Assembly (NCBI RefSeq): GCF_007750395.1
Contig: NZ_CP036281.1
Coordinates: forward strand, 1,327,001-1,391,000
From: Polystyrenella longa
GTDB lineage: Bacteria > Planctomycetota > Planctomycetia > Planctomycetales > Planctomycetaceae
Reading direction: 5' to 3'
Length of the DNA: 64,000 bases
Both the position numbers and the translations under genes were made by a program. Of this stretch, positions 1 through 64,000 are shown piece by piece (positions within the stretch are counted from its first letter, which is position 1; the number at the start of each line of letters is the position of its first letter). The notes under the pieces were generated by a model. It did no database searches, had not been told where the DNA came from, and saw nothing but the letters and a program-made list of their open reading frames with translations.

Positions 1-1166
1 ACTGTTTCGTCAGAACGTTGGTCAATCGTGCCGTGCAGAACCAGTTGCAATGAGCCTTGAGATGAGAGTTCGATTTCGAGAGGTTTTCCGTAGACTTTGG
101 GTTCGGTTGTCCAACCTTGCAATATACCAACGAACGGTTCAGGCTGTTGTTGATAATAAAGTTCTCCCGTCAGGTTCAATTTGCGAATCAGCACGCTCGG
201 CAGGGGTTCCGCAATCACGAATTCGACGGTCGTTCCCCGCATTCGTTCCGGTTCCGGGGGATCTGTGTTGGGGAAGTTCTGCTGCACCCAACGACCCCAC
301 TCCAAAGCACTTTGCAGATGCCCCGCCAGTTCTTCGCCCAGCATCGCTTCCGAGATTGCTGTCGGATCGAGTCGTACAAAGTCGAGTTTCTTTTTAAGGC
401 GCTCCTGATCTCGTAGACGCGCAAGTTCGACCTTCTGGAAGTCGGACTCTGCCTGTTGAGGTAACTGCTTTAATTCTTGTTGGATCGATTGGATCTCGTT
501 CAATAACCGATCTGCTTCTTGTGCTGACTGGGCATAGGTTTTTACTTTTTGAACCGGGTTCTTGTCGGCAAAATCGATGTTCCGTTTGATTTGTTTATAA
601 TCTTCTTCGACCTTACGCATGCGGGTTTCGAGGTCGTCGAATCGGGTTTTCCATTCTTCCTGTAACTCTTTCGCCAACCGGACTGATTCGAGTTGATTCG
701 GGTCGAGTTCTCCTTTGGTTTTGCTGATGACCTCTTTCATCCACGCTTCCGACCGGTTGAGGGCAGCTTGTTTGAGAACCTCGATCGACTTCCATTCCCA
801 ATCAATCAATTCGTCCAATTCTCCCGACTTGTCACGCGGGCGATCCCATTTCAGGCCGGTGAGATTGCCTTCTTCAACGATCAACTTTTTACGCGCGACT
901 CCCCAGGCGTCGAGCTTGATGTCGGCGGAATCGAATTCAAACAGATTGTGATCTGGTTTGATCGTATTGGCGACAGCGACCTTCGTCAGTGCAATCTCGG
1001 GTGGAAAGAAACCTGTGTCGAGATCGTCGACTTCGACTTCTGCCTGAAAGACCGCCTTACCACCCCAGACGACACCGCGCTGGAGCAGGGGATCGATCAC
1101 GAAGACAAACATCGCCCAGAATAGTCCGAGCAGTACCGCTCGCGATAAAAGATAGGACCAACGCAT
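1..1166 (-). CDS. TIGR03545-family membrane-anchored protein (3' end cut by window)
   Basis: The reading frame opens with ATG at 1166 and runs off the left edge with no stop, giving about 388 visible residues. The N-terminus has one hydrophobic segment (about residues 5-25) ending in FVIDPLLQ, then a large extracytoplasmic part. The motifs RGVVWGGKAVFQAEVEVDD and the helical, charged middle (KEVISKTKGELDPNQL) match my memory of the TIGR03545 family, a family of unknown function almost always encoded beside TIGR03546. The partner lies immediately upstream with only 3 bp between them. A good Shine-Dalgarno (GGGAGGTG) sits inside the last codons of the partner, so the two are surely co-transcribed and probably translationally coupled. 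From 600 to 300 the frame continues as coiled-coil-like, Glu/Lys-rich sequence. Function unknown; an AsmA-like envelope role is only a guess. Confidence 0.8.
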   Translation of the reverse strand, partial: MRWSYLLSRAVLLGLFWAMFVFVIDPLLQRGVVWGGKAVFQAEVEVDDLDTGFFPPEIALTKVAVANTIKPDHNLFEFDSADIKLDAWGVARKKLIVEEGNLTGLKWDRPRDKSGELDELIDWEWKSIEVLKQAALNRSEAWMKEVISKTKGELDPNQLESVRLAKELQEEWKTRFDDLETRMRKVEEDYKQIKRNIDFADKNPVQKVKTYAQSAQEADRLLNEIQSIQQELKQLPQQAESDFQKVELARLRDQERLKKKLDFVRLDPTAISEAMLGEELAGHLQSALEWGRWVQQNFPNTDPPEPERMRGTTVEFVIAEPLPSVLIRKLNLTGELYYQQQPEPFVGILQGWTTEPKVYGKPLEIELSSQGSLQLVLHGTIDQRSDET

Positions 1167-1169
1167 CAG

Positions 1170-1679
1170 TTACACCTCCCCTAGACTGGCTGCGATTTCC
1201 GCGCCCTGAATAAGACGGACGATTCGAAAACGCTCCAGACGCTCTTTACACCTGGGAGTAAACCACTCAAAGAAGGGGCGGGAATAGCGGGCTGTTGGAT
1301 ACAAAGCGATTGCACCGACGACAAAACTTCCCAGCACCACCGTATTGTTAAAGTTCGTCCAGGGAACAAACGGTTGGTTGTAAAGAAAGGTCCAGGTCGA
1401 TTCGAGCACTGGTAAATGCAGAAGGAATTCGCCCAGTCGATGACTCAGTGGATCGAGTAGAAACCCTACCCACGAAAAGATGAAGGCCGACATCAATGCG
1501 GCGGAAAGATTCACTCGCAGCATATAGAGGAGAGTCATCAGGCCGATCGCCAGCAGATTGTCTTTCGGCACGAGTCCGATCCACATTCCGAGTGTGAATC
1601 CCCACGCCATTTGAGACGTATTCGAGGCTTCGGTCAAAGTCTCTACTAAAAACCGGACCGGTGACAGCAACAATCGCAC
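1170..1679 (-). CDS. TIGR03546-family membrane protein (DUF2062-like)
   Basis: This is a small integral membrane protein of about 169 residues. Hydrophobic spans are visible around WGFTLGMWIGLVP, LLAIGLMTLLYMLRVNLSAALMSAFIFSW and VVLGSFVVGAIAL. The early GFTLGMWIGLVPKDNL motif resembles DUF2062/TIGR03546 proteins. I place the start at GTG 1679 because AGGGAG lies about 8 bases upstream; an in-frame ATG at 1709 has no ribosome-binding site and would add ten unlikely residues. The gene is followed after 3 bp by the TIGR03545 gene. The pair is known from gammaproteobacteria and other phyla as an uncharacterised two-gene unit. Function unknown. Confidence 0.8.
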   Translation of the reverse strand: MRLLLSPVRFLVETLTEASNTSQMAWGFTLGMWIGLVPKDNLLAIGLMTLLYMLRVNLSAALMSAFIFSWVGFLLDPLSHRLGEFLLHLPVLESTWTFLYNQPFVPWTNFNNTVVLGSFVVGAIALYPTARYSRPFFEWFTPRCKERLERFRIVRLIQGAEIAASLGEV

Positions 1680-2004
1680 GTGACGTACTCCCTGAGCAGG
1701 ACATGGCACGCGGGCGCACCCGGGACGCGTGTGTAGAACACGCCCCCGGCCCGATCAAGCCACCACATCTGTATTTAAGCTACTTATTGGAGAGAGTGCG
1801 GGGATTCTCATCAGAAGTGCCGTTTTGATCAAGACGAGTTTTTAATGAACTAGTGATCATGTGAAGGAGACCGTGGAGAAATCGGTCTTTCCAAGGTTCC
1901 CTGTTTTTGCTATCTCGTCCATACCCTGAAGAATTCAAGAGGCAGAATATCTGGTTTTCCCTCTTTATTGCCCACTTTAAAGTTGATGAGGTTCAGGAAG
2001 AACC
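1680..2004. other. divergent intergenic region, 325 bp
   Basis: Spacer between the minus-strand TIGR03546 gene and the plus-strand DUF11-like gene. It should hold promoters for both directions. I see no convincing open frame, RNA gene or strong hairpin in it. Confidence 0.5.
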
Positions 2005-3606
2005 GTGCAATTAGATCCCCATAACCGACAAGATGTCGACCGGCAAAACCGCCGTCAGGACGTTGACGAATCCGACTTTACCTTGCTCAGTCTGATACCG
2101 GGAGCGTGGCTTCTCGTCCGTCTCTGGTTCTGGTTAATGCTGCAATGGCGGGCCGTGCGCCTGCACTGCGCTCGTGCCTGGTATCATTTCAGTCGTGGAC
2201 GCTCGACTCGGCAAGAACGGAATCGACAACATCGCTCTTCCGGTGTCATCGCGGAAGGTTCGCGTAAAGTTCGCGCGGCACCCTTCGTGTTCTATCAGAA
2301 TTTTCGTGACCATCGCGCCTGGTTGTTTACGACCGTTTGCGGGACCATCGGCATTATTCTCTTGATCTTTCTGTTTCTCCGCAGTTGGTGGATTCCAACA
2401 GCACAGGCGGAACCAGAAATAACGGATCTGGGGACATCCACGAGTGAACCGGAATTCCTGTTTATCACGGACGAGTCGGCAATTGGTGATGCTGAAATTA
2501 AGATTCACATCGAATCACTCAGTATTGTCCGACCTCCATTGAACGAACAATTTGTCGAACAGACTCCACGCATGCTCGCGCCGATGCGCCGCAGCGATGA
2601 GGGAGATATCTGGATTGCTTATCAGGAGCGTACGCCTGTCGCCCCCGCCATCGTCGAGTCGGATTTGAACATCAATGATTACGAACCGACCGTTCGATTT
2701 GATCCACCGGAAGCAGAGCCTTACTTCAGCCTCGATGTTCCCGAACAGCCAGCAGAACCGTTAACGATTGAGCCGGAACCAGTGCCCGAACCGGTTGAGA
2801 AATTCACGATCAAGAAAGTTTACCCCCAAGGGTCTTCTTCTAAAGACCAACCAGACTACTTCACTGTGCAGGTTGCGAATGAAGGGGAGACTCATCTCAG
2901 CCAGAAGATGTTTCAGGAAGATATTCCTCAGGACTACCGTCTGGCCGAAGAGGGGCGCTTCACCCATTTAGTACAGGGAACCTTGTTCTGGACTGTTCGC
3001 GATCTTGCTCCGGGTGACCGTCGCGAGATCCGAATCGAACGCATTCCCGTCGTTAAAGCTCCTCCCGTCGAGCTGAAACGAGAACCTGTAGTCCAACAGC
3101 AACCCCGCCGATCAGCCCCTAAATTTGAACCTGAACCCGAGCCGGAACGGCCTAAACTGCGTGTCAAAGTCGATCAACCCGGACAGGTGACGGAAGGAGA
3201 AATCGTACCTATTCGGTTCATCGTGACCAACGCCGGACGCGCCCGTGTGCACAACGTCGTACTGCAAACGACGTTGCCCGACGAACTGGAATATCCTCGT
3301 GGTCGGCAACTGACTTTGAACATCCCCGAAATCGAACCGGGAGCCAGTCGCTCTTTCCGATTGACCACTACCGCTGTACGTACGGGTAAAGGGGCTCAGA
3401 TAACCAAAGTCTCCGGAACTGACTTCGCCCTCGACGTGCAGTCCCCCATTCAGGTGAGCAGTCGCACCACCAAAAGCAACCCCGCCACTCGACGGAAAAC
3501 TCCTGTACCGGCAGAACCAGTCTACTATGTCGCCCCGATGCCCTGGTACAACCCCTGTTGCTACCAACGCGTCAGCACCGTCTGGTGGGCCCCCCGCGTT
3601 TGGTGA
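2005..3606 (+). CDS. membrane-anchored protein with DUF11-like repeats
   Basis: Starts at GTG 2005 with AGGAAG just upstream; 533 residues. A hydrophobic stretch lies near residues 27-47 and a clear membrane span at about 105-130 (TVCGTIGIILLIFLFL), so most of the protein is predicted to face outward. Two Ig-like DUF11-type modules follow, about residues 266-350 and 384-460; the second has the typical phrase VTNAGRARVHNVVLQTTLP with LNIPEIEPGASRSF. They are separated by linkers rich in Pro and Glu (for example EPEPEPERP). The C-terminus is unusual: a Trp/Tyr/Cys-rich tail with NPCCYQ and a final WWAPRVW. DUF11 repeats are common in large planctomycete surface proteins. No enzymatic motif is visible; a structural or adhesive envelope role is inferred. 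Confidence 0.75.
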   Translation: MQLDPHNRQDVDRQNRRQDVDESDFTLLSLIPGAWLLVRLWFWLMLQWRAVRLHCARAWYHFSRGRSTRQERNRQHRSSGVIAEGSRKVRAAPFVFYQNFRDHRAWLFTTVCGTIGIILLIFLFLRSWWIPTAQAEPEITDLGTSTSEPEFLFITDESAIGDAEIKIHIESLSIVRPPLNEQFVEQTPRMLAPMRRSDEGDIWIAYQERTPVAPAIVESDLNINDYEPTVRFDPPEAEPYFSLDVPEQPAEPLTIEPEPVPEPVEKFTIKKVYPQGSSSKDQPDYFTVQVANEGETHLSQKMFQEDIPQDYRLAEEGRFTHLVQGTLFWTVRDLAPGDRREIRIERIPVVKAPPVELKREPVVQQQPRRSAPKFEPEPEPERPKLRVKVDQPGQVTEGEIVPIRFIVTNAGRARVHNVVLQTTLPDELEYPRGRQLTLNIPEIEPGASRSFRLTTTAVRTGKGAQITKVSGTDFALDVQSPIQVSSRTTKSNPATRRKTPVPAEPVYYVAPMPWYNPCCYQRVSTVWWAPRVW

Positions 3607-3664
3607 TGGATGCCGCCAGGTCCGCCAGTTTTTCAGAGTGAACCTGTTTGATACTCAGCGAAGC

Positions 3665-4570
3665 TTAAGATTTGCTTCGGCGCAACATCGCTCCCAGCGC
3701 AATGCTCACTTTGCGAGGATACGACAGCGAAACCCGTTTAGTGAAGACGTCGTAGTGGCGACGTTCGATTTCATCCAGGATGCCACCATAGATTTTGATC
3801 ATGGCGCCGAGGACGGGTTTGCCAGTAGGGGAAATGTGATCAAAGAGGGCCTGGGCCTGGGCATAGTACTCACGGGCGCGGGCGACTTCGAATTTCATCA
3901 GTGACTGGAAGAGCGGATCATTGAGCCCTTCCAGAAGATGTGTACGCGTGACTTGATGATCGTCCAAATCTCCCTGCGGAAGATAGCATCGGCCTAATAG
4001 CGAGTCTTCCTGTAGATCGCGGAGAATGTTGGTCAGTTGGAAGGCGAGACCGCAGGAATCGGCGAGGGGATAGACGTCTTCGAATCGGCTATTCGGATTA
4101 AGTCCCCAGACATGCACACAACAACGACCGACGACACCCGCGACGTGATAGCAGTAGTCTTCCAGTTCTTCGAAGGTTTGGACCGAGCCTTCGTGCAGAT
4201 CTCGTTCGACGCCAGTGATCACTGCTTGCAAAAACTCGTGAGGTATCGCTTTACGCTCGACCAGATCAACGAAGGCGGGGAGCAGTGAATGAAACTCCAG
4301 CTTATCGCCCTGAGCAAGGGCTGCATTCGTCACGGTTCGCCATTGTTCGAGTTCAGTGCGGCGTGCCTCGATGGTTTTGTCCGGATCGTCACCGATGTCG
4401 TCGCAATGCCGCATGAAGGCATACAGAATCGACATGTCCCGCCGGTCGGGTTTGGGAAGAGTTAGAAAGGCGAAGTAAAAGTTGCCCGCCCGTCGCCGAG
4501 TTAATTGCTGACAGTACCGCGCAGATTGCTCTAGAGTGAGCGGTGGCGGAGTGACTTGGTCAGCAGGCAT
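3665..4570 (-). CDS. hpnD: presqualene diphosphate synthase (HpnD-type)
   Basis: 301-residue member of the squalene/phytoene synthase family. The first Asp-rich motif is DDIGDD at residues 57-62 and the second is NILRDLQED at 181-189, followed by GRCYLPQ; these bind the diphosphate of farnesyl-PP through magnesium. HpnD condenses two farnesyl-PP to presqualene diphosphate, the first committed step of the bacterial three-enzyme route to squalene and hopanoids. The adjacent upstream gene is the family paralogue HpnC, a pairing typical of hopanoid clusters and the main reason to prefer HpnD over carotenoid phytoene synthase (CrtB). The gap to hpnC is 300 bp, longer than expected within an operon. 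The gene converges on the DUF11-like gene with a 58 bp gap. Confidence 0.88.
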   Translation of the reverse strand: MPADQVTPPPLTLEQSARYCQQLTRRRAGNFYFAFLTLPKPDRRDMSILYAFMRHCDDIGDDPDKTIEARRTELEQWRTVTNAALAQGDKLEFHSLLPAFVDLVERKAIPHEFLQAVITGVERDLHEGSVQTFEELEDYCYHVAGVVGRCCVHVWGLNPNSRFEDVYPLADSCGLAFQLTNILRDLQEDSLLGRCYLPQGDLDDHQVTRTHLLEGLNDPLFQSLMKFEVARAREYYAQAQALFDHISPTGKPVLGAMIKIYGGILDEIERRHYDVFTKRVSLSYPRKVSIALGAMLRRSKS

Positions 4571-4870
4571 TGGAAGATTTCTCGGTTCAACAGTGAAGAA
4601 GGGGACGGGAAAAACAAAGAAGTGTTCATCCTAAAGGATCGAGCGGAAGAGGTGAAGAACTACGACCGTACTTAATCAATTCCTTATGCTGCATCTCCCC
4701 ATACAGCTACCATGACGATGAAATCGAAATGCGTCATCAGGGTGCCACAGTTTGGCTCGTCCAGCAGTGGCGCCCAGCAATGGGTTGCTCGGGCATTTTC
4801 AGGACAATTGGCAAGAATGCCTGCGGGTTATCACATTTTCAATCAAAGAATTATGATCCTCCGGTTCAGG
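4571..4870. other. spacer between hpnC and hpnD, 300 bp
   Basis: No supported gene. It separates two genes that are normally close together in hopanoid clusters, so hpnD may have its own promoter here. No clear terminator was seen. Confidence 0.4.
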
Positions 4871-5794
4871 TTATTTTCCGAACATGGCTCGGAAGAGAAG
4901 CAGGGGGAGGTCACTGCGGTTCAGTTTGGGTCGGGTGGTCCAGACCCGGTAATCGATCTGCTCAATCTTTTCGAGAATCCTCAGCCCGCCCAATTGAAAG
5001 AGGTGAATCTCTTTTTTCAACCGACCGTTCAACTGAGAGATCAGCGGGTTACCGGCGAGCATTAATTCGCGGGCTCTGTTCACTTCAAAAATCATTAGCT
5101 CCCGGAAGGAGTCGTTCTCCAGGCGTTGGTTGAAGTCTTCGCGTGAATACCCAAATTGCTCACGGTCTTCCCGAGGTAGGTAAATTCGTCCTTTGTCATC
5201 ATCGCGAGCAACATCCTGCCAGAAGTTCGTGACTTGTAATCCACTGCAGATGCTGTCGGACCAGGTGCCTCGTTCCTCCGTAAAAGCTTCGCAGACATAG
5301 AGCACCAGTCGACCCACCGGGTCGGCACTTCGTCGACAGTAATCAAGCAATTGCGGCCAGGATTCATATTCCGTGACGACTTGATCCTGCTGGAATGCGG
5401 AGATCAAATCGAGGAAAGGTTGTTGAGGGATTTTACATTGATGAATCGTGTTGGTGAGCGCAATGGTCACGGGGTGCCGGGCTTCGCCGGCGTAACTGCG
5501 GAGTAGCTCTTCTCGCCACCAGTCGAGCAATTCGGTGGGAGTTTTGCCTACTTGCTGAGCCAGATCGGGGGTGACTTCGTCTCCGAGATCGTCCGCCCAG
5601 CGGCACCACGCGTAAACGTTATAGAAGTCCTGATGCCATTTTCGGGGCAACAGCCAGCTGACTACGGGAAAATTCTCGTAGTGGGATCGTGTAATCCGCC
5701 GGCAGTAGCTTTGACTATCCGCAAGAGTAGGGGGATCCGCCTCTGCAGAGGGCCCCCAGTGGAGCAGTTCGTTCTTAAAGGAGTAATCAGACAC
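4871..5794 (-). CDS. hpnC: hydroxysqualene synthase (HpnC-type)
   Basis: 307 residues, GTG start at 5794. It belongs to the squalene/phytoene synthase family: motif 1 is ADDLGDE at residues 67-73, motif 2 is NFWQDVARDD at 190-199, followed by KGRIYLPRED. The N-terminal HYENFPVVSWLLP and YAWCRWADD phrases are typical of HpnC rather than HpnD. HpnC converts presqualene diphosphate to hydroxysqualene; HpnE, not in this window, reduces it to squalene. The gene is transcribed toward hpnD and divergently from der. Ribosome-binding site weak. Confidence 0.88.
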   Translation of the reverse strand: MSDYSFKNELLHWGPSAEADPPTLADSQSYCRRITRSHYENFPVVSWLLPRKWHQDFYNVYAWCRWADDLGDEVTPDLAQQVGKTPTELLDWWREELLRSYAGEARHPVTIALTNTIHQCKIPQQPFLDLISAFQQDQVVTEYESWPQLLDYCRRSADPVGRLVLYVCEAFTEERGTWSDSICSGLQVTNFWQDVARDDDKGRIYLPREDREQFGYSREDFNQRLENDSFRELMIFEVNRARELMLAGNPLISQLNGRLKKEIHLFQLGGLRILEKIEQIDYRVWTTRPKLNRSDLPLLLFRAMFGK

Positions 5795-6261
5795 AGGTTA
5801 TCTCGATGCAGTTGCTGGAATATCTGCCTTTTGTTGTACCAGATCGAGGAATGGGGCGGGTAGGGATCGCGTCTGAAAAGGGCGAATTGCCTCATATGGA
5901 CGGTGGTTGATGTGGAAAGTGGCACTTATTTTCCCCCTTCCGATGGGGCTACTTGCATAGGCGACTGGAAAGCGGGTCGGGCTTCGAGTACAGTCGAACA
6001 TAGAAGAGGAAAGATGCAATTGGAGGGTCCCGACCTCTTTTCCTGTCCAGGTGAGATACCGCCTGGTTTCTATTTGTAGACCGGTTCTCACAAGCGTGAA
6101 TCGCTGCCCGTCTGTTTTCAAAGCTCCCCGGGGATTTTTGTATTCCTGGTACTGGGACGCTCCCGAAAAATCGCCAATCCCGCTGACCCCCAACTGCCGT
6201 CCTCAACGGATCGCAGCGGCAACGGCCGGATTCCAGAATATCCATAAAGTCGAGCTGTTTG
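5795..6261. other. divergent intergenic region, 467 bp
   Basis: Lies between hpnC (minus) and der (plus). Small frames exist on both strands, but none has a domain, a good ribosome-binding site or plausible composition. It probably holds the two promoters and a leader for der. Confidence 0.45.
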
Positions 6262-7698
6262 ATGTCTGTCCAAACTGTGGCCATCGTTGGTCGTCCGAAT
6301 GTCGGCAAAAGTTCTCTGTTCAACTGGCTTGCCGGGAAGCAGATTTCCATTGTCGATCCCACCGCCGGTGTGACCCGCGATCGCGTCAATTATCTTATGC
6401 ACGTCGGGGACCGATACTTCGAAATGGTTGATACCGGCGGAATCGGTGTCGTCGATTCGGACGACTTATCCGATCAGATCGAACAACAGATCAACCTCGG
6501 CATTGAGCGAGCGGACTTGTTACTGTTCGTCGTCGACGCACAAACCGGAATTACGCCTCTCGACCGCGAAGTCGCCCAGCGTATCCGACATATTGATCGG
6601 CCCAAGTTGCTCATCGCGAATAAATGCGATTCTCCCAAGCTCGATCAGGAAGTCTTTGAATTCCTGTCGATCCTGAACGCACCTATCATTGCGACCTCTG
6701 TCACGGCGAAACGGAACAAGGATCTCTTACTCACGGGGATCGTCGAGAATTTACCTCCAGCCGATGAGCATGAAGCCGAAGAAGGAATCGCACGAAGTTC
6801 TCAACCGGAACTGAAGCTGGCCATTGTTGGTCGGCGTAATGTGGGGAAGAGTACGTTCATCAACGCTCTTTCACAGGAAGAGCGGGTCATTGTCAGTGAG
6901 ATCGCCGGAACGACGCGCGACAGCATCGACATTCGATTCGATATGGACGGTAAAACGTTCGTCGCGATCGATACACCTGGAGTACGTAAGAAAAAGAGCC
7001 TGGCCAACGATATCGAATTCTATGGACTGGTCCGGGCACAACGCAGCATCCGTCGCGCCGATGTCGTTTACTTGTTTTTCGACGCAACGAACACAATCTC
7101 GCGTCTGGAAAAACAGCTGGCCGACGAAATCGTCAAGCAATACAAACCTTGTATTTTCGTTGTGAATAAATGGGACCTGGGCACCGATGCTGAGATGACG
7201 ACGGAGAAATGGACCGAGTATCTGACGGCTCAATTCGCTCAGTTGCGCCACGTGCCGATTGCGTTCATCACCGCTCAGGATAGCCGGAACATCAAGCAGT
7301 TGGTTAACCTGACTCAGGCGATTTACAAACAGGCAATGGAACGGGTTTCGACTGGTAAACTGAATCGCTTGATTCGGGCCGCGATGAAACTGAATCCGCC
7401 TCCGTACCGACAGAACAAACGTCCCAAGATCTACTACGCCACGCAAGTTGGTGTGCAACCACCGACAATTGTCCTCAAGTGCAACCATCCTGAACTCTTT
7501 GACGAAACCTGGAAACGGTACCTGCATGGTATTCTCCGGGAAGAACTCCCGTTTAAGGAAGTTCCTATTCGCGTCTTCTTCCGAGCAAAAGATCAGCACG
7601 AGACAGACTCATTGAGCCTCGAAGATAACACCCACATCGACGACGGTTACGACCTGACGCACATCGATCTTCCCGCTTCGAGAGACGAGGTCGAGTAA
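6262..7698 (+). CDS. der: ribosome biogenesis GTPase Der (EngA)
   Basis: Double-domain GTPase needed for 50S subunit maturation; binds 23S rRNA and acts in the cytoplasm. Counted from ATG 6262, the first P-loop GRPNVGKSS is at residues 10-18, with DTGG (G3) and ANKCD (G4). The second domain has GRRNVGKST, the switch IAGTTRD, DTPG and VNKWD. The C-terminal KH-like domain ends with the usual RVFFRAKD strand. Length (478 aa) is normal for Der. A TTG one codon earlier (6259) is in frame, but ATG 6262 is the more likely start. The gene stands alone between long spacers. Confidence 0.97.
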   Translation: MSVQTVAIVGRPNVGKSSLFNWLAGKQISIVDPTAGVTRDRVNYLMHVGDRYFEMVDTGGIGVVDSDDLSDQIEQQINLGIERADLLLFVVDAQTGITPLDREVAQRIRHIDRPKLLIANKCDSPKLDQEVFEFLSILNAPIIATSVTAKRNKDLLLTGIVENLPPADEHEAEEGIARSSQPELKLAIVGRRNVGKSTFINALSQEERVIVSEIAGTTRDSIDIRFDMDGKTFVAIDTPGVRKKKSLANDIEFYGLVRAQRSIRRADVVYLFFDATNTISRLEKQLADEIVKQYKPCIFVVNKWDLGTDAEMTTEKWTEYLTAQFAQLRHVPIAFITAQDSRNIKQLVNLTQAIYKQAMERVSTGKLNRLIRAAMKLNPPPYRQNKRPKIYYATQVGVQPPTIVLKCNHPELFDETWKRYLHGILREELPFKEVPIRVFFRAKDQHETDSLSLEDNTHIDDGYDLTHIDLPASRDEVE

Positions 7699-8168
7699 GT
7701 TTTCTCGGCTTTGGATCAAGATTCCTTCGTCGGAACGATGCCCCGTGCCAGGTCCTTTTACTGACACGGTATCAGGCATTATGCTCTCTCGCTACTTGTT
7801 CGAGACTCATTCCTTAAGTGGATACGCTCCTTGCAGACTCTCGATTTCTTCGCGCGCAAAGCTTTACGCATTAAAATTCCAATTCTGGTCCGATCAGAGA
7901 GAGTAGGTTGCGCTGGCAAGATACGGCGTTATTACTTCCTTTAACGCTAGTAGAGAATCGCTTGGTTCTAGCGTTTCTTGTTAAGAATGGAAGTGTATCG
8001 ACTATTGCAATAATTCAGGTGTAATGAGAGGCCGAAAACTATTCTAGGAGATCAGTCCAGTGCCTGTGCATGACCTCCAGCAATGAGGAGAAAAATCGAT
8101 TTTCCAAGCCGAAATAGGTTTTTCTTCCCTCCCAAAAAAATGCTCTCCTAGTAAGGATTCTGATTCTA
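7699..8168. other. intergenic region, 470 bp
   Basis: Spacer between der and the porin gene. It contains an 8-bp inverted repeat (7943-7950 with 7968-7975, see separate entry). No reading frame is supported. Confidence 0.45.
7943..7975. repeat. inverted repeat / possible stem-loop
   Basis: Perfect 8-bp arms AACGCTAG and CTAGCGTT around a 17-base loop, followed on the plus strand by TCTTG. It lies 245 bp after der and 194 bp before the porin gene. It could be a weak terminator or a protein-binding site in the porin control region; the T-run is poor. Confidence 0.35.
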
Positions 8169-9809
8169 ATGTTGCGGCAAGGGTGGCCAAAATATTTAGC
8201 AGCAATAATGATAGCTGGCGCAGCCTGGGGGGACCTGGCTGTTGCCGAGGAGAAGACCGTTTATACGGCTGAAGAAGTCTCCACCCTCTTGAAAAGACTG
8301 GAAGAGTCTGAAAGTCGTATCGATCAATTCGAAGCAAAGTTGAAAGTGCTCGAAGAGAATCAGCAGAGGCTGGAATCGAACGATCACAACACCGTCGAGT
8401 TCATTTCCGCTCAGGATCCCCCACCCGCTCCGTCGGCTGATTCGTCAGACGAAGAGAAGTCCTCTGACGCGGGAGACTTTGATGAGTTCATCAACGAAAC
8501 CGAAAAACGGTGGGAAGAGCAGTTGGGGGTCAATAAGGATCTGGAGAAGGCGATCAAGGGGAGTGTTCAACCGGGTGGAAAAGATATCACCATGAAGCTC
8601 ACCGGGCGTATTCATGCCGATCACTGGGCTTTCCCCGGAGAGTCTCCTGCGACCAAAGCTTTTGAGACGGGCGATTCGAATAACGACACGGACGATCGAA
8701 TTGGCTTTCGCCGACTGAGGTTCGGAGTTGCTGGTGATATCAAAGATAACATGGGTTACAAAATCGAAATGGAATTCGCGGGCGGAAACGACGTCGAATT
8801 CCGCGATGCTTTTCTCAGCTTCAAACACCTGCCGTTTCTGCAGACACTGGTCATCGGTAACCAGAAGCGTCCTTACGGTCTCGATCACTTGAACAGCAGC
8901 CGCTACAACGTCTTCATGGAACGACCGTTCGTGATTGAGGCGTTCAATCAGGACTCTCGCCGTCTGGGCGTTGTCTCCTATGGTGTATCCGAGGACCAGG
9001 CTTACAACTGGCGTTTCGGTGTCTACAATTTGCGGCTGATACAAGATGAAGGTAACTATATCAGTGACCAGTATCAATCAGAAATCGCTGGACGCCTGGC
9101 TCATACCTGGTGGTACGACGAAGCCTCGGACGGTCGTGGATATGCTCACTTCGGTATCGCAGGTACAGTCGCTCATCCCGATGGCAGTACAGGGGGCGAC
9201 GCTCCTAACAATCTTGGACGCGATCAGAACGAGGCCCGATTTCGGACTCGTCCAGAAGCGCGCTCAACCAGCCGCTGGCTCGATACGGGCCGTATAAACG
9301 GGGCTGAGTGGTATGAACTGGCCGGACTGGAAAGCGTGTTTAACGTCGGGCCGCTGCAGTTGGTGGGTGAGTACCAGTATGTATGGATGCAAAACGAAGA
9401 AGGCATTAATCCCGATATGCAGTTTCATGGCGGGTATGCTTATGCTTCTTACTTCCTTACGGGGGAACATATTCCCTGGGACCGTAAGACCGGTACGTTG
9501 GGACGGGTGAAGCCGTTCGAGAACTTCTTCATGGTAGATCGTTGTTCCGGCGGCACTGGAGGAGGCTGGGGTGCCTGGCAGGTTGCTCTGCGATATTCTT
9601 ACGGCGACCTCTCCGATGAAACCGTCTACGGTGGTATTGGCGAGAGTGTAACCTTCGGTTTGAACTGGCACTGGAATCCAAATGCCCGAATGCAGTTCAA
9701 CTACATTTACGGTCAAATCTCAGATCGCAACGTGGTCGACAGTAACAATCTCACCTTGACTGGCGGTGATTATCAAATCGTGGGTACTCGATTCATGGTT
9801 GATTTTTAA
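8169..9809 (+). CDS. outer-membrane porin, phosphate-selective O/P (OprP) type
   Basis: 546 residues. An N-terminal signal peptide (hydrophobic core LAAIMIAGAAWG, likely cut after AVA) is followed by a coiled coil at about residues 30-65 (LLKRLEESESRIDQFEAKLK), then a Ser/Asp/Glu-rich linker and a beta-barrel-like C-terminal two thirds. GRIHADHW, IGFRRLRFGVAGDI and KIEMEFAGG match the OprP/OprO porin family as known in planctomycetes, and the chain ends in an aromatic residue (RFMVDF), as outer-membrane barrels do. The N-terminal coil may anchor the barrel or trimerise it. Substrate cannot be told from sequence; phosphate selectivity is family naming only. AAGGA lies 11 bases before the ATG. 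Confidence 0.85.
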   Translation: MLRQGWPKYLAAIMIAGAAWGDLAVAEEKTVYTAEEVSTLLKRLEESESRIDQFEAKLKVLEENQQRLESNDHNTVEFISAQDPPPAPSADSSDEEKSSDAGDFDEFINETEKRWEEQLGVNKDLEKAIKGSVQPGGKDITMKLTGRIHADHWAFPGESPATKAFETGDSNNDTDDRIGFRRLRFGVAGDIKDNMGYKIEMEFAGGNDVEFRDAFLSFKHLPFLQTLVIGNQKRPYGLDHLNSSRYNVFMERPFVIEAFNQDSRRLGVVSYGVSEDQAYNWRFGVYNLRLIQDEGNYISDQYQSEIAGRLAHTWWYDEASDGRGYAHFGIAGTVAHPDGSTGGDAPNNLGRDQNEARFRTRPEARSTSRWLDTGRINGAEWYELAGLESVFNVGPLQLVGEYQYVWMQNEEGINPDMQFHGGYAYASYFLTGEHIPWDRKTGTLGRVKPFENFFMVDRCSGGTGGGWGAWQVALRYSYGDLSDETVYGGIGESVTFGLNWHWNPNARMQFNYIYGQISDRNVVDSNNLTLTGGDYQIVGTRFMVDF

Positions 9810-9921
9810 GCGAGGCTGCCGAGCAAATTGTCTAGGAGAATGTCGCGAAGCTTTGCAATCACGCTATGCAAAAGATGCGACCGAACTATTTTAAATATCA
9901 AAACGTGAAGGGAGCCCACCA

Positions 9922-10323
9922 ATGCGTTTATTTCTTTTTGCCGTCTGCCTGGGACTACTCGGATTCGCCTCCACAGAGGGTTACGCCGATCCAGGTAGTC
10001 TGAAACCGGCCGGAAGTTGTGACACACCCTGTTCCGGTTGTTCGAAGATCCTGATCTGTTGTCCGTCGACCACAATTGAAAAAGAGAAGAAGACCTGTTT
10101 TGAAGTCGAGTGCGAACACATCTGTGTTCCCCAGGTTAATTTCTCCTGGAAACAACTTTGCGCGCTGGCATGCGGTCTAGCCGATCCATGCGAACCTGCT
10201 GCACCAGCATGCGGGAAAATCATCACTGTTAAGAAGCTGAAAAAAGAGAATTACGAAGTCGACAAAGTCGTCTATAAGTGGGAAATCAAGGAAACACATC
10301 AGCTCGGTTGCTGCAAACCTTAG
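9922..10323 (+). CDS. small cysteine-rich secreted protein, unknown function
   Basis: 133 residues with a clear signal peptide (LFLFAVCLGLLGFAS, likely cut after GYA). An excellent ribosome-binding site (AAGGGAG, 7 bases) precedes the ATG. The mature part of about 110 residues has 14 cysteines, many in short motifs: SCDTPCSGC, CC, CFEVECEHIC, CALAC and a C-terminal GCC. Lys/Glu-rich stretches lie between them. The spacing fits several disulfides or a metal site in the periplasm. I do not recognise a named family. It lies 112 bp after the porin gene in the same direction and may share its transcript. Confidence 0.75.
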   Translation: MRLFLFAVCLGLLGFASTEGYADPGSLKPAGSCDTPCSGCSKILICCPSTTIEKEKKTCFEVECEHICVPQVNFSWKQLCALACGLADPCEPAAPACGKIITVKKLKKENYEVDKVVYKWEIKETHQLGCCKP

Positions 10324-10995
10324 GCTTTAAACAAGTAAGAGCAAAAATATAGGTCGGAGCCAGAGTTCCTGAAGAGGGAGAATGCTCTCCGCAGTGTATA
10401 CCTGTCTGGGAAATTAATACCTGAACAAAAGGGCGGGGCAGGCACGGGAAGTGTTCGGTCCGTTTTTGCATTTCCGGGAGATAACATTGCGATTCGCCTC
10501 GAAATCGGTTTTAATAGATAGACAACTATTGATGCATCCTGCCGTTCCCTATGGGCTTTGGTGACATCGACTTCCGACTCAGGAGCTGGCTCTGTCCCTC
10601 TTGAATCAGAGAGAGAAGTCCACCAGCAGTTCCGGAACCGACTCCGCAGGACCCACCTGACTGATTTTCACACACCTTCAGTCACTTATTCCTACCTGAT
10701 ACGAAACCCTCCGAGCGATTTCATTCACCGGCTGACCTTCCAGACAAAAGCCTCCAGGGCTGGAACCACGGTTGGTCGTTAATTCGAGTGAACTCCTCTT
10801 ATTGAATGTTTCCTCCCGCATGCGGCACGTCCGGTTGCCAGTGACTATGTCCTCTTCGGCATGGTTCCGGCATTCTCGGTGAACTCGATGATCTAAATCA
10901 TGTTCTCAATTCAGAACGTGGAGAGAACAAGCGAGTTAAGCGGTGCTCTGTTTGCGGCGAGGTCGAATTCAACCAACCTGCACGGGACGTTTAAC
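10324..10995. other. intergenic region, 672 bp
   Basis: Long spacer before the RND pump genes. Short open frames occur (for example 10558-10782 plus) but lack ribosome-binding sites and recognisable composition. It most likely carries the promoter and leader of the efflux operon. No RNA gene recognised. Confidence 0.45.
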
Positions 10996-12252
10996 ATGAA
11001 ATTTCTGTGGCCCCCTCTAGCAATTTTGACGTGCATCAGCGCTGGCTGGATGATGTACCGCGACTCTATGAATGCGGAACCCGCGTTGGAAACAAAAGAG
11101 AAACCCAAGACCGCGATGGCCGTCGAGGTAACTCATTTGTCCAAAAGGGACCTCATCGAGTCCGTCGATCTGGTCGGCAGTCTTGAAGCTTCGGCCGATA
11201 TTCAAATCTATACTCGGGGCGAAGGTTACCTGGTAGGTCTTCCGTTTGACGTGCAGGATAAAGTTAAAGAAGGTGACGTCGTCGCTGTGCTGGATGAATC
11301 AGAACAGCGAGAACTGGTTGCCAGTACTTCCGCGGCACTGAAAGTGACCCGGGCGAAACTGAAAGCCCAGCAGACCAAGCTCGATCAGTCCCTCAACAAC
11401 TACCGTCGTCAGCAAGAACTGGATAAATCGGGAGTGGCCACCAGTCAACAGCTGGAAGCGGCCAAAGCTCAGTTTGAAATTTCTCAGGCTGAGCTGGAAT
11501 TGCAACAGGCGGAAGTCGATCAAGCGATTGCCAATCACAATTCCAGCGAAATGAACTTGAAGCAGATGCGCGTCCTATCGCCCGTTACTGGGTTTGTCGC
11601 ACAACGCTTCACCCATGTGGGCGATCTCGTTTCCTCTGAAAAAGAAATTATGCGGATCGTTTCCATCGACAAGGTGAAAACCGTCGTCAATATCGTCGAA
11701 AAAGATTACGAAAAAGTTCGTATGGGACAGACGGCCGAAATTCGGACGGACACGTTCCCGGGAACCGTTTTTAAAGGAACAGTGGTTCGTAAATCACCCG
11801 TAGTCGATCCCACAACTCGTATGGCTGAAGTCCACATTGAAATTCCCAACTCCGACCTCGCCCTGAAACCAGGTATGCACGGTCGCGTGAGAATTCGAAC
11901 GAACGTCATTCCCCGGGCAGATGTTTTGCCGATCGCTTCTTTACTCCAACATAAAGACAAAACCAGCTTATATGTTGTCGAAGGAGAACCCGCCGTTACT
12001 TCCTTGCGTGAAGTTGAAACGGGCGCTAGTGACGGTGAATATATTGAAATTGTCTCCGGTGTCGGTGTGGAAGATCGTATCGTCGCCCTGGGAAGTCAAA
12101 TGGTCGATGATGGCGATGAAGTCGCTGTTCTTGATCATGTTGATCGGGATCAGAAACTCGCCGTTCCCGATCCCGAAGTCGTCGCTCCCCAATCCAAATT
12201 GGGTGCGGTCATTCCGCTAAGTGAAAAAGTGACCGCCAGCGCTGCGGAATAA
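10996..12252 (+). CDS. RND efflux membrane-fusion protein (HlyD/AcrA type)
   Basis: Periplasmic adaptor of a tripartite efflux pump. I place the start at ATG 10996, where a signal-anchor begins (MKFLWPPLAILTCIS); an in-frame ATG at 10900 would add 32 polar residues before it and has no ribosome-binding site. The order is: N-terminal signal/anchor, first lipoyl half (GSLEASADIQIYTRGEGYL), long alpha-hairpin (about residues 110-190, rich in Lys, Gln, Glu), second lipoyl half (LSPVTGFVAQRFTHVGDLV), beta-barrel (DTFPGTVFKGTVVRKSP) and membrane-proximal domain. The pump gene follows after 41 bp. No outer-membrane TolC-like gene is nearby, so the pump must use one encoded elsewhere or work without it. 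Confidence 0.9.
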   Translation: MKFLWPPLAILTCISAGWMMYRDSMNAEPALETKEKPKTAMAVEVTHLSKRDLIESVDLVGSLEASADIQIYTRGEGYLVGLPFDVQDKVKEGDVVAVLDESEQRELVASTSAALKVTRAKLKAQQTKLDQSLNNYRRQQELDKSGVATSQQLEAAKAQFEISQAELELQQAEVDQAIANHNSSEMNLKQMRVLSPVTGFVAQRFTHVGDLVSSEKEIMRIVSIDKVKTVVNIVEKDYEKVRMGQTAEIRTDTFPGTVFKGTVVRKSPVVDPTTRMAEVHIEIPNSDLALKPGMHGRVRIRTNVIPRADVLPIASLLQHKDKTSLYVVEGEPAVTSLREVETGASDGEYIEIVSGVGVEDRIVALGSQMVDDGDEVAVLDHVDRDQKLAVPDPEVVAPQSKLGAVIPLSEKVTASAAE

Positions 12253-12293
12253 CATTCAGTTTCAATCCGCCTGCTACCCCCTAGAGTTGATTT

Positions 12294-15200
12294 ATGTCTT
12301 TGACCAAAATATCGGTCCATCGTCCGATCACCACCTTGATGTGCAGTCTGGTCGTGTTGATTCTCGGATACACGGCATTCGAGCGATTGCCAATCGACTT
12401 GATGCCGGAGTTTACCTATCCGACGTTGACCATCGAAGCGGTTTATGACGGTGCGGGGCCGGAAGAAGTTGAAACACAAATTGCCCGCCCGCTCGAACAG
12501 GCCATCAGCACTGTCTCTGGAGTCGAGCAGGTCGCCAGCTTCGTGACCGAAGCCAACTGTCGGGTCTTTGCCCGGTTTGCCTGGGGGACTGATCTTGATG
12601 AAGCCGCCAGTGACATGCGTGCCCGTGTCGATCGTGCCCGACGTGGTTTGCCCGATGAAGTCGACGCTCCCGTCGTGCGTAAGTACAACAGCAACGATCG
12701 TCCCCTTCTGTTTGTTTCGTATCAATTGGGTGACAAGGAAGACCTGATCACTGCGTCGCAATACGCCGAAGAAACCTTGCTTCCCATGTTGGAACGGATC
12801 GAAGGTGTCGCCGCTGCCCGAATCCGTGGACATCATCGCCGGGAAATTCAAATCAACCTCGACCGCCATAAACTTGAATCACTCAACATGAGTGTGAACG
12901 AAGTTGTGGAGGCGTTGAGGCGGGAAAGTATTAATCAACCGGCAGGGAACTACGAACAGGGGAATATCCAGCTTCTGGTTCGCAGTAAAGGAGAATTCCA
13001 GAATATCACCGAGATGAAACAGTCTGTGGTTCGTTCGGATGACAAATCGATGATCCGCTTGATCGACGTCGCGGATGTTATTGATGGTGAAGAAGAACGA
13101 ACCGAACGAACCCGGGTCAATGGCGTGCCCGGGATCATGTTTATGATTTACAAACAGACTGGTGCCAATACCGTCGAAGTGAGTGATAAAATTCACGAAG
13201 AAATCGAGAATTACAACCGCTCTTCGCAAGATGGAACATTAGTTCTGCAATTCGACCGGGCCGATTTCATTCGAGATTCCATCGCCAATATGCAGCAAAC
13301 CGGTTTGTACGGGATGGCGCTTGCTGTCGTAGTGCTATTCGTCTTTTTGCAGAACCTGCGCAGCACATTCGTGATTGCCATCTCCATACCGCTCGCCATC
13401 CTTGCCACCATCGTCCTGATTTACTTCAAAGGTTACACATTAAATCTGGTGACTTTGGGCGGACTGACATTGGGGATTGGATTGCTCGTCGATAACTCCA
13501 TTGTGGTCATTGAATCGATCTTTCGTAAAATTGATGATGGGATGGAAATCCGGGAAGCGGCTGTGAAGGGGACCAACGAAGTTGCCTCGGCGATTGTCGC
13601 CAGTACGTTAACAACGTTGATCGTGTTTTTGCCCCTATTGTTCATCGAAGGCCGGACCGGTATTACTTTGGAGCAGATGGCCTGGGTCGTTTCCTTCTCT
13701 CTATTCTGTTCGTTGATCAGCAGCCTCAGCCTGACGCCAGTACTGACGGCTTACTGGTTGAAAAATTATTCGGCTGCTTCTTCATCCGAGACCAAAGAGC
13801 CATTCTCTCTATTGCGACCCATACACCGCTTGAACTCCGCTGTTATTAATGTCATGGAAGCGACCTACCGCGTGACATTAGGCCTCTGCTTGCGTCACGC
13901 CAATCCAGTTGGGTTCGCTTTGTTGCTCGCATTTTCATTGTGTGTTGGTCTGATGCCTCGAATCGGAACCGAGTACTTTCCGGAGACCGACGAAGGAGAT
14001 CTGATCATCATCGCCCGTATGGCTTCGGGAATTCAGGTGGAACAATTAAACGAACAGGCACTCGCACTCGAAAAACTGATTCAAACCGGAGTGAAAGAGG
14101 AAAAACTCGTCACGACGACTGTCGGGGGAACGGCCAATGATGCAGATGACTGGAACGAGAGCATTTACCGTGTGAAGTTCCCGAAAAAGTCCGAACGAAC
14201 CCGCACGATCGAAGAGATTCGCAAAGAGATGGCGGACAAAATCGGTGCGATGCCTGGAATGAAGGTGACCGTGCGGACTAACTCTCAGTCCGGCATGAGC
14301 ATGATCATCTCCAATAATTCGAATGCAGGAAAACTCCAACTCGAAATTCGCGGACACAATACAGATACAGCAGAACGAATCGCCGAACGGCTGGTGACGA
14401 GACTGGAAACGATCCCAGGTCTGATTAATGTCGAAGCTGACAAGCAGAATCGTCGTCCCGAAATGTCGGCACGCATCAATCGGGAGAAAGCGTCATTGAT
14501 GGGAGTCTCCGTCAGTGATATCAGTCAGGCGCTGGAAACCTCAGTTAAAGGAACTCAGGCCATTGTTTACCGGGAAGATGGGGATGAGTTTAATGTGCTC
14601 GTCAGGCTGGACCCGGACGACCGAAAAAAAATCACAGACGTGGAGCAGGTGGGAGTCCGTTCCGGTTCCGGAGCAATTGTTCCCCTCCGCAACCTGATTG
14701 AATTCGAGCAGGAAGAAGTTCCGATGAATATCCGTCGGAATGACAAAGAGCGGGTTCTGGACGTTCACGCCGATGTCGAAGAACGCGACTTAGGCTCGGT
14801 CGTCGAAGATGTTACCCGCGAAATCAATGAAATGGATCTCCCCGTTGGATATTCCATTCACATTGCCGGAAATTGGAAAGAACAACAGGAAAGTTTCAGA
14901 GCACTCACCTTTGGACTGTGCCTGGCGGTCGTGCTGATGTACATGGTGATGGCATCCCAGTTTGAGTCTCTGTGGGATCCCCTGATGATTCTGAGTGCAC
15001 TTCCGCTGGGAGTCATCGGTGTTGTACTGACCCTCTGGTTGACGAACACCACGTTAAACGTACAGTCCTTCATTGGGCTGATCATCTTGTCTGGAATCGT
15101 GGTGAATAACGCCATTGTCCTCGTCGATTACTTGAACCAGCTTCGCCGCGATAACAAATTCGACAGCCTGGATGAATTAATTCTGCATGGATCGATTCGC

Positions 15201-15404
15201 CGTTTTCGTCCGATCATGATGACCACGTTGACTACCATTCTGGCCATGCTGCCCATTGCGTTTGGTTGGGGTGAAGGGAGCGAAGTCCAAGCTCCAATGG
15301 CGCGTGTGGTTGTCGGTGGTTTGATCTCGGGAACCTTGATAACCTTGATCGCGATCCCGTTGATCTATCGCACCTCTTGTCGCTGGATCAACCGATCAGT
15401 TTGA
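12294..15404 (+). CDS. RND-family inner-membrane efflux transporter (AcrB/HAE type)
   Basis: 1036 residues, the normal length for RND pumps. Twelve membrane spans and two large periplasmic loops are evident. It begins with the family-typical entry ISVHRPITTLMCSLVVLILG, followed by LPIDLMPEFTYP and the porter-domain phrase GAGPEEVETQIARPLE. The proton-relay span (LGIGLLVDNSIVVIESI) carries one Asp (D400) followed by Asn, where AcrB has Asp-Asp. The C-terminal half repeats the fold, with LSGIVVNNAIVLVDYLNQLR and GSIRRFRPIMMTTLTTILAMLPIAFG. Substrate unknown. It is co-directional with its adaptor gene and ends 14 bp from a convergent gene. Confidence 0.95.
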   Translation: MSLTKISVHRPITTLMCSLVVLILGYTAFERLPIDLMPEFTYPTLTIEAVYDGAGPEEVETQIARPLEQAISTVSGVEQVASFVTEANCRVFARFAWGTDLDEAASDMRARVDRARRGLPDEVDAPVVRKYNSNDRPLLFVSYQLGDKEDLITASQYAEETLLPMLERIEGVAAARIRGHHRREIQINLDRHKLESLNMSVNEVVEALRRESINQPAGNYEQGNIQLLVRSKGEFQNITEMKQSVVRSDDKSMIRLIDVADVIDGEEERTERTRVNGVPGIMFMIYKQTGANTVEVSDKIHEEIENYNRSSQDGTLVLQFDRADFIRDSIANMQQTGLYGMALAVVVLFVFLQNLRSTFVIAISIPLAILATIVLIYFKGYTLNLVTLGGLTLGIGLLVDNSIVVIESIFRKIDDGMEIREAAVKGTNEVASAIVASTLTTLIVFLPLLFIEGRTGITLEQMAWVVSFSLFCSLISSLSLTPVLTAYWLKNYSAASSSETKEPFSLLRPIHRLNSAVINVMEATYRVTLGLCLRHANPVGFALLLAFSLCVGLMPRIGTEYFPETDEGDLIIIARMASGIQVEQLNEQALALEKLIQTGVKEEKLVTTTVGGTANDADDWNESIYRVKFPKKSERTRTIEEIRKEMADKIGAMPGMKVTVRTNSQSGMSMIISNNSNAGKLQLEIRGHNTDTAERIAERLVTRLETIPGLINVEADKQNRRPEMSARINREKASLMGVSVSDISQALETSVKGTQAIVYREDGDEFNVLVRLDPDDRKKITDVEQVGVRSGSGAIVPLRNLIEFEQEEVPMNIRRNDKERVLDVHADVEERDLGSVVEDVTREINEMDLPVGYSIHIAGNWKEQQESFRALTFGLCLAVVLMYMVMASQFESLWDPLMILSALPLGVIGVVLTLWLTNTTLNVQSFIGLIILSGIVVNNAIVLVDYLNQLRRDNKFDSLDELILHGSIRRFRPIMMTTLTTILAMLPIAFGWGEGSEVQAPMARVVVGGLISGTLITLIAIPLIYRTSCRWINRSV

Positions 15405-15418
15405 TTGGAATTGGCTCA

Positions 15419-16543
15419 CTATTGCGATTCAGACTGGGATCCGTTGGGTGAACCAGCAATGGGCGCTCCAAAAGGAATGGGCCGGGCAGCAATGAGAAAT
15501 CCATTATGGTGCACTACTTCTTTGATCTTTTGAAAAGTCGCGAAGCTGTCGGGATAGACCCAGAACGTTAAGGTCGAATTGGAATCCGCTTGCTGCAACG
15601 CCGCTTGGAATGAAGAAAGTGGTTCCAATGCTTTTTCGAAAGATTCGGCCAGCAGCAATTCATCTTCGACTAGCTCCCAGCGTTCTACACCCACCTTCAT
15701 CATGCCCCGCCCCTGTTGCAGTTGTTCCACTGCAGAAAGCGACTCGCGAGCGACCTTGTAAGTCATTCGGAATCCTCGAATCGGACCAACTTCGCCGTTG
15801 TACTCGTTGAATTTCATGATCCAGCTCAGGTTGTCCGGAATCTCTTCTTTCATCTCGGTGACCAGTTCGTCGATCGGAAGCACTGAGATTTTGTTGTATT
15901 TGACCTGAAAGTGGATTTCTTTACCTGCAACCCGTTTGCTGACTGGTGTCACTTCGTGCCGGAGTTCTTTCGTCGGTGATTCTTTCTGTTCGACTTCTTC
16001 CAGCACGCGAGTCAATTGATTAATTCGGCTTTTGGTTTTGTCGTGCGAATGTTGCAATTGAGCCCGCATTTGTTCGGCATGATCTTTAAGTTGAACTAAC
16101 TTCTGTACCTGCTGATTCAGAGATCCAGTTTGTTCGTTCCTCTTCTGGAGTTCCGCATTTAGCGCTTTGATCTGTGCTGACTGCTCTGTGGATTGATCAG
16201 TTAGATCGACCAGTTGAGCTTCCAGTTGCTCCACCTCGGCCAGCAGTTGTTCATCCAGTTCAATCACTTTCGGAGTTGGAGCGACGACCGGCTCGGCGAC
16301 CGGTTCTGACTCGGGCTGCGGTTCCGTTTCTGCTTCCAGAATCGCTTCTGGTTCTTCGGCGTCCGCAACAGCGATCGGTTCCGAAGCATCTGATTCGATG
16401 CTCATCGTGGGAATGGGAGACTGACTGACGCGAACTGCGGCAATAACAATCAGGATGATCAGAATCCCGACGATATTTGCAATGATATCGAGGAAGGAGT
16501 CCGATCCGATTTCGACCTCGGGAGTTGTTCGTCGCCGACTCAT
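15419..16543 (-). CDS. TolR/ExbD-like single-span protein with proton-site Asp (last gene of motor operon)
   Basis: 374 residues. One membrane span at about 17-37 begins FLDIIANIVGILIILIVIA. Asp19 sits just where TolR, ExbD and MotB carry the ion-binding aspartate. After the membrane come an acidic Pro/Glu linker (residues 50-95), a coiled coil (about 95-190, LAEVEQLEAQLVDLTDQ and similar) and a C-terminal periplasmic domain (about 205-360) containing KEIHFQVKYNKISVLPIDELV and FWVYPDSFATFQKIKEV. That domain resembles two segments of the neighbouring protein encoded at 16590-18878. The gene lies 46 bp after that neighbour and is third in the operon behind a MotA/TolQ/ExbB-type channel. The TolR/ExbD assignment is inferred from topology and the Asp; the C-terminal domain is not one I recognise. 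Confidence 0.72.
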   Translation of the reverse strand: MSRRRTTPEVEIGSDSFLDIIANIVGILIILIVIAAVRVSQSPIPTMSIESDASEPIAVADAEEPEAILEAETEPQPESEPVAEPVVAPTPKVIELDEQLLAEVEQLEAQLVDLTDQSTEQSAQIKALNAELQKRNEQTGSLNQQVQKLVQLKDHAEQMRAQLQHSHDKTKSRINQLTRVLEEVEQKESPTKELRHEVTPVSKRVAGKEIHFQVKYNKISVLPIDELVTEMKEEIPDNLSWIMKFNEYNGEVGPIRGFRMTYKVARESLSAVEQLQQGRGMMKVGVERWELVEDELLLAESFEKALEPLSSFQAALQQADSNSTLTFWVYPDSFATFQKIKEVVHHNGFLIAARPIPFGAPIAGSPNGSQSESQ

Positions 16544-16589
16544 ACGTCGTTCACCTTTTCTGGATCAGCACGGCCATCGCCGCGCAGGT

Positions 16590-18878
16590 TTAATCCGCGC
16601 CCTGCAGCAATAAGATTTCTTCAACAGATTCGTTCAGCAATGGTTTCTCGATTTGAAAAGGAGCAGGGCGTTCCAGTTCAAATTCCGTTTCGTAGTCCAC
16701 CTCTTTGGTAGGTAACTGCAACAGCAGTCGCTCCAACGTCACGGTTCCACCGGGCAGGACGACAAACTCCAGGTAGGGCGTCCAGTAAAATCCGCTCGGA
16801 AGCCGCGACCAGGTCGAGACAATCTCCCCAATTTGCTGTTTAAATTCTTCGGCAATTTCTAAGTCATCCCGATTGATATCGACGTCGATCGGCTGCCCTC
16901 CCGCGATTCGGATTTTCTCTCCATCAATAATGACTTCCAGTTTCTGTTGCATCCGCATTCGTCTGGGCATCTCAAATCGACTCGGCTCTCCACCCTCTCC
17001 CTGCTGCTGTGGTGAGCCAAACATCGAGCTTTGTCCCTGCGCATCCGTGGGCGGGGCGGAGGAACTATTATTGCTGTCCTGGAACCAGGGCGCTGTTTGA
17101 TTCGATAATCCCGGTGAACCCATTTGTGAACTGGGACGAGAACTGATTCTCTGCTGGGTTGAGTCGGATAAAGTTGGCCGCTTTGAATCGGAAAAAGATC
17201 GTGTGTATTGCTCTTCCAAGTCGGCAGAGCGCTCTCCCTGGCCGTTCAGTCCGCTTCGTGGATCGATCTCTCGAATCGATTTCATCTCCGGGTCCGAATC
17301 GCCGGAACCGTTTTGACCAAACCCGTTGTTTTCGAATTCCCTGTTTTCGAAACCGTTGTTTGCGAAGCCGTTATTCTCGAGTCCATTCTCTAATTCTGCA
17401 GGTTCTGGAGACCGACGCTGTCGGGCAAGCTCGGACTGTTGTTCGTCGAGATTCATTAATGGCGAAGCTGGTTTCAGTTCTGTTTCACCCGAACCGCCAC
17501 CATTGTTCGTCGGAGATTGTGATTCCAATGAATTGCCTGAGGATGCCGGATTCTTCAATTCCTCTGCGGTATTGGCGTATCCGGATCCGGGTGAACCACT
17601 TCGCTCTTCGCGGCTATTTCCGGAAGGAGAGCCGAGCTTCGATACGCGTGCGTCAAGTTCTTCCCAATGGGATTTTGTTCTGCGAGGTGCGGGTGTCATT
17701 TCGATGAATCGACCTATATTCGGATCAAATCGCATCTGTCTTGCGGGAGGTTCGGAAGGGGTGTTCGCTGCTCCAAGTGAGCCATGTCCACCGGAATCTC
17801 GATGCCTGTTTCGAAACTCGTCCGCTGATAAGTGTTTGTTATTGGCTTGTAAATCGGCCAGTCGCATCGCCTGTTTGGATGGTTTGTTCTTGAGTGCTCC
17901 CTCAACCGCGGCGCGGCAGCGAGACGTCGCCTCTTCGTTTGGGGCAGGCCATTTCACTGGATACGATTCGGGTAACAATTCGTAGCCCGATTGTACTTTC
18001 AAAGAAGAAAGCATTTTCTGTGCAGCATAGAAAGAGACAGAGCCACTTGGACGGACGACCATCAGGAGATAGGGTTCCGTGACTTCTCGACCCGCGCGGC
18101 GATCTTCTTCTTCCCAGAATTCGATTAATGCCTGGGCTCCAGCGGCCAGTGGATTGTCGTGGGAAGTAAATCCACGCACATCTTCGGCCGTTAAGGCGAT
18201 GCCTTCCGGTTGGAACGTAATCGAGTCTTCCTCACACTCAATCAGTATAGGACGTCGCACTGTCCCCATTTGGCCGTCGTAAGGAATAATGGCAAACTCG
18301 CTTTGAGCCGTTCTGACATCGGTTTGTTTACGTTCAATCTGTTTTTCCAGTTCCACACCGAGCGACTCAAGTTCTTCGGCCTCGCTCTCAATCTCCTTCG
18401 CCCGTTCCTGTTCTTCTTTCAGCTGGGCTTCCAGTTGAGCCTGCTCTGCTAACGTCTGGTTGGCTTGTTTTTTGTAGGTGACCAATTGCTGCTTGATTTT
18501 CTGTGTTTGATCCTGCAATTGTCGTTGCTGCTGCTGCCGGATTTCCCTGTTTTGTTTCAGTTGGCTTAAGCGTGTTCGCCAGGGAATGTTCGGATCAATC
18601 GGCTCGACAGGTTCCGGTTTGACGACCGCCACTGGAGGCGCAGGTTCTTCTGCGACGGGTGACTCAGCCTCTTTAACTTCTTCGATCTCTTCGATGACAG
18701 GTTCAACCGTCGGTTCTGGTTCCTCGACCACAACTTGCTGCGCTGCCAGCGTATCGGTGCGGATTTGCTGGGTAATGACAAGGAACAGAAAGATCAACGC
18801 ACCCATCGCGCACAACAGAACCGTCAGGAAAGGAAACAGCGAGACCTGTGTTCCCTGCGGTTGTTGGCGTCGACTCAT
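16590..18878 (-). CDS. long TolR/MotB-like single-span protein lacking the membrane Asp
   Basis: 762 residues. The N-terminus parallels the downstream partner: MSRR start, then a span FLTVLLCAMGALIFLFLVI at 17-36, but with Thr19 where the partner has Asp19. A Pro/Glu linker (50-95) and a Gln/Glu-rich coiled coil (about 105-195) follow. Module A lies at 195-310 (FAIIPYDGQMG ... YLLMVVRPSGSVSFYAAQKML). A long disordered, Asn/Gly/Ser/Pro-rich stretch covers about 340-640, including tandem NGF/ENNGF repeats at 493-523. Module B lies at about 645-735 (LEVIIDGEKIRI ... YLEFVVLPGGTVTLERLLLQL). Modules A and B resemble each other and the C-terminal domain of the partner. It is the second gene of the operon, 94 bp after the channel gene. 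Not a recognised named family; planctomycete relatives are probably annotated as hypothetical. Confidence 0.7.
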   Translation of the reverse strand: MSRRQQPQGTQVSLFPFLTVLLCAMGALIFLFLVITQQIRTDTLAAQQVVVEEPEPTVEPVIEEIEEVKEAESPVAEEPAPPVAVVKPEPVEPIDPNIPWRTRLSQLKQNREIRQQQQRQLQDQTQKIKQQLVTYKKQANQTLAEQAQLEAQLKEEQERAKEIESEAEELESLGVELEKQIERKQTDVRTAQSEFAIIPYDGQMGTVRRPILIECEEDSITFQPEGIALTAEDVRGFTSHDNPLAAGAQALIEFWEEEDRRAGREVTEPYLLMVVRPSGSVSFYAAQKMLSSLKVQSGYELLPESYPVKWPAPNEEATSRCRAAVEGALKNKPSKQAMRLADLQANNKHLSADEFRNRHRDSGGHGSLGAANTPSEPPARQMRFDPNIGRFIEMTPAPRRTKSHWEELDARVSKLGSPSGNSREERSGSPGSGYANTAEELKNPASSGNSLESQSPTNNGGGSGETELKPASPLMNLDEQQSELARQRRSPEPAELENGLENNGFANNGFENREFENNGFGQNGSGDSDPEMKSIREIDPRSGLNGQGERSADLEEQYTRSFSDSKRPTLSDSTQQRISSRPSSQMGSPGLSNQTAPWFQDSNNSSSAPPTDAQGQSSMFGSPQQQGEGGEPSRFEMPRRMRMQQKLEVIIDGEKIRIAGGQPIDVDINRDDLEIAEEFKQQIGEIVSTWSRLPSGFYWTPYLEFVVLPGGTVTLERLLLQLPTKEVDYETEFELERPAPFQIEKPLLNESVEEILLLQGAD
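17310..17400 (-). repeat. in-gene tandem repeat encoding NGF/ENNGF units
   Basis: Inside the 762-residue motor-operon protein (residues about 493-523) the codons for Glu-Asn-Asn-Gly-Phe-like units recur (NGLENNGFANNGFENREFENNG). The DNA repeats a GTTTTCGAA-CCGTTGTT-like pattern on the plus strand. Such tracts change length by slippage; it lies in a region that looks disordered. Confidence 0.6.
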
Positions 18879-18972
18879 CGAAGTTGATCCAGGTTAGATG
18901 CGAGTGGTAGAAATGACGAAAGAAAATTCCGTCGGACGAGCAATGATTGATCTGCGTAGTATCTCAAACGGT

Positions 18973-20334
18973 TCAGGCGGCGCGACGGGCTTTGGTCGTC
19001 AGCAGGGCGACGGCTGCGTTGAGACTGTGCAATGTTTCTTCGAACGTATCTGTCGAGCGAACAATTTCCAGGTTCTGGGCCAGCGACCGTTGTAAATGGT
19101 TCAGCTCTTTTTCTTCCGAGATGATCGACAGCAGTAATTCTTCCTGTTTCTGTAACTGCTCCAGGTGGCCCGCACTACCGGCTGCCGCGCGTTCGATCTC
19201 GGTGCTGATCACGGTCGAAGACTGATCCAAACGAGTCAGAAATTGATCCATCAACACCTGCAGTGCATCTTGTGACAAGTTTTGCTGTGCATCTACCCGG
19301 TTACCCAGGCGTTCCACCATCTGAACCAGTTCGCCCCGTAAGTCCTGTAAATGGTCGCTATGGTTTTGTAATGTTTCTCGCATGCCCTGATGAAGTTGGG
19401 CCGTCAATTCTTCTTTTTGCTCATCAATGACTTCCATCCAGGAATGCCGCATTTGATCCAGTGACTCCTGCCACTGCGCCGTCTGCCGCTTGATCAGTGA
19501 TTCCGTTTCGTGCATGAGCTGTTGAGCCGCTTCTGCTTCTACGTGCAACAGACCGTGCGTGTTGCCTTCCTCCTGAGAGAACATCGGTAGCAGGACTTTA
19601 ATACCAAACGTTTCCACTTGGGAAAGCAGATGCTGTTCCGATCGTTCCACCAGAAAAGAACCAAAGACCAACCCCATCGACAACGTCAACGCCAGAGCCG
19701 TGGTATCGAATGCGATCGCCAGCCCGCTGGCGACCTGGTCGGGAGAGGTCTGAATTTGTTCGAGATTGACATTCGCCAGCGCGACGGTAATCCCGATGAC
19801 CGTACCCAGAAAACCGAGAATAGGTACGGCCCAGATGATCGTTCGCAGCAAACCATAACTTCGCTGGAGCTCTTCAATCGAAAGTTCTGCGAGGTATTTC
19901 AGGTGCTCTTCCAGCCCCTTGCTATTTCCCCGACCCATCAGGTATCGACCCGTATCGCGCAAGCGGGTGAGTAACCAGCTTGAACCGAAGAGCTGCATGT
20001 GCTCTTCCGATTTCATCTCGAGGGCTTGAGCGTTTTCCAGTGCGGAAAGATTGGGATTATATGTCTGCTCGATCAGTTCGATTTCGAAGGCGATCTTCTG
20101 ACGCCGCATCTGAATCGATTTGATCCCTAAAAAGGCAATCCCCACCATAAACAGATAAGTGGTCGCGTATTCCAACGGGTGATTGCAGAAATATCGATTC
20201 AGCAGTGCATCGTATTTAGGTATGTGAGGAATCGTCGCGTAAAAACCGACCGACAGCAGACTTCCCCATAAAAATGGGGAGCAAAAAATCATTCGGAGCC
20301 AGTTGGTGGAACGAGTGGGATGAAGGGTCGACAT
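18973..20334 (-). CDS. MotA/TolQ/ExbB-type proton channel with long coiled-coil tail
   Basis: Counted from ATG 20334 the protein has 453 residues; an in-frame TTG at 20358 would add eight. Hydrophobic segments fall at about 15-36, 56-72, 165-187 and 203-228. The last two form the family signature: AVPILGFLGTVIGITVALA, then GLAIAFDTTALALTLSMGLVFGSF with the conserved polar Thr pair (T211-T212). A cytoplasmic helical insert lies between spans 2 and 3, as in TolQ/ExbB. Beyond residue 230 there is a roughly 220-residue tail of heptad-like helix (MRHSWMEVIDEQKEELTAQL, RLGNRVDAQQNLSQDALQ). Such a tail is absent from TolQ/ExbB but recalls long-tailed MotA-like proteins such as ZorA. It is the first gene of a three-gene operon with two TolR/ExbD-like partners. 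Probably an ion-driven envelope motor; its load is unknown. Confidence 0.85.
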   Translation of the reverse strand: MSTLHPTRSTNWLRMIFCSPFLWGSLLSVGFYATIPHIPKYDALLNRYFCNHPLEYATTYLFMVGIAFLGIKSIQMRRQKIAFEIELIEQTYNPNLSALENAQALEMKSEEHMQLFGSSWLLTRLRDTGRYLMGRGNSKGLEEHLKYLAELSIEELQRSYGLLRTIIWAVPILGFLGTVIGITVALANVNLEQIQTSPDQVASGLAIAFDTTALALTLSMGLVFGSFLVERSEQHLLSQVETFGIKVLLPMFSQEEGNTHGLLHVEAEAAQQLMHETESLIKRQTAQWQESLDQMRHSWMEVIDEQKEELTAQLHQGMRETLQNHSDHLQDLRGELVQMVERLGNRVDAQQNLSQDALQVLMDQFLTRLDQSSTVISTEIERAAAGSAGHLEQLQKQEELLLSIISEEKELNHLQRSLAQNLEIVRSTDTFEETLHSLNAAVALLTTKARRAA

Positions 20335-20382
20335 TTCCACGATACAAATTCCTGACAAGAGCGGGGGAGCTAAGTTGTTGTG

Positions 20383-20388
20383 TATAAT
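20383..20388 (+). promoter_or_regulatory. possible -10 element
   Basis: A perfect TATAAT stands in the 261 bp spacer between the minus-strand channel gene and the plus-strand gene at 20596. No good -35 hexamer is visible at 16-18 bp upstream, so the call is weak. Confidence 0.2.
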
Positions 20389-20595
20389 GTGCTTATCGCA
20401 AATGTGGGGCAGGACGCATCAAGTCCGTCGACGGACAGACCTTGCCCAATCCTTAAAATCGGCACAACTGGCCCTTCGGGTTGAACGTTGTTCGGGCGAA
20501 ATTGCAGAGAGGCGAAACCAATACACCCGTTTGCCTTCATACCGTGATTCCGGTCTAATTAAAGAAAACTTTTCGTAACCTAAAAGGATCACAAT

Positions 20596-23178
20596 ATGCT
20601 TTGGGCGTGTTCTCTATTTTTGCTGTCTTTCCTAAGTTGTTGGTTTGCGGATTCAGCATTCTCCTCAGAGCCGCTGCTCCGAGTTGAGATGGAAGTCGAC
20701 TTCGGTAAGGACCACGGCCAAAACCTGGGTTCGCTCTTTGAGGTATACGACGCGGATGGGAATGTCGTTGCCGGAGCTGGCTTCGTTGGCACTTACAACT
20801 CTTACATTCGCAATGATCGCGAACGACTGCATTTCTTTTTGAAATCGGCAGAGGCGAAACCGGAAGTTGAGCCTCTCCTGCGAGTGAACGAGACGACGGG
20901 TGTCTATCTGTCCGATCTTCGCGAACAACTCTACGCACGAGGCCGTTCGGCGAAGGATGATCGATTCTACGAATGGAATTCCGAATCGGCCGATTGGAAC
21001 GTGAAGGAAGAAATGACGCAGTACGACTTTTTCGTCGCCGGGAAAATACTTCACGTAGAAGATCGAAAGATTGATTACGACGGCGAAACGATCCTCGACT
21101 TGAGTGATCAGGACTTGATCATCGGAGAACGATACTATGCTGGTGGATATCTCTTCCTGAAAACCTACACGGCTGAACGCCGTTTGGAAACAAATCAACT
21201 GCAGGCCATTCCCTGGTCCGCTTATCAGGATGATCTCTCGATTGATCTGGAGAAGGCTATTGCATTGCCGTTGCGTTCGGACAAAGAGTTTGTCTATTCC
21301 TTTGGCCAATTAAACGGCGACATTCTCGCCGCGACCAACACGGGAGGAGTCTACCGGTTCCGAGCAGCGAAATGGGAACCGTTGGTTGAGCCGATTATGA
21401 CCACGAGCTTTCAAGTTTACGCGATGCTTAACTATTACGACCGACTGTTGATGGGACATTATCCTACGGGTGAGTTGTATGAGTATGATGGTGAAAGCTT
21501 AATCTTACTGGAGGACTGGCCTCCCGTTCTTTCCGGAGTCAGTCCCAGCGCAAGAGAAGCCCAGTCGTTGATGATTTACGGGGGCGACTTGTACGTCGGT
21601 GTCTGGCCGTGGGCAGAAGTCTGGCGATACGACCAGAACCAGCAAGACTGGGTCTTTGCTAAGCGGATGTTTGAGCATCCTGCACTTACAGACAAAGTCG
21701 TTCACCCCTATGAAGATGAAACGAAAGGAGTCGCGGAAGTTTATAACCTGTGGGGACAGCGAGTCACCAGCCTCATTACGATGCACGATTCGTTGTACAT
21801 TTCGACCTCATCCAAATCGGGATTTGCATACGATCCCAAATTTGATTTCCTCTCCGGCGAAGAATTAGAGGACTATGGTCGTGTCTATCGGTTGAAACAA
21901 CCGGGACAACTGACCGTTCCCACGACCTGGCCCGAAGGACCGCAGAAATTCCTCTTCGAACTCGACGATGAGTCGATGCGAATCATGCAGAACGGGAAAT
22001 TGATTGCGGAGCAAAAGCTATCGACCTCGGAGTTAATCGATCAGCAACCACAGCGAATCGTTTGGGGCAGGGGCGTGTATGGAAAATTATCAGGTGATCT
22101 ACTCAGTCGAAAATCGAATCTCGATCAGCCCGTGGTGGGGGCGTACTTGAACTTTGGCAAACTGTTTCAGTCTGCGGGAACGATCCCGGAAAAACAGAAA
22201 ACGATTGACGACGCACTCGATCGATTTCAGTCCAGTGGTTTCAATACGGTTTATCCGTATGTGACGACCACTTCCGGTAAAGTGTATTACCCGAGTGAAC
22301 TGCTTACGGAAAACCTCTCCGCTGATTTTGATTGCGTGCAATACCTGATCGATCAAGCCGATAATAGAAACCTGCAGGTCTTCCCTGTCTTCTGCGTTCT
22401 GTCGTGCGGGCATCATCATCCGACAGGAATACTGGAACAGCATCCTGAATGGGCATTGCGTACTCCGGAAGGCGAACCGATGGGCCATATCTCCGCGACG
22501 AATCCCGAGGCACGAGATTTCATTACTAGTTCGATCAAGGAGTTTGTAGATCGCTACTCGACCGAAGGAATTCTGCTCGACTACCTGCGGTACTACAACC
22601 GGCCAACGTTGTTGGATGCAGCATCAGTAGAAGTCTTTGATGAATGGAAACAACAGCAGGCAGAACAAGATGAAGCTGAACTGATTCAACAGTATAAAGA
22701 AACCGGTATTACTGAACTGGCAAACCAGATCAGTGTCGCTGTTCGAAGGGGGCGTCCTGAACGGGAGATTGCCATTTATTCTTGGGGACCTCATGTCGCC
22801 GATCACCATCAGGTAGCGCAGCCATGGCCACTCTGGTCTCAGCGAGGCTATATCGACATGGTAAATATCTCAGGGTATTGTTATCCCGATAACTACGGTG
22901 ACAAATACCTGGACGTCTTTAAGCAGCGAATAGGGACCGCATTGGAACTCAATAAGGCGAACCACGGTCGGGCTGATGTGACTTTCTGCTTGGGAGTAAA
23001 AACGTCCCACGGAAAGATTCAATCCGCCTCCTGGATTAAGGACTACCTGCACATCGCCAGTGAACTGGGTGTTGATGGAACGTTGTTGTTCACCTGGCAT
23101 ACTCTGCAGCCCTGGTTGGATGAAGTTGATCGTGAAGGCTACATCTCTGAATTCCAACAGGAGCTTCAGTCACCATAA
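20596..23178 (+). CDS. secreted protein: propeller-like N-terminal part plus GHL10 (DUF187-like) TIM barrel
   Basis: 860 residues. ATG 20596 is preceded by AAGGA (8 bases) and followed by a signal peptide (LWACSLFLLSFLSCWFADSAFS). The middle (about 190-480) has short repeated strands with phrases such as GGVYRFRAAKWEPL, TGELYEYDGESLILLEDWP and AEVWRYDQNQQDWV, like a Kelch or other beta-propeller. From about residue 510 a glycoside-hydrolase-like 10 barrel is visible: GFNTVYPYVTTTSGKVYYPSE, QVFPVFCVLSCGHHHPTG, EGILLDYLRYYNRPT, and IDMVNISGYCYPDNYGDKY. GHL10 proteins are putative carbohydrate-active enzymes of uncertain substrate. The propeller could bind a polymer or guide the enzyme to it. 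Candidate acidic residues include Asp in ILLDYLRYY. The fusion is the notable point. Confidence 0.72.
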   Translation: MLWACSLFLLSFLSCWFADSAFSSEPLLRVEMEVDFGKDHGQNLGSLFEVYDADGNVVAGAGFVGTYNSYIRNDRERLHFFLKSAEAKPEVEPLLRVNETTGVYLSDLREQLYARGRSAKDDRFYEWNSESADWNVKEEMTQYDFFVAGKILHVEDRKIDYDGETILDLSDQDLIIGERYYAGGYLFLKTYTAERRLETNQLQAIPWSAYQDDLSIDLEKAIALPLRSDKEFVYSFGQLNGDILAATNTGGVYRFRAAKWEPLVEPIMTTSFQVYAMLNYYDRLLMGHYPTGELYEYDGESLILLEDWPPVLSGVSPSAREAQSLMIYGGDLYVGVWPWAEVWRYDQNQQDWVFAKRMFEHPALTDKVVHPYEDETKGVAEVYNLWGQRVTSLITMHDSLYISTSSKSGFAYDPKFDFLSGEELEDYGRVYRLKQPGQLTVPTTWPEGPQKFLFELDDESMRIMQNGKLIAEQKLSTSELIDQQPQRIVWGRGVYGKLSGDLLSRKSNLDQPVVGAYLNFGKLFQSAGTIPEKQKTIDDALDRFQSSGFNTVYPYVTTTSGKVYYPSELLTENLSADFDCVQYLIDQADNRNLQVFPVFCVLSCGHHHPTGILEQHPEWALRTPEGEPMGHISATNPEARDFITSSIKEFVDRYSTEGILLDYLRYYNRPTLLDAASVEVFDEWKQQQAEQDEAELIQQYKETGITELANQISVAVRRGRPEREIAIYSWGPHVADHHQVAQPWPLWSQRGYIDMVNISGYCYPDNYGDKYLDVFKQRIGTALELNKANHGRADVTFCLGVKTSHGKIQSASWIKDYLHIASELGVDGTLLFTWHTLQPWLDEVDREGYISEFQQELQSP

Positions 23179-23325
23179 ATTTCTGACGGATTGCACCGAA
23201 TCTAGTTTTATTGATTTGACCCGTTTACGTATGATTCGCACTGCGTAGGTTTAGATTGACCGTGTACGGTGTTCGTCTACCGAACAGAATTTCTTTTGAT
23301 TTAGTTTGAATAAGAAGGTATCTCT

Positions 23326-23856
23326 GTGACTGCCAGAATTGGAATAGTAACTGTCTCTGACCGGGCGAGCCGTGGTGACTATGAAGATCGGGGCGGCCCT
23401 GCGATTCGTCAGTACCTGGAGGAAGTTCTCACCTCGGAATGGGAAGCAGTCCCGCGCGTCATTCCCGATGAACAACAGATTGTCGAAAACACGTTGGTAG
23501 ATTTGGTCGACGTCGAACAGTGCTCTATCGTCATCACGACGGGTGGAACAGGTCCGGCACTTCGTGATATCACTCCCGAAGCGACCGAGGCTGTTTGTCA
23601 GAAAATGATGCCCGGATTCGGTGAGCTGATGCGGAAAGTCTCACTCGAAAAAGTTCCGACGGCCATACTCTCGCGGCAAACCGCGGGAATTCGTGGGAAG
23701 GCATTGTTACTGAACCTGCCGGGCCAACCTAAAGCAATTGCGGAATGTCTGGACGCCGTCTTTCCGGCGATTCCTTATTGTATCGATCTTTTGGAAGGCC
23801 CTTTTCTGACGACCAATGAGGATCGAATTCAGGCATTCCGTCCGCGAAAGAAGTGA
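23326..23856 (+). CDS. mogA: molybdopterin adenylyltransferase MogA-like
   Basis: 176 residues, GTG start at 23326 with AGAAGG upstream. The MoCF-biosynthesis fold is clear: IGIVTVSDRASRGDYEDRGGP at the N-terminus, then TTGGTGPALRDITPEAT, the nucleotide/molybdopterin-binding core, and LLLNLPGQPKAI near the end. MogA adenylates molybdopterin before molybdate insertion; the close relative MoaB has the same fold, but the DRGGP/GPALRD pattern and length fit MogA better. No other molybdenum-cofactor gene is near, so the gene appears to be a stand-alone unit. Confidence 0.9.
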   Translation: MTARIGIVTVSDRASRGDYEDRGGPAIRQYLEEVLTSEWEAVPRVIPDEQQIVENTLVDLVDVEQCSIVITTGGTGPALRDITPEATEAVCQKMMPGFGELMRKVSLEKVPTAILSRQTAGIRGKALLLNLPGQPKAIAECLDAVFPAIPYCIDLLEGPFLTTNEDRIQAFRPRKK

Positions 23857-24083
23857 TTAAAGTGATCACGGGTAGCGAAATCGGCTTGAGGAATACAACA
23901 AGAACGGAAAAACAGACACGTGAACAGGGTGCGACGCTCGATTTTATCGGTCAGGAAGCGGAGAATGTCGTGAGTGTTTTTATCTGATTGTTGGGTACTT
24001 GCTCGTTGATGAGTCAATTGTCATGAGGAACAGAGACCGAACTGCAGACTCTCTTTTAAACTTCTTTTGGATACCCTCTACCA

Positions 24084-24278
24084 ATGCCAATTAAAAAATA
24101 CGTTCTGGGATTGATGATGACTTTAAGCCTGATTGGCTTCGTTGCATTGCCGGGTTGTGAAAGCGAACCCGAAAATACAATCGAGATCAATGCTCCTGGC
24201 GTGGATGTCAAAGTCACAGACCCCGCCGACGGCGAAGGCGAAGCGGAAGTTGAAATTGATACTAATACAGAAGAGTAG
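24084..24278 (+). CDS. small lipoprotein, unknown function
   Basis: 64 residues. A type II signal peptide is clear: KK charge, hydrophobic LGLMMTLSLIGFVA, then lipobox LPGC. After the lipidated Cys only about 39 residues remain, very acidic (Glu/Asp-rich, ending DTNTEE) with the phrase INAPGVDVKVTDP. No ribosome-binding site of note. Short acidic lipoproteins like this are common in planctomycetes. Function unknown. Confidence 0.65.
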   Translation: MPIKKYVLGLMMTLSLIGFVALPGCESEPENTIEINAPGVDVKVTDPADGEGEAEVEIDTNTEE

Positions 24279-24317
24279 ACTCCCAACGGTTTACTACCAT
24301 GCACAATACCGGCGAGG

Positions 24318-24363
24318 GTGCTGATAACGGAGTTTCCTTTTGAAAGGGACACTTCCTCAGCAC
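24318..24363. terminator. imperfect long stem-loop between convergent genes
   Basis: Outer arms GTGCTGA (24318-24324) and TCAGCAC (24357-24363) pair perfectly, with an inner imperfect stem around CCTTT/AAAGG. It sits between the lipoprotein gene (plus) and the toroid gene (minus), so it may end transcription from both sides. There is no real T-run. Confidence 0.4.
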
Positions 24364-24409
24364 TGCTCGTATCGGAAAGTAACATCGGTCGAAGGAAATC
24401 AGTTCAAGA

Positions 24410-26242
24410 TCAGCGGGCTGCGCGGATCTTGAACGTTTCTTCAACGTCGTCTCGTTCGTTGTAAGGACGAACCGTGAAGTACCAGCGTTTCCAGCGACGG
24501 TATGTCTCTTCTCGCCACTTCTGCACTGCTTTCAACCGGTCTTCGCCTTGCACGGTGGGATCAATCAGCTGATCGGGACTGACATCCTGATCGCTCAGCC
24601 CGTTAGGACGGCGGGTCATAAAACAGAGGCTGAGCAACGCTTCGACATTCACATCTACGTTTTCGACGAGCAATCCGTCGATTAAAATGGGAATGACTTC
24701 CAAATCTTCTGTGCGCCCCAGTGCCCACATCGCAATCTGCTTTACATTCATTCGGGGATCAGCCGCCATCTTGACGAGGATCTCTTTCTGAGAGATGAGT
24801 GCTTCGCGCTCTTCAAAGTTCACATTTTCGACGAGCGCCTCAGCAATCGCGGCGACGTTGGCTTCTTTAGGGTTCATTAAGTCTGCCAGGAGCTTTTCAA
24901 CCGGTTCTTCCTTTTTCTTTTTAACGAGTTTATCCTTTTCGCTTTCTTCCTCTTCTGGCTCATTCGGATCTTTAAGACCCCGATTGCCCGTCAGCATTCC
25001 CCCCCCCAGTCCGAAATTGGGTGCCTTTCCTAATGTTCGGGCAGTCGCCTTGGTAAGGAACATCAAGCCAAACGCGGTTGCGGCTGCTTCTAAGGAGTGC
25101 CCCTCGTACCAGTGCCCTTTATCCGCGTTTTGTTTTTCGACGAGCCACGAGCCACCTTCCAAGTACCAGTCGTGCCCCGCCAGCTGGTTAATATCTCCGA
25201 GTGCGCACATGCGTTCCATGCTGTAGAGATAATAATAGGGATACTGACCGACGCCTTTTTTAATCGCGTAATTGCGGTTGATCCAAGCTATTGCGCCTCC
25301 AATTGACTTATCAATCGCAGCGAGCGAGATGCGAGGTTGATAATCTTTCATCGCTTCAATTGCTTTTTGACGTTCAGTTTTTTCTACCTCGGAAAGTGCT
25401 TCCGCTTCTTCCACAATTGCCTCTTCGATTGCAGATCCTTCTGCAGGAGCTTCTTCCAGTACGCCAAATTTTTTCGGCGTCCCGTCCTGAGACTTATCCA
25501 CCGGTTTAGTTCCCCATTTTCCTTTAGCTTCCGGATACAGGTGACGGCGTATGATCAACATATTACAAGCTCCAGCGACAGACATGGAATGAGTGGATCG
25601 ATTTCCCGGAAAAGGGTGATAAGAGAAACCTCCATCGGCTCCTTGAACTTGTATATGCCATAGTGCGGCCTTGTCCCAAACAGATGGAGAAAAGGGGATA
25701 CCTGCTTTATGCGCGCTCCATAGACCCAGCAATGCGTACTGGGTCTGGCTCGTGTCTCCGTTTCTTGCATCTTTGTTTGTGTAGTCCCAGGCACCATCTC
25801 CTCTTTGGCGACCCACAATATATTTTGTTAGCATTTCCATTTGCTTCTGATATTGGGTCCCCTCATGATCAAGAGCCTCTAACAGCATCAAATCAACACC
25901 TGCTTCGTAAACGGCTTTAGATCTTTCATTCGCTAAATATTCTTCACCACTCGTTTTGGCTGTGATTATTCCGACAGCGCCGGTAATGGGTGCAGATTCT
26001 GGCGGAACATTTGCCTTTAACAATGCCAGTGCAGAGATGGTGGTTCGGCCATCGGAAGGAATGGCTTTTTCGGAGTAAGACTTCTGCAGGAACGCTTTCG
26101 CTTTTTCGATGGCCGCCAGAAATTCGGGAGGTTCATTTGCTCCGTAAGCGATCGGTGTGCTCAAAAAAATATTCGCACTGAGACTGAGCGTGAGACACCA
26201 TAAACCAAAACTACGAAAAGAAGTGGGTAATGTAGTGATCAT
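24410..26242 (-). CDS. secreted alpha/alpha-toroid (prenyltransferase/squalene-oxidase-repeat) protein with HEAT-like tail
   Basis: 610 residues with a signal peptide ending near AYGAN. Repeats typical of the prenyltransferase/squalene-oxidase toroid follow: GDGAWDYTNKDARNGDTSQTQYALLGLW, GADGGFSYHPF, STHSMSVAGACNML, then YYLYSMERMCAL and KGHWYEGHSLEAAATAFGLMFL. An acidic-basic linker (EPEEEESEKDKLVKKKKEE) leads to a HEAT-like helical repeat part (MAADPRMNVKQIAMWALG, VIPILIDGLL). The DxDD acid motif of squalene-hopene cyclase is absent and the protein is exported, so it is not the hopene cyclase despite hpnC/hpnD elsewhere in the window. It is probably a binding or scaffold toroid. Planctomycetes carry many such proteins of unknown role. 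Confidence 0.75.
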   Translation of the reverse strand: MITTLPTSFRSFGLWCLTLSLSANIFLSTPIAYGANEPPEFLAAIEKAKAFLQKSYSEKAIPSDGRTTISALALLKANVPPESAPITGAVGIITAKTSGEEYLANERSKAVYEAGVDLMLLEALDHEGTQYQKQMEMLTKYIVGRQRGDGAWDYTNKDARNGDTSQTQYALLGLWSAHKAGIPFSPSVWDKAALWHIQVQGADGGFSYHPFPGNRSTHSMSVAGACNMLIIRRHLYPEAKGKWGTKPVDKSQDGTPKKFGVLEEAPAEGSAIEEAIVEEAEALSEVEKTERQKAIEAMKDYQPRISLAAIDKSIGGAIAWINRNYAIKKGVGQYPYYYLYSMERMCALGDINQLAGHDWYLEGGSWLVEKQNADKGHWYEGHSLEAAATAFGLMFLTKATARTLGKAPNFGLGGGMLTGNRGLKDPNEPEEEESEKDKLVKKKKEEPVEKLLADLMNPKEANVAAIAEALVENVNFEEREALISQKEILVKMAADPRMNVKQIAMWALGRTEDLEVIPILIDGLLVENVDVNVEALLSLCFMTRRPNGLSDQDVSPDQLIDPTVQGEDRLKAVQKWREETYRRWKRWYFTVRPYNERDDVEETFKIRAAR

Positions 26243-26606
26243 GATTTGGGTTTGTCGGTCGTTTTGTGAGGTTAATGACGAACAAGAAAACCATATAAGT
26301 CATGGTTAGCGAGGTCGGGGAATCAGCAGGATAATCAGGGAGTCAGGTTTTTATGGTTTTGGTAACCATTGGACCTTCTCGGAGGCTGTTCCGGCCCGAC
26401 AGATTGAATTCAAGAGTATACTCTATATACGTATTTTAAGGCCAAGTTTACTTCTCTTCACGCGTTTTTCCCTGCTTTTTTGAGATCAGAGAGGGGCTGT
26501 GAGGGGTACATTTCGCCACCACAGTTTACGATCACGGCTTAGCCTTATTGCCCAAATTAAAAAATAAGCTCCTTTTGACAAAGTGAGAATCGAAAAGACG
26601 TCTTCC
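26243..26606. other. divergent intergenic region, 364 bp
   Basis: Divergent control region between the toroid gene and the flippase gene. It holds a perfect 12-bp palindrome at 26413-26424 (separate entry). No gene seen. Confidence 0.5.
26413..26424. promoter_or_regulatory. 12-bp perfect palindrome, operator candidate
   Basis: AGAGTATACTCT equals its own reverse complement. It sits in an AT-rich stretch of a divergent promoter region, 171 bp from the minus-strand start and 183 bp from the plus-strand start. A dimeric repressor site is possible; chance is not excluded. Confidence 0.3.
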
Positions 26607-28043
26607 ATGACAGAGCCTACTTCCGAAAACCCAGTCAAACAGGAAGGAAATGGAGGCGGCAACAGCAGTCGCTGGACTCGTCTGTTGGGGCGAATGGAGT
26701 GGAATACGGCTATTTCTTACACTTTGCTGGCCAAAGCGTGGCAAGTATTAGCCGGGCCAGTGACTGTTCTTCTCATCGGACTCTATTTTACGCTCGATCT
26801 GCAAGGATACTACTACCTCTTTTGGAAATTACTGGCCCTACAGGTTTTTGTCGAACTGCAACTGCACACAGTGATCGTGAATGTCACTAGCCATGAATGG
26901 GCCGATCTGAAGCATCATCCCGATTCCGGCCTGAAGGGTTCACCCGCTGCGCTCTCTCGATTGCGATCCTTTGCCCGCTTACTACTCCTGATTTATGGTG
27001 GGATGACCCTGTTTTTTGTGTTGGTGGTCGGTGTAGGAGGAACTTGGTTTCTCAATTTGCATCCGGCTGAAGATATTCACTGGCTTTTGCCTTGGTGGGG
27101 AGTCGTTCTCGCCAATGCGGTGCTGGTCTGGTTGGTTCCGTTTCACGCATTACTGGAAGGCTGCGAGCAAGTCGCCACCGTTCGCAAAATGCTATTCTGG
27201 CAGGCATTCACGAGTAACTTGGTTCTCTGGGCCACTATTGTGACCGGTTTCAATTTGTGGACGATCTTCTTTCTTAGTTTGGTTCGCCTTGTCTGGGAAT
27301 TGATTTCAATCCTGAGTTGGAATCGAAATTTCTTTCGTTCGATATTTGTGCCCGCTGATAGGGATCGACTCTGTTGGAGAACAGAGGTCTGGCCGCTGCA
27401 GTGGCGAATCGCCGTTAAGGGAATCTTCATCTTCTTCGGGTTTCAGATTTTCGAAATGGTGATGTTTGCTTATCACGGGGCCGAGGTCGCCGGGCAGATG
27501 GGCATGACCTGGACCGTTTTGATGGCATTACAAATTGGCGCTGCTGCCTGGGTGCAGACGCGTGTGCCCGAATTCGGAGTGTTGGTGGCTCAGCAAAATT
27601 ATCAGGAACTCGACCGGCGTTTTATGAAACTCGCGGGGATTTCACTTGGATTGATGACTGCGGGGGGACTGGCTTTTGTTCTGCTGGTCAGTCTGCTTCA
27701 CTGGCAGGAGTACGCGTTCGCTTCCCGGTTTCTCCCACTTATCCCTTTAAGCCTGATTACCCTGGCAGCGACCCTATCATTGATTCCGACCTTCCAGTGG
27801 ATTTATATCCACGCCCATAAGCAGAGCCCGCATCTCATACTCAGTTGCTTGTCCTCATCCGTTGTCGGTGCGCTCATCTGGTGGCTCGGAAAGAATTACG
27901 GGGCGATGGGTGCCGCGGCGGCCTATCTGGGAATGGTGGTTGGGTTTTCACTCCCCGTTTGGACTTATGTCTGGTTTCAATGTCGACGAGACTGGCACCA
28001 ACTGCCGGAGTCAGAATCAACCAGCCATGAGTTCTCGGAATAG
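26607..28043 (+). CDS. Wzx-like polysaccharide flippase / oligosaccharide transporter
   Basis: Counted from ATG 26607 the protein has 478 residues; an in-frame GTG at 26583 would add eight. About 12-14 hydrophobic segments are visible, for example VTVLLIGLYFTLDLQGYYYLFWKLLAL, MTLFFVLVVGVGGTWF, GISLGLMTAGGLAFVLLVSL and ALIWWLGKNYGAMGAAAAYLGMVVGF. The layout and the GYYYLFWKLL entry suggest the MOP superfamily (Wzx type), which flips lipid-linked sugar repeat units across the inner membrane. The next genes, a GT4 glycosyltransferase and an asparagine synthetase on the other strand, support a polysaccharide role. It overlaps the convergent glycosyltransferase gene by 27 bp. Confidence 0.7.
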   Translation: MTEPTSENPVKQEGNGGGNSSRWTRLLGRMEWNTAISYTLLAKAWQVLAGPVTVLLIGLYFTLDLQGYYYLFWKLLALQVFVELQLHTVIVNVTSHEWADLKHHPDSGLKGSPAALSRLRSFARLLLLIYGGMTLFFVLVVGVGGTWFLNLHPAEDIHWLLPWWGVVLANAVLVWLVPFHALLEGCEQVATVRKMLFWQAFTSNLVLWATIVTGFNLWTIFFLSLVRLVWELISILSWNRNFFRSIFVPADRDRLCWRTEVWPLQWRIAVKGIFIFFGFQIFEMVMFAYHGAEVAGQMGMTWTVLMALQIGAAAWVQTRVPEFGVLVAQQNYQELDRRFMKLAGISLGLMTAGGLAFVLLVSLLHWQEYAFASRFLPLIPLSLITLAATLSLIPTFQWIYIHAHKQSPHLILSCLSSSVVGALIWWLGKNYGAMGAAAAYLGMVVGFSLPVWTYVWFQCRRDWHQLPESESTSHEFSE

Positions 28044-29186
28044 GTCCTCCAACTGCGAAAGACCTTGGTGATGATTAAATCGGTCGATCATCGATTGCCG
28101 CGCGGCCTCTAGTTTGTCATTGGATTCCGGGTCTTGCTTCACCACTCTTTCGATAACCGACGCCAATTGGGCGTAACTGGAAGGGGAAACGAGGTCGCCC
28201 CATTTTCCTTCTTCCAAGATTTCCATTGGTCCGCTGGGACAATCGGTCGAGACGACGGGCGTCCGGCACAGGATCGCTTCGACGAGAGCGTTGGGCATCC
28301 CTTCGTACAACGACGGAAGGCAGAATAGCTGTGCCTGTTTCACCATCGGCAAGGGGTTCTTTTTCAAACCGGCAAAGGTCACGTAGTCGTCTAACTCAAG
28401 ACGATGAACCAGTTGACGCAGGTGGCCTTCTTCCTGGCCTTCGCCCACAAGGTGCAACCGCAATTGCTTCAATCCCCGATGATAGATCAGCCAGTGCATC
28501 GCGAGAATTAAATAGTAATGTCCTTTTTGAGCATGCAGGCGGGCGACAGTCACGATTGAGAAATGGTCGCCATTCCAGGAGGGGCCCGGTTCGGTGGCAC
28601 GCTGATCGATCAGATCGACATCGAACAGATTATAAATCATCCGAACATGGGATTCAGACAAAGTGAAGTAATCGAGGACTCGTTCCCGTAATCCGTTCGA
28701 GTTGGTGAGGACAACATTCGCCTGTTGATAAGCTCGTCGAGCATGTCGCCAATACCACTTGAGAGCCCACGGCTGGCGAATACGACGGTACAGCTTCAAC
28801 TCAGGTTCAGGGTCGACTGCCACGGCCGCGATATGCGGAATCCCGATCGAGGTAGCGGCGGGTGAAACGAGCAGATTCATCAGGTAGCAGCGGGAATAGA
28901 CTAGATCGATCCGTTCCTCTCGCATCACTTGAATCAAATCGCGCCGCTGCGTCCACGGTATCCGGCCGGGAAATTTAAGTCCCATCCCTTGGTGCCGTTC
29001 CCAGAAAACATGCAAGGGGACATCGGTCGGCACCTCTTCTAAAAGTTCCCCGGTGTGGTGGATCAGATAGAGAACGGGTTCGAACTGCTCCCGATCCAAT
29101 CCCTTCATAATCTGCAGCACCTGTCGCTCAGCTCCACCACCTCCCATCGAGCCGATGGCAAACAAGATGCGAATTTTGCGAGGCAT
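28017..29186 (-). CDS. GT4-family glycosyltransferase
   Basis: From ATG 29186 the product has 389 residues; a TTG at 29249 would add 21 residues with no homology-like character. The GT-B fold is visible: N-terminal GSMGGGGAERQVLQIMKGL (glycine-rich loop), then the C-terminal donor-binding half with TVARLHAQKGHYYLILAM, LHLVGEGQEEGHL, VTFAGLKKNPLPM and the signature FCLPSLYEGMPNALVEAILC (EGMPNALVEA, the E-x7-E-like motif). It transfers a sugar from a nucleotide-sugar donor, probably onto a lipid-linked glycan. It lies 144 bp downstream of the asparagine-synthetase gene on the same strand. Acceptor and donor cannot be read from sequence. Confidence 0.9.
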   Translation of the reverse strand: MPRKIRILFAIGSMGGGGAERQVLQIMKGLDREQFEPVLYLIHHTGELLEEVPTDVPLHVFWERHQGMGLKFPGRIPWTQRRDLIQVMREERIDLVYSRCYLMNLLVSPAATSIGIPHIAAVAVDPEPELKLYRRIRQPWALKWYWRHARRAYQQANVVLTNSNGLRERVLDYFTLSESHVRMIYNLFDVDLIDQRATEPGPSWNGDHFSIVTVARLHAQKGHYYLILAMHWLIYHRGLKQLRLHLVGEGQEEGHLRQLVHRLELDDYVTFAGLKKNPLPMVKQAQLFCLPSLYEGMPNALVEAILCRTPVVSTDCPSGPMEILEEGKWGDLVSPSSYAQLASVIERVVKQDPESNDKLEAARQSMIDRFNHHQGLSQLEDLFRELMAG

Positions 29187-29330
29187 GAGGAAGGTTCGGC
29201 TTTTCTTCAAGCGAATTCGAATGAGAACATCAGCGACGAACTGGTACAAATCGATGATTGGAAATCATTACGCTCGATGTCAGTTCATTGGGAATATCAA
29301 CATAAACTGTCCGGACAAATCCAACGACAG

Positions 29331-31265
29331 TTAAACAGTCTGCTCTCGGTTCGAAAGGAATTCCTGGAACATCAACACGTCCCAGAGCAGATACTGCCAA
29401 TCGAGTTGTCCTGAGACGTGTTCTTGCCAGCGTTGGCGAATGGAGGTTGGGTTCAGTATACCCGAAGATTCGAGGGCGTCGACCGACAGACGTTCTTCCG
29501 CCCAATCACGTAATGGTCCGCGTAACCAATGATCGAGTGGTACGCCGAAACCGACCTTAGGACGCTCAAACAGTTCCTGGGGAACAAATTTTGCCAGCAG
29601 CTTTCTCAGGAGGACTTTACCCTGTTGGGAGGTCTCGCTCAATTGGTTGCCCTGCTTTAACGAACCGGGGAGTTGCCAGCTCCATTCGATCAGTTGATGA
29701 TCCAGCAGGGGGACACGGACTTCCAAACCATGGGCCATACTTGCGCGATCCACCTTGGTCAGAATGTCGTCGGGCAGATAGCGGTGGAGATCTTGATAAC
29801 GCATCCAGTCAATCCAACCCGCTTCGTCCACGGAAAATCCGGGATCGGCTAGAGAATGTGCCGGTGTCTGGAAATACTCGGGCCGCAGGATTTCCTCCGG
29901 ATGTTTCCAATGTCGATTAAACCGCTCGTAGTATTCTCGAAACGATTTTACACCGGTCAGTTCTGCCCGGGATTGCGCCGCTTGTTTGAACCGTGAAGGC
30001 ACGGGCAGGGCTGATCCCAGACTTAACAGCTTTCCTAATGCTCCGCGAAGAGGTCCACCGAGGCCATTTACCTTTGCCCAACGATTTACAAAATAGGGAT
30101 ACCGCTGGTATCCGGCAAAGAGTTCATCCCCTCCATCGCCTGAAAGCGCGACCGTGACTTCCTTACGGGCGAACTGGCTGAGAATTAATGTTGGAATCTG
30201 GGAAGCATCGGCAAACGGTTCATCGTAAATGGAGGCAAGTTGCGGTATCACATCCATGGCCATTTGGGGATCGACCATCAATTCGTGATGGTCTGTTCCC
30301 AGATGTTTGGCGATTTTACGAGCGTGCTCTGCTTCGTTGTATTTCTGTTCTTGAAAGCCGATTGAAAATGTCTTTACTGGCGAACCATGCAATCTTTGCA
30401 TGAGTGCCACGATCAGCGAGGAATCGATCCCACCGGATAGAAAAGCTCCAATTGGGACATCGGAAATCAGGCGATCTTTAACAGACTTCGTCAGCAAGAA
30501 TTCCAGATCGCCTAACGCGGACTCTGCGGTTATTTCCTGCCGATCGGTAATGATCTGCTGTACGGTATCATGCAGTGACCAGTACGGTTCCGGTTTCGGA
30601 TTTTGTTCTGCGGACGAAAAGGTGATTGATGTGCCCGGGGGCAGCTTATGAATTCCTTTTTCAATGGAGCGAGGTGCCGAGATGTATCCGATCTGGAAAA
30701 ACTCGGTGACAGCCGCGGGGTCAAGTTCCGAAGTGAATTCGGGAAAGCGAAATAAGGCTTTCAGTTCCGATGCGAACAGCAGTGTTCCCCGACAATGCCC
30801 GTAATACAATGGTTTGATACCGACGCGGTCGCGAGCGAGCGTCAACTTCTTGTCGCGGCGATTCCAAAGTGCAAACGCGAACATCCCGTTCAGTTTGCTC
30901 AGCGTCTTATCCAAGCCCCAGGCAGCGAGTGCTTCCAGCAGCACTTCGGTGTCGGACGTTCCACGAAAAGAAATATCCTGTTGCTCCAATTCTCGGCGGA
31001 GCAGGGGGGCATTATATATTTCACCATTGTAGATGAGTAGATAGCGACCGTCCTGGGAGAGCAGAGGTTGCCGTCCCGCAGTGGAGAGATCCTGCACGGC
31101 CAATCGTCGATGTCCGAAGGCCAGTCCCGTATCTCGTTCCCATCCACTGCCTCGATCATCCGGGCCACGATGGTGCAGAACCTCAACCATCGATTTGATC
31201 GTGGTTTGGTGTTGTTTGTCATTCCAGTTTGGCTTGTTCAGCCAGTAGCCCGCGATTCCACACAT
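29331..31265 (-). CDS. asnB: asparagine synthase (glutamine-hydrolysing), AsnB type
   Basis: 644 residues. Cys2 of MCGIAGYW is the glutaminase nucleophile, so the start is fixed. The GATase domain (about 1-215) has HHRGPDDRG, GHRRLAVQDLS and YNGEIYN. The synthase domain has the ATP pyrophosphatase loop FLSGGIDSS (275-283), later ALSGDGGDELFAGYQRY and KVDRASMAHGLEVRVPLLD. In exopolysaccharide loci such enzymes often amidate sugars rather than make asparagine; the adjacent glycosyltransferase and flippase make that reading plausible. Which amide is made is not decidable here. Confidence 0.92.
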   Translation of the reverse strand: MCGIAGYWLNKPNWNDKQHQTTIKSMVEVLHHRGPDDRGSGWERDTGLAFGHRRLAVQDLSTAGRQPLLSQDGRYLLIYNGEIYNAPLLRRELEQQDISFRGTSDTEVLLEALAAWGLDKTLSKLNGMFAFALWNRRDKKLTLARDRVGIKPLYYGHCRGTLLFASELKALFRFPEFTSELDPAAVTEFFQIGYISAPRSIEKGIHKLPPGTSITFSSAEQNPKPEPYWSLHDTVQQIITDRQEITAESALGDLEFLLTKSVKDRLISDVPIGAFLSGGIDSSLIVALMQRLHGSPVKTFSIGFQEQKYNEAEHARKIAKHLGTDHHELMVDPQMAMDVIPQLASIYDEPFADASQIPTLILSQFARKEVTVALSGDGGDELFAGYQRYPYFVNRWAKVNGLGGPLRGALGKLLSLGSALPVPSRFKQAAQSRAELTGVKSFREYYERFNRHWKHPEEILRPEYFQTPAHSLADPGFSVDEAGWIDWMRYQDLHRYLPDDILTKVDRASMAHGLEVRVPLLDHQLIEWSWQLPGSLKQGNQLSETSQQGKVLLRKLLAKFVPQELFERPKVGFGVPLDHWLRGPLRDWAEERLSVDALESSGILNPTSIRQRWQEHVSGQLDWQYLLWDVLMFQEFLSNREQTV

Positions 31266-32048
31266 AGCGATTCATCCTAGTGAGATCGCTCCCGCTCAGG
31301 TAGTCGTCAACGGGGGGAAACCGGTTGAAGAGGGGAAATTCAGATCAGACTTACGGTTAGGTCATGCTAAGAAATTTTGTTCTAGAGCCGAAAATCGCAG
31401 CGAATGTCGTAAAATAAGTGTTGAAAGAGAGATAGGCAGTTGAGGTGGGTCAGTTGCACGCTCAATAAGTCTCTGTTTTCGGAACCAAATAAGGTTTTCC
31501 CCGCTTTCCTTTCTCGAAATTAGTACTAGGAGTACCGGAAAGGCTGATTGCAGGCAGAACTCCTATTTTCTGATGGATGTACGCAAACGATCAGGGTAAA
31601 ATGGCGATAGCAGTTTTTGCTTACCCAAAATTAAAAACGGTAACCTGAATCGCGTCTCTTTCCACTGGCAATAGAGATTGAGGTCAGGTCAAAAAAGAGA
31701 AACTTGGCGATCCTGGTCAAAAAACCGGGATCCAATCGGCGATTTCATCGTTAGCGAATTAATAGTTAGCTTTCTAACTGAAGAGAAGCATTTTTCTGGT
31801 AGAACATCTATTGGAACATAGAGTCGAACCTGTTTTGCCTCTTCGGCCTCTCAACTATTGAACTGACACCAAACTGAACAAAAAGTGCCCGCATCCCTGT
31901 TCTGTGCCCGATTGGGCTCAGTATCGGTGAGAATTTCCCCTGTTCAGAATATGCTCGATCCTGCGCTGTTGAATGTCGACGTCGCTTCACTCCTCAATCA
32001 TCAATCCTGTTTGCTGAACACACTACTCCACCTTTAAGGGATGGAACC
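31266..32048. other. long divergent intergenic region, 783 bp
   Basis: Between asnB (minus) and the SpoIIE-type phosphatase (plus). AT-richer than its neighbours, with several A-runs and a hairpin at 31709-31732. No frame with convincing composition was found. It is long enough to hide a small RNA or a long leader, but nothing specific can be named. Confidence 0.45.
31709..31732. repeat. stem-loop with A-rich loop
   Basis: Arms GATCCTGGT (31709-31717) and ACCGGGATC (31724-31732) pair at 9 positions including one G-T, around the loop CAAAAA. TTGG/CCAA can extend the stem with a bulge. No T-run follows, so a terminator is unlikely. It may be a structured leader or an untranslated RNA element. 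Confidence 0.35.
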
Positions 32049-33347
32049 ATGTCGACGTTATCTGAAAATATCCTCGGAGGAGGAACCTGGCAGGAACGGT
32101 TAAATCAAATTGTCGCCACCATGCAGGAGATGTCCAAGCACACCGATCCGCAGGAGATGGTACAGGCCTATTCACGCCGAATCCGAGAGATGTCCCCGGG
32201 AAATCGGATCATTTCTCTCAGTCGTCGAGACCTGGATGAGCCTTGGTTCCGGGTGACCCGCTACAGCGAATGGACACAGGACGTAAACCCCTGGCATGAA
32301 GTCGACTCGCTTCCCATGTACGATCGGGGACTGTTTTCAGAACTGATCTACGGCAACGCGCCTAAAATTATTGACGATCTCGTGCTTGAGCCTAACGATC
32401 CTGCGTATCAGTATCTTGAAGGTCAAGGTTCGTTGATCGCCGTTCCTCAGTTTGAAAACGGTAATGCACTCAACATGACGGTCTTCGCTCGTGAGGGTAC
32501 AGATCGGTTCGATCCTGAACAACTTCCCGAGTTTGTCTGGGTCAGCAATCTATTCGGGCGGGCGACCAGTAACCTGGTGATGGCGAAACAGCTTAGCGAA
32601 GCCTACGCGCAAGTCGATTTCGAATTAAAACGAGTTGCTGAAATTCAGCATTCTCTGCTTCCCGCTTCGCTGCCTGAGATATCCAATCTCAAATTGGCCG
32701 CTCATTACGAAACGTCTCAGCGGGCAGGGGGAGATTACTACGACTTCTTCCCACTGCCGAATGACAAGTGGGGGATCCTGATCGCTGATGTGAGCGGTCA
32801 TGGTACGCCTGCTGCCGTTATGATGGCAGTGCTGCACAGTATCGCCCATAGTTACGACCATGAAGACAGTCGGCATGCTGCTCCGTTCCTTGATTTCGTT
32901 AACAAAAAATTGTGCCAGCGTTATACCGAAGACTCAGGTACTTTTGTGACTGCGTTCTATGCGATTTACGATCCTCATACCTACCGCCTGACGTACAGCT
33001 CAGCCGGACACAACCCTCCGCGTCTGCGGCACTGTGACAATGAAATCGTAGAAGCGCTCGATCAGGCGCAGAGCCTGCCTTTAGGGGTCATCGAGCATGC
33101 GGAATATCATGATGCCCGTAAGATTTTGAAGCCGAATGACCGGATCATCTTCTATACCGATGGCATTGTCGAAGCGGGCAACCACAATGGAGTTCTCTTC
33201 GGAGAAGATCGCCTCGACAGCGTGCTTGCCAAATGTAAGCAGGACCCGCAGGAGATCATCACCGACTTGCTGGAGAAGTTGAAAAGCTTCACCAGTGATA
33301 TGCCCCCCCTGGACGACCGGACGCTACTAACAGCGAGAGTACTTTAG
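32049..33347 (+). CDS. RsbU-type PP2C (SpoIIE domain) serine phosphatase with GAF-like sensor
   Basis: 432 residues, with AAGGGATGG before the ATG. The N-terminal half (about 20-190) looks like a GAF-type sensor. A helix leads to the C-terminal SpoIIE/PP2C domain (about 205-430), with ELKRVAEIQHSLLP, AGGDYYDFFPL, ILIADVSGHGTPAAVMMA, SSAGHNPPRL, FYTDGIVEAGN and PPLDDRTLL. The Asp residues in GGDYYDF, IADVSGHG, YTDG and DDRT are the metal ligands of this family. Such enzymes dephosphorylate anti-anti-sigma (STAS) proteins in partner-switching cascades. No STAS or RsbW gene is adjacent, so its targets lie elsewhere. A strong terminator follows directly. Confidence 0.93.
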   Translation: MSTLSENILGGGTWQERLNQIVATMQEMSKHTDPQEMVQAYSRRIREMSPGNRIISLSRRDLDEPWFRVTRYSEWTQDVNPWHEVDSLPMYDRGLFSELIYGNAPKIIDDLVLEPNDPAYQYLEGQGSLIAVPQFENGNALNMTVFAREGTDRFDPEQLPEFVWVSNLFGRATSNLVMAKQLSEAYAQVDFELKRVAEIQHSLLPASLPEISNLKLAAHYETSQRAGGDYYDFFPLPNDKWGILIADVSGHGTPAAVMMAVLHSIAHSYDHEDSRHAAPFLDFVNKKLCQRYTEDSGTFVTAFYAIYDPHTYRLTYSSAGHNPPRLRHCDNEIVEALDQAQSLPLGVIEHAEYHDARKILKPNDRIIFYTDGIVEAGNHNGVLFGEDRLDSVLAKCKQDPQEIITDLLEKLKSFTSDMPPLDDRTLLTARVL

Positions 33348-33375
33348 AAGTCACTTCGAATTATACAATCTATCT

Positions 33376-33417
33376 AAAACCTCTGTTCGAAAAACTCGAA
33401 CAGAGGTTTTTTCTTTT
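33376..33417 (+). terminator. strong intrinsic terminator after the phosphatase gene
   Basis: Perfect 15-bp stem (33376-33390 with 33396-33410, AAAACCTCTGTTCGA against its complement), 5-base loop, then TTCTTTT. It starts 28 bp after the stop codon. The A-run on the left arm also gives a T-run on the minus strand. Confidence 0.9.
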
Positions 33418-34069
33418 GGACACCATGAAGATCAGGAGAAGTTAAACTCCAGGTCGCACTTATCTTCACCAGTTCTGCCCGTTCAATTTGCAGACAAATT
33501 CGCTCCCTTTTACGATTCCAGAGCTTCTCGAAACTGAGAACCAATTTTGTTACGAAAATCTGAGACCAATTCAGGGTAATCAAAACGGACCAAATTCTCG
33601 TACAAACGCTTTCGGAAATCTTTTTGAATTGGACCGATTTTTATTGACGATTGCACGGATTTCTGGCACCGACTGCCAACCTCTTAATCGGAATAGCTGC
33701 GAATTCTCTCTGCGTTCGAATCGATGATGCCGGCGCTATCGCGATGATCCAAGTATAGGGAACGTCTTTAAAACCAGATGTTTGCCGTTCAAACACCGGT
33801 GCAGAAAAGACTGTCATTCAAGCGTGTGTTGATACGAATCGAGTTTTCCGATCTCATCGGAAAATCAAACAGTCTTCATCATCTGTTTACGACCATTCAC
33901 TATCTTGCCTTCGGTTTGGTTGAGCGACTCCTTCCAAGACTCTTCGCTCCTGGGACTGAATTCTGTTCGCTGGCTGGCACATCGTTTGCGATACCGTTTC
34001 TGCGGAGGGATAGCGCCATGACCACCTTGCTCGCACCTATGATAAAACTAACCCCCGAAAGGACCATGT
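33418..34069. other. intergenic region, 652 bp
   Basis: Spacer before the MFS gene. Short frames occur (33488-33727, 33778-34107) but lack ribosome-binding sites and recognisable sequence. It presumably carries the MFS promoter. Confidence 0.4.
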
Positions 34070-35503
34070 ATGCCCGTTCAACGAGTCACCGCAGGAGGGT
34101 TGACTGATGTTGCTGAACAGACAAATGTAACTATTTCAAAGCGTCGATCAGCATTTTTGATCTACGCGAGCTCGGCCGTGTTAGGTTGTTCCATCGCCCT
34201 GTTTGGGGCCTTGTCGACATGGATTCAGTCAGACTTGGAACTCAGCCAGTCCGAAGCCGGATTTACTCAGGCAGTCTTCTTTTGTGGTCATCTAAGTGGT
34301 GCGCTCCTGTTGGCGATGACCCTTTCCCGCTGGGCGTTAAGCCGAAACTGGTTATTGGCAGTCAGCTGTACCATGTTGGGAAGTTTTCTGTGCGGTAGTC
34401 CCAGTTATGCTTTGATTCTGGCAGGAAGGTTCCTCGCCGGTCTTGGATTGTCGAGCACGATCATTATTTCAACTCGCTGTTTAACAGAACTGTTTCCCAA
34501 TGCCTCTTCGCGTGCTCTTAATTTATTGCACGCTTTGATTGCGGCAACGGCCGCACTCACGTTCATGACAGCCCGCCAACTGGCGGAAGTAGTCGACAGT
34601 TGGGAATGTAGTTTCCTGATCACCGGGCTTCTTGCTGTTGTCCCCGTTACCATGGCGGTCATTATGCCGCTTCGGCTTGCGGACAAATCAAACAATTCAA
34701 ACGAGGATGACCTCGCTGACAAAGAGGGAGGCCTTACTCAGAATCTCGCCCAGAGCCGCTGGCTTGGTGCGGATGTTCTCGTACTGTTACCGATCGTCAT
34801 TGGTTACGTTGCCGTGGAGCAATCATTCTCGCTCTTCCTGCCAGCCTCACTCGAAACTCGTTTCGGCTTGAGTGCCACTGCTGCCGCGAATGTGGGAGCT
34901 ATTTTCTGGTTTGGTATTATTGCGGGTCGAGTTGGCTCTTCCTTTATCTCGAACAAGATCGACGACAAAAAACAACTCTTCTGGGGAGCTCTCCTCATGG
35001 GTGGTTGTCTGCTCAGCTCTTTACGGGTTGAGTCGCCGCTGATGATGCAGGCACTCGTCTTTCTGGGAGGAGTCATGGGAGGGCCGCTGGTTCCGCTTGG
35101 CTTCGCGACGACCTCCAAACTGGCTGGTTCCAATGCCGCCAAGGCTCTCATTGCCTGTCAGCTCTCTTGCTGCTGTGGTGGGATGACTGGCCCCTTCGGT
35201 GTTGGTGTTTTGGCCGACAAGTTCGGTCTGGTCACCTCGCTCTCTGTCTATTGCGTGTTGATCATGGTGGCCGTACTGCCGCTCTTGCTGTTGACCGCCT
35301 GGAGTCGTCTTACCTGGGAAAGTCTGCGAATATTGTTGGCTCCTCTCATCAGTCCGGAGCAACCTCACGGTTACGAGCCAATCCGAGAATCACGAGATCG
35401 TCGTCACGATCCCCGTGTGGAGCCATCCACGCTCTCGTCGCATCTGGTCAACCATCCTCATCTGGATGAAGACTATACACCCTCGACAGCGACAAAATGC
35501 TGA
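34070..35503 (+). CDS. major facilitator superfamily transporter
   Basis: 477 residues with AAAGGA 7 bases before the ATG. About 12 hydrophobic spans form two six-span bundles separated by a charged loop (about 205-225, DKSNNSNEDDLADKEG). Examples are AFLIYASSAVLGCSIALFGAL, GRFLAGLGLSSTIIIST (motif A/B region), IVIGYVAVEQSFSLFLPASL and MGGPLVPLGFATTSKLAGS. The sequence FGLSATAAANVGAIFWFGIIAGRVGSSFI fits sugar/nucleoside-type MFS carriers (FucP-like), but the substrate is not clear. The C-terminal 50 residues are hydrophilic and His/Arg-rich. Monocistronic, ended by a terminator. Confidence 0.88.
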   Translation: MPVQRVTAGGLTDVAEQTNVTISKRRSAFLIYASSAVLGCSIALFGALSTWIQSDLELSQSEAGFTQAVFFCGHLSGALLLAMTLSRWALSRNWLLAVSCTMLGSFLCGSPSYALILAGRFLAGLGLSSTIIISTRCLTELFPNASSRALNLLHALIAATAALTFMTARQLAEVVDSWECSFLITGLLAVVPVTMAVIMPLRLADKSNNSNEDDLADKEGGLTQNLAQSRWLGADVLVLLPIVIGYVAVEQSFSLFLPASLETRFGLSATAAANVGAIFWFGIIAGRVGSSFISNKIDDKKQLFWGALLMGGCLLSSLRVESPLMMQALVFLGGVMGGPLVPLGFATTSKLAGSNAAKALIACQLSCCCGGMTGPFGVGVLADKFGLVTSLSVYCVLIMVAVLPLLLLTAWSRLTWESLRILLAPLISPEQPHGYEPIRESRDRRHDPRVEPSTLSSHLVNHPHLDEDYTPSTATKC

Positions 35504-35625
35504 ACTGACGAGCGAAAGTGATCTGGCAAAAATAACGGAGTTCTTCCTGCAGATAGATTCACCCAGATCCTCAACCGAGTTTCAGACCAAGTTTCAAGCT
35601 TGCTACAACTGCGTCGAAGCTGAGG

Positions 35626-35669
35626 AAAACAGACCTGTTCCATTTTCAGGGGACAGGTCTGTTTTAGTT
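35626..35669 (+). terminator. intrinsic terminator after the MFS gene
   Basis: Arms AAAACAGACCTGT (35626-35638) and ACAGGTCTGTTTT (35653-35665) form a perfect 13-bp stem with a 14-base loop, followed by AGTTTGT. It lies 123 bp after the stop. Confidence 0.8.
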
Positions 35670-35957
35670 TGTCCTATGTAGTATCAGGACAGGGGAGTGC
35701 GATCTGAGCCACTGGATCCGTGCGGTGAGCATTGCTCGCGAAGATAAGTCAGGCAGTGTCTGAATTACTGAATGAATTCAGAACTATTTTTGAAACACAA
35801 AGTCACCAAGACACCATTAAATCCTTCGTGTAACTCCTTCGTGACTTCGAGACTTGGTGTTGAGAGAAATCTACGATCACATCAGCCAAGTAGGTCAGGT
35901 ACTACCTGACTCTCACTAATAGCATGTCGGAATCTCCGGGCAATTACTGGTAGACAT

Positions 35958-36494
35958 CTACTCCGGAAGCAAGCCCCGCTCGCGGAGTTCCTGCAGATTA
36001 CCGCTGGCACTTTCCATCACGCGTTCAGTGGTGTACTTGAGGACGGCGAAGTTAGAGAGACCGGCGGGGGCACTCAGGATGGCAACACGGTCTTCCTCTT
36101 CTTTGTCGAGCTTCTGATTGATTCGGTCGACCACTTCTTCCACCTGATCGCTAACGATCTCTTCGGAACCGACCTGATTCGTCAGTTTTAGATTCGAAAA
36201 GGCGGCGGACCGGGTCATGAGAAACTGGATGAATTCTTCCTCAAGATCATTCTCGAAGAAATTCTCGAATTGGGGATGGGCCGTGTAGGGGGTGATGATT
36301 TTGGGACGGGATATTTTGACTTCTCCTCGCGCCAATTTGACGAGGCTCCCCGGTTTATCGTCGCCCGTTACTAGATAATAGGGCAAGTCGGAATCACCAA
36401 AGGTGAACAGGGTGTACGGTACAGATCGCTCAATCCGGACCGAGTCCCACAGTTCTTTAAATTTTCGCTCCTGTTTGAACGGATCAAATTCCAT
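35958..36494 (-). CDS. conserved planctomycete-type hypothetical protein
   Basis: From ATG 36494 the protein has 178 residues, beginning MEFDPFKQERKFKELWDSVR. An in-frame ATG at 36551, with a weak GAGAG, would add 19 residues of different character; I prefer the internal start because MEFDPF opens the recognisable part. No signal peptide or membrane span. Phrases include YTLFTFGDSDLPYYLVTG, LVKLARGEVKISRPKI, FLMTRSAAFSNLKLTN and a Glu/Asp-rich helix (VEEVVDRINQKLDKEEEDR). Cytoplasmic, function unknown; I have a vague memory of similar proteins across Planctomycetes only. Confidence 0.65.
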   Translation of the reverse strand: MEFDPFKQERKFKELWDSVRIERSVPYTLFTFGDSDLPYYLVTGDDKPGSLVKLARGEVKISRPKIITPYTAHPQFENFFENDLEEEFIQFLMTRSAAFSNLKLTNQVGSEEIVSDQVEEVVDRINQKLDKEEEDRVAILSAPAGLSNFAVLKYTTERVMESASGNLQELRERGLLPE

Positions 36495-36991
36495 AATATC
36501 GCAATTGCCTGGGAGACTGGGTCGTTGGGTGACCGAGGTTTTATAAATCATGTTGAAACAGCTCTCTCCATCTTAGAAGAGAAGGGATCCCGTTATCCAG
36601 TCTTGATTGAGAAAATGTACTTTGCGTTCACTTTCGTTTGGGGAAAACGAGAGAAAGCAGGCGAAATGAGTCGGACCGAAACGGAAAAAGCGGTTCCCAC
36701 GACTAAGAAAGGGAGGGGGTAGCCTTGACATTGTCGGCGATTCGTCAAGAATCTGCATTCTCCATTTTTTCAGAAATTCATGAAAGCAGATCGGAGAGTG
36801 CAACTGGTCCGTCGAATTACGATAGGATGGTATTGCACCTGATCTCTTTCCTTTTCACATCTGCTCGAATTTGAATCCGGTTACTGGCTGAGAACTCTCG
36901 GCTAATTGGCGGAATGCATTCGAGCAGACATCGACCTTCATCTTAATTTGCCCCGATTAGGGCAACGAAGATACCACAGGAAAACAACACC
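36495..36991. other. divergent intergenic region, about 500 bp
   Basis: Separates the hypothetical gene (minus) from the H1-like gene (plus). A 65-codon plus-strand frame at 36525-36722 has no ribosome-binding site and is not supported. No strong hairpin or RNA gene was seen. Confidence 0.4.
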
Positions 36992-37348
36992 ATGAGTGGC
37001 CCCATCGTCCGGACTGGCACGACCCCTAAATTCTGGAAGAACTGGGACAATGTTTTTGGTGAAGAAACCGCCAAAGAAGGTTCCAGCAAAAAGTCTTCGA
37101 AGAGCAAGAAAAAAGCCACAGCAGGAGGCAGCACTGCCACCGCTAAGACTTCCAAAAAGAAAGCTAAAGCGGCCGTAAAGAAGACTGCAAAAAAGACAGC
37201 CAAGAAAACGGCCCTAAAGCCAGCTGTGAAAAAGAAAGCAGCTCCTAAGAAGTCCGCTCCCAAAAAGACAGCAGCGAAGAAAACATCGCCTAAAAAAACA
37301 GCGCCCAAGAAAAAGGCAGCGAAGAAAACAGCCCGAAAGAAAAAATAG
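36992..37348 (+). CDS. histone H1-like lysine-rich DNA-binding protein
   Basis: 118 residues, AGGA 10 bases upstream of ATG. The first 25 residues form a separate, Trp-rich block (GTTPKFWKNWDNVFGEE). From about residue 30 to the end nearly every second residue is Lys, with Ala, Thr, Ser and Pro (AVKKTAKKTAKKTA, APKKSAPKKTAAKKTSPKK, ARKKK). The repeating KKTA/PKK units resemble the C-terminal tail of eukaryotic histone H1 and of bacterial Hc1/AlgP-like proteins. Planctomycetes are known for condensed nucleoids. DNA binding is inferred from charge; the Trp block may contact a partner such as RNA polymerase, since related proteins have been annotated in databases as polymerase subunits. Confidence 0.8.
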   Translation: MSGPIVRTGTTPKFWKNWDNVFGEETAKEGSSKKSSKSKKKATAGGSTATAKTSKKKAKAAVKKTAKKTAKKTALKPAVKKKAAPKKSAPKKTAAKKTSPKKTAPKKKAAKKTARKKK

Positions 37349-37444
37349 ACGTTTGGCTCCTCTGATTCTCTGAAAGAATTCTCGGAGTCAAGTTTCTCGG
37401 AGATTAATGGCCGAGAGACTTCGATCACGGAAAGCGAGTCTTGC

Positions 37445-39037
37445 ATGACAGCGGCATCTCACAATCGACCAGTTCGAATCGATGCCGGATTGCAGAGCGC
37501 CTTGCTGATTCTTTTAATTTGGATCAGCTTGCTGGGGTATTCATTTGTAAGTGCCCCTCTTCCGGCGGCGAATGAACCCCATTATCTGACTAAGGCGTAT
37601 CACTACTGGAACCCGTCTTGGTGCAACGAAGATCTCTTCCTGGAATCGGCCAACGCACATCTGGTCTTTTATCAGACCTTCGGGCTGTTGACGGTACTCT
37701 TTCCTTTTCCCGTTGCGGCGGTTATTGGACGCTCCCTTGCGCTGTTGCTGTTCGCCGTGGGGTGGGGGTTCTGCATGCGACCCATTCTGCCCCATCGTTG
37801 GGGACCGTTGCCTGCCGTCTGGTTATTCCTGGCGATCAGTTCGATTGGTAACTTCTCCGGTGAATGGACCATCGGAGGAGTGGAGTCCAAAGTCCTCGCT
37901 TACGGGTTTCTATTATTCAGCCTGGGGCATCTCTTTCGGGCAGAATATTGCCGCGGAGGCGTGCATGCCGGCCTCGCGATTGCCTTTCATCCAGTCGTCG
38001 GGGGGTGGGCTGTGGTTGCGATGGCGGGTGCGCTGCTCTGGGGCTACCTGAGTGGTTTGATCACCCTTCCGATGAAGAGGCTCTGCTGGGCTACGGTGTT
38101 GATGTTGATTGCCTCCGCACCGGGATTGATTCCCGCTCTTTTGCTGGTCGGTGGTGGGGTTCCCGAAGCCGATTATCTGCAAGTGTATGTACGACTGGGG
38201 CATCATCTCGATCCGATGCAGTTCCCACCGTTCGCCTGGTTGTACTACATCGCACTGATTCTCGTTTGGCTCGGCGGACGCATTACGTTGCGACCCATTG
38301 CAGCCGAGGTACTGTTTACCCGATTTGTCGCAATGACAGTCTTGATTGCGACCGTAGGTTTGATCGTCGGTTATCGAACTGGCCCGGTTGAAGAGATGTG
38401 GTTCGGGTCATTGCGTACTGGTTTGCTGAAGTTCTACTTTTTCCGGATGGCTGACGTCTTTATTCCAATAGGGGCTTCGGTCACAGTGACGCGGTTGCTC
38501 TGGCAATGGTATGCGGGCATCAATGCGACGTGTTTGCAATTTCCCTCTAGCATGCGGCAGGGTATAGTCATTCTGCTGCTGGTGGGAGTGATTGTGTTGC
38601 CTTATACCAAAGCGGGACATAATCCTAGTCGGATGAAACCTTGGCGAAAACGCGACTGGGTTGAAGCCTGCGAGTGGATTAAAGCCAATACATCGGAAGA
38701 CGCGCTCTTTATGACGCCCCGACATGCGTGGGCCTTTACCTGGTTCTCTGACCGAAGCGAGTACTTTGCTTATAAAAACATGCCTCAGGATGCTGTCAGT
38801 CTGCTCGAATGGAGTGAACGACATGAATACCAGCGGGACTGGTTGAACCGCTCGTTTATAGAAGGGACATCGCCCGAGCGAAAACGTGTTTGGAAAGCGG
38901 GACCGGAGGCCGTAACAGAACTTCGCTCACGTACCTCGGCCACACATTGCATCCTACATAACTCCCTGACTTTGCCCGGCACCCCCGCGTATCGTAATCG
39001 CAGCTACAGCGTGTATTCGCTCGATGAAAAGCAGTAA
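37445..39037 (+). CDS. DUF6798-domain polytopic membrane protein (GT-C-like)
   Basis: 530 residues. About 10-12 hydrophobic segments cover residues 15-400, with an early loop ANEPHYLTKAYHYWNPSW that has the acidic and aromatic character of GT-C glycosyltransferase first loops. The C-terminal soluble part (about 405-525) matches my memory of DUF6798: WVEACEWIKANTSEDALFMTP, FTWFSDRSEYFAYKNMPQD and LLEWSERHEYQRDW. DUF6798 proteins are lineage-typical for Planctomycetes and cyanobacteria. A lipid-linked-sugar transferase role is inferred from topology only. It lies 96 bp after the H1-like gene in the same direction. Confidence 0.78.
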   Translation: MTAASHNRPVRIDAGLQSALLILLIWISLLGYSFVSAPLPAANEPHYLTKAYHYWNPSWCNEDLFLESANAHLVFYQTFGLLTVLFPFPVAAVIGRSLALLLFAVGWGFCMRPILPHRWGPLPAVWLFLAISSIGNFSGEWTIGGVESKVLAYGFLLFSLGHLFRAEYCRGGVHAGLAIAFHPVVGGWAVVAMAGALLWGYLSGLITLPMKRLCWATVLMLIASAPGLIPALLLVGGGVPEADYLQVYVRLGHHLDPMQFPPFAWLYYIALILVWLGGRITLRPIAAEVLFTRFVAMTVLIATVGLIVGYRTGPVEEMWFGSLRTGLLKFYFFRMADVFIPIGASVTVTRLLWQWYAGINATCLQFPSSMRQGIVILLLVGVIVLPYTKAGHNPSRMKPWRKRDWVEACEWIKANTSEDALFMTPRHAWAFTWFSDRSEYFAYKNMPQDAVSLLEWSERHEYQRDWLNRSFIEGTSPERKRVWKAGPEAVTELRSRTSATHCILHNSLTLPGTPAYRNRSYSVYSLDEKQ

Positions 39038-39135
39038 CTGCTCAAAGCGGTCAATTGAGAACTTACTACTATTTATTGAAATACGCAGTAAGCCGAAATA
39101 CTCTCGGCGAAGTCTCCAGCAGCTAATTCCCACGA

Positions 39136-39894
39136 TCAAGCGGCGCGTTTAGAAGGAGTCTCGGACTCGGCTGCCGCAGGAAACTTGATGATCGTCGGGA
39201 AGAGTTCTTCGTCGAGCGTTTTTTCCCCGTGCATGACTCGTTCGGAATAAACGATCTTCAGGAAGTCGGGAAAGATGTTCCACGGTCCTGGTTTTCGGTT
39301 CCAGAGCTGGGCGATTTTGTGAAAGAAACGCATCTCATACGCTGCAATCGTCAGGTGCTCCATTGTAGTCACCGGATCGAAATCAGCAGGTTCCCAGGGA
39401 CGAGGGCATAAATTGTAAGCCTGGTTCTCGTCTTCATTAAGTTGATTAGGGACCTGAACGATTTCGACCACGTCACCCGTATTGTCAAACCGGGTTGGAA
39501 AGACACGGCAAGCCGATGGTCGAGAGTTGTAGATTCCGCAACGTGCCACTCCCAGAGGGTGCTCTTCGTCAGGGGCACCTTCCCGGAGGAACTGACATTT
39601 TGTCGTTCGTGGGATGAATGTGCTTTCCGATTGGATCAAGCCGATCACAAACGGTGTTTTGGGTTCGTCCTGAAAGTGAAAATGGGGAGCGTATTTCTGC
39701 GCAATTGACCCGTGGGGATCTTCCCAGCGACAAGCGAACTCCCAGAAGCTCTTTTTCAGGTCTCGTTCAAGTTTCCAGATATCAGCGCCAGTCAGTGGAA
39801 TCACGAACGTTCGGCAACACCCACCATGGCACGAGTCACACGGAGTTTCATCCGACTGACCGAGGATGGGTAATTCTGTTCCGGCTGTTTCCAT
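39136..39894 (-). CDS. YkgJ-family cysteine-cluster protein
   Basis: 252 residues from ATG 39894 (a TTG at 39906 would add four). The N-terminal CDSCHGGCC is the hallmark of the YkgJ/UPF0153 family, thought to bind zinc or an Fe-S cluster. Further Cys residues follow in TKCQFL, ARCGIYNSRPSACRVFP and LCPRPW, completing the C-x2-C-x3-CC ... C ... C pattern. No signal peptide, so cytoplasmic. Function unknown. It is the last gene of a minus-strand run that includes an aminotransferase, SufS and SufE. Confidence 0.85.
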   Translation of the reverse strand: METAGTELPILGQSDETPCDSCHGGCCRTFVIPLTGADIWKLERDLKKSFWEFACRWEDPHGSIAQKYAPHFHFQDEPKTPFVIGLIQSESTFIPRTTKCQFLREGAPDEEHPLGVARCGIYNSRPSACRVFPTRFDNTGDVVEIVQVPNQLNEDENQAYNLCPRPWEPADFDPVTTMEHLTIAAYEMRFFHKIAQLWNRKPGPWNIFPDFLKIVYSERVMHGEKTLDEELFPTIIKFPAAAESETPSKRAA

Positions 39895-40059
39895 AGCTGT
39901 AACCAAGATGAGACCATAAAGAGGAGAAGTCGCTCATCTCTGTTATCGGTATAACCGGTACAGTTTCTATAAACGTTTCAATCGGTGACTTAGAATTGGC
40001 TGTTCGAGAATCTTCGATTGTTGTTAACTCTTTGTTTTTAAATGAGTTAGCGAAATGAT

Positions 40060-41370
40060 TTATTTGAGGGAATGTCGGATTGAATTCGCCAATCGGGCGA
40101 TTCCGAGCCGGATTCCGTCCGGGTTCAAAACACCGAAGCTGAGCCGCATCTGGTTTTTCCGTTCGGCATGGGGATAGCAAAGCTGACCCGGAACGTACAT
40201 CACTTTCTCCACATTCGTGGCGTATGCGAACAGCTCTGAGTTGAATCCTGTTTCCAGTTTTTCAGGAACCGACAACCAGACATACAGCCCGCCATGAGGG
40301 ACAAACCAACTGACTTCCTGCTGTAGATCGGAGAATTCTTCGGCGAGGGCGGCGAGCATGGCATCTCTCTTTTTCTGGTAATTTTCACAGACTTCAAAGA
40401 CATGATCCTCATACCAGCCTCGCTCCAGAACGGTGGCGATCAGATTCTGGTTGAAGTGGGACGAACCGAAGTCCTCATTTCCTTTGCGGTCGATCACCGG
40501 TTGTACGAGCGACTTGGGAAGAACGCCGAAACCGGTACGAAAACCAGGGGCAAAGCTTTTCGAGAACGTTTGCGCCAAGACTACTTGAGAATGAGTGGGG
40601 TCACAGCTCCACAAACTGGGGAGTTTCGGTCCGTCGTACCGCAGTTCCCGGTAGGCGGCATCTTCGAGCAGGACGATTTGGTGGTCGGTCGAGTATTTGG
40701 TTACCAAATCGACAATTGGTTGACGACGATCCGCGTCGACGGAGACTCCAGTTGGGTTCTCGTAGTAACTGACTAGATACAGCATTTTGACGCGGGAGAG
40801 TATCCCTTCCTGCTTCAGTTGCTCCAGTTGAGCTTCCAGCGCATCGACTTTGATTCCACCTTCATCCCCCTCGACCGTAATGACCTCTGCGCCTACGCCT
40901 GCGAGGACACCCAGAAAGACGAAGTAAGTTGGAGCAGCAACCAGACAGATATCGCCGGGATCAAAAAGGACGTCAGCGAGAATCGCCAGCAATTGCTGAG
41001 AACCTGTCGTCAGGACAAGCTGGTTGCGATCAATGCCGAGTTCTTCGACAGTGGTTTCTTCCAACTTCGCCAAGTGCTTGATCAATTGATCTCGCAATCG
41101 ATCTGAACCTGCCGTGGTGCCGTACTGGAGGTATTTACGAGCGGTCTGGGGATCATCCAGCAGTTCTGCATAGGCTTTGCGGCTTAGCTCGACAGGCAAT
41201 GTCTCAAAATCGACAAACCCGGCTGCTAATGAGAGGCAGTCAGGGTTTTCGATGCCTTGGGCCATTAGATAGGAAATGGCCTGATCCTGCGACCATTCGC
41301 GACGCTGGCTGAAACTCGGAGCAGGTGAACTTGGAGCAGGTGAAAGAGTCTCATTATCTGCAGTCCCCAT
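40060..41370 (-). CDS. PLP-dependent aminotransferase, class I/II (MocR/LysN-like, no HTH)
   Basis: 436 residues. The fold-type I layout is evident: LVLTTGSQQLLAILADVLFDPGD (glycine-rich PLP-phosphate region), YYENPTGVSVDADRR, LLEDAAYRELRYDG and the PLP lysine in TFSKSFAPGFRTGFGV. The C-terminal substrate-binding Arg is in NQMRLSFGV. The sequence resembles 2-aminoadipate/aromatic aminotransferases (LysN, ARO8-like) without the GntR domain of MocR regulators. The first 25 residues are Ser/Pro-rich and probably disordered. Substrate not determinable. Confidence 0.88.
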   Translation of the reverse strand: MGTADNETLSPAPSSPAPSFSQRREWSQDQAISYLMAQGIENPDCLSLAAGFVDFETLPVELSRKAYAELLDDPQTARKYLQYGTTAGSDRLRDQLIKHLAKLEETTVEELGIDRNQLVLTTGSQQLLAILADVLFDPGDICLVAAPTYFVFLGVLAGVGAEVITVEGDEGGIKVDALEAQLEQLKQEGILSRVKMLYLVSYYENPTGVSVDADRRQPIVDLVTKYSTDHQIVLLEDAAYRELRYDGPKLPSLWSCDPTHSQVVLAQTFSKSFAPGFRTGFGVLPKSLVQPVIDRKGNEDFGSSHFNQNLIATVLERGWYEDHVFEVCENYQKKRDAMLAALAEEFSDLQQEVSWFVPHGGLYVWLSVPEKLETGFNSELFAYATNVEKVMYVPGQLCYPHAERKNQMRLSFGVLNPDGIRLGIARLANSIRHSLK

Positions 41371-41551
41371 GAGGGCGTCCTTAGCTAGTGGTCACAATTA
41401 TTCGAATCGCTTTGGTCTTCGTGACGATGTGGTATTCGCAGTGATGTAGTCTTCGCAACGATGTGGTTGCAGTACTGAGACTGCAGTGAAGTGATGCTGC
41501 GATCATTGTTTCTTTTTCGTCACTACGGAGCGATGAGTGAGGGGCCCGTTG

Positions 41552-42805
<1,254 letters not shown>

Positions 42806-42930
42806 GATATTTACCTGAAGAAGTTAGTCGCTGCTGAAAAAAAGAGGTCACCTTGAAGGGGATATGAATCCAATCATTACCAATCAGCCTGTTTATTACC
42901 TTAGAGAGAATATCTCCCTCCCGGGTTCGG

Positions 42931-43015
42931 TCAGGATTCTTCGCTTAGCTGCACGTCGTTTAGATTTCTTCGCTCAACTGCTCAATGATCAGGATTCTTC
43001 GCTTAGCTGCTCAAT
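42931..43015. repeat. direct repeats copying the 3' end of sufE
   Basis: A 21-base sequence (TCAGGATTCTTCGCTTAGCTG) occurs at 42931-42951 and again at 42989-43009, where it encodes the last residues and stop of SufE. A third, degenerate copy (TTCTTCGCTCAACTGCTCAAT) lies between them at about 42966. The tail of the gene appears to have been duplicated in tandem beyond its stop codon. Confidence 0.8.
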
Positions 43016-43423
43016 CGCCAGTTGTCTGATCCGTTTTACCATACCAAACAAACCATTCCGGCGGGCGGGGCTCAGGTGGCGGGTCAGGCCGAGCTTGGCA
43101 AAAATCTCTTCCACGTCCGTTTTGATCACCTCTTCGGGAGGTCGATTGGAATAGATGGCGAGAATGACACCGATTAATCCCTTCACGATCATCGCGTCAC
43201 TATCCGCCTGAATTGCCATGACGGGTGGCTGTTGCTCTTTATTGAGCTCTGCCGTTAGCCAGACCATCGATTGGCAGCCGTGGACTCGATTCTCCTCCGT
43301 TTTCTCTTCGACGGGAAAATCGGGAAGTTCAAAGCCGAGGTCAATCAGGTAATCACACCGCGCTTCCCAGTCGGAGAGATCCTCAAAGTCTTCGTAGATT
43401 TCTTCCAACGTGACGGTCGACAC
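42989..43423 (-). CDS. sufE: sulfur acceptor protein SufE
   Basis: 144 residues. The sulfur-accepting Cys50 lies in NRVHGCQSMVWL, the SufE/CsdE active-site loop. The N-terminal YEDFEDLSDWEARCDYLIDLG and the C-terminal LSPARRNGLFGMVKRI are typical. It takes persulfide sulfur from SufS and boosts its turnover. It is upstream of sufS on the same strand, but 183 bp away, with repeated DNA in between. The last codons are duplicated beyond the stop. Confidence 0.95.
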   Translation of the reverse strand: MSTVTLEEIYEDFEDLSDWEARCDYLIDLGFELPDFPVEEKTEENRVHGCQSMVWLTAELNKEQQPPVMAIQADSDAMIVKGLIGVILAIYSNRPPEEVIKTDVEEIFAKLGLTRHLSPARRNGLFGMVKRIRQLAIEQLSEES

Positions 43424-43582
43424 CAGTTACCTCAAATAATTCAGAATTATGCACAAATAATGCTTCTACTGACTCTCAACAGAAGTCCTGCTTATATTTT
43501 AGTCTCTAAGCGGGGTGGAACCAACCGGTGACCCCCGTCGACTTGCCCATTTCGATGACCGATGTGGTGATCTTTAAACAAC

Positions 43583-44656
43583 CTAGAGAATCTCCAACTG
43601 TGGCATATCGGGCTCGTCCTGCAGGTTGCGGACAATTTCCATGGCGATGTTTTCGGTAATGCGGAGCAGACTGTCGCGCACAGGGGAATCGTCATCAAAC
43701 AGAGAGCTGATGCTTCCGGCGTCACCTTTGATGCGGAAGGTTGCGTCTATCGGAATTTCACCGAGAAACGGAACTTTCATTTCTGCAGCTCGTTTTTCAA
43801 CGCCGCCTTGACCGAAGATTTCACCGCTCATGTTTTCAACCATGCCGAGGACTGGAATCTTCACCTGGTTAAACATGCTGATCGCCTTCACCGCGTCGAG
43901 CAGAGCCACCTGTTGGGGCGTGCAGACAACCACGGCGCCCGCCAGTCCCAGCATCTGTGACAGCGTCAGGGAAACATCTCCCGTTCCGGGGGGCATGTCG
44001 ATGATGAGGTAATCCAGATCGCCCCATTCTGTTTGCTGGACGAACTGAGTCAGGATTTTGTGCAACATGGGGCCACGCCAGATGACCGCTTGTTCTTCTT
44101 CGATCATAAAACCGATCGACATCAGTTTGAGGCCATCGGCGTCCAAAGGTTCGATTCGCTGAATCGTCTGACCTTCTGAGGTCGTGTATTCCAGGACGCC
44201 CGGTTGTCCTTTCACTCCCGCCATGTGGGGAATACTGGGACCGTAAACATCGGCGTCGAGCAGGCCAACTTTGGCGCCCAGATGTTTCAGACCGAAGGCA
44301 AGCGAAGCGGCGACCGTGCTTTTGCCGACGCCTCCTTTACCACTACCGACGGCGATGACGTTCTTCGCCCGCAGGCCAATCCGGGCACCACTTTTTTTGC
44401 CTCGAACGACCACGTTGAATTTCACCTCGACCGATTCGACTTCGGGGTAGGCTGTTTTGATTTTGTCGGTGATCAGGGACTTCAATTGTTCCCGCTGTGG
44501 ATAAGCGGGAGTGGGAAGTTCGACCACAACCTGAACAGTCTTGTTTTCCAGGACAACCTGCTGAATCATTTTCAGCTTGCCGAGGGGGCTTTCAAGGATC
44601 GGGTCGGGGATTTGCTTTACCAGATTTTGAATGTCGGATTCATTCATGATTGCCAT
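43583..44656 (-). CDS. Mrp/NBP35-type Fe-S cluster carrier ATPase
   Basis: From ATG 44656 (or 44647) about 357 residues. A longer in-frame reading to 44809 exists, but its first 51 residues look non-coding and AAAGG lies just before 44656. An N-terminal DUF59/MIP18-like domain (LVKQIPDPILESPLGKLKMI) is fused to the P-loop domain: GSGKGGVGKST (deviant Walker A), DADVYGPSIPHM, LIIDMPPGTGDVSLTLSQ. ApbC/Mrp proteins bind and transfer 4Fe-4S clusters; the usual CxxC near the C-terminus (in VENMS..C) is not visible, the corresponding segment reading VENMSGEIFGQGGVE. It lies upstream of sufE and sufS on the same strand. Confidence 0.88.
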   Translation of the reverse strand: MAIMNESDIQNLVKQIPDPILESPLGKLKMIQQVVLENKTVQVVVELPTPAYPQREQLKSLITDKIKTAYPEVESVEVKFNVVVRGKKSGARIGLRAKNVIAVGSGKGGVGKSTVAASLAFGLKHLGAKVGLLDADVYGPSIPHMAGVKGQPGVLEYTTSEGQTIQRIEPLDADGLKLMSIGFMIEEEQAVIWRGPMLHKILTQFVQQTEWGDLDYLIIDMPPGTGDVSLTLSQMLGLAGAVVVCTPQQVALLDAVKAISMFNQVKIPVLGMVENMSGEIFGQGGVEKRAAEMKVPFLGEIPIDATFRIKGDAGSISSLFDDDSPVRDSLLRITENIAMEIVRNLQDEPDMPQLEIL

Positions 44657-44942
44657 CAGGCCTTTGATTGCGATATCGACGAAGATGCGTGGCGAAACGC
44701 ATCGGAGAGTAATGCTTCCCAAACAGAGAGCGACATGGCGTCGGTCTTCCGTCAGGGCCAGGGTGTTTCCAATCGGATTCCTCACGTCAGGTGAGGGGGG
44801 AGGGAGCAAAAATGTTCACTGTCCAATGGGTTCAGAAATTCGATAAGAAACCATCTTCTAGCACTCTTCCACGGGAACCACAAGCGCGGGCCAGCAGGGG
44901 AAGCGAGTTCCCCTCCATTATCGACGAAAGAGAGCAGTTTTG

Positions 44943-45371
44943 CTATGCCGCCGCTGTTTTCCAGTAGCGATGACAGAGTTTTATCCCTCGCGATAATGGG
45001 ATTTGTGGGTCCAGTACTGCCAGTATCTGAAACTCATACAGGACCCATTTGATCGACCGTAAACCGGGAGGGACTAGCACCACGACCGCTAAATTGGCGT
45101 GTTTCTGTTGTAGAGTGAGTAGTTGGCGGATTTGTTCGCCCGAATCTGTTCGGAGAACGGTCCACAATAGTGCATGGTCTTTCGGATGAACGCGGTGGGA
45201 ACTCAGTTCCAGATCGTCGATAGCGTGCAGTTCGACCAAGTTCCCATCCAGTTCCCGGTGAAATCCAGGGTACCAGAAAGGTTCTGGTTCATGAACGAGT
45301 AGTTTCTGTCGAGATTTAACGGCCAACGTGTGAATCCTAGGTCCGCATCGTCTAAGCAGTGACCGCGGCAA
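44943..45371 (-). CDS. hypothetical protein, non-ATG start
   Basis: Up to 142 residues; codon composition looks genuinely coding. There is no ATG at the front. TTG at 45371 is the farthest possible start, since a stop lies two codons before it; TTG at 45326 is an alternative. Recognisable as a compact cytoplasmic protein with phrases such as LVHEPEPFWYPGFHRELDGNLVEL, DHALLWTVLRTDSGEQIRQLL and LAVVVLVPPGLRSIKWVLYEFQ. No family recognised. It lies 102 bp downstream of the pyrophosphatase gene on the same strand but after a terminator. Confidence 0.55.
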   Translation of the reverse strand: MPRSLLRRCGPRIHTLAVKSRQKLLVHEPEPFWYPGFHRELDGNLVELHAIDDLELSSHRVHPKDHALLWTVLRTDSGEQIRQLLTLQQKHANLAVVVLVPPGLRSIKWVLYEFQILAVLDPQIPLSRGIKLCHRYWKTAAA

Positions 45372-45409
45372 TCCCTATTGATTACCGGTCCGGTTGATCA
45401 TTGCGCGAG

Positions 45410-45445
45410 AAACAAAATCCACTGGAAACCGTGATTTCCAGTGGA
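45410..45445 (-). terminator. intrinsic terminator for ppa
   Basis: Read on the minus strand, TCCACTGGAAA and TTTCCAGTGGA (45435-45445 and 45418-45428) form a perfect 11-bp stem with a 6-base loop, followed by TTTTGTTT. It begins 28 bp after the ppa stop codon. Confidence 0.85.
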
Positions 45446-45473
45446 TAGTGAAGTTCAGAATGTCAGCAACGTC

Positions 45474-46031
45474 TTAGTGGCGTTGGTACGGTTGGAAACC
45501 GCGTCGTCGCTGGTCACTGTATCGTTGCAGCGCGCTTTCGATCACGCCGAAGCTCGCTTCCGCCGGCTGGAAGTCGTCTACTTCGACCGATTTACCTTCC
45601 AGCGTTTTGTAATCCTGGAAGAAACGTCGCAGCATATTCAGGCGGTGTTTGGGGAGGTCGGACGATTGAACGAACTCGTTGAAAGACGGGTCGTTGATGG
45701 CGACGGCGAGAATTTTGTGGTCTTTCTTGCCGCTGTCGATCATGGTCATCAAGCCGATTGCCCGAGCCTGAAGGATGGTGAGTGGATCGACCGGTTCCTG
45801 ACAGAGCACCAGCACGTCGAGGGGGTCATCGTCTTCCGCCAGAGTCTGTGGAATGAAACCGTAATTCGCCGGATAGTGGACCGAGGAATAAAGGATGCGG
45901 TCCATTTTCAACAGGCCAGTCTCTTTGTCGAGTTCGTACTTGACGCTGGAGCCGGTCGGAATTTCGATGACAGCCGTAAATTCAGTAGGAAGTCGTTCAC
46001 CCGGGGTAACATCGTGCCAGGCATGGGTCAT
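45474..46031 (-). CDS. ppa: inorganic pyrophosphatase (family I)
   Basis: 185 residues. Hydrolyses pyrophosphate to phosphate in the cytoplasm. Family I motifs are intact: EIPTGSSVKYELDKETG, YPANYGFIPQTLAEDDDPLDVLVL (the D-x-D-P-x-D metal signature), and IDSGKKDHKILAV. The C-terminus RRRGFQPYQRH is a short basic extension. It has its own terminator and a long upstream spacer, so it is probably monocistronic. Confidence 0.96.
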   Translation of the reverse strand: MTHAWHDVTPGERLPTEFTAVIEIPTGSSVKYELDKETGLLKMDRILYSSVHYPANYGFIPQTLAEDDDPLDVLVLCQEPVDPLTILQARAIGLMTMIDSGKKDHKILAVAINDPSFNEFVQSSDLPKHRLNMLRRFFQDYKTLEGKSVEVDDFQPAEASFGVIESALQRYSDQRRRGFQPYQRH

Positions 46032-46567
46032 CTTTAAAAACCTTATTCTTTTCAGCTGAGGAACAGATAGATCGAGTTAGTCTTCTGAATTTCTGCAAGT
46101 GGTCAAGCCGCTCAGGCAGTTAGTCATTTGAATAACCCTTTTAGTTTATGGTGAAGCATAAAAACCATCGGGGGAAGTCGGTTCCTTGCCTTAACCGGAT
46201 ATTCTCAACCACGGGAACGCAATTGGTGGAGTAACCTTTACTACTGTAACGCAGCAACTTCCCATGGCCCACTTACTTTTTCTAAACAGGTCGAATTTTT
46301 ACTTACAAGGAAGAAAACGACGAAAGAAACGACCCGGCTCGCGTGAAACAGACTGAGGCAGTACTTTAGATGCCATGTCCCCATTCTTCAGCGAGGCTCG
46401 GATCTAACATAGGAAAGCCGATTTTCAGAGGGAACAGCAGCGGCGTCAGAAAAACAGAGAAAAGCCGAACTCTTGCTGTCGGGACTTAGCCGGTAGTGGG
46501 CATCCTCCGGGGAAAGGCACGATCTTCGGCCTGTTTCGGGTTGCAAGAGGATCGGTCACCCTTCATT

Positions 46568-46581
46568 CTGTATAGATACAG
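46568..46581. promoter_or_regulatory. near-palindrome, operator candidate
   Basis: CTGTAT and ATACAG arms separated by AG, 113 bp before the ThuA-like gene. The size and AT-rich centre suit a dimeric regulator, but no regulator gene is near. Confidence 0.25.
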
Positions 46582-46639
46582 TGAGATTCTCATCGTGGCC
46601 CGATTGGGCACCTGATGAGAGCGCTCTCCTGCAGTCCTT

Positions 46640-46661
46640 ATTCAGAAACGGCGTTCTGAAT
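46640..46661 (+). promoter_or_regulatory. 5'-leader hairpin of the ThuA-like gene
   Basis: ATTCAGAA (46640-46647) pairs with TTCTGAAT (46654-46661) around a 6-base loop, ending about 30 bases before the start codons. It might affect mRNA stability; no T-run for termination. Confidence 0.3.
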
Positions 46662-46693
46662 TCAACACCATATTGAGACACATTAAGAAAGGC

Positions 46694-47602
46694 ATGATGG
46701 CCATGATGCGGAAATTCCTGCTTCAGTCCCTCGGTTCCCTCGCAGTATTACTGATTGTTGGTGGATTATCTTTCACGCAAACTTCGCAGGCGATGGCTGC
46801 TCAGAAACAACCTCATATCGTATTTGTGACGGGAGATCATGAGTATCGATCCGAAATTACCATGCCGATGATCGCCAAGTTGCTCGAAAAGAATTACGGT
46901 TTCAAAACGACCGTCCTGTATGCGATTAACAAACAAACGGGAAAGATTGATGTTCAGGAAGAAGAGAACATCCCCGGTTTGGAAGTCCTCAAAGATGCCG
47001 ACCTGGCTGTGGTCTTTCTTCGTTGGCGTCGTCTGCCTGAGAACCAACTGAAGATGCTGGTCGATTATGCCCAGTCGGGAAAACCGATGGTGGGGTTAAG
47101 GACATCAACACATCCGCTCAATTATCCGGAAGGTCATCCACTCCAGAAATGGAACAGTGATTTTCCAACGAAATTCTTCGGTCAGAAATGGATCACCCAC
47201 CACGGACACGATGCTAGTACCGACGTACATCCCATTCTAAGCCAGACCACTAATCCCATCTTGAGTGGGATCCGTCCCTTTCATGCTCGGTCCTGGTTGT
47301 ATCATGTCACTCCGCTGGAGGGGGAATGCACTCCTCTATTGGAAGGAACAGCCTATGACTCCAACAAGGTAGGCAATGAGAAGGAATATCCACTTACTCA
47401 GCCCGTCGCCTGGACGAAGAACAACAATGGTGGCAAAGTCTTTTTCACCACGCTCGGTCACCCACAGGACTTCGAAATCGATTCGATGCGTCGCGTGCTG
47501 GTGAATGGCATCTTCTGGGGCCTTGGCAAAGAGATTCCCTCAGAAGGAACCAACGTCGACCTGGAAGAACCGTTCATTGCTCCAGAGTCGAATGAACTCT
47601 GA
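46694..47602 (+). CDS. secreted ThuA-like domain protein
   Basis: About 302 residues, starting in a cluster of ATG codons (46694, 46697, 46703, 46706) after AAGAAAGG; a TTG at 46673 is less likely. A signal peptide (LLQSLGSLAVLLIVGGLSF, cut near QAMAA) precedes a ThuA/class I GATase-like domain: PHIVFVTGDHEYRSEITMPM, ADLAVVFLRWRRLPENQ, GKPMVGLRTSTHPL, and the C-terminal GGKVFFTTLGHPQDF. ThuA (trehalose utilisation) domains are very common in planctomycete secreted proteins, often with haem or sugar-binding partners. Enzymatic role unknown. Monocistronic with a strong terminator. Confidence 0.85.
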   Translation: MMAMMRKFLLQSLGSLAVLLIVGGLSFTQTSQAMAAQKQPHIVFVTGDHEYRSEITMPMIAKLLEKNYGFKTTVLYAINKQTGKIDVQEEENIPGLEVLKDADLAVVFLRWRRLPENQLKMLVDYAQSGKPMVGLRTSTHPLNYPEGHPLQKWNSDFPTKFFGQKWITHHGHDASTDVHPILSQTTNPILSGIRPFHARSWLYHVTPLEGECTPLLEGTAYDSNKVGNEKEYPLTQPVAWTKNNNGGKVFFTTLGHPQDFEIDSMRRVLVNGIFWGLGKEIPSEGTNVDLEEPFIAPESNEL

Positions 47603-47645
47603 GAAGAGTAGTTCAGCACGAAACTGAACGAATCGGTGTACAATC

Positions 47646-47685
47646 AAAAAGCCTTCCCATCTCGAAGATGGGAAGGCTTTTTTCG
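47646..47685 (+). terminator. strong intrinsic terminator after the ThuA-like gene
   Basis: Perfect 17-bp stem (47646-47662 with 47666-47682), 3-base loop CGA, GC-rich core GCCTTCCCATCT, with the right arm ending in six Ts. It starts 44 bp after the stop. The remaining 240 bp up to the next gene show nothing further. Confidence 0.93.
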
Positions 47686-47923
47686 TTTATTTACTCAGCG
47701 ATTGGTTGAACATGCCGCTGGTTGAGTCGAAGCCTGAATTTACTGGTTAATTTAGGCAGACTTTATCGATTCGGAACTTCTATTTTTCCAAATCATACCG
47801 ACTCGAAGTTTTTGGCAAACAATGTGGACCAAATCGCTTATAATGGTCGATGGAGATCTTCAGTCGTAAACCTGTTCTGCAGGGACGGGGGAAATCCATT
47901 TACTTCTAGGGGATGAAAACGCG

Positions 47924-48706
47924 ATGGCTGCTCCTTCGCATGCCAACTTTCAAGTTCGATATGGGACGGATGAGGCAACTCAGGCGGCCTCAAGATCGCT
48001 GGCCCATTCAGAGATAAATCGGGGAGCAGTGATCACCCGGGAAGCAGGGATGAGTGAGATTGCTCACCCGGTGGGACTGGATGCAACTGAACTGCGACGA
48101 CGTTGGTGGCATATCTCACCAGGTGTTTTGGCAGTGCTGCTCTGGTTCTTTCCTCATCGGGATCCTATCTCTCCGACGTTGTACGGAATCTTTATGTTTG
48201 CGGCCGTTCTGTTGGCTCTAAACATCTTTTTCCGCTATCGGAAAATCGCCCGACAGGGTGATACGAGTGATCGGCTTGATGCTGTAGCAGGTTACGCCTG
48301 TTCGGTACTGTCGATGGTGCTCTGTTTTCCAGCAGACATTGAACTGGCCCTGGTGGTGTTGGCAGTCCTTGCCTTTGGCGATGGTTCGGCAACACTCGTG
48401 GGGAAACTGGTGCAGGGCCCACGGCTCCCCTGGAATCAGGAGAAAAGCTGGTCCGGGTTTCTGGCGTTTGTGCTGGTCGGCGGATCGATGGCCACGTTGA
48501 TGTATTGGAGTGAGACCCAGAATCCAGAGGCGATTTTTCTCAAACCAGTTACGACTTTGCAAATTCTAATGTGTGGATTTCTGCCGGCGATCGCGGGAGC
48601 GATGGTCGAATCGATGCGATCCCATATTAATGACAATATTCGTGTCGGACTGGCGGCGGGCATCACCGTCGGTTTGATTCAGTGGATGACGCTTGGTATA
48701 AGCTGA
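47924..48706 (+). CDS. diacylglycerol/polyprenol (dolichol-type) kinase family membrane protein
   Basis: 260 residues. The first 55 are hydrophilic, then about six to seven spans follow, for example WHISPGVLAVLLWFF and IFMFAAVLLALNIFF. The CDP-alcohol/CTP-kinase motif is clear: VLAFGDGSATLVGKLVQG followed by KSWSGFLAFVLVGG, as in dolichol, phytol and CTP-dependent diacylglycerol kinases. It probably phosphorylates a membrane lipid alcohol with CTP. A start at ATG 48050 would remove the polar N-terminal part; the AGGGG before 47924 favours the longer form. Confidence 0.78.
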   Translation: MAAPSHANFQVRYGTDEATQAASRSLAHSEINRGAVITREAGMSEIAHPVGLDATELRRRWWHISPGVLAVLLWFFPHRDPISPTLYGIFMFAAVLLALNIFFRYRKIARQGDTSDRLDAVAGYACSVLSMVLCFPADIELALVVLAVLAFGDGSATLVGKLVQGPRLPWNQEKSWSGFLAFVLVGGSMATLMYWSETQNPEAIFLKPVTTLQILMCGFLPAIAGAMVESMRSHINDNIRVGLAAGITVGLIQWMTLGIS

Positions 48707-49035
48707 GATTGTTTGAATCAAAGCGAATATACTAAATCAAAACAAATAATTGAGATCGGGCAACGAATACAGGCTCTGTCTCTCTATAGGTAGTTTCAAA
48801 ACCCTTCGATGGGTCACATTTACACAGTATTTGTAGAGTTTAAGACAGCCACAACCGGGTTTTGAAATGGGCTCTACAGGATGGAACAAGACTTCGGCGG
48901 TCTTTTCTGACTGACGATGCTAAACAGCACATTTAATTCGAGACTCAATTACCTCGTTTCTCATCCTGAATGAAGTTGTTCCTTCCGTTTTTCTTACCCA
49001 CCCTACAACCTCCCTGGCGCTGACGAGAGAGTTTC
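48707..49035. other. intergenic region, 329 bp
   Basis: Spacer before the ABC transporter operon, probably holding its promoter. No gene, terminator or repeat was recognised. Confidence 0.4.
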
Positions 49036-49983
49036 ATGGCAGTTCTGGAAGTTTCTGAACTAAGAAAGAGCTTCGAAGATCTCGTCGCCGTTGATGGTGT
49101 CAGCTTTGAAGTTAACGCGGGGGAAGTCTTTGGCCTGCTGGGGCCAAACGGTGCCGGTAAATCAACTACCATGATGATGATCGCCGGTCTGGTACGCCCG
49201 GACAGTGGCGAAATTCTCCTGGAAGGGAATCAATTCACTGCCGAGAAGCGTGAACTGCGACATCTGATCGGTGTGGTCCCGCAGGATCTCGCCATTTACG
49301 AGGATATGACGGCCCTCGAAAACCTGATGTTCTTCGGTTCGCTGTATGGCGTTCGAGGGCAGGAGCTCAAAGACCGCATCGAAGATACCCTGCAGCGAAT
49401 CGGCCTGGTTGACCGGGCACACGATCGCGCGGAGACGTTTTCAGGCGGAATGAAACGTCGATTGAATTTCGGAGCGGCATTACTTCATAAACCCCATCTG
49501 CTGATTCTGGACGAACCGACCGTCGGAGTCGATCCCCAGTCCCGTTCGCATTTGCTCGACTGCATTCGCAATCTGAACAAAGAAGGGGTGGCGATCATTT
49601 ATGCCTCGCACTACATGGAAGAGGTCGAAGCGATTTGTGATCGGGTGGCGATTATCGACCACGGACAACGAATTGCTTATGACCATATCTCGGCCTTGTT
49701 GAGCAAAGTCAGTGCAGATCTGAAGTTGAAAATCTCTCCACCGCAAAATGGATTGATGGAACGTCTCAAAGGAAGAGCTTCTTTGGAAACGACGGCGCTC
49801 AATGAAAATATGCTCGTCATTAGCCGGCTACCCGAGCAGCGAAACGAAGATTTGCGTGCGGAACTGAGCGACGTACTCAATGAGATTGAGAAGTCGAATG
49901 TCGAACTACGGGGCATCGATACCGAAGAACCAAGCCTCGAAAAACTATTCCTCGATTTGACCGGCAAGAGCTTGCGAGATTGA
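49036..49983 (+). CDS. ABC-2 type transporter ATP-binding protein
   Basis: 315 residues. Walker A GPNGAGKST at 36-44, Q-loop VPQDLAIYEDMTA, signature FSGGMKRRL at 135-143, Walker B LLILDEPTVGVD at 155-166, and the H-loop in IYASHYMEEVEAICD. The C-terminal 90 residues form an extra domain, as in drug, daunorubicin and NatA-type exporters. It powers the permease encoded by the next gene, whose in-frame TTG at 49980 overlaps its stop. GAGAG lies before the ATG. Confidence 0.94.
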   Translation: MAVLEVSELRKSFEDLVAVDGVSFEVNAGEVFGLLGPNGAGKSTTMMMIAGLVRPDSGEILLEGNQFTAEKRELRHLIGVVPQDLAIYEDMTALENLMFFGSLYGVRGQELKDRIEDTLQRIGLVDRAHDRAETFSGGMKRRLNFGAALLHKPHLLILDEPTVGVDPQSRSHLLDCIRNLNKEGVAIIYASHYMEEVEAICDRVAIIDHGQRIAYDHISALLSKVSADLKLKISPPQNGLMERLKGRASLETTALNENMLVISRLPEQRNEDLRAELSDVLNEIEKSNVELRGIDTEEPSLEKLFLDLTGKSLRD

Positions 49984-49985
49984 CC

Positions 49986-51407
49986 ATGGGCGGTTGGAAT
50001 ATCACCAAAAAAGATTTGCTGCTGCTTTGCCGCGACGGGCGCGCGCTGGCGGTCTTGCTGTTGTTGCCGATGTTGTTCATCGGTCTCATCGGGATGTCCG
50101 TCGGCCCTCTGTTCGCTACGGGTGACGAAGAGAAAAACAAATTTCCCATCGCGGTTCTCGATCAGGTTGATCATGAATTTGACCTGCAGGACCTGCGCCG
50201 GTTCGATCCCCCCAGTTTTGGATTTGAGAATTATGAAGAGTTGATGGAACTGGAGCCCGAGCTGGACCCGGTGACATTAGAAGAGGCCGAAGCCTCTGGT
50301 TATGCCGACGCTGAAGAGGAACTGGAGCGGCAACAGAAGAATTCACGGATGTTGACTGAGCACATTATCAACAAGATTGAAGTTGATCGTGGATTCAAGG
50401 TAACCCGATTGAAGTCGGCCGCCGAAGCGGAAGAGTGGCAGCAGGAGAACGTGGGAAACGTTCTTGTCGTCTTTGGTGAAGAGTTCTGGACCCGGGTCGA
50501 AACATTAGAGAGTGCGGACCTTTTTCAGCTCGATCAGGGCCGAATGAAATCGGGGCTTTCCTCGCTCGATATCTATCTGGAATCGCGCAGCAGCAATGCA
50601 ACACGAGACTCGATTGTACACGAGATGATCCGCGTGAAAGTGTTAGAAGTCATTTCACCGTACGTCATGTGCGAAACGGAAAGTCACTTTCGTTCCATGG
50701 CAGACAAGTCGGTCTGTGAACCGTACGAGTTAAACGGCGTGTTGCCACCGCTGGACGCCCCCGCTCCGGTGCAGAAAGATCCAACGAAGGCACAACTGAA
50801 CGAAGCGTACATCTTTATCGTACCGGGTTTCACGGTGATGTTCGTGTTCTTTCTGGTCAACATTATGGCACGTTCTTTCCTGCAGGAGAAACATCAGGGA
50901 ACGTTACGGCGGTTGCAGATGGCTCCGCTGCGACCCGCTTCGGTCATGGTGGGGAAGACAGTTCCCTTCCTGTTGATCTCGCTGGCACAGACTATCCTGC
51001 TCTTTCTGTTCGGACGGTTTACTTTCGGGATGAGCTGGGGGACAGAACCGCTATTGCTGTTGCCCGTGATTTTCTTTACTTCGCTGGCGGCGACTGGCCT
51101 GGGTCTGGTAATTGCCTTGATCGTCAAAACGGATTCGCAGGTTTCTTCTTATTCGAACCTGATCGTCATCATGATGGCGGGCGTCTCCGGGTGCATCATT
51201 CCACCTGAATGGATGAATTCCCAGCTACTGCGGAACACCAGTCTGGCGACACCCCATTACTGGTCTCTCAACGCCTTTGGTGAAATCCTGAAAGCGGAGA
51301 CTCCTAGCCTTAGTATTGTGGCGGAGTCCTGCGGCGTCTTAATCGCTTTCTCGGTCTTCTTCTTCGTGCTGGGTTCCGTACTGTGGCGACAGAAGCTGGC
51401 AACGTAG
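49986..51407 (+). CDS. ABC-2 family permease
   Basis: 473 residues from ATG 49986. A TTG at 49980 would overlap the ATPase gene by 4 bp. One N-terminal span (ALAVLLLLPMLFIGLIGMSV) is followed by a large outward-facing domain of about 230 residues, rich in Glu and Asp, then five C-terminal spans: FIVPGFTVMFVFFLVNIMA, LLISLAQTILLFLFGRF, LLLPVIFFTSLAATGLGLVIAL, LIVIMMAGVSGCIIP and LSIVAESCGVLIAFSVFFFVLGSV. The SFLQEKHQGTLRRLQMAPL coupling segment is typical of ABC-2 exporters (ABC2_membrane_3 type). Substrate unknown. Confidence 0.9.
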   Translation: MGGWNITKKDLLLLCRDGRALAVLLLLPMLFIGLIGMSVGPLFATGDEEKNKFPIAVLDQVDHEFDLQDLRRFDPPSFGFENYEELMELEPELDPVTLEEAEASGYADAEEELERQQKNSRMLTEHIINKIEVDRGFKVTRLKSAAEAEEWQQENVGNVLVVFGEEFWTRVETLESADLFQLDQGRMKSGLSSLDIYLESRSSNATRDSIVHEMIRVKVLEVISPYVMCETESHFRSMADKSVCEPYELNGVLPPLDAPAPVQKDPTKAQLNEAYIFIVPGFTVMFVFFLVNIMARSFLQEKHQGTLRRLQMAPLRPASVMVGKTVPFLLISLAQTILLFLFGRFTFGMSWGTEPLLLLPVIFFTSLAATGLGLVIALIVKTDSQVSSYSNLIVIMMAGVSGCIIPPEWMNSQLLRNTSLATPHYWSLNAFGEILKAETPSLSIVAESCGVLIAFSVFFFVLGSVLWRQKLAT

Positions 51408-51593
51408 TTGAGCGAATATGTGCACCAATCCGATTTGCATCTACCAATCTGATTATTAGTGCCCGCTTGGCTGATATCCGTCGAGCGAAAACTTCCCTGG
51501 CTACCTTCGCATCTGGTTTCTGCGTGCGCGAGGATTGTGTAAACTATTGTTCTGAATTAATTCCAGACAATAGTTTGAAGAAACACAATTCTT

Positions 51594-52853
51594 ATGAGCG
51601 ACACTCCTCTACGTTATGGCATCATTGGTGGCGGTTTCATTACGGGCTTTCAGCTTAAGTCGATGCTGCAAGTCCGTGGTTTGACGATCAGCGGTATTAC
51701 GTCGCGACGACGTCCCGAAACGCTGTCGGAATTTATTAAACAAAACGATCTCGGACCCGGGACGATTTACGACAGCATTGAAGAGATGTTGCCGCATGTT
51801 GATGTCGTTGCCATCTTCGGGCCGAACTTCACCCGCGTTGAAACAGTTGAACGGATTGTGAATTCGATTCAGGCTGGTACTTCGATCAAAGCGATCATCT
51901 GTGAGAAACCCCTCGGTCGCAATCTGCAGGAAGCACGCAAGGTGATCGAACTGGCCGAGTCGGTTGATTTACAAACGATCTATTTCGAAAACCAGTTGCA
52001 CATGGGTTCGATCCAGGCGGTCCGCGATCAACTCGCTCCGGTGATTGAAACGATGGGGCCTCCCGTACTGACGCGTTCCTCAGAAGAACATGCCGGCCCG
52101 CACAGCGCCTGGTTCTGGACTCCTTCCCTGCAGGGCGGGGGAGTCATGTCCGACATGGGCTGCCATTGCCTGGCGGTTGGCTGGTACACATTGACGCCTC
52201 CCGGTAAGCCGGTTGATTTTCTCAAACCGGTTTCGGTTCAGGCCGATCTGTCTCTTCTTAAGTGGGGACAACCCCGCTGGCGGGAGCAGTTGAAAGAAAA
52301 GTTCGATGTCGACTTCAGTAAAACTCCCGCGGAGGATTTTGCGACAGGGATCGTCACCTACGAAAACCCGGAAACAGGGCAGCGGGTGAAAAGTCAGTTC
52401 ACGGTCTCCTGGATGTATGACAAGCAGGGATTGCGGCTGGCACTGGATGGACTGGGGGCCAGTTACGCGTTTGAGATGAATACGCTCCGCTCACCTCTCG
52501 AAATTTTCATCGGCGATGAGGCTGCTGCCAGTCTGTCCGATGCGGAAACTGCCTTGGAGAAATCAACTGCGACTCGTGGGCTACTGGCCGTGCAGCCCAA
52601 TGAACCCGACCTCTATGGGTATAATACTGAAAACGAAGATGCGATCCGGGCGATTCGGACGGGGGCGAAACCTTTGCTCGATTGGAACTACGGTTTACAG
52701 ATCGTCCGACTGACCATGGCCGCCTATCTCTCTGCCGAACGGGGGCAGGTGGTTGACTTGACCGACCCGGCTACAAATGCAGAGTTGGAAACTTATGTCC
52801 CGCTTATTCAGCAGGGGAGAGGGGCTGAAGTTCTTTACGTCCCTGAAGGTTAA
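51594..52853 (+). CDS. Gfo/Idh/MocA family oxidoreductase
   Basis: 419 residues, no signal peptide. The N-terminal Rossmann fold has YGIIGGGFITGFQLKSML (dinucleotide loop), then VDVVAIFGPNFTR and the family motif AIICEKPLGRNLQEAR. The catalytic-side motif (GGGVMSDMGCHCLAVGWY) carries the His of the usual D-x-x-x-H pattern. It probably oxidises or epimerises a sugar or cyclitol with NAD(P). Preceded by a 186 bp spacer, with no partner gene. Confidence 0.9.
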   Translation: MSDTPLRYGIIGGGFITGFQLKSMLQVRGLTISGITSRRRPETLSEFIKQNDLGPGTIYDSIEEMLPHVDVVAIFGPNFTRVETVERIVNSIQAGTSIKAIICEKPLGRNLQEARKVIELAESVDLQTIYFENQLHMGSIQAVRDQLAPVIETMGPPVLTRSSEEHAGPHSAWFWTPSLQGGGVMSDMGCHCLAVGWYTLTPPGKPVDFLKPVSVQADLSLLKWGQPRWREQLKEKFDVDFSKTPAEDFATGIVTYENPETGQRVKSQFTVSWMYDKQGLRLALDGLGASYAFEMNTLRSPLEIFIGDEAAASLSDAETALEKSTATRGLLAVQPNEPDLYGYNTENEDAIRAIRTGAKPLLDWNYGLQIVRLTMAAYLSAERGQVVDLTDPATNAELETYVPLIQQGRGAEVLYVPEG

Positions 52854-53120
52854 GGGGACAGGAGCGAAATGTCCGATTTATTTCAGTCACAGGTTCGCTC
52901 GTTTTGCCTCATCAACTTTAAACCGGTTTAGGATTGCATTTCCCGTCGGCGTACACTCTGATAAGAGAGTATTGATGCGACAGCGGGAATAAATTTCATT
53001 CGCCAACGCGTCGCTGATCGAAATCACCTCTGGTCTTACAGAGTGGACATACAATTACTTTCACAAAATGCTTACACACATAGATTTGCTCCGCCTGAAC
53101 AGGCAGAAAGGAAACTTGGT

Positions 53121-53687
53121 ATGAAAAAGGTCTCCCTCGCATTGTCTCTGATTTGCGGATTGATGCTGACCGCAGTCGCTTCTGTTAACGCCGCTGATCA
53201 GGAGGAAAGCCCCATCTTCGAACAAAAAATGACGTCTCTGGACGGCAAAGAAGTCGACCTGAGCCAGTACAAAGGCAAAGTTCTGCTGATCGTGAATGTC
53301 GCCAGCCAATGTGGTGCAACTCCTCAGTACGAACCCCTGCAGGGGCTGCACGAGAAATACGCTGACAAAGGCTTGGCAGTACTTGGCTTTCCTTGTAACC
53401 AGTTTGGAAAACAGGAACCAGGTGACGAGTCTGAAATCGCCCAGTTCTGCGAAAAGAACTACGGTGTGACTTTCGACATGTTCTCCAAAATTGAAGTAAA
53501 CGGAGAAGAGCAGGCTCCTCTGTACGAATACTTGACGACTTCAGCAGCCGACGAAGGAAAAGTGAAATGGAACTTTGAGAAGTTCTTGATCAGTAAAGAT
53601 GGCAAAGTGGTCGAACGCTTCCGGACTAAGACACAACCCGATTCCGAAGAAGTGGTCACCGCCATCGAAGCGGAACTGGCCAAATAG
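53121..53687 (+). CDS. exported glutathione peroxidase (Cys type)
   Basis: 188 residues from ATG 53121, which has GAAAGGA 8 bases upstream and opens a signal peptide (KKVSLALSLICGLMLTAVASVNA). An upstream in-frame ATG at 53043 adds 26 polar residues and is rejected. The peroxidatic Cys64 lies in NVASQCGATPQY; Gln94 (FPCNQFG) and Trp150-Asn151 (VKWNFEKF) complete the catalytic tetrad. The codon is TGT, so it is not a selenoprotein. Export to the periplasm is unusual but seen in some bacteria; it would remove peroxides there, probably with thioredoxin-like donors. Confidence 0.93.
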   Translation: MKKVSLALSLICGLMLTAVASVNAADQEESPIFEQKMTSLDGKEVDLSQYKGKVLLIVNVASQCGATPQYEPLQGLHEKYADKGLAVLGFPCNQFGKQEPGDESEIAQFCEKNYGVTFDMFSKIEVNGEEQAPLYEYLTTSAADEGKVKWNFEKFLISKDGKVVERFRTKTQPDSEEVVTAIEAELAK

Positions 53688-53718
53688 TCCTGGCAGTTAA
53701 GTTGTCAGTCATTGATTC

Positions 53719-53755
53719 AAATCGCTCCCTCGGTTTCCGATGGGGCGATTTTTTT
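53719..53755 (+). terminator. intrinsic terminator after the peroxidase gene
   Basis: AAATCGCTCC (53719-53728) pairs with GGGGCGATTT (53742-53751), with one G-T pair, followed by a run of Ts. It starts 32 bp after the stop. Confidence 0.85.
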
Positions 53756-54101
53756 GTGCACGGTGAATATTTTGTGCACTGTACAGTTCCATGATCTATA
53801 TTGGATCAACAGCAACACTTGCGAATTCGTTTCCGCAGGTGTTTTTGTTATTCAGGAGGGAAGCTTGTGGAAGCAGGGAAGGGCAGAACCAACCCAACCG
53901 TTGTGACAAATCGGGACAACCACTTCGAAGGCGTCCATAGGTCCAAGCCGTCGGGTTTGATTCAGGACATTATTTGTTCAGAATCAGTGTAAATAAGGTC
54001 TTCGGTACAAATTTCTATTAGAACGGGAATCCATTCTTGACATTCTGCTGGAGAACGGGTCTCATAAAGGCAAGTGATTACTTATGTGTACGGCTCCCTT
54101 A

Positions 54102-54120
54102 GGAGAGTGTTCCACTCTCC
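54102..54120. repeat. tight stem-loop
   Basis: GGAGAGTG (54102-54109) and CACTCTCC (54113-54120) form a perfect 8-bp stem with a 3-base loop. No T-run; could be a structured RNA element or a remnant. Confidence 0.4.
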
Positions 54121-54485
54121 CTATGGTCGGCACACCCTCCTTATCAATGACAAGATCGAGCTGATTTCCAGATCGGGCTGTCAGAATCACTTGCTCGCAA
54201 ATTATCCCTCCTATTATATCCTGCCTGAAATCTCCGAATGATTCGGTGTTGTCTTTGATGTACGGAGTTGCATCAGACCTGTAATTCGAATGCATTCGCC
54301 TGCCTCAATCTGAACCGTCGATCCGAGACAAGATCTTTCTATTTAGGCGAATGCCTGTTGAGAAATTGATCGTAATTTCGTTTACTGATGATAATCGCTG
54401 ACGTTAGTCAGTGTTATGGATTTAGAGAACCTCTACTTGCTTCTGAATATTTTTAAGAACAAGCTCGCCGAATAAAGAACAGCCT

Positions 54486-54491
54486 AAGGAG
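54486..54491 (+). promoter_or_regulatory. strong Shine-Dalgarno of the DUF1501 gene
   Basis: AAGGAG with an 8-base spacer to ATG 54500, a near-consensus site. It is stronger than most in this window and suggests high translation of the first gene of the train. Confidence 0.7.
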
Positions 54492-54499
54492 TTCCTCGC

Positions 54500-55798
54500 A
54501 TGTTCAAGTTACCCTCGCGTCGTGAGTTTTTGCATGTTGGCTTTTGCGGTGGCGTCGGTCTGTCACTCGGACAGTTCTTGAAAATACGCCAGGCTCAGGC
54601 CGAATTGAAACATTATGAAAGTTTCGACGGAACCGCCGACTCCGTCATTTTCATTTACCTGCCGGGAGGACTTGCTCATCAGGAATCGTTTGACCCGAAG
54701 CCTTACGCTCCTGTCGAATACCGTGGCCCGATGGGTTCGATTGACACGAATGTCTCTGGTATTCGCGTCAACGAATTGATGAAACAAACAGCCCAGGTAG
54801 CTGACAAAATCACCTTCTGTCGATCGATGACCCACGGTGAAGCGGCCCACGAACGGGGTACGCACAACATGTTCACCGGTTATCGCCCCAGCCCGGCTCT
54901 GAAGTTTCCCAGTATGGGAAGTGTGATCACTCACGAGTTTGAGCCTCGGAACAACATTCCGCAGTATGTCTGTATTCCCAATCAACCGAACGAATTTGCG
55001 GGAACAGGTTACCTCAGTTCCTCCTTCGCTCCGTTCAGCCTGGGGGCCGATCCGGCTGCTAAAGGCTTCTCTGTACGCGACTTGACCTTGCCGAACGGCG
55101 TGGACGACACTCGGTTTACTCGACGGCGTAATATTCTGGACGCCGTGAATGATCATTTCACGACAAAAGAAGAGTCGGACTCAATCGACGCCGTCGATAC
55201 TTTCTATCAGCGAGCCTACAACCTCGTCAGTTCAGAAAAAGCCCGCGAAGCGTTTAATATCGACGCCGAAACTGCGGAAGTGCGTGATCAGTATGGTCGC
55301 AACCAGGCAGGCTCCCGGATGTTGCTGTCTCGCCGACTGGTTGAAGCAGGTGCCCGCTTTGTTACTATGACTTACGGTAGCTGGGACATGCACGACAATA
55401 TTAAAGGCGGAGTTGACCGCCAGTTGCCTGAGTTTGATCAGGCCTATGCCGCTCTGATTCGTGACCTTGATCAACGTGGTCAGCTCGAGAGAACGCTGGT
55501 CGTTGTCGCTTCTGAATTCGGACGAACTCCCAAAATCAACGCGACCGCTGGCCGCGACCACTGGCCGAAAGTTTTCTCAGTCGCCATGGCAGGTGGTGGT
55601 GTGAAAGGGGGAGTCGTTTATGGTTCCTCCAACGCGACTGCCAGCGAGCCTGAAGACAACCCACTCAACGTCGAAGACTGGGCCGCCACGATCTACCATT
55701 GTCTGGGGGTCGTTTCTGATAAGGAACTCATGGCTCCCGGTGATCGTCCAATCGAAATCGTCGACGGTGGAAAAGTTCGTAAAGAATTACTCATCTGA
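54500..55798 (+). CDS. DUF1501-domain secreted protein
   Basis: 432 residues. A Tat-like leader (LPSRREFLHVGFCGGVGLSL) starts the chain. The DUF1501 domain then follows: FIYLPGGLAHQESFDPKP, CRSMTHGEAAHERGTHNMFTGY, ARFVTMTYGSWDMHDNI and VASEFGRTPKINATAGRDHWP. The fold resembles alkaline phosphatase/sulfatase, with His and Asp residues in GEAAHERGTHN and GRDHWP as likely metal ligands. In Planctomycetes these genes sit beside DUF1549/DUF1553 genes, as here. The substrate is not known. It leads a train of four co-directional genes. Confidence 0.92.
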   Translation: MFKLPSRREFLHVGFCGGVGLSLGQFLKIRQAQAELKHYESFDGTADSVIFIYLPGGLAHQESFDPKPYAPVEYRGPMGSIDTNVSGIRVNELMKQTAQVADKITFCRSMTHGEAAHERGTHNMFTGYRPSPALKFPSMGSVITHEFEPRNNIPQYVCIPNQPNEFAGTGYLSSSFAPFSLGADPAAKGFSVRDLTLPNGVDDTRFTRRRNILDAVNDHFTTKEESDSIDAVDTFYQRAYNLVSSEKAREAFNIDAETAEVRDQYGRNQAGSRMLLSRRLVEAGARFVTMTYGSWDMHDNIKGGVDRQLPEFDQAYAALIRDLDQRGQLERTLVVVASEFGRTPKINATAGRDHWPKVFSVAMAGGGVKGGVVYGSSNATASEPEDNPLNVEDWAATIYHCLGVVSDKELMAPGDRPIEIVDGGKVRKELLI

Positions 55799-55965
55799 CA
55801 TGTGTGATATTGCAGACGAGGGCCACGTTCTGCCGCGGTAGCAATCGCGATTCTGGAACGAGGCTCGACGAAAACGGGGACCGGGTTTCCGGTCTCGTTA
55901 CTCTCTCGCGTTTCAAGATTCTAAAAATCGCTCTCACGAGTTTTCTACCAGTAAGGTTATCCACG

Positions 55966-58500
55966 ATGTTGCATCCTGAACGGAATACGCTCAGTTTCGT
56001 AAATCATCATTTTGTCCTCAAGCAGTTACTTGGCCTGAAGATGATCATGCTGGTTCTGGTTGCCGGTTTAATCGGTTCCGTTCCTGCACAGGCCTCATCC
56101 CCAGGTTTGTCCATCATTACGCCACGTTCGGTACCGCGTGGGGTTGAGACCGAGATGGTTTTTCAAGGTGGAAAGCTGGCCGATGCTCAGGAAATTCTCT
56201 TTTACGATTCCGGGTTTGAAGTTCTCGAACTGAAACCGGAAGACGGCAAAGTGACAGTGAAAGTTAAAGTGTCGCCGGAATGCCGCATAGGCGAACACGT
56301 TGCTCACGTGCGGACGGCGAGCGGACTTTCGGAGTACCGTACTTTCTGGGTAGGGCCTACTCTTGCACAGGTGGAAGAGGCAGAACCCAATAATGAGTTC
56401 GAAGCTCCTCAAGTCCTCGCGATGAATTCGACTGTACATGGAATTGTGCAGAACGAAGACGTCGATTACTACGTTGTCGAAGCGAAAAAAGGGGAACGCA
56501 TTTCCGCCGAAGTTCTGGGGATGCGACTTTCTGCGACGTTGTTTGACCCTTACGTCGCCATTCTCGACAGCAAACGATTTGAACTCTCTGCCGCTGACGA
56601 CTCTCCGCTCGCACTTCAAGACTGCGTCGCGGCTGTGGTTGCTCCGGAAGATGGAAAATACATTATCGAAGTTCGCGAAAGTTCCTACGCTGGTAACGGC
56701 AACTGCCGCTATATCCTGCATGTGGGTAATTTTCCCCGGCCTCTGGTGGCCTATCCAGCCGGCGGCAAAATGGGTGAAGAGACCGAAGTGAATTTCCTCG
56801 GTGTTCCAGGTGGCGATCTGGTTCAGAAAATTATGCTGCCTGCTGAACCCAGCGAAGAGTTCGGAATCTGTTTGGAAACTCCCGAAGGAATTGCCCCCAC
56901 ACCGAACCCATTCCGCCTCTTCGAGCATGGCAATGCTTTCGAAGTGGAACCCAACAACACGGTCGCGGAGGCCAGTCCCGTGGAATTGCCACTGGCGTTC
57001 AACGGAATTATCTCGGAACCAGGTGATGTCGACTACTACAAGTTTCAGGCGACCAAAGGCCAGATATTTGAAATCGAATGTTTCGCCCGTCGGATTCGCT
57101 CACCACTCGATTCGGTCATGGTTGTCTACGATGCAAACGGCAAGTCTCTGGCTTCGGACGACGATGCCCGTAAGCCGGACAGTTACTTCCGTTACACCTT
57201 TCCAGCGGATGGTGAATATAAATTGGCCGTCTACGACCATCTGAAACGGGGTGGTCCTGATTTTGTTTACCGCGTTGAGTTCTCAGCCGTTAAACCATCC
57301 CTGACTCTGGGGATTCCCCGGGTCGCTCGTTATTCGCAGAGCCGCCAGCAGATTTACGTTGCTCGTGGTAACAAATTCGGAACGGTTTTTTCCGCGGCAC
57401 GCCAGAATTTCGGTGGAGAGCTTGTTCTTGACCCTCAGGGATTGCCTGCGGGAATCACGATGCATGCTGAAACCATGCCTGACAACCAGAACACGATGCC
57501 AGTGGTATTTGAAGCGGCTGCAGATGCTCCCGTTGGCGGCGCATTGATTGACTTCCGCGTAAAACATGTGAATCCCGAGACCAACATTTCAGGTAGCTTC
57601 CTGAACCGGGCCGACTACGTGATCGCCAATCCTGGACAGTCGCTGTATTGCTGGAAAGATGTCACCCTACTGTCAGTCGCTGTCGTTGAAGAACTCCCTT
57701 ACACACTGGAAATTGTTCAACCACAGGTTCCACTGGTCCGCGGTGGTTCAATGCAGTTGAAGATTGTGGCAACTCGAAAAGAAGGCTTCACCGCTCCCAT
57801 CAATATTGTCGTGCCATACCTGCCTCCGGGCGTGGGTGGAACCAGTTCCGTGACGATTCCGGAAGGCCAGAACGAAGTCACCTACCCACTTAGTGCGAAT
57901 GGAAATGCCGGTATTCAAACCTGGCGTCTGTTTGCTCTGGGATCAGCAGATGTGAATGGAACGGCTTGGGTTTCTTCCCAGTTAGCGAACTTGGAAGTCG
58001 CCGAACCTTACTTTAACTTCACCTTGGAGAGAGCCGCTGCCGAACAGGGTCAGGAGACAGAAATCTTCTGTAAGATAGCCCACGCTAAACCGTTTGAAGG
58101 TGACGCACAGGTGACTCTTCTTGGTCTGCCCGCCAAAGTGACGGCTCCTGAGATGACATTGAAAGCGGGACAGGAGGAACTGGTTTTCAAGTTGACGACC
58201 GATCCCACCAGCCCCGAAGGAACGCATAAGAATATCTTCTGCCGGGTGATTATCACACAGAATAATGAACCGATTCTGCACAACACTCCAGGAACCGAGT
58301 TACGGATTGATAAACCGTTGCCACCTCCCAAAGATGCTCCCCCCATGCCGACACCCACACCGATGCCGGTCGCACAGAAAGAAGAGCCCAAGCCTCCTGA
58401 AGCGAAACCAGAAAAACGGTTGACGCGATTGGAGAAACTTCGGCTGGAAGCGAAACAGCGATCGGATGCAGCAGCCGCTGCCTCCGCAGGCGAGGAATAA
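55966..58500 (+). CDS. secreted PPC-domain (pre-peptidase C-terminal) protein
   Basis: From ATG 55966 about 844 residues. The frame stays open up to 55804, but its first 54 residues look non-coding. A signal peptide (MIMLVLVAGLIGSVPAQASS) follows a short basic start. Two PPC-type units are visible: EAEPNNEFEAPQVLAMNSTVHG with VDYYVVEAKKGERISAEV, and VEPNNTVAEASPVELP with GDVDYYKFQATKGQIFEIE. More Ig-like beta modules lie between about 480 and 780, and a Pro/Glu/Lys-rich tail (PKPPEAKPEKR) ends in an Arg/Ala-rich helix. PPC modules aid secretion or binding. It probably forms a complex or layer with its neighbours. The DUF1501 stop is 167 bp upstream. Confidence 0.85.
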   Translation: MLHPERNTLSFVNHHFVLKQLLGLKMIMLVLVAGLIGSVPAQASSPGLSIITPRSVPRGVETEMVFQGGKLADAQEILFYDSGFEVLELKPEDGKVTVKVKVSPECRIGEHVAHVRTASGLSEYRTFWVGPTLAQVEEAEPNNEFEAPQVLAMNSTVHGIVQNEDVDYYVVEAKKGERISAEVLGMRLSATLFDPYVAILDSKRFELSAADDSPLALQDCVAAVVAPEDGKYIIEVRESSYAGNGNCRYILHVGNFPRPLVAYPAGGKMGEETEVNFLGVPGGDLVQKIMLPAEPSEEFGICLETPEGIAPTPNPFRLFEHGNAFEVEPNNTVAEASPVELPLAFNGIISEPGDVDYYKFQATKGQIFEIECFARRIRSPLDSVMVVYDANGKSLASDDDARKPDSYFRYTFPADGEYKLAVYDHLKRGGPDFVYRVEFSAVKPSLTLGIPRVARYSQSRQQIYVARGNKFGTVFSAARQNFGGELVLDPQGLPAGITMHAETMPDNQNTMPVVFEAAADAPVGGALIDFRVKHVNPETNISGSFLNRADYVIANPGQSLYCWKDVTLLSVAVVEELPYTLEIVQPQVPLVRGGSMQLKIVATRKEGFTAPINIVVPYLPPGVGGTSSVTIPEGQNEVTYPLSANGNAGIQTWRLFALGSADVNGTAWVSSQLANLEVAEPYFNFTLERAAAEQGQETEIFCKIAHAKPFEGDAQVTLLGLPAKVTAPEMTLKAGQEELVFKLTTDPTSPEGTHKNIFCRVIITQNNEPILHNTPGTELRIDKPLPPPKDAPPMPTPTPMPVAQKEEPKPPEAKPEKRLTRLEKLRLEAKQRSDAAAAASAGEE

Positions 58501-58601
58501 ACTCGGCCAGCTGTTCCCGATTTTGAAATCAACGTTTCTTACGAATCTTCTTCTGAACCTCACTCATATTTGAACTCGCTACCTGAACAGGTTGTTTGAC
58601 A

Positions 58602-61253
58602 ATGTTATACAAACGAATATTGACACTTCTGTGTGGATTGAGTTTCACTCTTGTGACCTTCTCTGCGGACGCTTTACGGGCAGAAGACCCGGCCCCGCCC
58701 GCCACTGAAGAGGCGAAACCAGAAGCGGCCAAACCCGCTGAAGAAGCCAAGCCTGCGGAGCCAAAACCCGAAGAAAAGCCCGCCGAGCCGAAGGCCGAGG
58801 AATCTAAGCCCGAGGAAAAACCGGCGGAGCCGAAAACAGAACCGAAGCCAGAGCCAAAACCAGAAGAAGCGAAACCGGCTGTGCCCGCTGTCGTTGCACC
58901 GTCGGAGATTAAAATCTTTCCTCCGAACGTGGCGCTCACGACCTCTCGCGACCGGCAATCCATCGTTGTTCAGGCTGTCTATCCCGACGGAATCACCCGA
59001 GATGTGACTCAGGATGTGAAGTGGACTCTTGCCAACACGGAAATCGCCAAGTTCGAAAACAACACGTTGTATCCTCAGGCCGATGGTGAGACTCAACTTT
59101 CAGCGGAGTACTCCGGGTTGACTGTTGCAGTACCCATTAAAATTGAGAAAGCCAAGGAAGATCGTGCCATCAGCTTCAAGCTGGACATCATGTCGGTCTT
59201 CATGAAAGGTGGCTGTAACACGGGTAGCTGTCACGGAGCGGCTCGCGGTAAGGATGGCTTCCGCCTCTCGCTGTTTGGGTTTGATCCCAACGGTGACCAC
59301 TTCCGTTTGACTCATGAAATCAGTACCCGTCGTATCAACCTCGCCCAACCCGAACGCAGTCTGCTAGTTGAAAAATCAGTCGGCACCGTGCCCCACACCG
59401 GTGGAAAACGGTTCGCCCCGGATAGTGAATTGAACCAGACTCTCATCCGCTGGTTAGAAGCGGGAGCCAAAAATGATCCTGGTGAAGTTCCAGCTGTTAC
59501 CTCCGTCGAGCTGTACCCACCTGCCGCTGTTCTGGATGGCGAAGGAGCAACTCAAAAATTAACAGTCCGCGCCAATTATGCTGACGGTACCAGCCGCGAT
59601 GTCACTAGCCTCGCTTACTTCATCTCGGCGAACGAAACATCTGCAGACGTCTCTCAAGAAGGGGAAGTCACCGCTGGAACACGTGGCGAAGCCTTTATTA
59701 TGGCCCGGTTTGAAACTCACACCGTCGGTTCGCACTTCATCGTGTTACCGAAAGGTCTCCAGTATGAGGCTCCCGAACTGGCCACGAATAACTACATCGA
59801 CGAACACATCAATAACAAACTGACCAAGCTGCGGATTAATCCATCTGAGCTTTGCACTGACGAAGAGTTCCTTCGCCGGGTTTCTCTCGACATTGTTGGC
59901 ACCTTGCCCTCTCCGTCAGAGTACCAGAGCTTCATGGCCAGTGACGATCCCAACAAACGGTCGGTTGTCATCGATGAATTAATCGAACGGAAAGAGTTCG
60001 TTGAAATCTGGGTAATGAAATGGGCCGAGTTGTTACAGATTCGCACCGTCGCCAACCGGGTGACTTATAAATCGATGCTACGGTACTACGACTGGTTACA
60101 GGCGAAAATCGCGAGCAACACTCCCATCGACCAGATGGCTCGAGAACTGATTGCTGCGAACGGCGGTACCTTTTCGAACGCCGCGACCAACTATTACCAG
60201 GGCGAGCAGGATACCCTGAAGACAGCGGAAAACATCGCTCAGGTCTTCATGGGAATGCGAATTCAATGTACCCAATGTCACAACCATCCCTTCGACCGTT
60301 GGACGATGGATGACTATTATCAGTTCTCGGCGTTCTTCTCGCAAATTGGACGTAAACAGGGTGAAGACCCACGCGAGCTGATCATCTTCAACAAAGGAAG
60401 CGGAGAAGTTAAACATCCTGTCTCTGGTCAGGTCATGACACCGAAATTCCTTGGTGGAGCGATCCCTGATGTGGCTGGGAAAGACCGCCGCGAAGTTCTT
60501 GCCAATTGGCTCGCTTCTCCCGAAAATCCATATTTCGCCAAAAACCTGGTGAACATTGTCTGGGCTCACTTCCTGGGCCGCGGCATTATCCACGAAGTGG
60601 ACGACGTCCGTGTCAGTAACCCCCCCGTGAACCCGGAACTGCTGGATGATCTGGCGAAGCGATTCACTGAGTACAATTACGACTTCAAGAAACTGGTCCG
60701 TGACATTTGTAATTCTCGTACCTATCAGCTGGCGACCACAACGAACGAGTCGAACAAGCTCGATACGACAAACTTCTCTCACGCCGCCTTACGACGGTTG
60801 CGAGCCGAAGTGATGCTCGATTGCATCAGTACAGTGACAGAAACGAAAAATAAGTTCCAAGGCTTACCTCAGGGAGCCCGAGCGGTACAGATTGCCGACG
60901 GGAATACCTCGACCTACTTCCTCGATACTTTCGGTCGGGCGAAGCGGGAAACGGTCTGTGCCTGCGAAGTATCGATGGAACCAAACTTATCTCAGGCACT
61001 TCACCTGATTAACGGAGAAACCTCGAACCAGAAAATCCTGGAAGGAAAACTGGTAGAGACACGTCTTGCTGCAGGAGCAACACCGCAGGACGTCATAAAT
61101 GAACTTTACATCCGCACCTTGACGCGGAAACCAACGGATAAGGAAATCGCTGTTCTGAATGAACAGATCGCTGCAGGAGGCACACCCCAACAGGCCCTGG
61201 AAGACATCTTCTGGGCGCTCCTTAACTCCAGGGAGTTCCTGTTTAATCACTAG
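58602..61253 (+). CDS. DUF1549/DUF1553 protein with Big2-like domains and haem-type CxxCH
   Basis: 883 residues from ATG 58602 (a TTG at 58596 would add two). The signal peptide ends near ALRAED; then comes a 70-residue repeat tract of Glu, Lys, Pro and Ala (EAKPAEPKPEEKPAEPK). Bacterial-Ig-like strands (IFPPNVALTTSRDRQSIVVQ, and again VELYPPAAVLDGEGATQKLTV) flank a Cys motif CNTGSCHGA (residues 205-213). Next are the DUF1549 part (DEEFLRRVSLDIVGTLPSPSE), CTQCHNHPFDRW (556-567) and DUF1553 (FAKNLVNIVWAHFLGRGI, LRRLRAEVMLDCI). The family is planctomycete-typical; CxxCH suggests covalent haem. Role unknown, probably surface-exposed polymer processing. Confidence 0.92.
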   Translation: MLYKRILTLLCGLSFTLVTFSADALRAEDPAPPATEEAKPEAAKPAEEAKPAEPKPEEKPAEPKAEESKPEEKPAEPKTEPKPEPKPEEAKPAVPAVVAPSEIKIFPPNVALTTSRDRQSIVVQAVYPDGITRDVTQDVKWTLANTEIAKFENNTLYPQADGETQLSAEYSGLTVAVPIKIEKAKEDRAISFKLDIMSVFMKGGCNTGSCHGAARGKDGFRLSLFGFDPNGDHFRLTHEISTRRINLAQPERSLLVEKSVGTVPHTGGKRFAPDSELNQTLIRWLEAGAKNDPGEVPAVTSVELYPPAAVLDGEGATQKLTVRANYADGTSRDVTSLAYFISANETSADVSQEGEVTAGTRGEAFIMARFETHTVGSHFIVLPKGLQYEAPELATNNYIDEHINNKLTKLRINPSELCTDEEFLRRVSLDIVGTLPSPSEYQSFMASDDPNKRSVVIDELIERKEFVEIWVMKWAELLQIRTVANRVTYKSMLRYYDWLQAKIASNTPIDQMARELIAANGGTFSNAATNYYQGEQDTLKTAENIAQVFMGMRIQCTQCHNHPFDRWTMDDYYQFSAFFSQIGRKQGEDPRELIIFNKGSGEVKHPVSGQVMTPKFLGGAIPDVAGKDRREVLANWLASPENPYFAKNLVNIVWAHFLGRGIIHEVDDVRVSNPPVNPELLDDLAKRFTEYNYDFKKLVRDICNSRTYQLATTTNESNKLDTTNFSHAALRRLRAEVMLDCISTVTETKNKFQGLPQGARAVQIADGNTSTYFLDTFGRAKRETVCACEVSMEPNLSQALHLINGETSNQKILEGKLVETRLAAGATPQDVINELYIRTLTRKPTDKEIAVLNEQIAAGGTPQQALEDIFWALLNSREFLFNH

Positions 61254-61479
61254 AGCGTATCGCGAGTAATCGTGACCCGTTCTGGTTCCTCTTTTTTCAA
61301 TGACTGAAAACACCTTTTGATTTTCGGAAATCAGTCCAAGGTCTACTCAATTCGATTCTCTGTAAGAATTGTTGATGAATTGAGATAAGTCCTGAATTGG
61401 TGCTGGACGGACCCCTGCTTACGGGGGCATTCTGAATAATAAATCGATCGTTGAGCAGCCTGCTGCGGAGAAGTAGATA

Positions 61480-64000
61480 ATGATTTTGCCGAAATCCTTT
61501 GATTCCGTTCACCAATTCCTGCCCAGGACTCCGCTATTGGCGGCTGTCCTTCTGTTGGCAGGAAGTCCGCTATTGGTCTACGGGGATGATAAGCCAATCA
61601 ACTACCAGGATCACGTTCAGCCCATTCTGCGGGCGAAATGTTTTTCCTGTCATAACACAAACAAAAAAGTAGCCGGTCTCGACCTGACCAGCTATAACGC
61701 CGCTATGATCGGCGGAGCGTCGGGTGAAGTTGTTGATCCAGGTTCACCTTCCGACAGCTATCTTTATATGTTGATCACGCACGACTCTGAACCGGTGATG
61801 CCGCCGAATTCAGACAAGATGCCCGAGAACGAACTGGCCATTATTTCCAAATGGATTGAGGGTGGAGCGATCGAAAACGCGGGTGGCAAACCCCGGGCAA
61901 TGAAGAAGAAAGCGAACCTTGGTCTGACGGGTGCTCCTACTGAGCGACCGGAAGGTCCCGCCCCCATGCCACTTCGGATCAGCAAAGAGGCCGTAGTCCA
62001 TACTGACCAAGTGACCGCAGTTACCGCGATGGCAACGAACCCGTGGTCTTCTCTGGTGGCCGTGGCCGGGCAACAGCAGATTGTACTTTACGATGCCGCT
62101 AATCTTGAAATGCTGGGAGTACTCCCATTTCCAGAAGGAGATCCTCTGGTTCTGAAATTCAGCCGAAATGGTGGTTTGTTGATGGCCGCCGGTGGACGGG
62201 GTGCCTCACTGGGAAAAGCGATTGTCTGGGATATTCGAACCGGTGAACGTGTCATCGAAGTGGGTGACGAATTGGATGCTGTGCTGGCTGCTGATATCAG
62301 CGCCGACCAGACCATGATTGCTCTCGGTGGTTCCAATAAGCTCGTCCGGATTTATTCGACCGGAGATGGCAGCCTGCTGCATGAAATGAAAAAACATACC
62401 GACTGGGTTTGCTCACTGGAATTCAGTCCTGATGGCGTGCTCCTGGCGACAGCTGACCGGAACGGAGGTATGTTTACGTGGGAATCCTTTACGGGACGTC
62501 AGTACGCCGAACTGAAAGGGCATACCGATTTCATCACTGATGTTTCCTGGCGAGGAGATTCCAACTTGCTGGCTTCCGTCAGCCTGGATGGCTCGTTGCG
62601 TCTCTGGGAGCCAGAGAACGGAACTCAGGTCAAGACTTGGAGTGCGGATGGTGCCGGTGTCGAATCTGTTGAATTTACCCGTGACAGCCGATTGCTGACT
62701 GGTGGACGCAGCAAGGTAACAACTCTGTGGGACGTCAACGGTGGCAAACTTCGCGACTTCGCCGCGTTCTCTGATTACGCTCTGGAAGTGACTTTCTCGG
62801 ACGAAACCAACCGCGTTATTGCGGGCGACTGGAACGGAGAAATCCGTGTCTGGAATGCGGAAGACGGAGCCCAACTCGGTCAGCTGAACCAGAACCCCGC
62901 ACCGCTTCAAGCACGCCTTGATTCAGCAAAAGCTGAGTTCGTCCAGATACAACAGACTCATCAGAAAAATGCCGAAGCAGCTAAAGTGGCCAACGATGCT
63001 CTGGCTGCGGTTCAGAAACAGTCAACCGATGCAGCAGCCGCATTGAAACAGACGGCGGATGCTCATGCCGAAATGATTAAGACGCGAGATGCTGCCAAAC
63101 AGAATCTCGATAAGCTTGCTGCCGAACACACTACGACGACTCAGCGTGTTGCCGAGTTGAAAAAGGTAATGCCGCTCCTTTCAGAGTCTGCTGCCAAAAT
63201 GAAGCAGGCTGCCGAGCAATCGGTTGGTGATGAGCAACTGGCGAAAGCCGCTGCCGATGTTACACTACAGAAAGATACCAAGACCAACGAACTCGCTGTT
63301 ACTGAGAAAAAACTGGCGGAAGTGACACCTGTCTTTGAAAAAGCGAAACAGGTTCACGCGGCCGCCGAGCAAGGTGTCGTGGAAACACTGGCTAAGAAAG
63401 AGGTCGCTCAGAAAACGGCAGACGGCTTGGTCGAACCACTTAAAGTGGCCCAGGAAACAGCGACGGCCGCTAACGCTGTCGCCAATGAATCCAACAATAA
63501 ACTTCAAGCATCACAGCAGCTTGTCGCCAAGTGGACCGGTGAAATCGATTTCCATCAGAAACTGGTCGCTCTTAAAGAGCGGAAAACTCAGAAGGAAGAA
63601 GTCGTCATTACCTATGAAGACTTAACCGGACAACTACAGCAGTTGGAAGGTGAACTGCAACAGGCTCAGGATGGATTGGCTGCTGCTCAGAATAAACTTA
63701 AAGCGACCAACGAACAGGTTGTCGCCAATCAGACCGCCGTAGAGCAAGCCACCGCCAATCAGCAGGCTGGCGAACAGACTGTCGCGAAAGCCGAAGCGAC
63801 GGTTCCTCAGTTGAACGAGACGTTGCAGAAAGCAGAACTGGCACTGCAAACCTCTGGCGACGATGCCGATCTCAAACAGGCTGTCGAACAGTGGAAACAG
63901 TTGATCGCCAAGAAAACGACCGAACTGGCAACTCATAAAACGAACCTGGTAAATCTGGTTGCCGCACTGGAACAGGCTAAACAGGCTTTAGTCGTCTCTC
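61480..64000 (+). CDS. secreted planctomycete cytochrome-C + WD40 + coiled-coil protein (3' end cut by window)
   Basis: The frame opens at ATG 61480, with GGAG 9 bases upstream, and stays open to the window edge (840 codons). Signal peptide: AAVLLLAGSPLLVYG. It continues with a PSCyt1-type domain (INYQDHVQPILRAKCFSCHN, CxxCH at residues 54-58; VMPPNSDKMPENELAIISKWI), then about six WD40 repeats at 170-465 (LVKFSRNGG, HTDWVCSLEFSPDGVLLATAD, HTDFITDVSWRGDSNLLASVSLDGSLRLWEPE, GDWNGEIRVWNAEDG). From about residue 470 a very long Ala/Lys/Gln/Glu coiled coil begins and continues past the end. It is the fourth gene of the DUF1501 train; haem attachment and a scaffold role are inferred. Confidence 0.88.
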   Translation, partial: MILPKSFDSVHQFLPRTPLLAAVLLLAGSPLLVYGDDKPINYQDHVQPILRAKCFSCHNTNKKVAGLDLTSYNAAMIGGASGEVVDPGSPSDSYLYMLITHDSEPVMPPNSDKMPENELAIISKWIEGGAIENAGGKPRAMKKKANLGLTGAPTERPEGPAPMPLRISKEAVVHTDQVTAVTAMATNPWSSLVAVAGQQQIVLYDAANLEMLGVLPFPEGDPLVLKFSRNGGLLMAAGGRGASLGKAIVWDIRTGERVIEVGDELDAVLAADISADQTMIALGGSNKLVRIYSTGDGSLLHEMKKHTDWVCSLEFSPDGVLLATADRNGGMFTWESFTGRQYAELKGHTDFITDVSWRGDSNLLASVSLDGSLRLWEPENGTQVKTWSADGAGVESVEFTRDSRLLTGGRSKVTTLWDVNGGKLRDFAAFSDYALEVTFSDETNRVIAGDWNGEIRVWNAEDGAQLGQLNQNPAPLQARLDSAKAEFVQIQQTHQKNAEAAKVANDALAAVQKQSTDAAAALKQTADAHAEMIKTRDAAKQNLDKLAAEHTTTTQRVAELKKVMPLLSESAAKMKQAAEQSVGDEQLAKAAADVTLQKDTKTNELAVTEKKLAEVTPVFEKAKQVHAAAEQGVVETLAKKEVAQKTADGLVEPLKVAQETATAANAVANESNNKLQASQQLVAKWTGEIDFHQKLVALKERKTQKEEVVITYEDLTGQLQQLEGELQQAQDGLAAAQNKLKATNEQVVANQTAVEQATANQQAGEQTVAKAEATVPQLNETLQKAELALQTSGDDADLKQAVEQWKQLIAKKTTELATHKTNLVNLVAALEQAKQALVVS

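Follow-up and report, generated by a model that had tools for sequence, protein, structure and literature searches.

A channel protein with two unequal TolR/ExbD-like partners in Planctomycetia, a candidate ion-driven envelope motor

Three consecutive genes of Polystyrenella longa encode a TolQ/ExbB/MotA-like channel protein, termed C, and two single-span partners, N and D, of which only D carries Asp at the position of the TolR/ExbD Asp. We favor, with a probability of roughly 0.58, the reading that the three proteins form one ion-driven motor of the TolQR/ExbBD type, in which a ring of C surrounds an axle of one N and one D. Three results of sequence comparison favor such an N:D heterodimer: the matched distances between membrane span and periplasmic domain in the two partners, the N-D pair kept in genome family f2, and a residue of N that follows the channel clade.

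The genes and their predicted products

The genes form a row on the minus strand of contig NZ_CP036281.1, inside the 64,000-nucleotide stretch of DNA that was analyzed (the window). A first-pass annotation of this stretch had described three minus-strand genes with spacers of 94 bp (C-N) and 46 bp (N-D), which proved exact when the ORF coordinates were re-read, and an MSRR N-terminus for both N and D, which was borne out. The features of the locus are:

18973..20334, minus strand: gene C, TolQ/ExbB/MotA-like channel protein (PF01618), 453 aa, ATG start
19762..19833, minus strand: C residues 168-191, span bearing the G174/T178 motif (ILGFLGTVIGI), from alignment A7 and column counts
19657..19728, minus strand: C residues 203-226, span bearing AFDTTALAL, from column counts
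19705-19707, minus strand: C D210, adjoining T211/T212, from column counts
18976..19623, minus strand: C residues 238-453, long tail, probably helical and cytoplasmic, from weak coiled-coil-like matches
16590..18878, minus strand: gene N, single-span partner without Asp, 762 aa
18822..18824, minus strand: N Thr19, at the TolR/ExbD Asp position, compared over 123 readable loci
18306..18587, minus strand: N residues 98-191, predicted long helix (AlphaFold2 model mf4a758cf58ca)
17970..18302, minus strand: N residues 193-303, TolR/ExbD-like domain, from structure comparison
16965..17795, minus strand: N residues 362-638, predicted mostly disordered G/N/S/P-rich linker (AlphaFold2)
16683..16946, minus strand: N residues 645-732 (about 641-733 in the model), predicted second small alpha/beta domain (AlphaFold2)
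15419..16543, minus strand: gene D, single-span partner with Asp, 374 aa
16487..16489, minus strand: D Asp19, putative ion-carrying residue, Asp in 128/128 readable loci
15983..16252, minus strand: D residues 98-187, predicted long helix with the same start as the N helix (AlphaFold2 model m9867fabcb3cc)
15434..15928, minus strand: D residues 206-370, conserved C-terminal domain (WVYPDSF...GSPxGS; AlphaFold2)

Of the 105 loci with C, N, and D all identified, 99 have the order C-N-D on one strand; five others read N-D-C, and one has C on the opposite strand. No neighboring gene is common to the loci, in a survey that ran without profiles for vWA and TPR. The best candidate, a divergent upstream gene, recurs in only 30 of 142 loci, for which reason conserved neighbors were dropped as a clue to function, and the one example of this gene that was tested had no Pfam match. 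Promoter-like sites are at chance level (3 found, 2.9 expected), and a plasmid search returned no match.

C matches PF01618 (MotA_ExbB) over residues 137-237 in a profile search (E 2.2e-13), and its score of 50.5 bits exceeds the curated cut-off of 22.9. The channel type given in the first-pass annotation therefore stands; the 220-residue helical tail that it described is better given as about 215 residues, whose sole matches are weak and coiled-coil-like and which, judging from the family, would lie on the cytoplasmic side. By sequence, the C profile matches PDB 8vvn best (E 8.9e-8), presumably a ZorA; in 8vvn and 8vvi, Leu and Trp occupy the position of C D210.

N and D are homologous as judged by profile, with their spans in register. 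The two profiles align at 98.3% probability (E 1.8e-14), a score to which the coiled coil contributes, and residues 17-19, FLT in N and FLD in D, match without a gap, in keeping with the ungapped register read earlier from the window alone. No significant similarity emerged when the N and D profiles were compared with the ExbDs of this genome. PF02472 was absent from the 19 families listed for the 44 N members scanned at E 0.01, and at the same threshold it was not among the best 25 of 48 families listed for 54 D members, those listed being coiled-coil-like. Moreover, N and D of the window gave no PF02472 match at E 1, and no curated family was matched over its cut-off.

In single-chain AlphaFold2 models, the membrane span is placed at residues 16-49 of N (mean pLDDT 67) and 15-41 of D (mean pLDDT 82). 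The helix that follows is predicted with pLDDT 86-92 for residues 101-180 and 70 for residues 181-190 in N, and with pLDDT 92-97 for residues 101-180 in D. The first domain of N, at about residues 205-345 in the model, shows a modest resemblance to TolR and ExbD, with middling Z scores: residues 193-310 gave Z 6.5 against TolR 5by4 (rmsd 5.1, 88 aligned) and Z 5.9 against ExbD 8pek (rmsd 4.1, 85 aligned). Most blocks of the linker have pLDDT below 50, with a short better-ordered stretch near residues 381-400. The second domain gave Z 6.5 against ExbD 8vgd (rmsd 2.8, 69 aligned), tied with small ribosomal subunit chains, presumably uS11. The C-terminal domain of D is predicted with pLDDT 88-97 over residues 211-360, and TolR/ExbD is not among the structure matches listed for it. 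A Foldseek search with the N and D models gave no match at E 0.001.

Residue 19 of the two partners

The survey of residue 19 covered 180 loci and the window. Removal of 14 duplicates and of L067, L068, and L076, in which N or D was missing, left 164, comprising 158 non-redundant loci of the window's family (family 1) and 6 of a paralogous family 2. Loci were fetched from 60 class genomes, out of the 100 that gave an N match, and 40 of the regions read were hand-picked from the match list.

Residue 19 of D is Asp in all 128 readable family-1 loci. In N, 123 readable loci of this family have Ala (105), Asp (11), Thr (5), or Ser (2). Where both residues could be read (114 loci), Asp occurs in D alone in 104, in both partners in 10, and in N alone in none. 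The split is not due to chance, as it recurs in 104/114 loci, and the first-pass claim of an Asp in one partner thus describes a conserved state that is never reversed among these loci. The particular Asp19/Thr19 pair that it named holds for the Asp, which occurs in every readable D of family 1; Thr19 in N is a local variant, and Ala is usual. Additionally, the window genome has seven PF02472 ExbD matches, including two clusters of a channel gene and two ExbD genes, and all seven carry the Asp, so the Asp-less partner is peculiar to the C-N-D system within this genome.

A single Asp is nevertheless not a law, because the 10 family-1 loci and five distant ones (L301, L302, L304, L305, and L306) carry Asp in both partners. 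Loci of this kind had been set against the asymmetric reading in the first-pass annotation, and they form a minority. Ser in N is combined with Asp in D in another distant locus, L300, in all six family-2 loci surveyed (alignments A4 and A3), and in eight further family-2 loci (L303, L310-L314, L318, and L319); L315-L317 likewise have Ser in N, with no D found. Profiles of family 1 match their family-2 counterparts at 99.7% (N with N) and 99.8% (D with D), compared with 98.3% for N with D, and the N/D split therefore looks older than the two families. As more distant loci have Asp in both partners, the one-Asp state may be derived, although unrooted trees cannot tell gain from loss.

Probable pairing of N with D and possible contact with the channel

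From residue 19 to the periplasmic domain there are on average 188 residues in N and 192 in D, and this distance varies in step in the two proteins. Across 111 loci, the correlation is 0.89 with a slope of 0.92, the two distances differ by at most 10 residues in 81 loci, and r is 0.84 for independent contrasts taken on the D tree; omission of the outlier L146 gives 0.88, or 0.78 by contrasts. Within the window's genus the N and D values shift together (173/177, 186/190, and 194/197), and the six family-2 loci show the same relation (rho 0.84, p 0.04). Channel length correlates with the distance at r 0.15 for N and 0.03 for D. Two controls were weakly positive, at r 0.19 for the D distance against the rest of N (contrasts 0.19, p 0.04) and r 0.24 for the N distance against the C-terminal part of D (contrasts 0.09, p 0.37). 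Mismatches occur in L062, L064, and L071 (174-180 in N, 222-226 in D) and in L229 (209 and 176).

Envelope width alone does not set these distances. In seven genomes with both families, N of family 1 varies from 148 to 233, whereas family 2 stays at 151-164 in N and 158-176 in D. Matched helix lengths were considered as the cause and found unsupported, since helix length alone gives r -0.18 when taken as the Pro-free stretch and 0.23 by another measure (contrasts 0.06). Linker length alone gives r 0.43 (contrasts 0.14).

N and D also occur together in genomes that appear to have no cognate C. Among 118 genomes of the class Planctomycetia, a clear N (E < 1e-20) occurs in 97, of which 68 also have a cognate C (E < 1e-60), and 21 genomes have neither; the 68/29/21 division was read by eye from tables, N was scored absent where the match was weak (three matches, E 1.2e-7 to 7.7e-6), and absences are provisional because the search scored few candidates per genome. 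In family code f2, each of the 29 genomes has N, with no C match better than 4.7e-37, and outside f2 every class genome with a clear N has the cognate C (68/68). When 20 f2 loci were read, N was present in all and D lay beside it in 18; no cognate channel adjoins N-D in these loci, and neither FLx motif aligns. The best hydrophobic window contains an acidic residue in 11 of 38 f2 proteins (8 Glu), with one window misplaced. Because f2 loci keep N-D while lacking both cognate channel and motifs, N and D remain together without the channel. Genes not kept together and partners that both lack the Asp had been named earlier as points against the asymmetric motor, and f2 is a family in which they are found.

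The f2 loci bear on two alternatives. Retention of N and D without cognate channel or motif would suit a system that is no motor: C together with its partners would act as a gated channel or serve as an envelope scaffold, and the Asp would have a sensing role or be a relic. This is highly improbable in view of the Asp in 128/128 readable D proteins, of G174 and T212, which 97 and 96, respectively, of the 97 aligned Ala-type channels retain, and of the joint absence of motifs and channel from f2. A division of C between two complexes, an active C5:D2 and a C5:N2 that is inactive or regulatory, with motor activity set by the balance between them, would explain why both partners have motor-type spans, and the available text of PMC9389320 leaves homo- versus heterodimers of AglQ and AglS likewise undecided. 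However, neither the matched distances nor the f2 N-D pair is expected of independent homodimers, and we consider this arrangement improbable.

An N:D heterodimer within the ring would also place N in contact with the channel. At residue 210, the channel protein has Asp in 94 of 99 Ala-type loci (the others having Gly in two and Asn in one, with two not aligned), in 5/5 Thr-type loci, and in 2/2 Ser-type loci. The residue is Asn in 8 of the 10 loci with Asp-type N and a readable channel, two unlinked channels being counted. These eight Asn210 channels form one clade (SH-aLRT 100), whereas the D and N proteins of the same loci fall in three places in their own trees, each with Asp in N: beside L103/L126, near L129/L151/L127, and in the group of L240, L243, and L245. 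The trees were quick, unrooted, and without bootstrap, with channel and N trees on chosen subsets of 85 and 76 rows, and the N tree for this comparison was built with the span left out. Since the Asn210 channels are one clade and their N and D proteins are scattered, residue 19 of N goes with the channel. Such behavior is expected of a helix inside the ring, albeit from few independent events: among four to five independent pairs, three point one way and none the opposite (median sign-test p 0.25, where so few pairs cannot reach 0.05). Three loci are exceptions: L096 and L058 have N Asp with channel Asp210 and Ala210, respectively, and L236 has N Ala with channel Asn210.

The idea that channel Asp210 replaces the lost Asp of N fits family 1, where Asn210 occurs with N Asp, and was rejected as a general rule. 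Both partner Asps are present in L301 with Asp210 and in L302, L304, and L305 with Glu210; L300 combines N Ser with Tyr210, family-2 loci L072 and L318 combine N Ser with Asn210, and the three exceptions above break the pattern.

The placement of N has a further alternative, in which D forms an ordinary two-Asp homodimer as axle of the C ring (5:2) and N is a TolA/TonB-like transducer, located outside the pore and paired with D in the periplasm only. Being long, with a disordered linker and a C-terminal domain, N is TolA/TonB-like in outline; D alone keeps the Asp without exception, and the channel-less f2 pairs and matched distances also fit periplasmic pairing. We nonetheless think this unlikely. 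Residue 19 of N follows the channel clade, as a helix outside the pore would have no need to, and it is Asp in eleven loci. The order of tolQRA is channel, Asp protein, transducer, whereas N is second in gene order. The N span is in register with that of D; in the window protein it has no SHLS-type His, nor does the A2 consensus show one. Lacking the SHLS motif of TolA/TonB transducers, as defined in the available part of PMC12204202, N was rejected as a TolA/TonB protein and retained as one only within this rival. The heterodimer of an asymmetric motor, as first proposed for this locus, has thus gained comparative evidence for an N-D pair that works with the channel, and its one-Asp state is not universal.

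Proposed mechanism and known systems

In the proposed N:D motor, a ring of C, presumably five, would enclose an axle of one N helix and one D helix. The two helices would enter the periplasm as a parallel coiled coil of two strands and terminate in small domains, with N contributing a long flexible arm and a second domain. In most members the ion-binding Asp would lie on D only. This lone Asp would take an ion, the axle would advance by one ring subunit (72 degrees), and the ion would be released. One Asp on an N:D axle would thus imply one ion per 72 degrees and five-fold periodicity, with five ions and five steps per turn as opposed to ten steps of 36 degrees. The fixed N side could carry the load in one place, and the unequal ends would direct it, the N arm reaching the outer layers and the D domain serving as anchor.

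The turnstile model of 5:2 motors has two equal sites that work in turn, with one ion per 36 degrees, and a review describes ten-fold symmetry as "almost certain to be a universal feature" (PMC9389320, available text). We put forward tentatively, at somewhat less than even odds, a natural 5:1:1 rotary motor with one axle ion site, five 72-degree steps, and two chemically fixed faces, in which the second Asp is switched on or off with the channel type to give matched one- and two-Asp versions.

Several known systems share parts of this arrangement. TolQ-TolR and ExbB-ExbD (5:2) likewise combine a PF01618 channel with a single-span Asp partner, and residues 193-303 of N form a domain with a modest resemblance to TolR/ExbD (middling Z, 5.9-6.5). 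C-N-D differs from them in its two unequal partners, one usually without the Asp, in its long channel tail, in the predicted helix of about 90 residues between span and domain of both N and D, and in that PF02472 is not among the families listed for 98 N/D proteins. ExbB-ExbD1-ExbD2 systems, such as those of Xanthomonas, have one ExbB and two ExbD genes and resemble C-N-D in having one channel gene with two partner genes. Zorya ZorA-ZorB also has a channel with a long tail, and C-N-D differs by its two partners. A Zorya defense system was rejected, as C lies far below the curated NCBIfam cut-offs for ZorA (15.8 bits versus 190 for NF033914 and 15.0 versus 700 for NF041792) and its PADLOC ZorA matches are weak (best E 1.6e-7).

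The first-pass statement that no such system had been described was too strong, since AglR-AglQ-AglS of Myxococcus xanthus has one channel and two TolR-like partners (PMC9389320, PMC3169522; available text of both). AglQ and AglS are both PF02472 proteins (PMC3169522) and are both predicted to carry the conserved Asp (PMC9389320), whereas the window has Asp in D alone, as do 104/114 loci, with Asp in both in 10/114. Furthermore, a tolQ-like gene with two unlike tolR-like genes is described in the PVC group, linked to vWA and TPR genes; C-N-D differs in having no common neighbor. For the second of the families described there, heterologous pairs of Asp-bearing helices were proposed to rotate directly in the ring, with one Asp per monomer, and the available part of that paper does not mention an Asp-less partner (PMC12204202). 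The open-access literature searched yielded no partner in which the Asp is regularly missing; within that literature, the conserved partner without Asp is the new element, and one channel with two TolR-like partners is the known one.

The genome-contig scan found 461 D relatives, of which the best 80 were kept, and the kept records are planctomycete. Among 294 genomes of the phylum, C was found at E 1e-40 in 24, of which 20 belong to Planctomycetia. With a clear N in 97 of 118 class genomes, C-N-D would be a widespread envelope machine of Planctomycetia, of which no earlier description was found in the open-access literature searched. Its close one- and two-Asp relatives, such as L103/L126 versus L104/L107, offer a ready natural experiment. 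If the proposal is true, a one-site motor would break the ten-fold rule and would give a direct test of the need for two alternating sites.

Neighbours of the operon and a repeat within N

In the window, the minus-strand operon encoding the TolQ/ExbB-like channel (C) and its single-span partners N and D has the following features inside or beside it:

10900-15404, RND efflux pair (HlyD-type and AcrB-type), converging on the operon
17323-17380, short tandem array of 15-bp units in N's disordered region
20596-23178, GHL10 glycosyl-hydrolase-like gene, diverging from the operon

An AcrB-type gene lies close to the operon in 5 of the 142 loci. A large divergent gene is found upstream in 30 of 142 (including L089:2-3877), and one tested example of it had no Pfam match at E 0.001.

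Apparent exchange and separation of the channel

Five loci (L104, L107, L108, L115 and L128) have the gene order N-D-C, as opposed to L103 and L126. The N and D proteins of the two groups are close kin, whereas the channel of the five belongs to another clade (Asn210, His181) than that of L103 and L126, and their N carries Asp where that of L103 and L126 carries Ala. The channel has apparently been replaced between these groups. Two further Asp-type N-D pairs (L234/L267 and L239/L268) have their best channel match on a different contig of the same draft genome.

Paralogous, distant and channel-free relatives

In the paralogous family 2 (L069, L070, L072-L075, L303 and L310-L319), N has Ser at the Asp position and is short, about 270 aa in most members. 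More remote clusters of a TolQ-like protein with two partners (L301, L302, L304, L305 and L306) carry Asp in both N and D; in four of them N reads FxFQD and D reads either LLLDTICN or LFLDAISN, and L302 has FLD in both.

In the f2 genome group (loci L202-L221), N and D are still adjacent, with D found in 18 of 20 loci, and the cognate channel is missing beside the pair and the two proteins have lost both FLx motifs. The f2 arrangement would be a channel-free use of the N-D pair.
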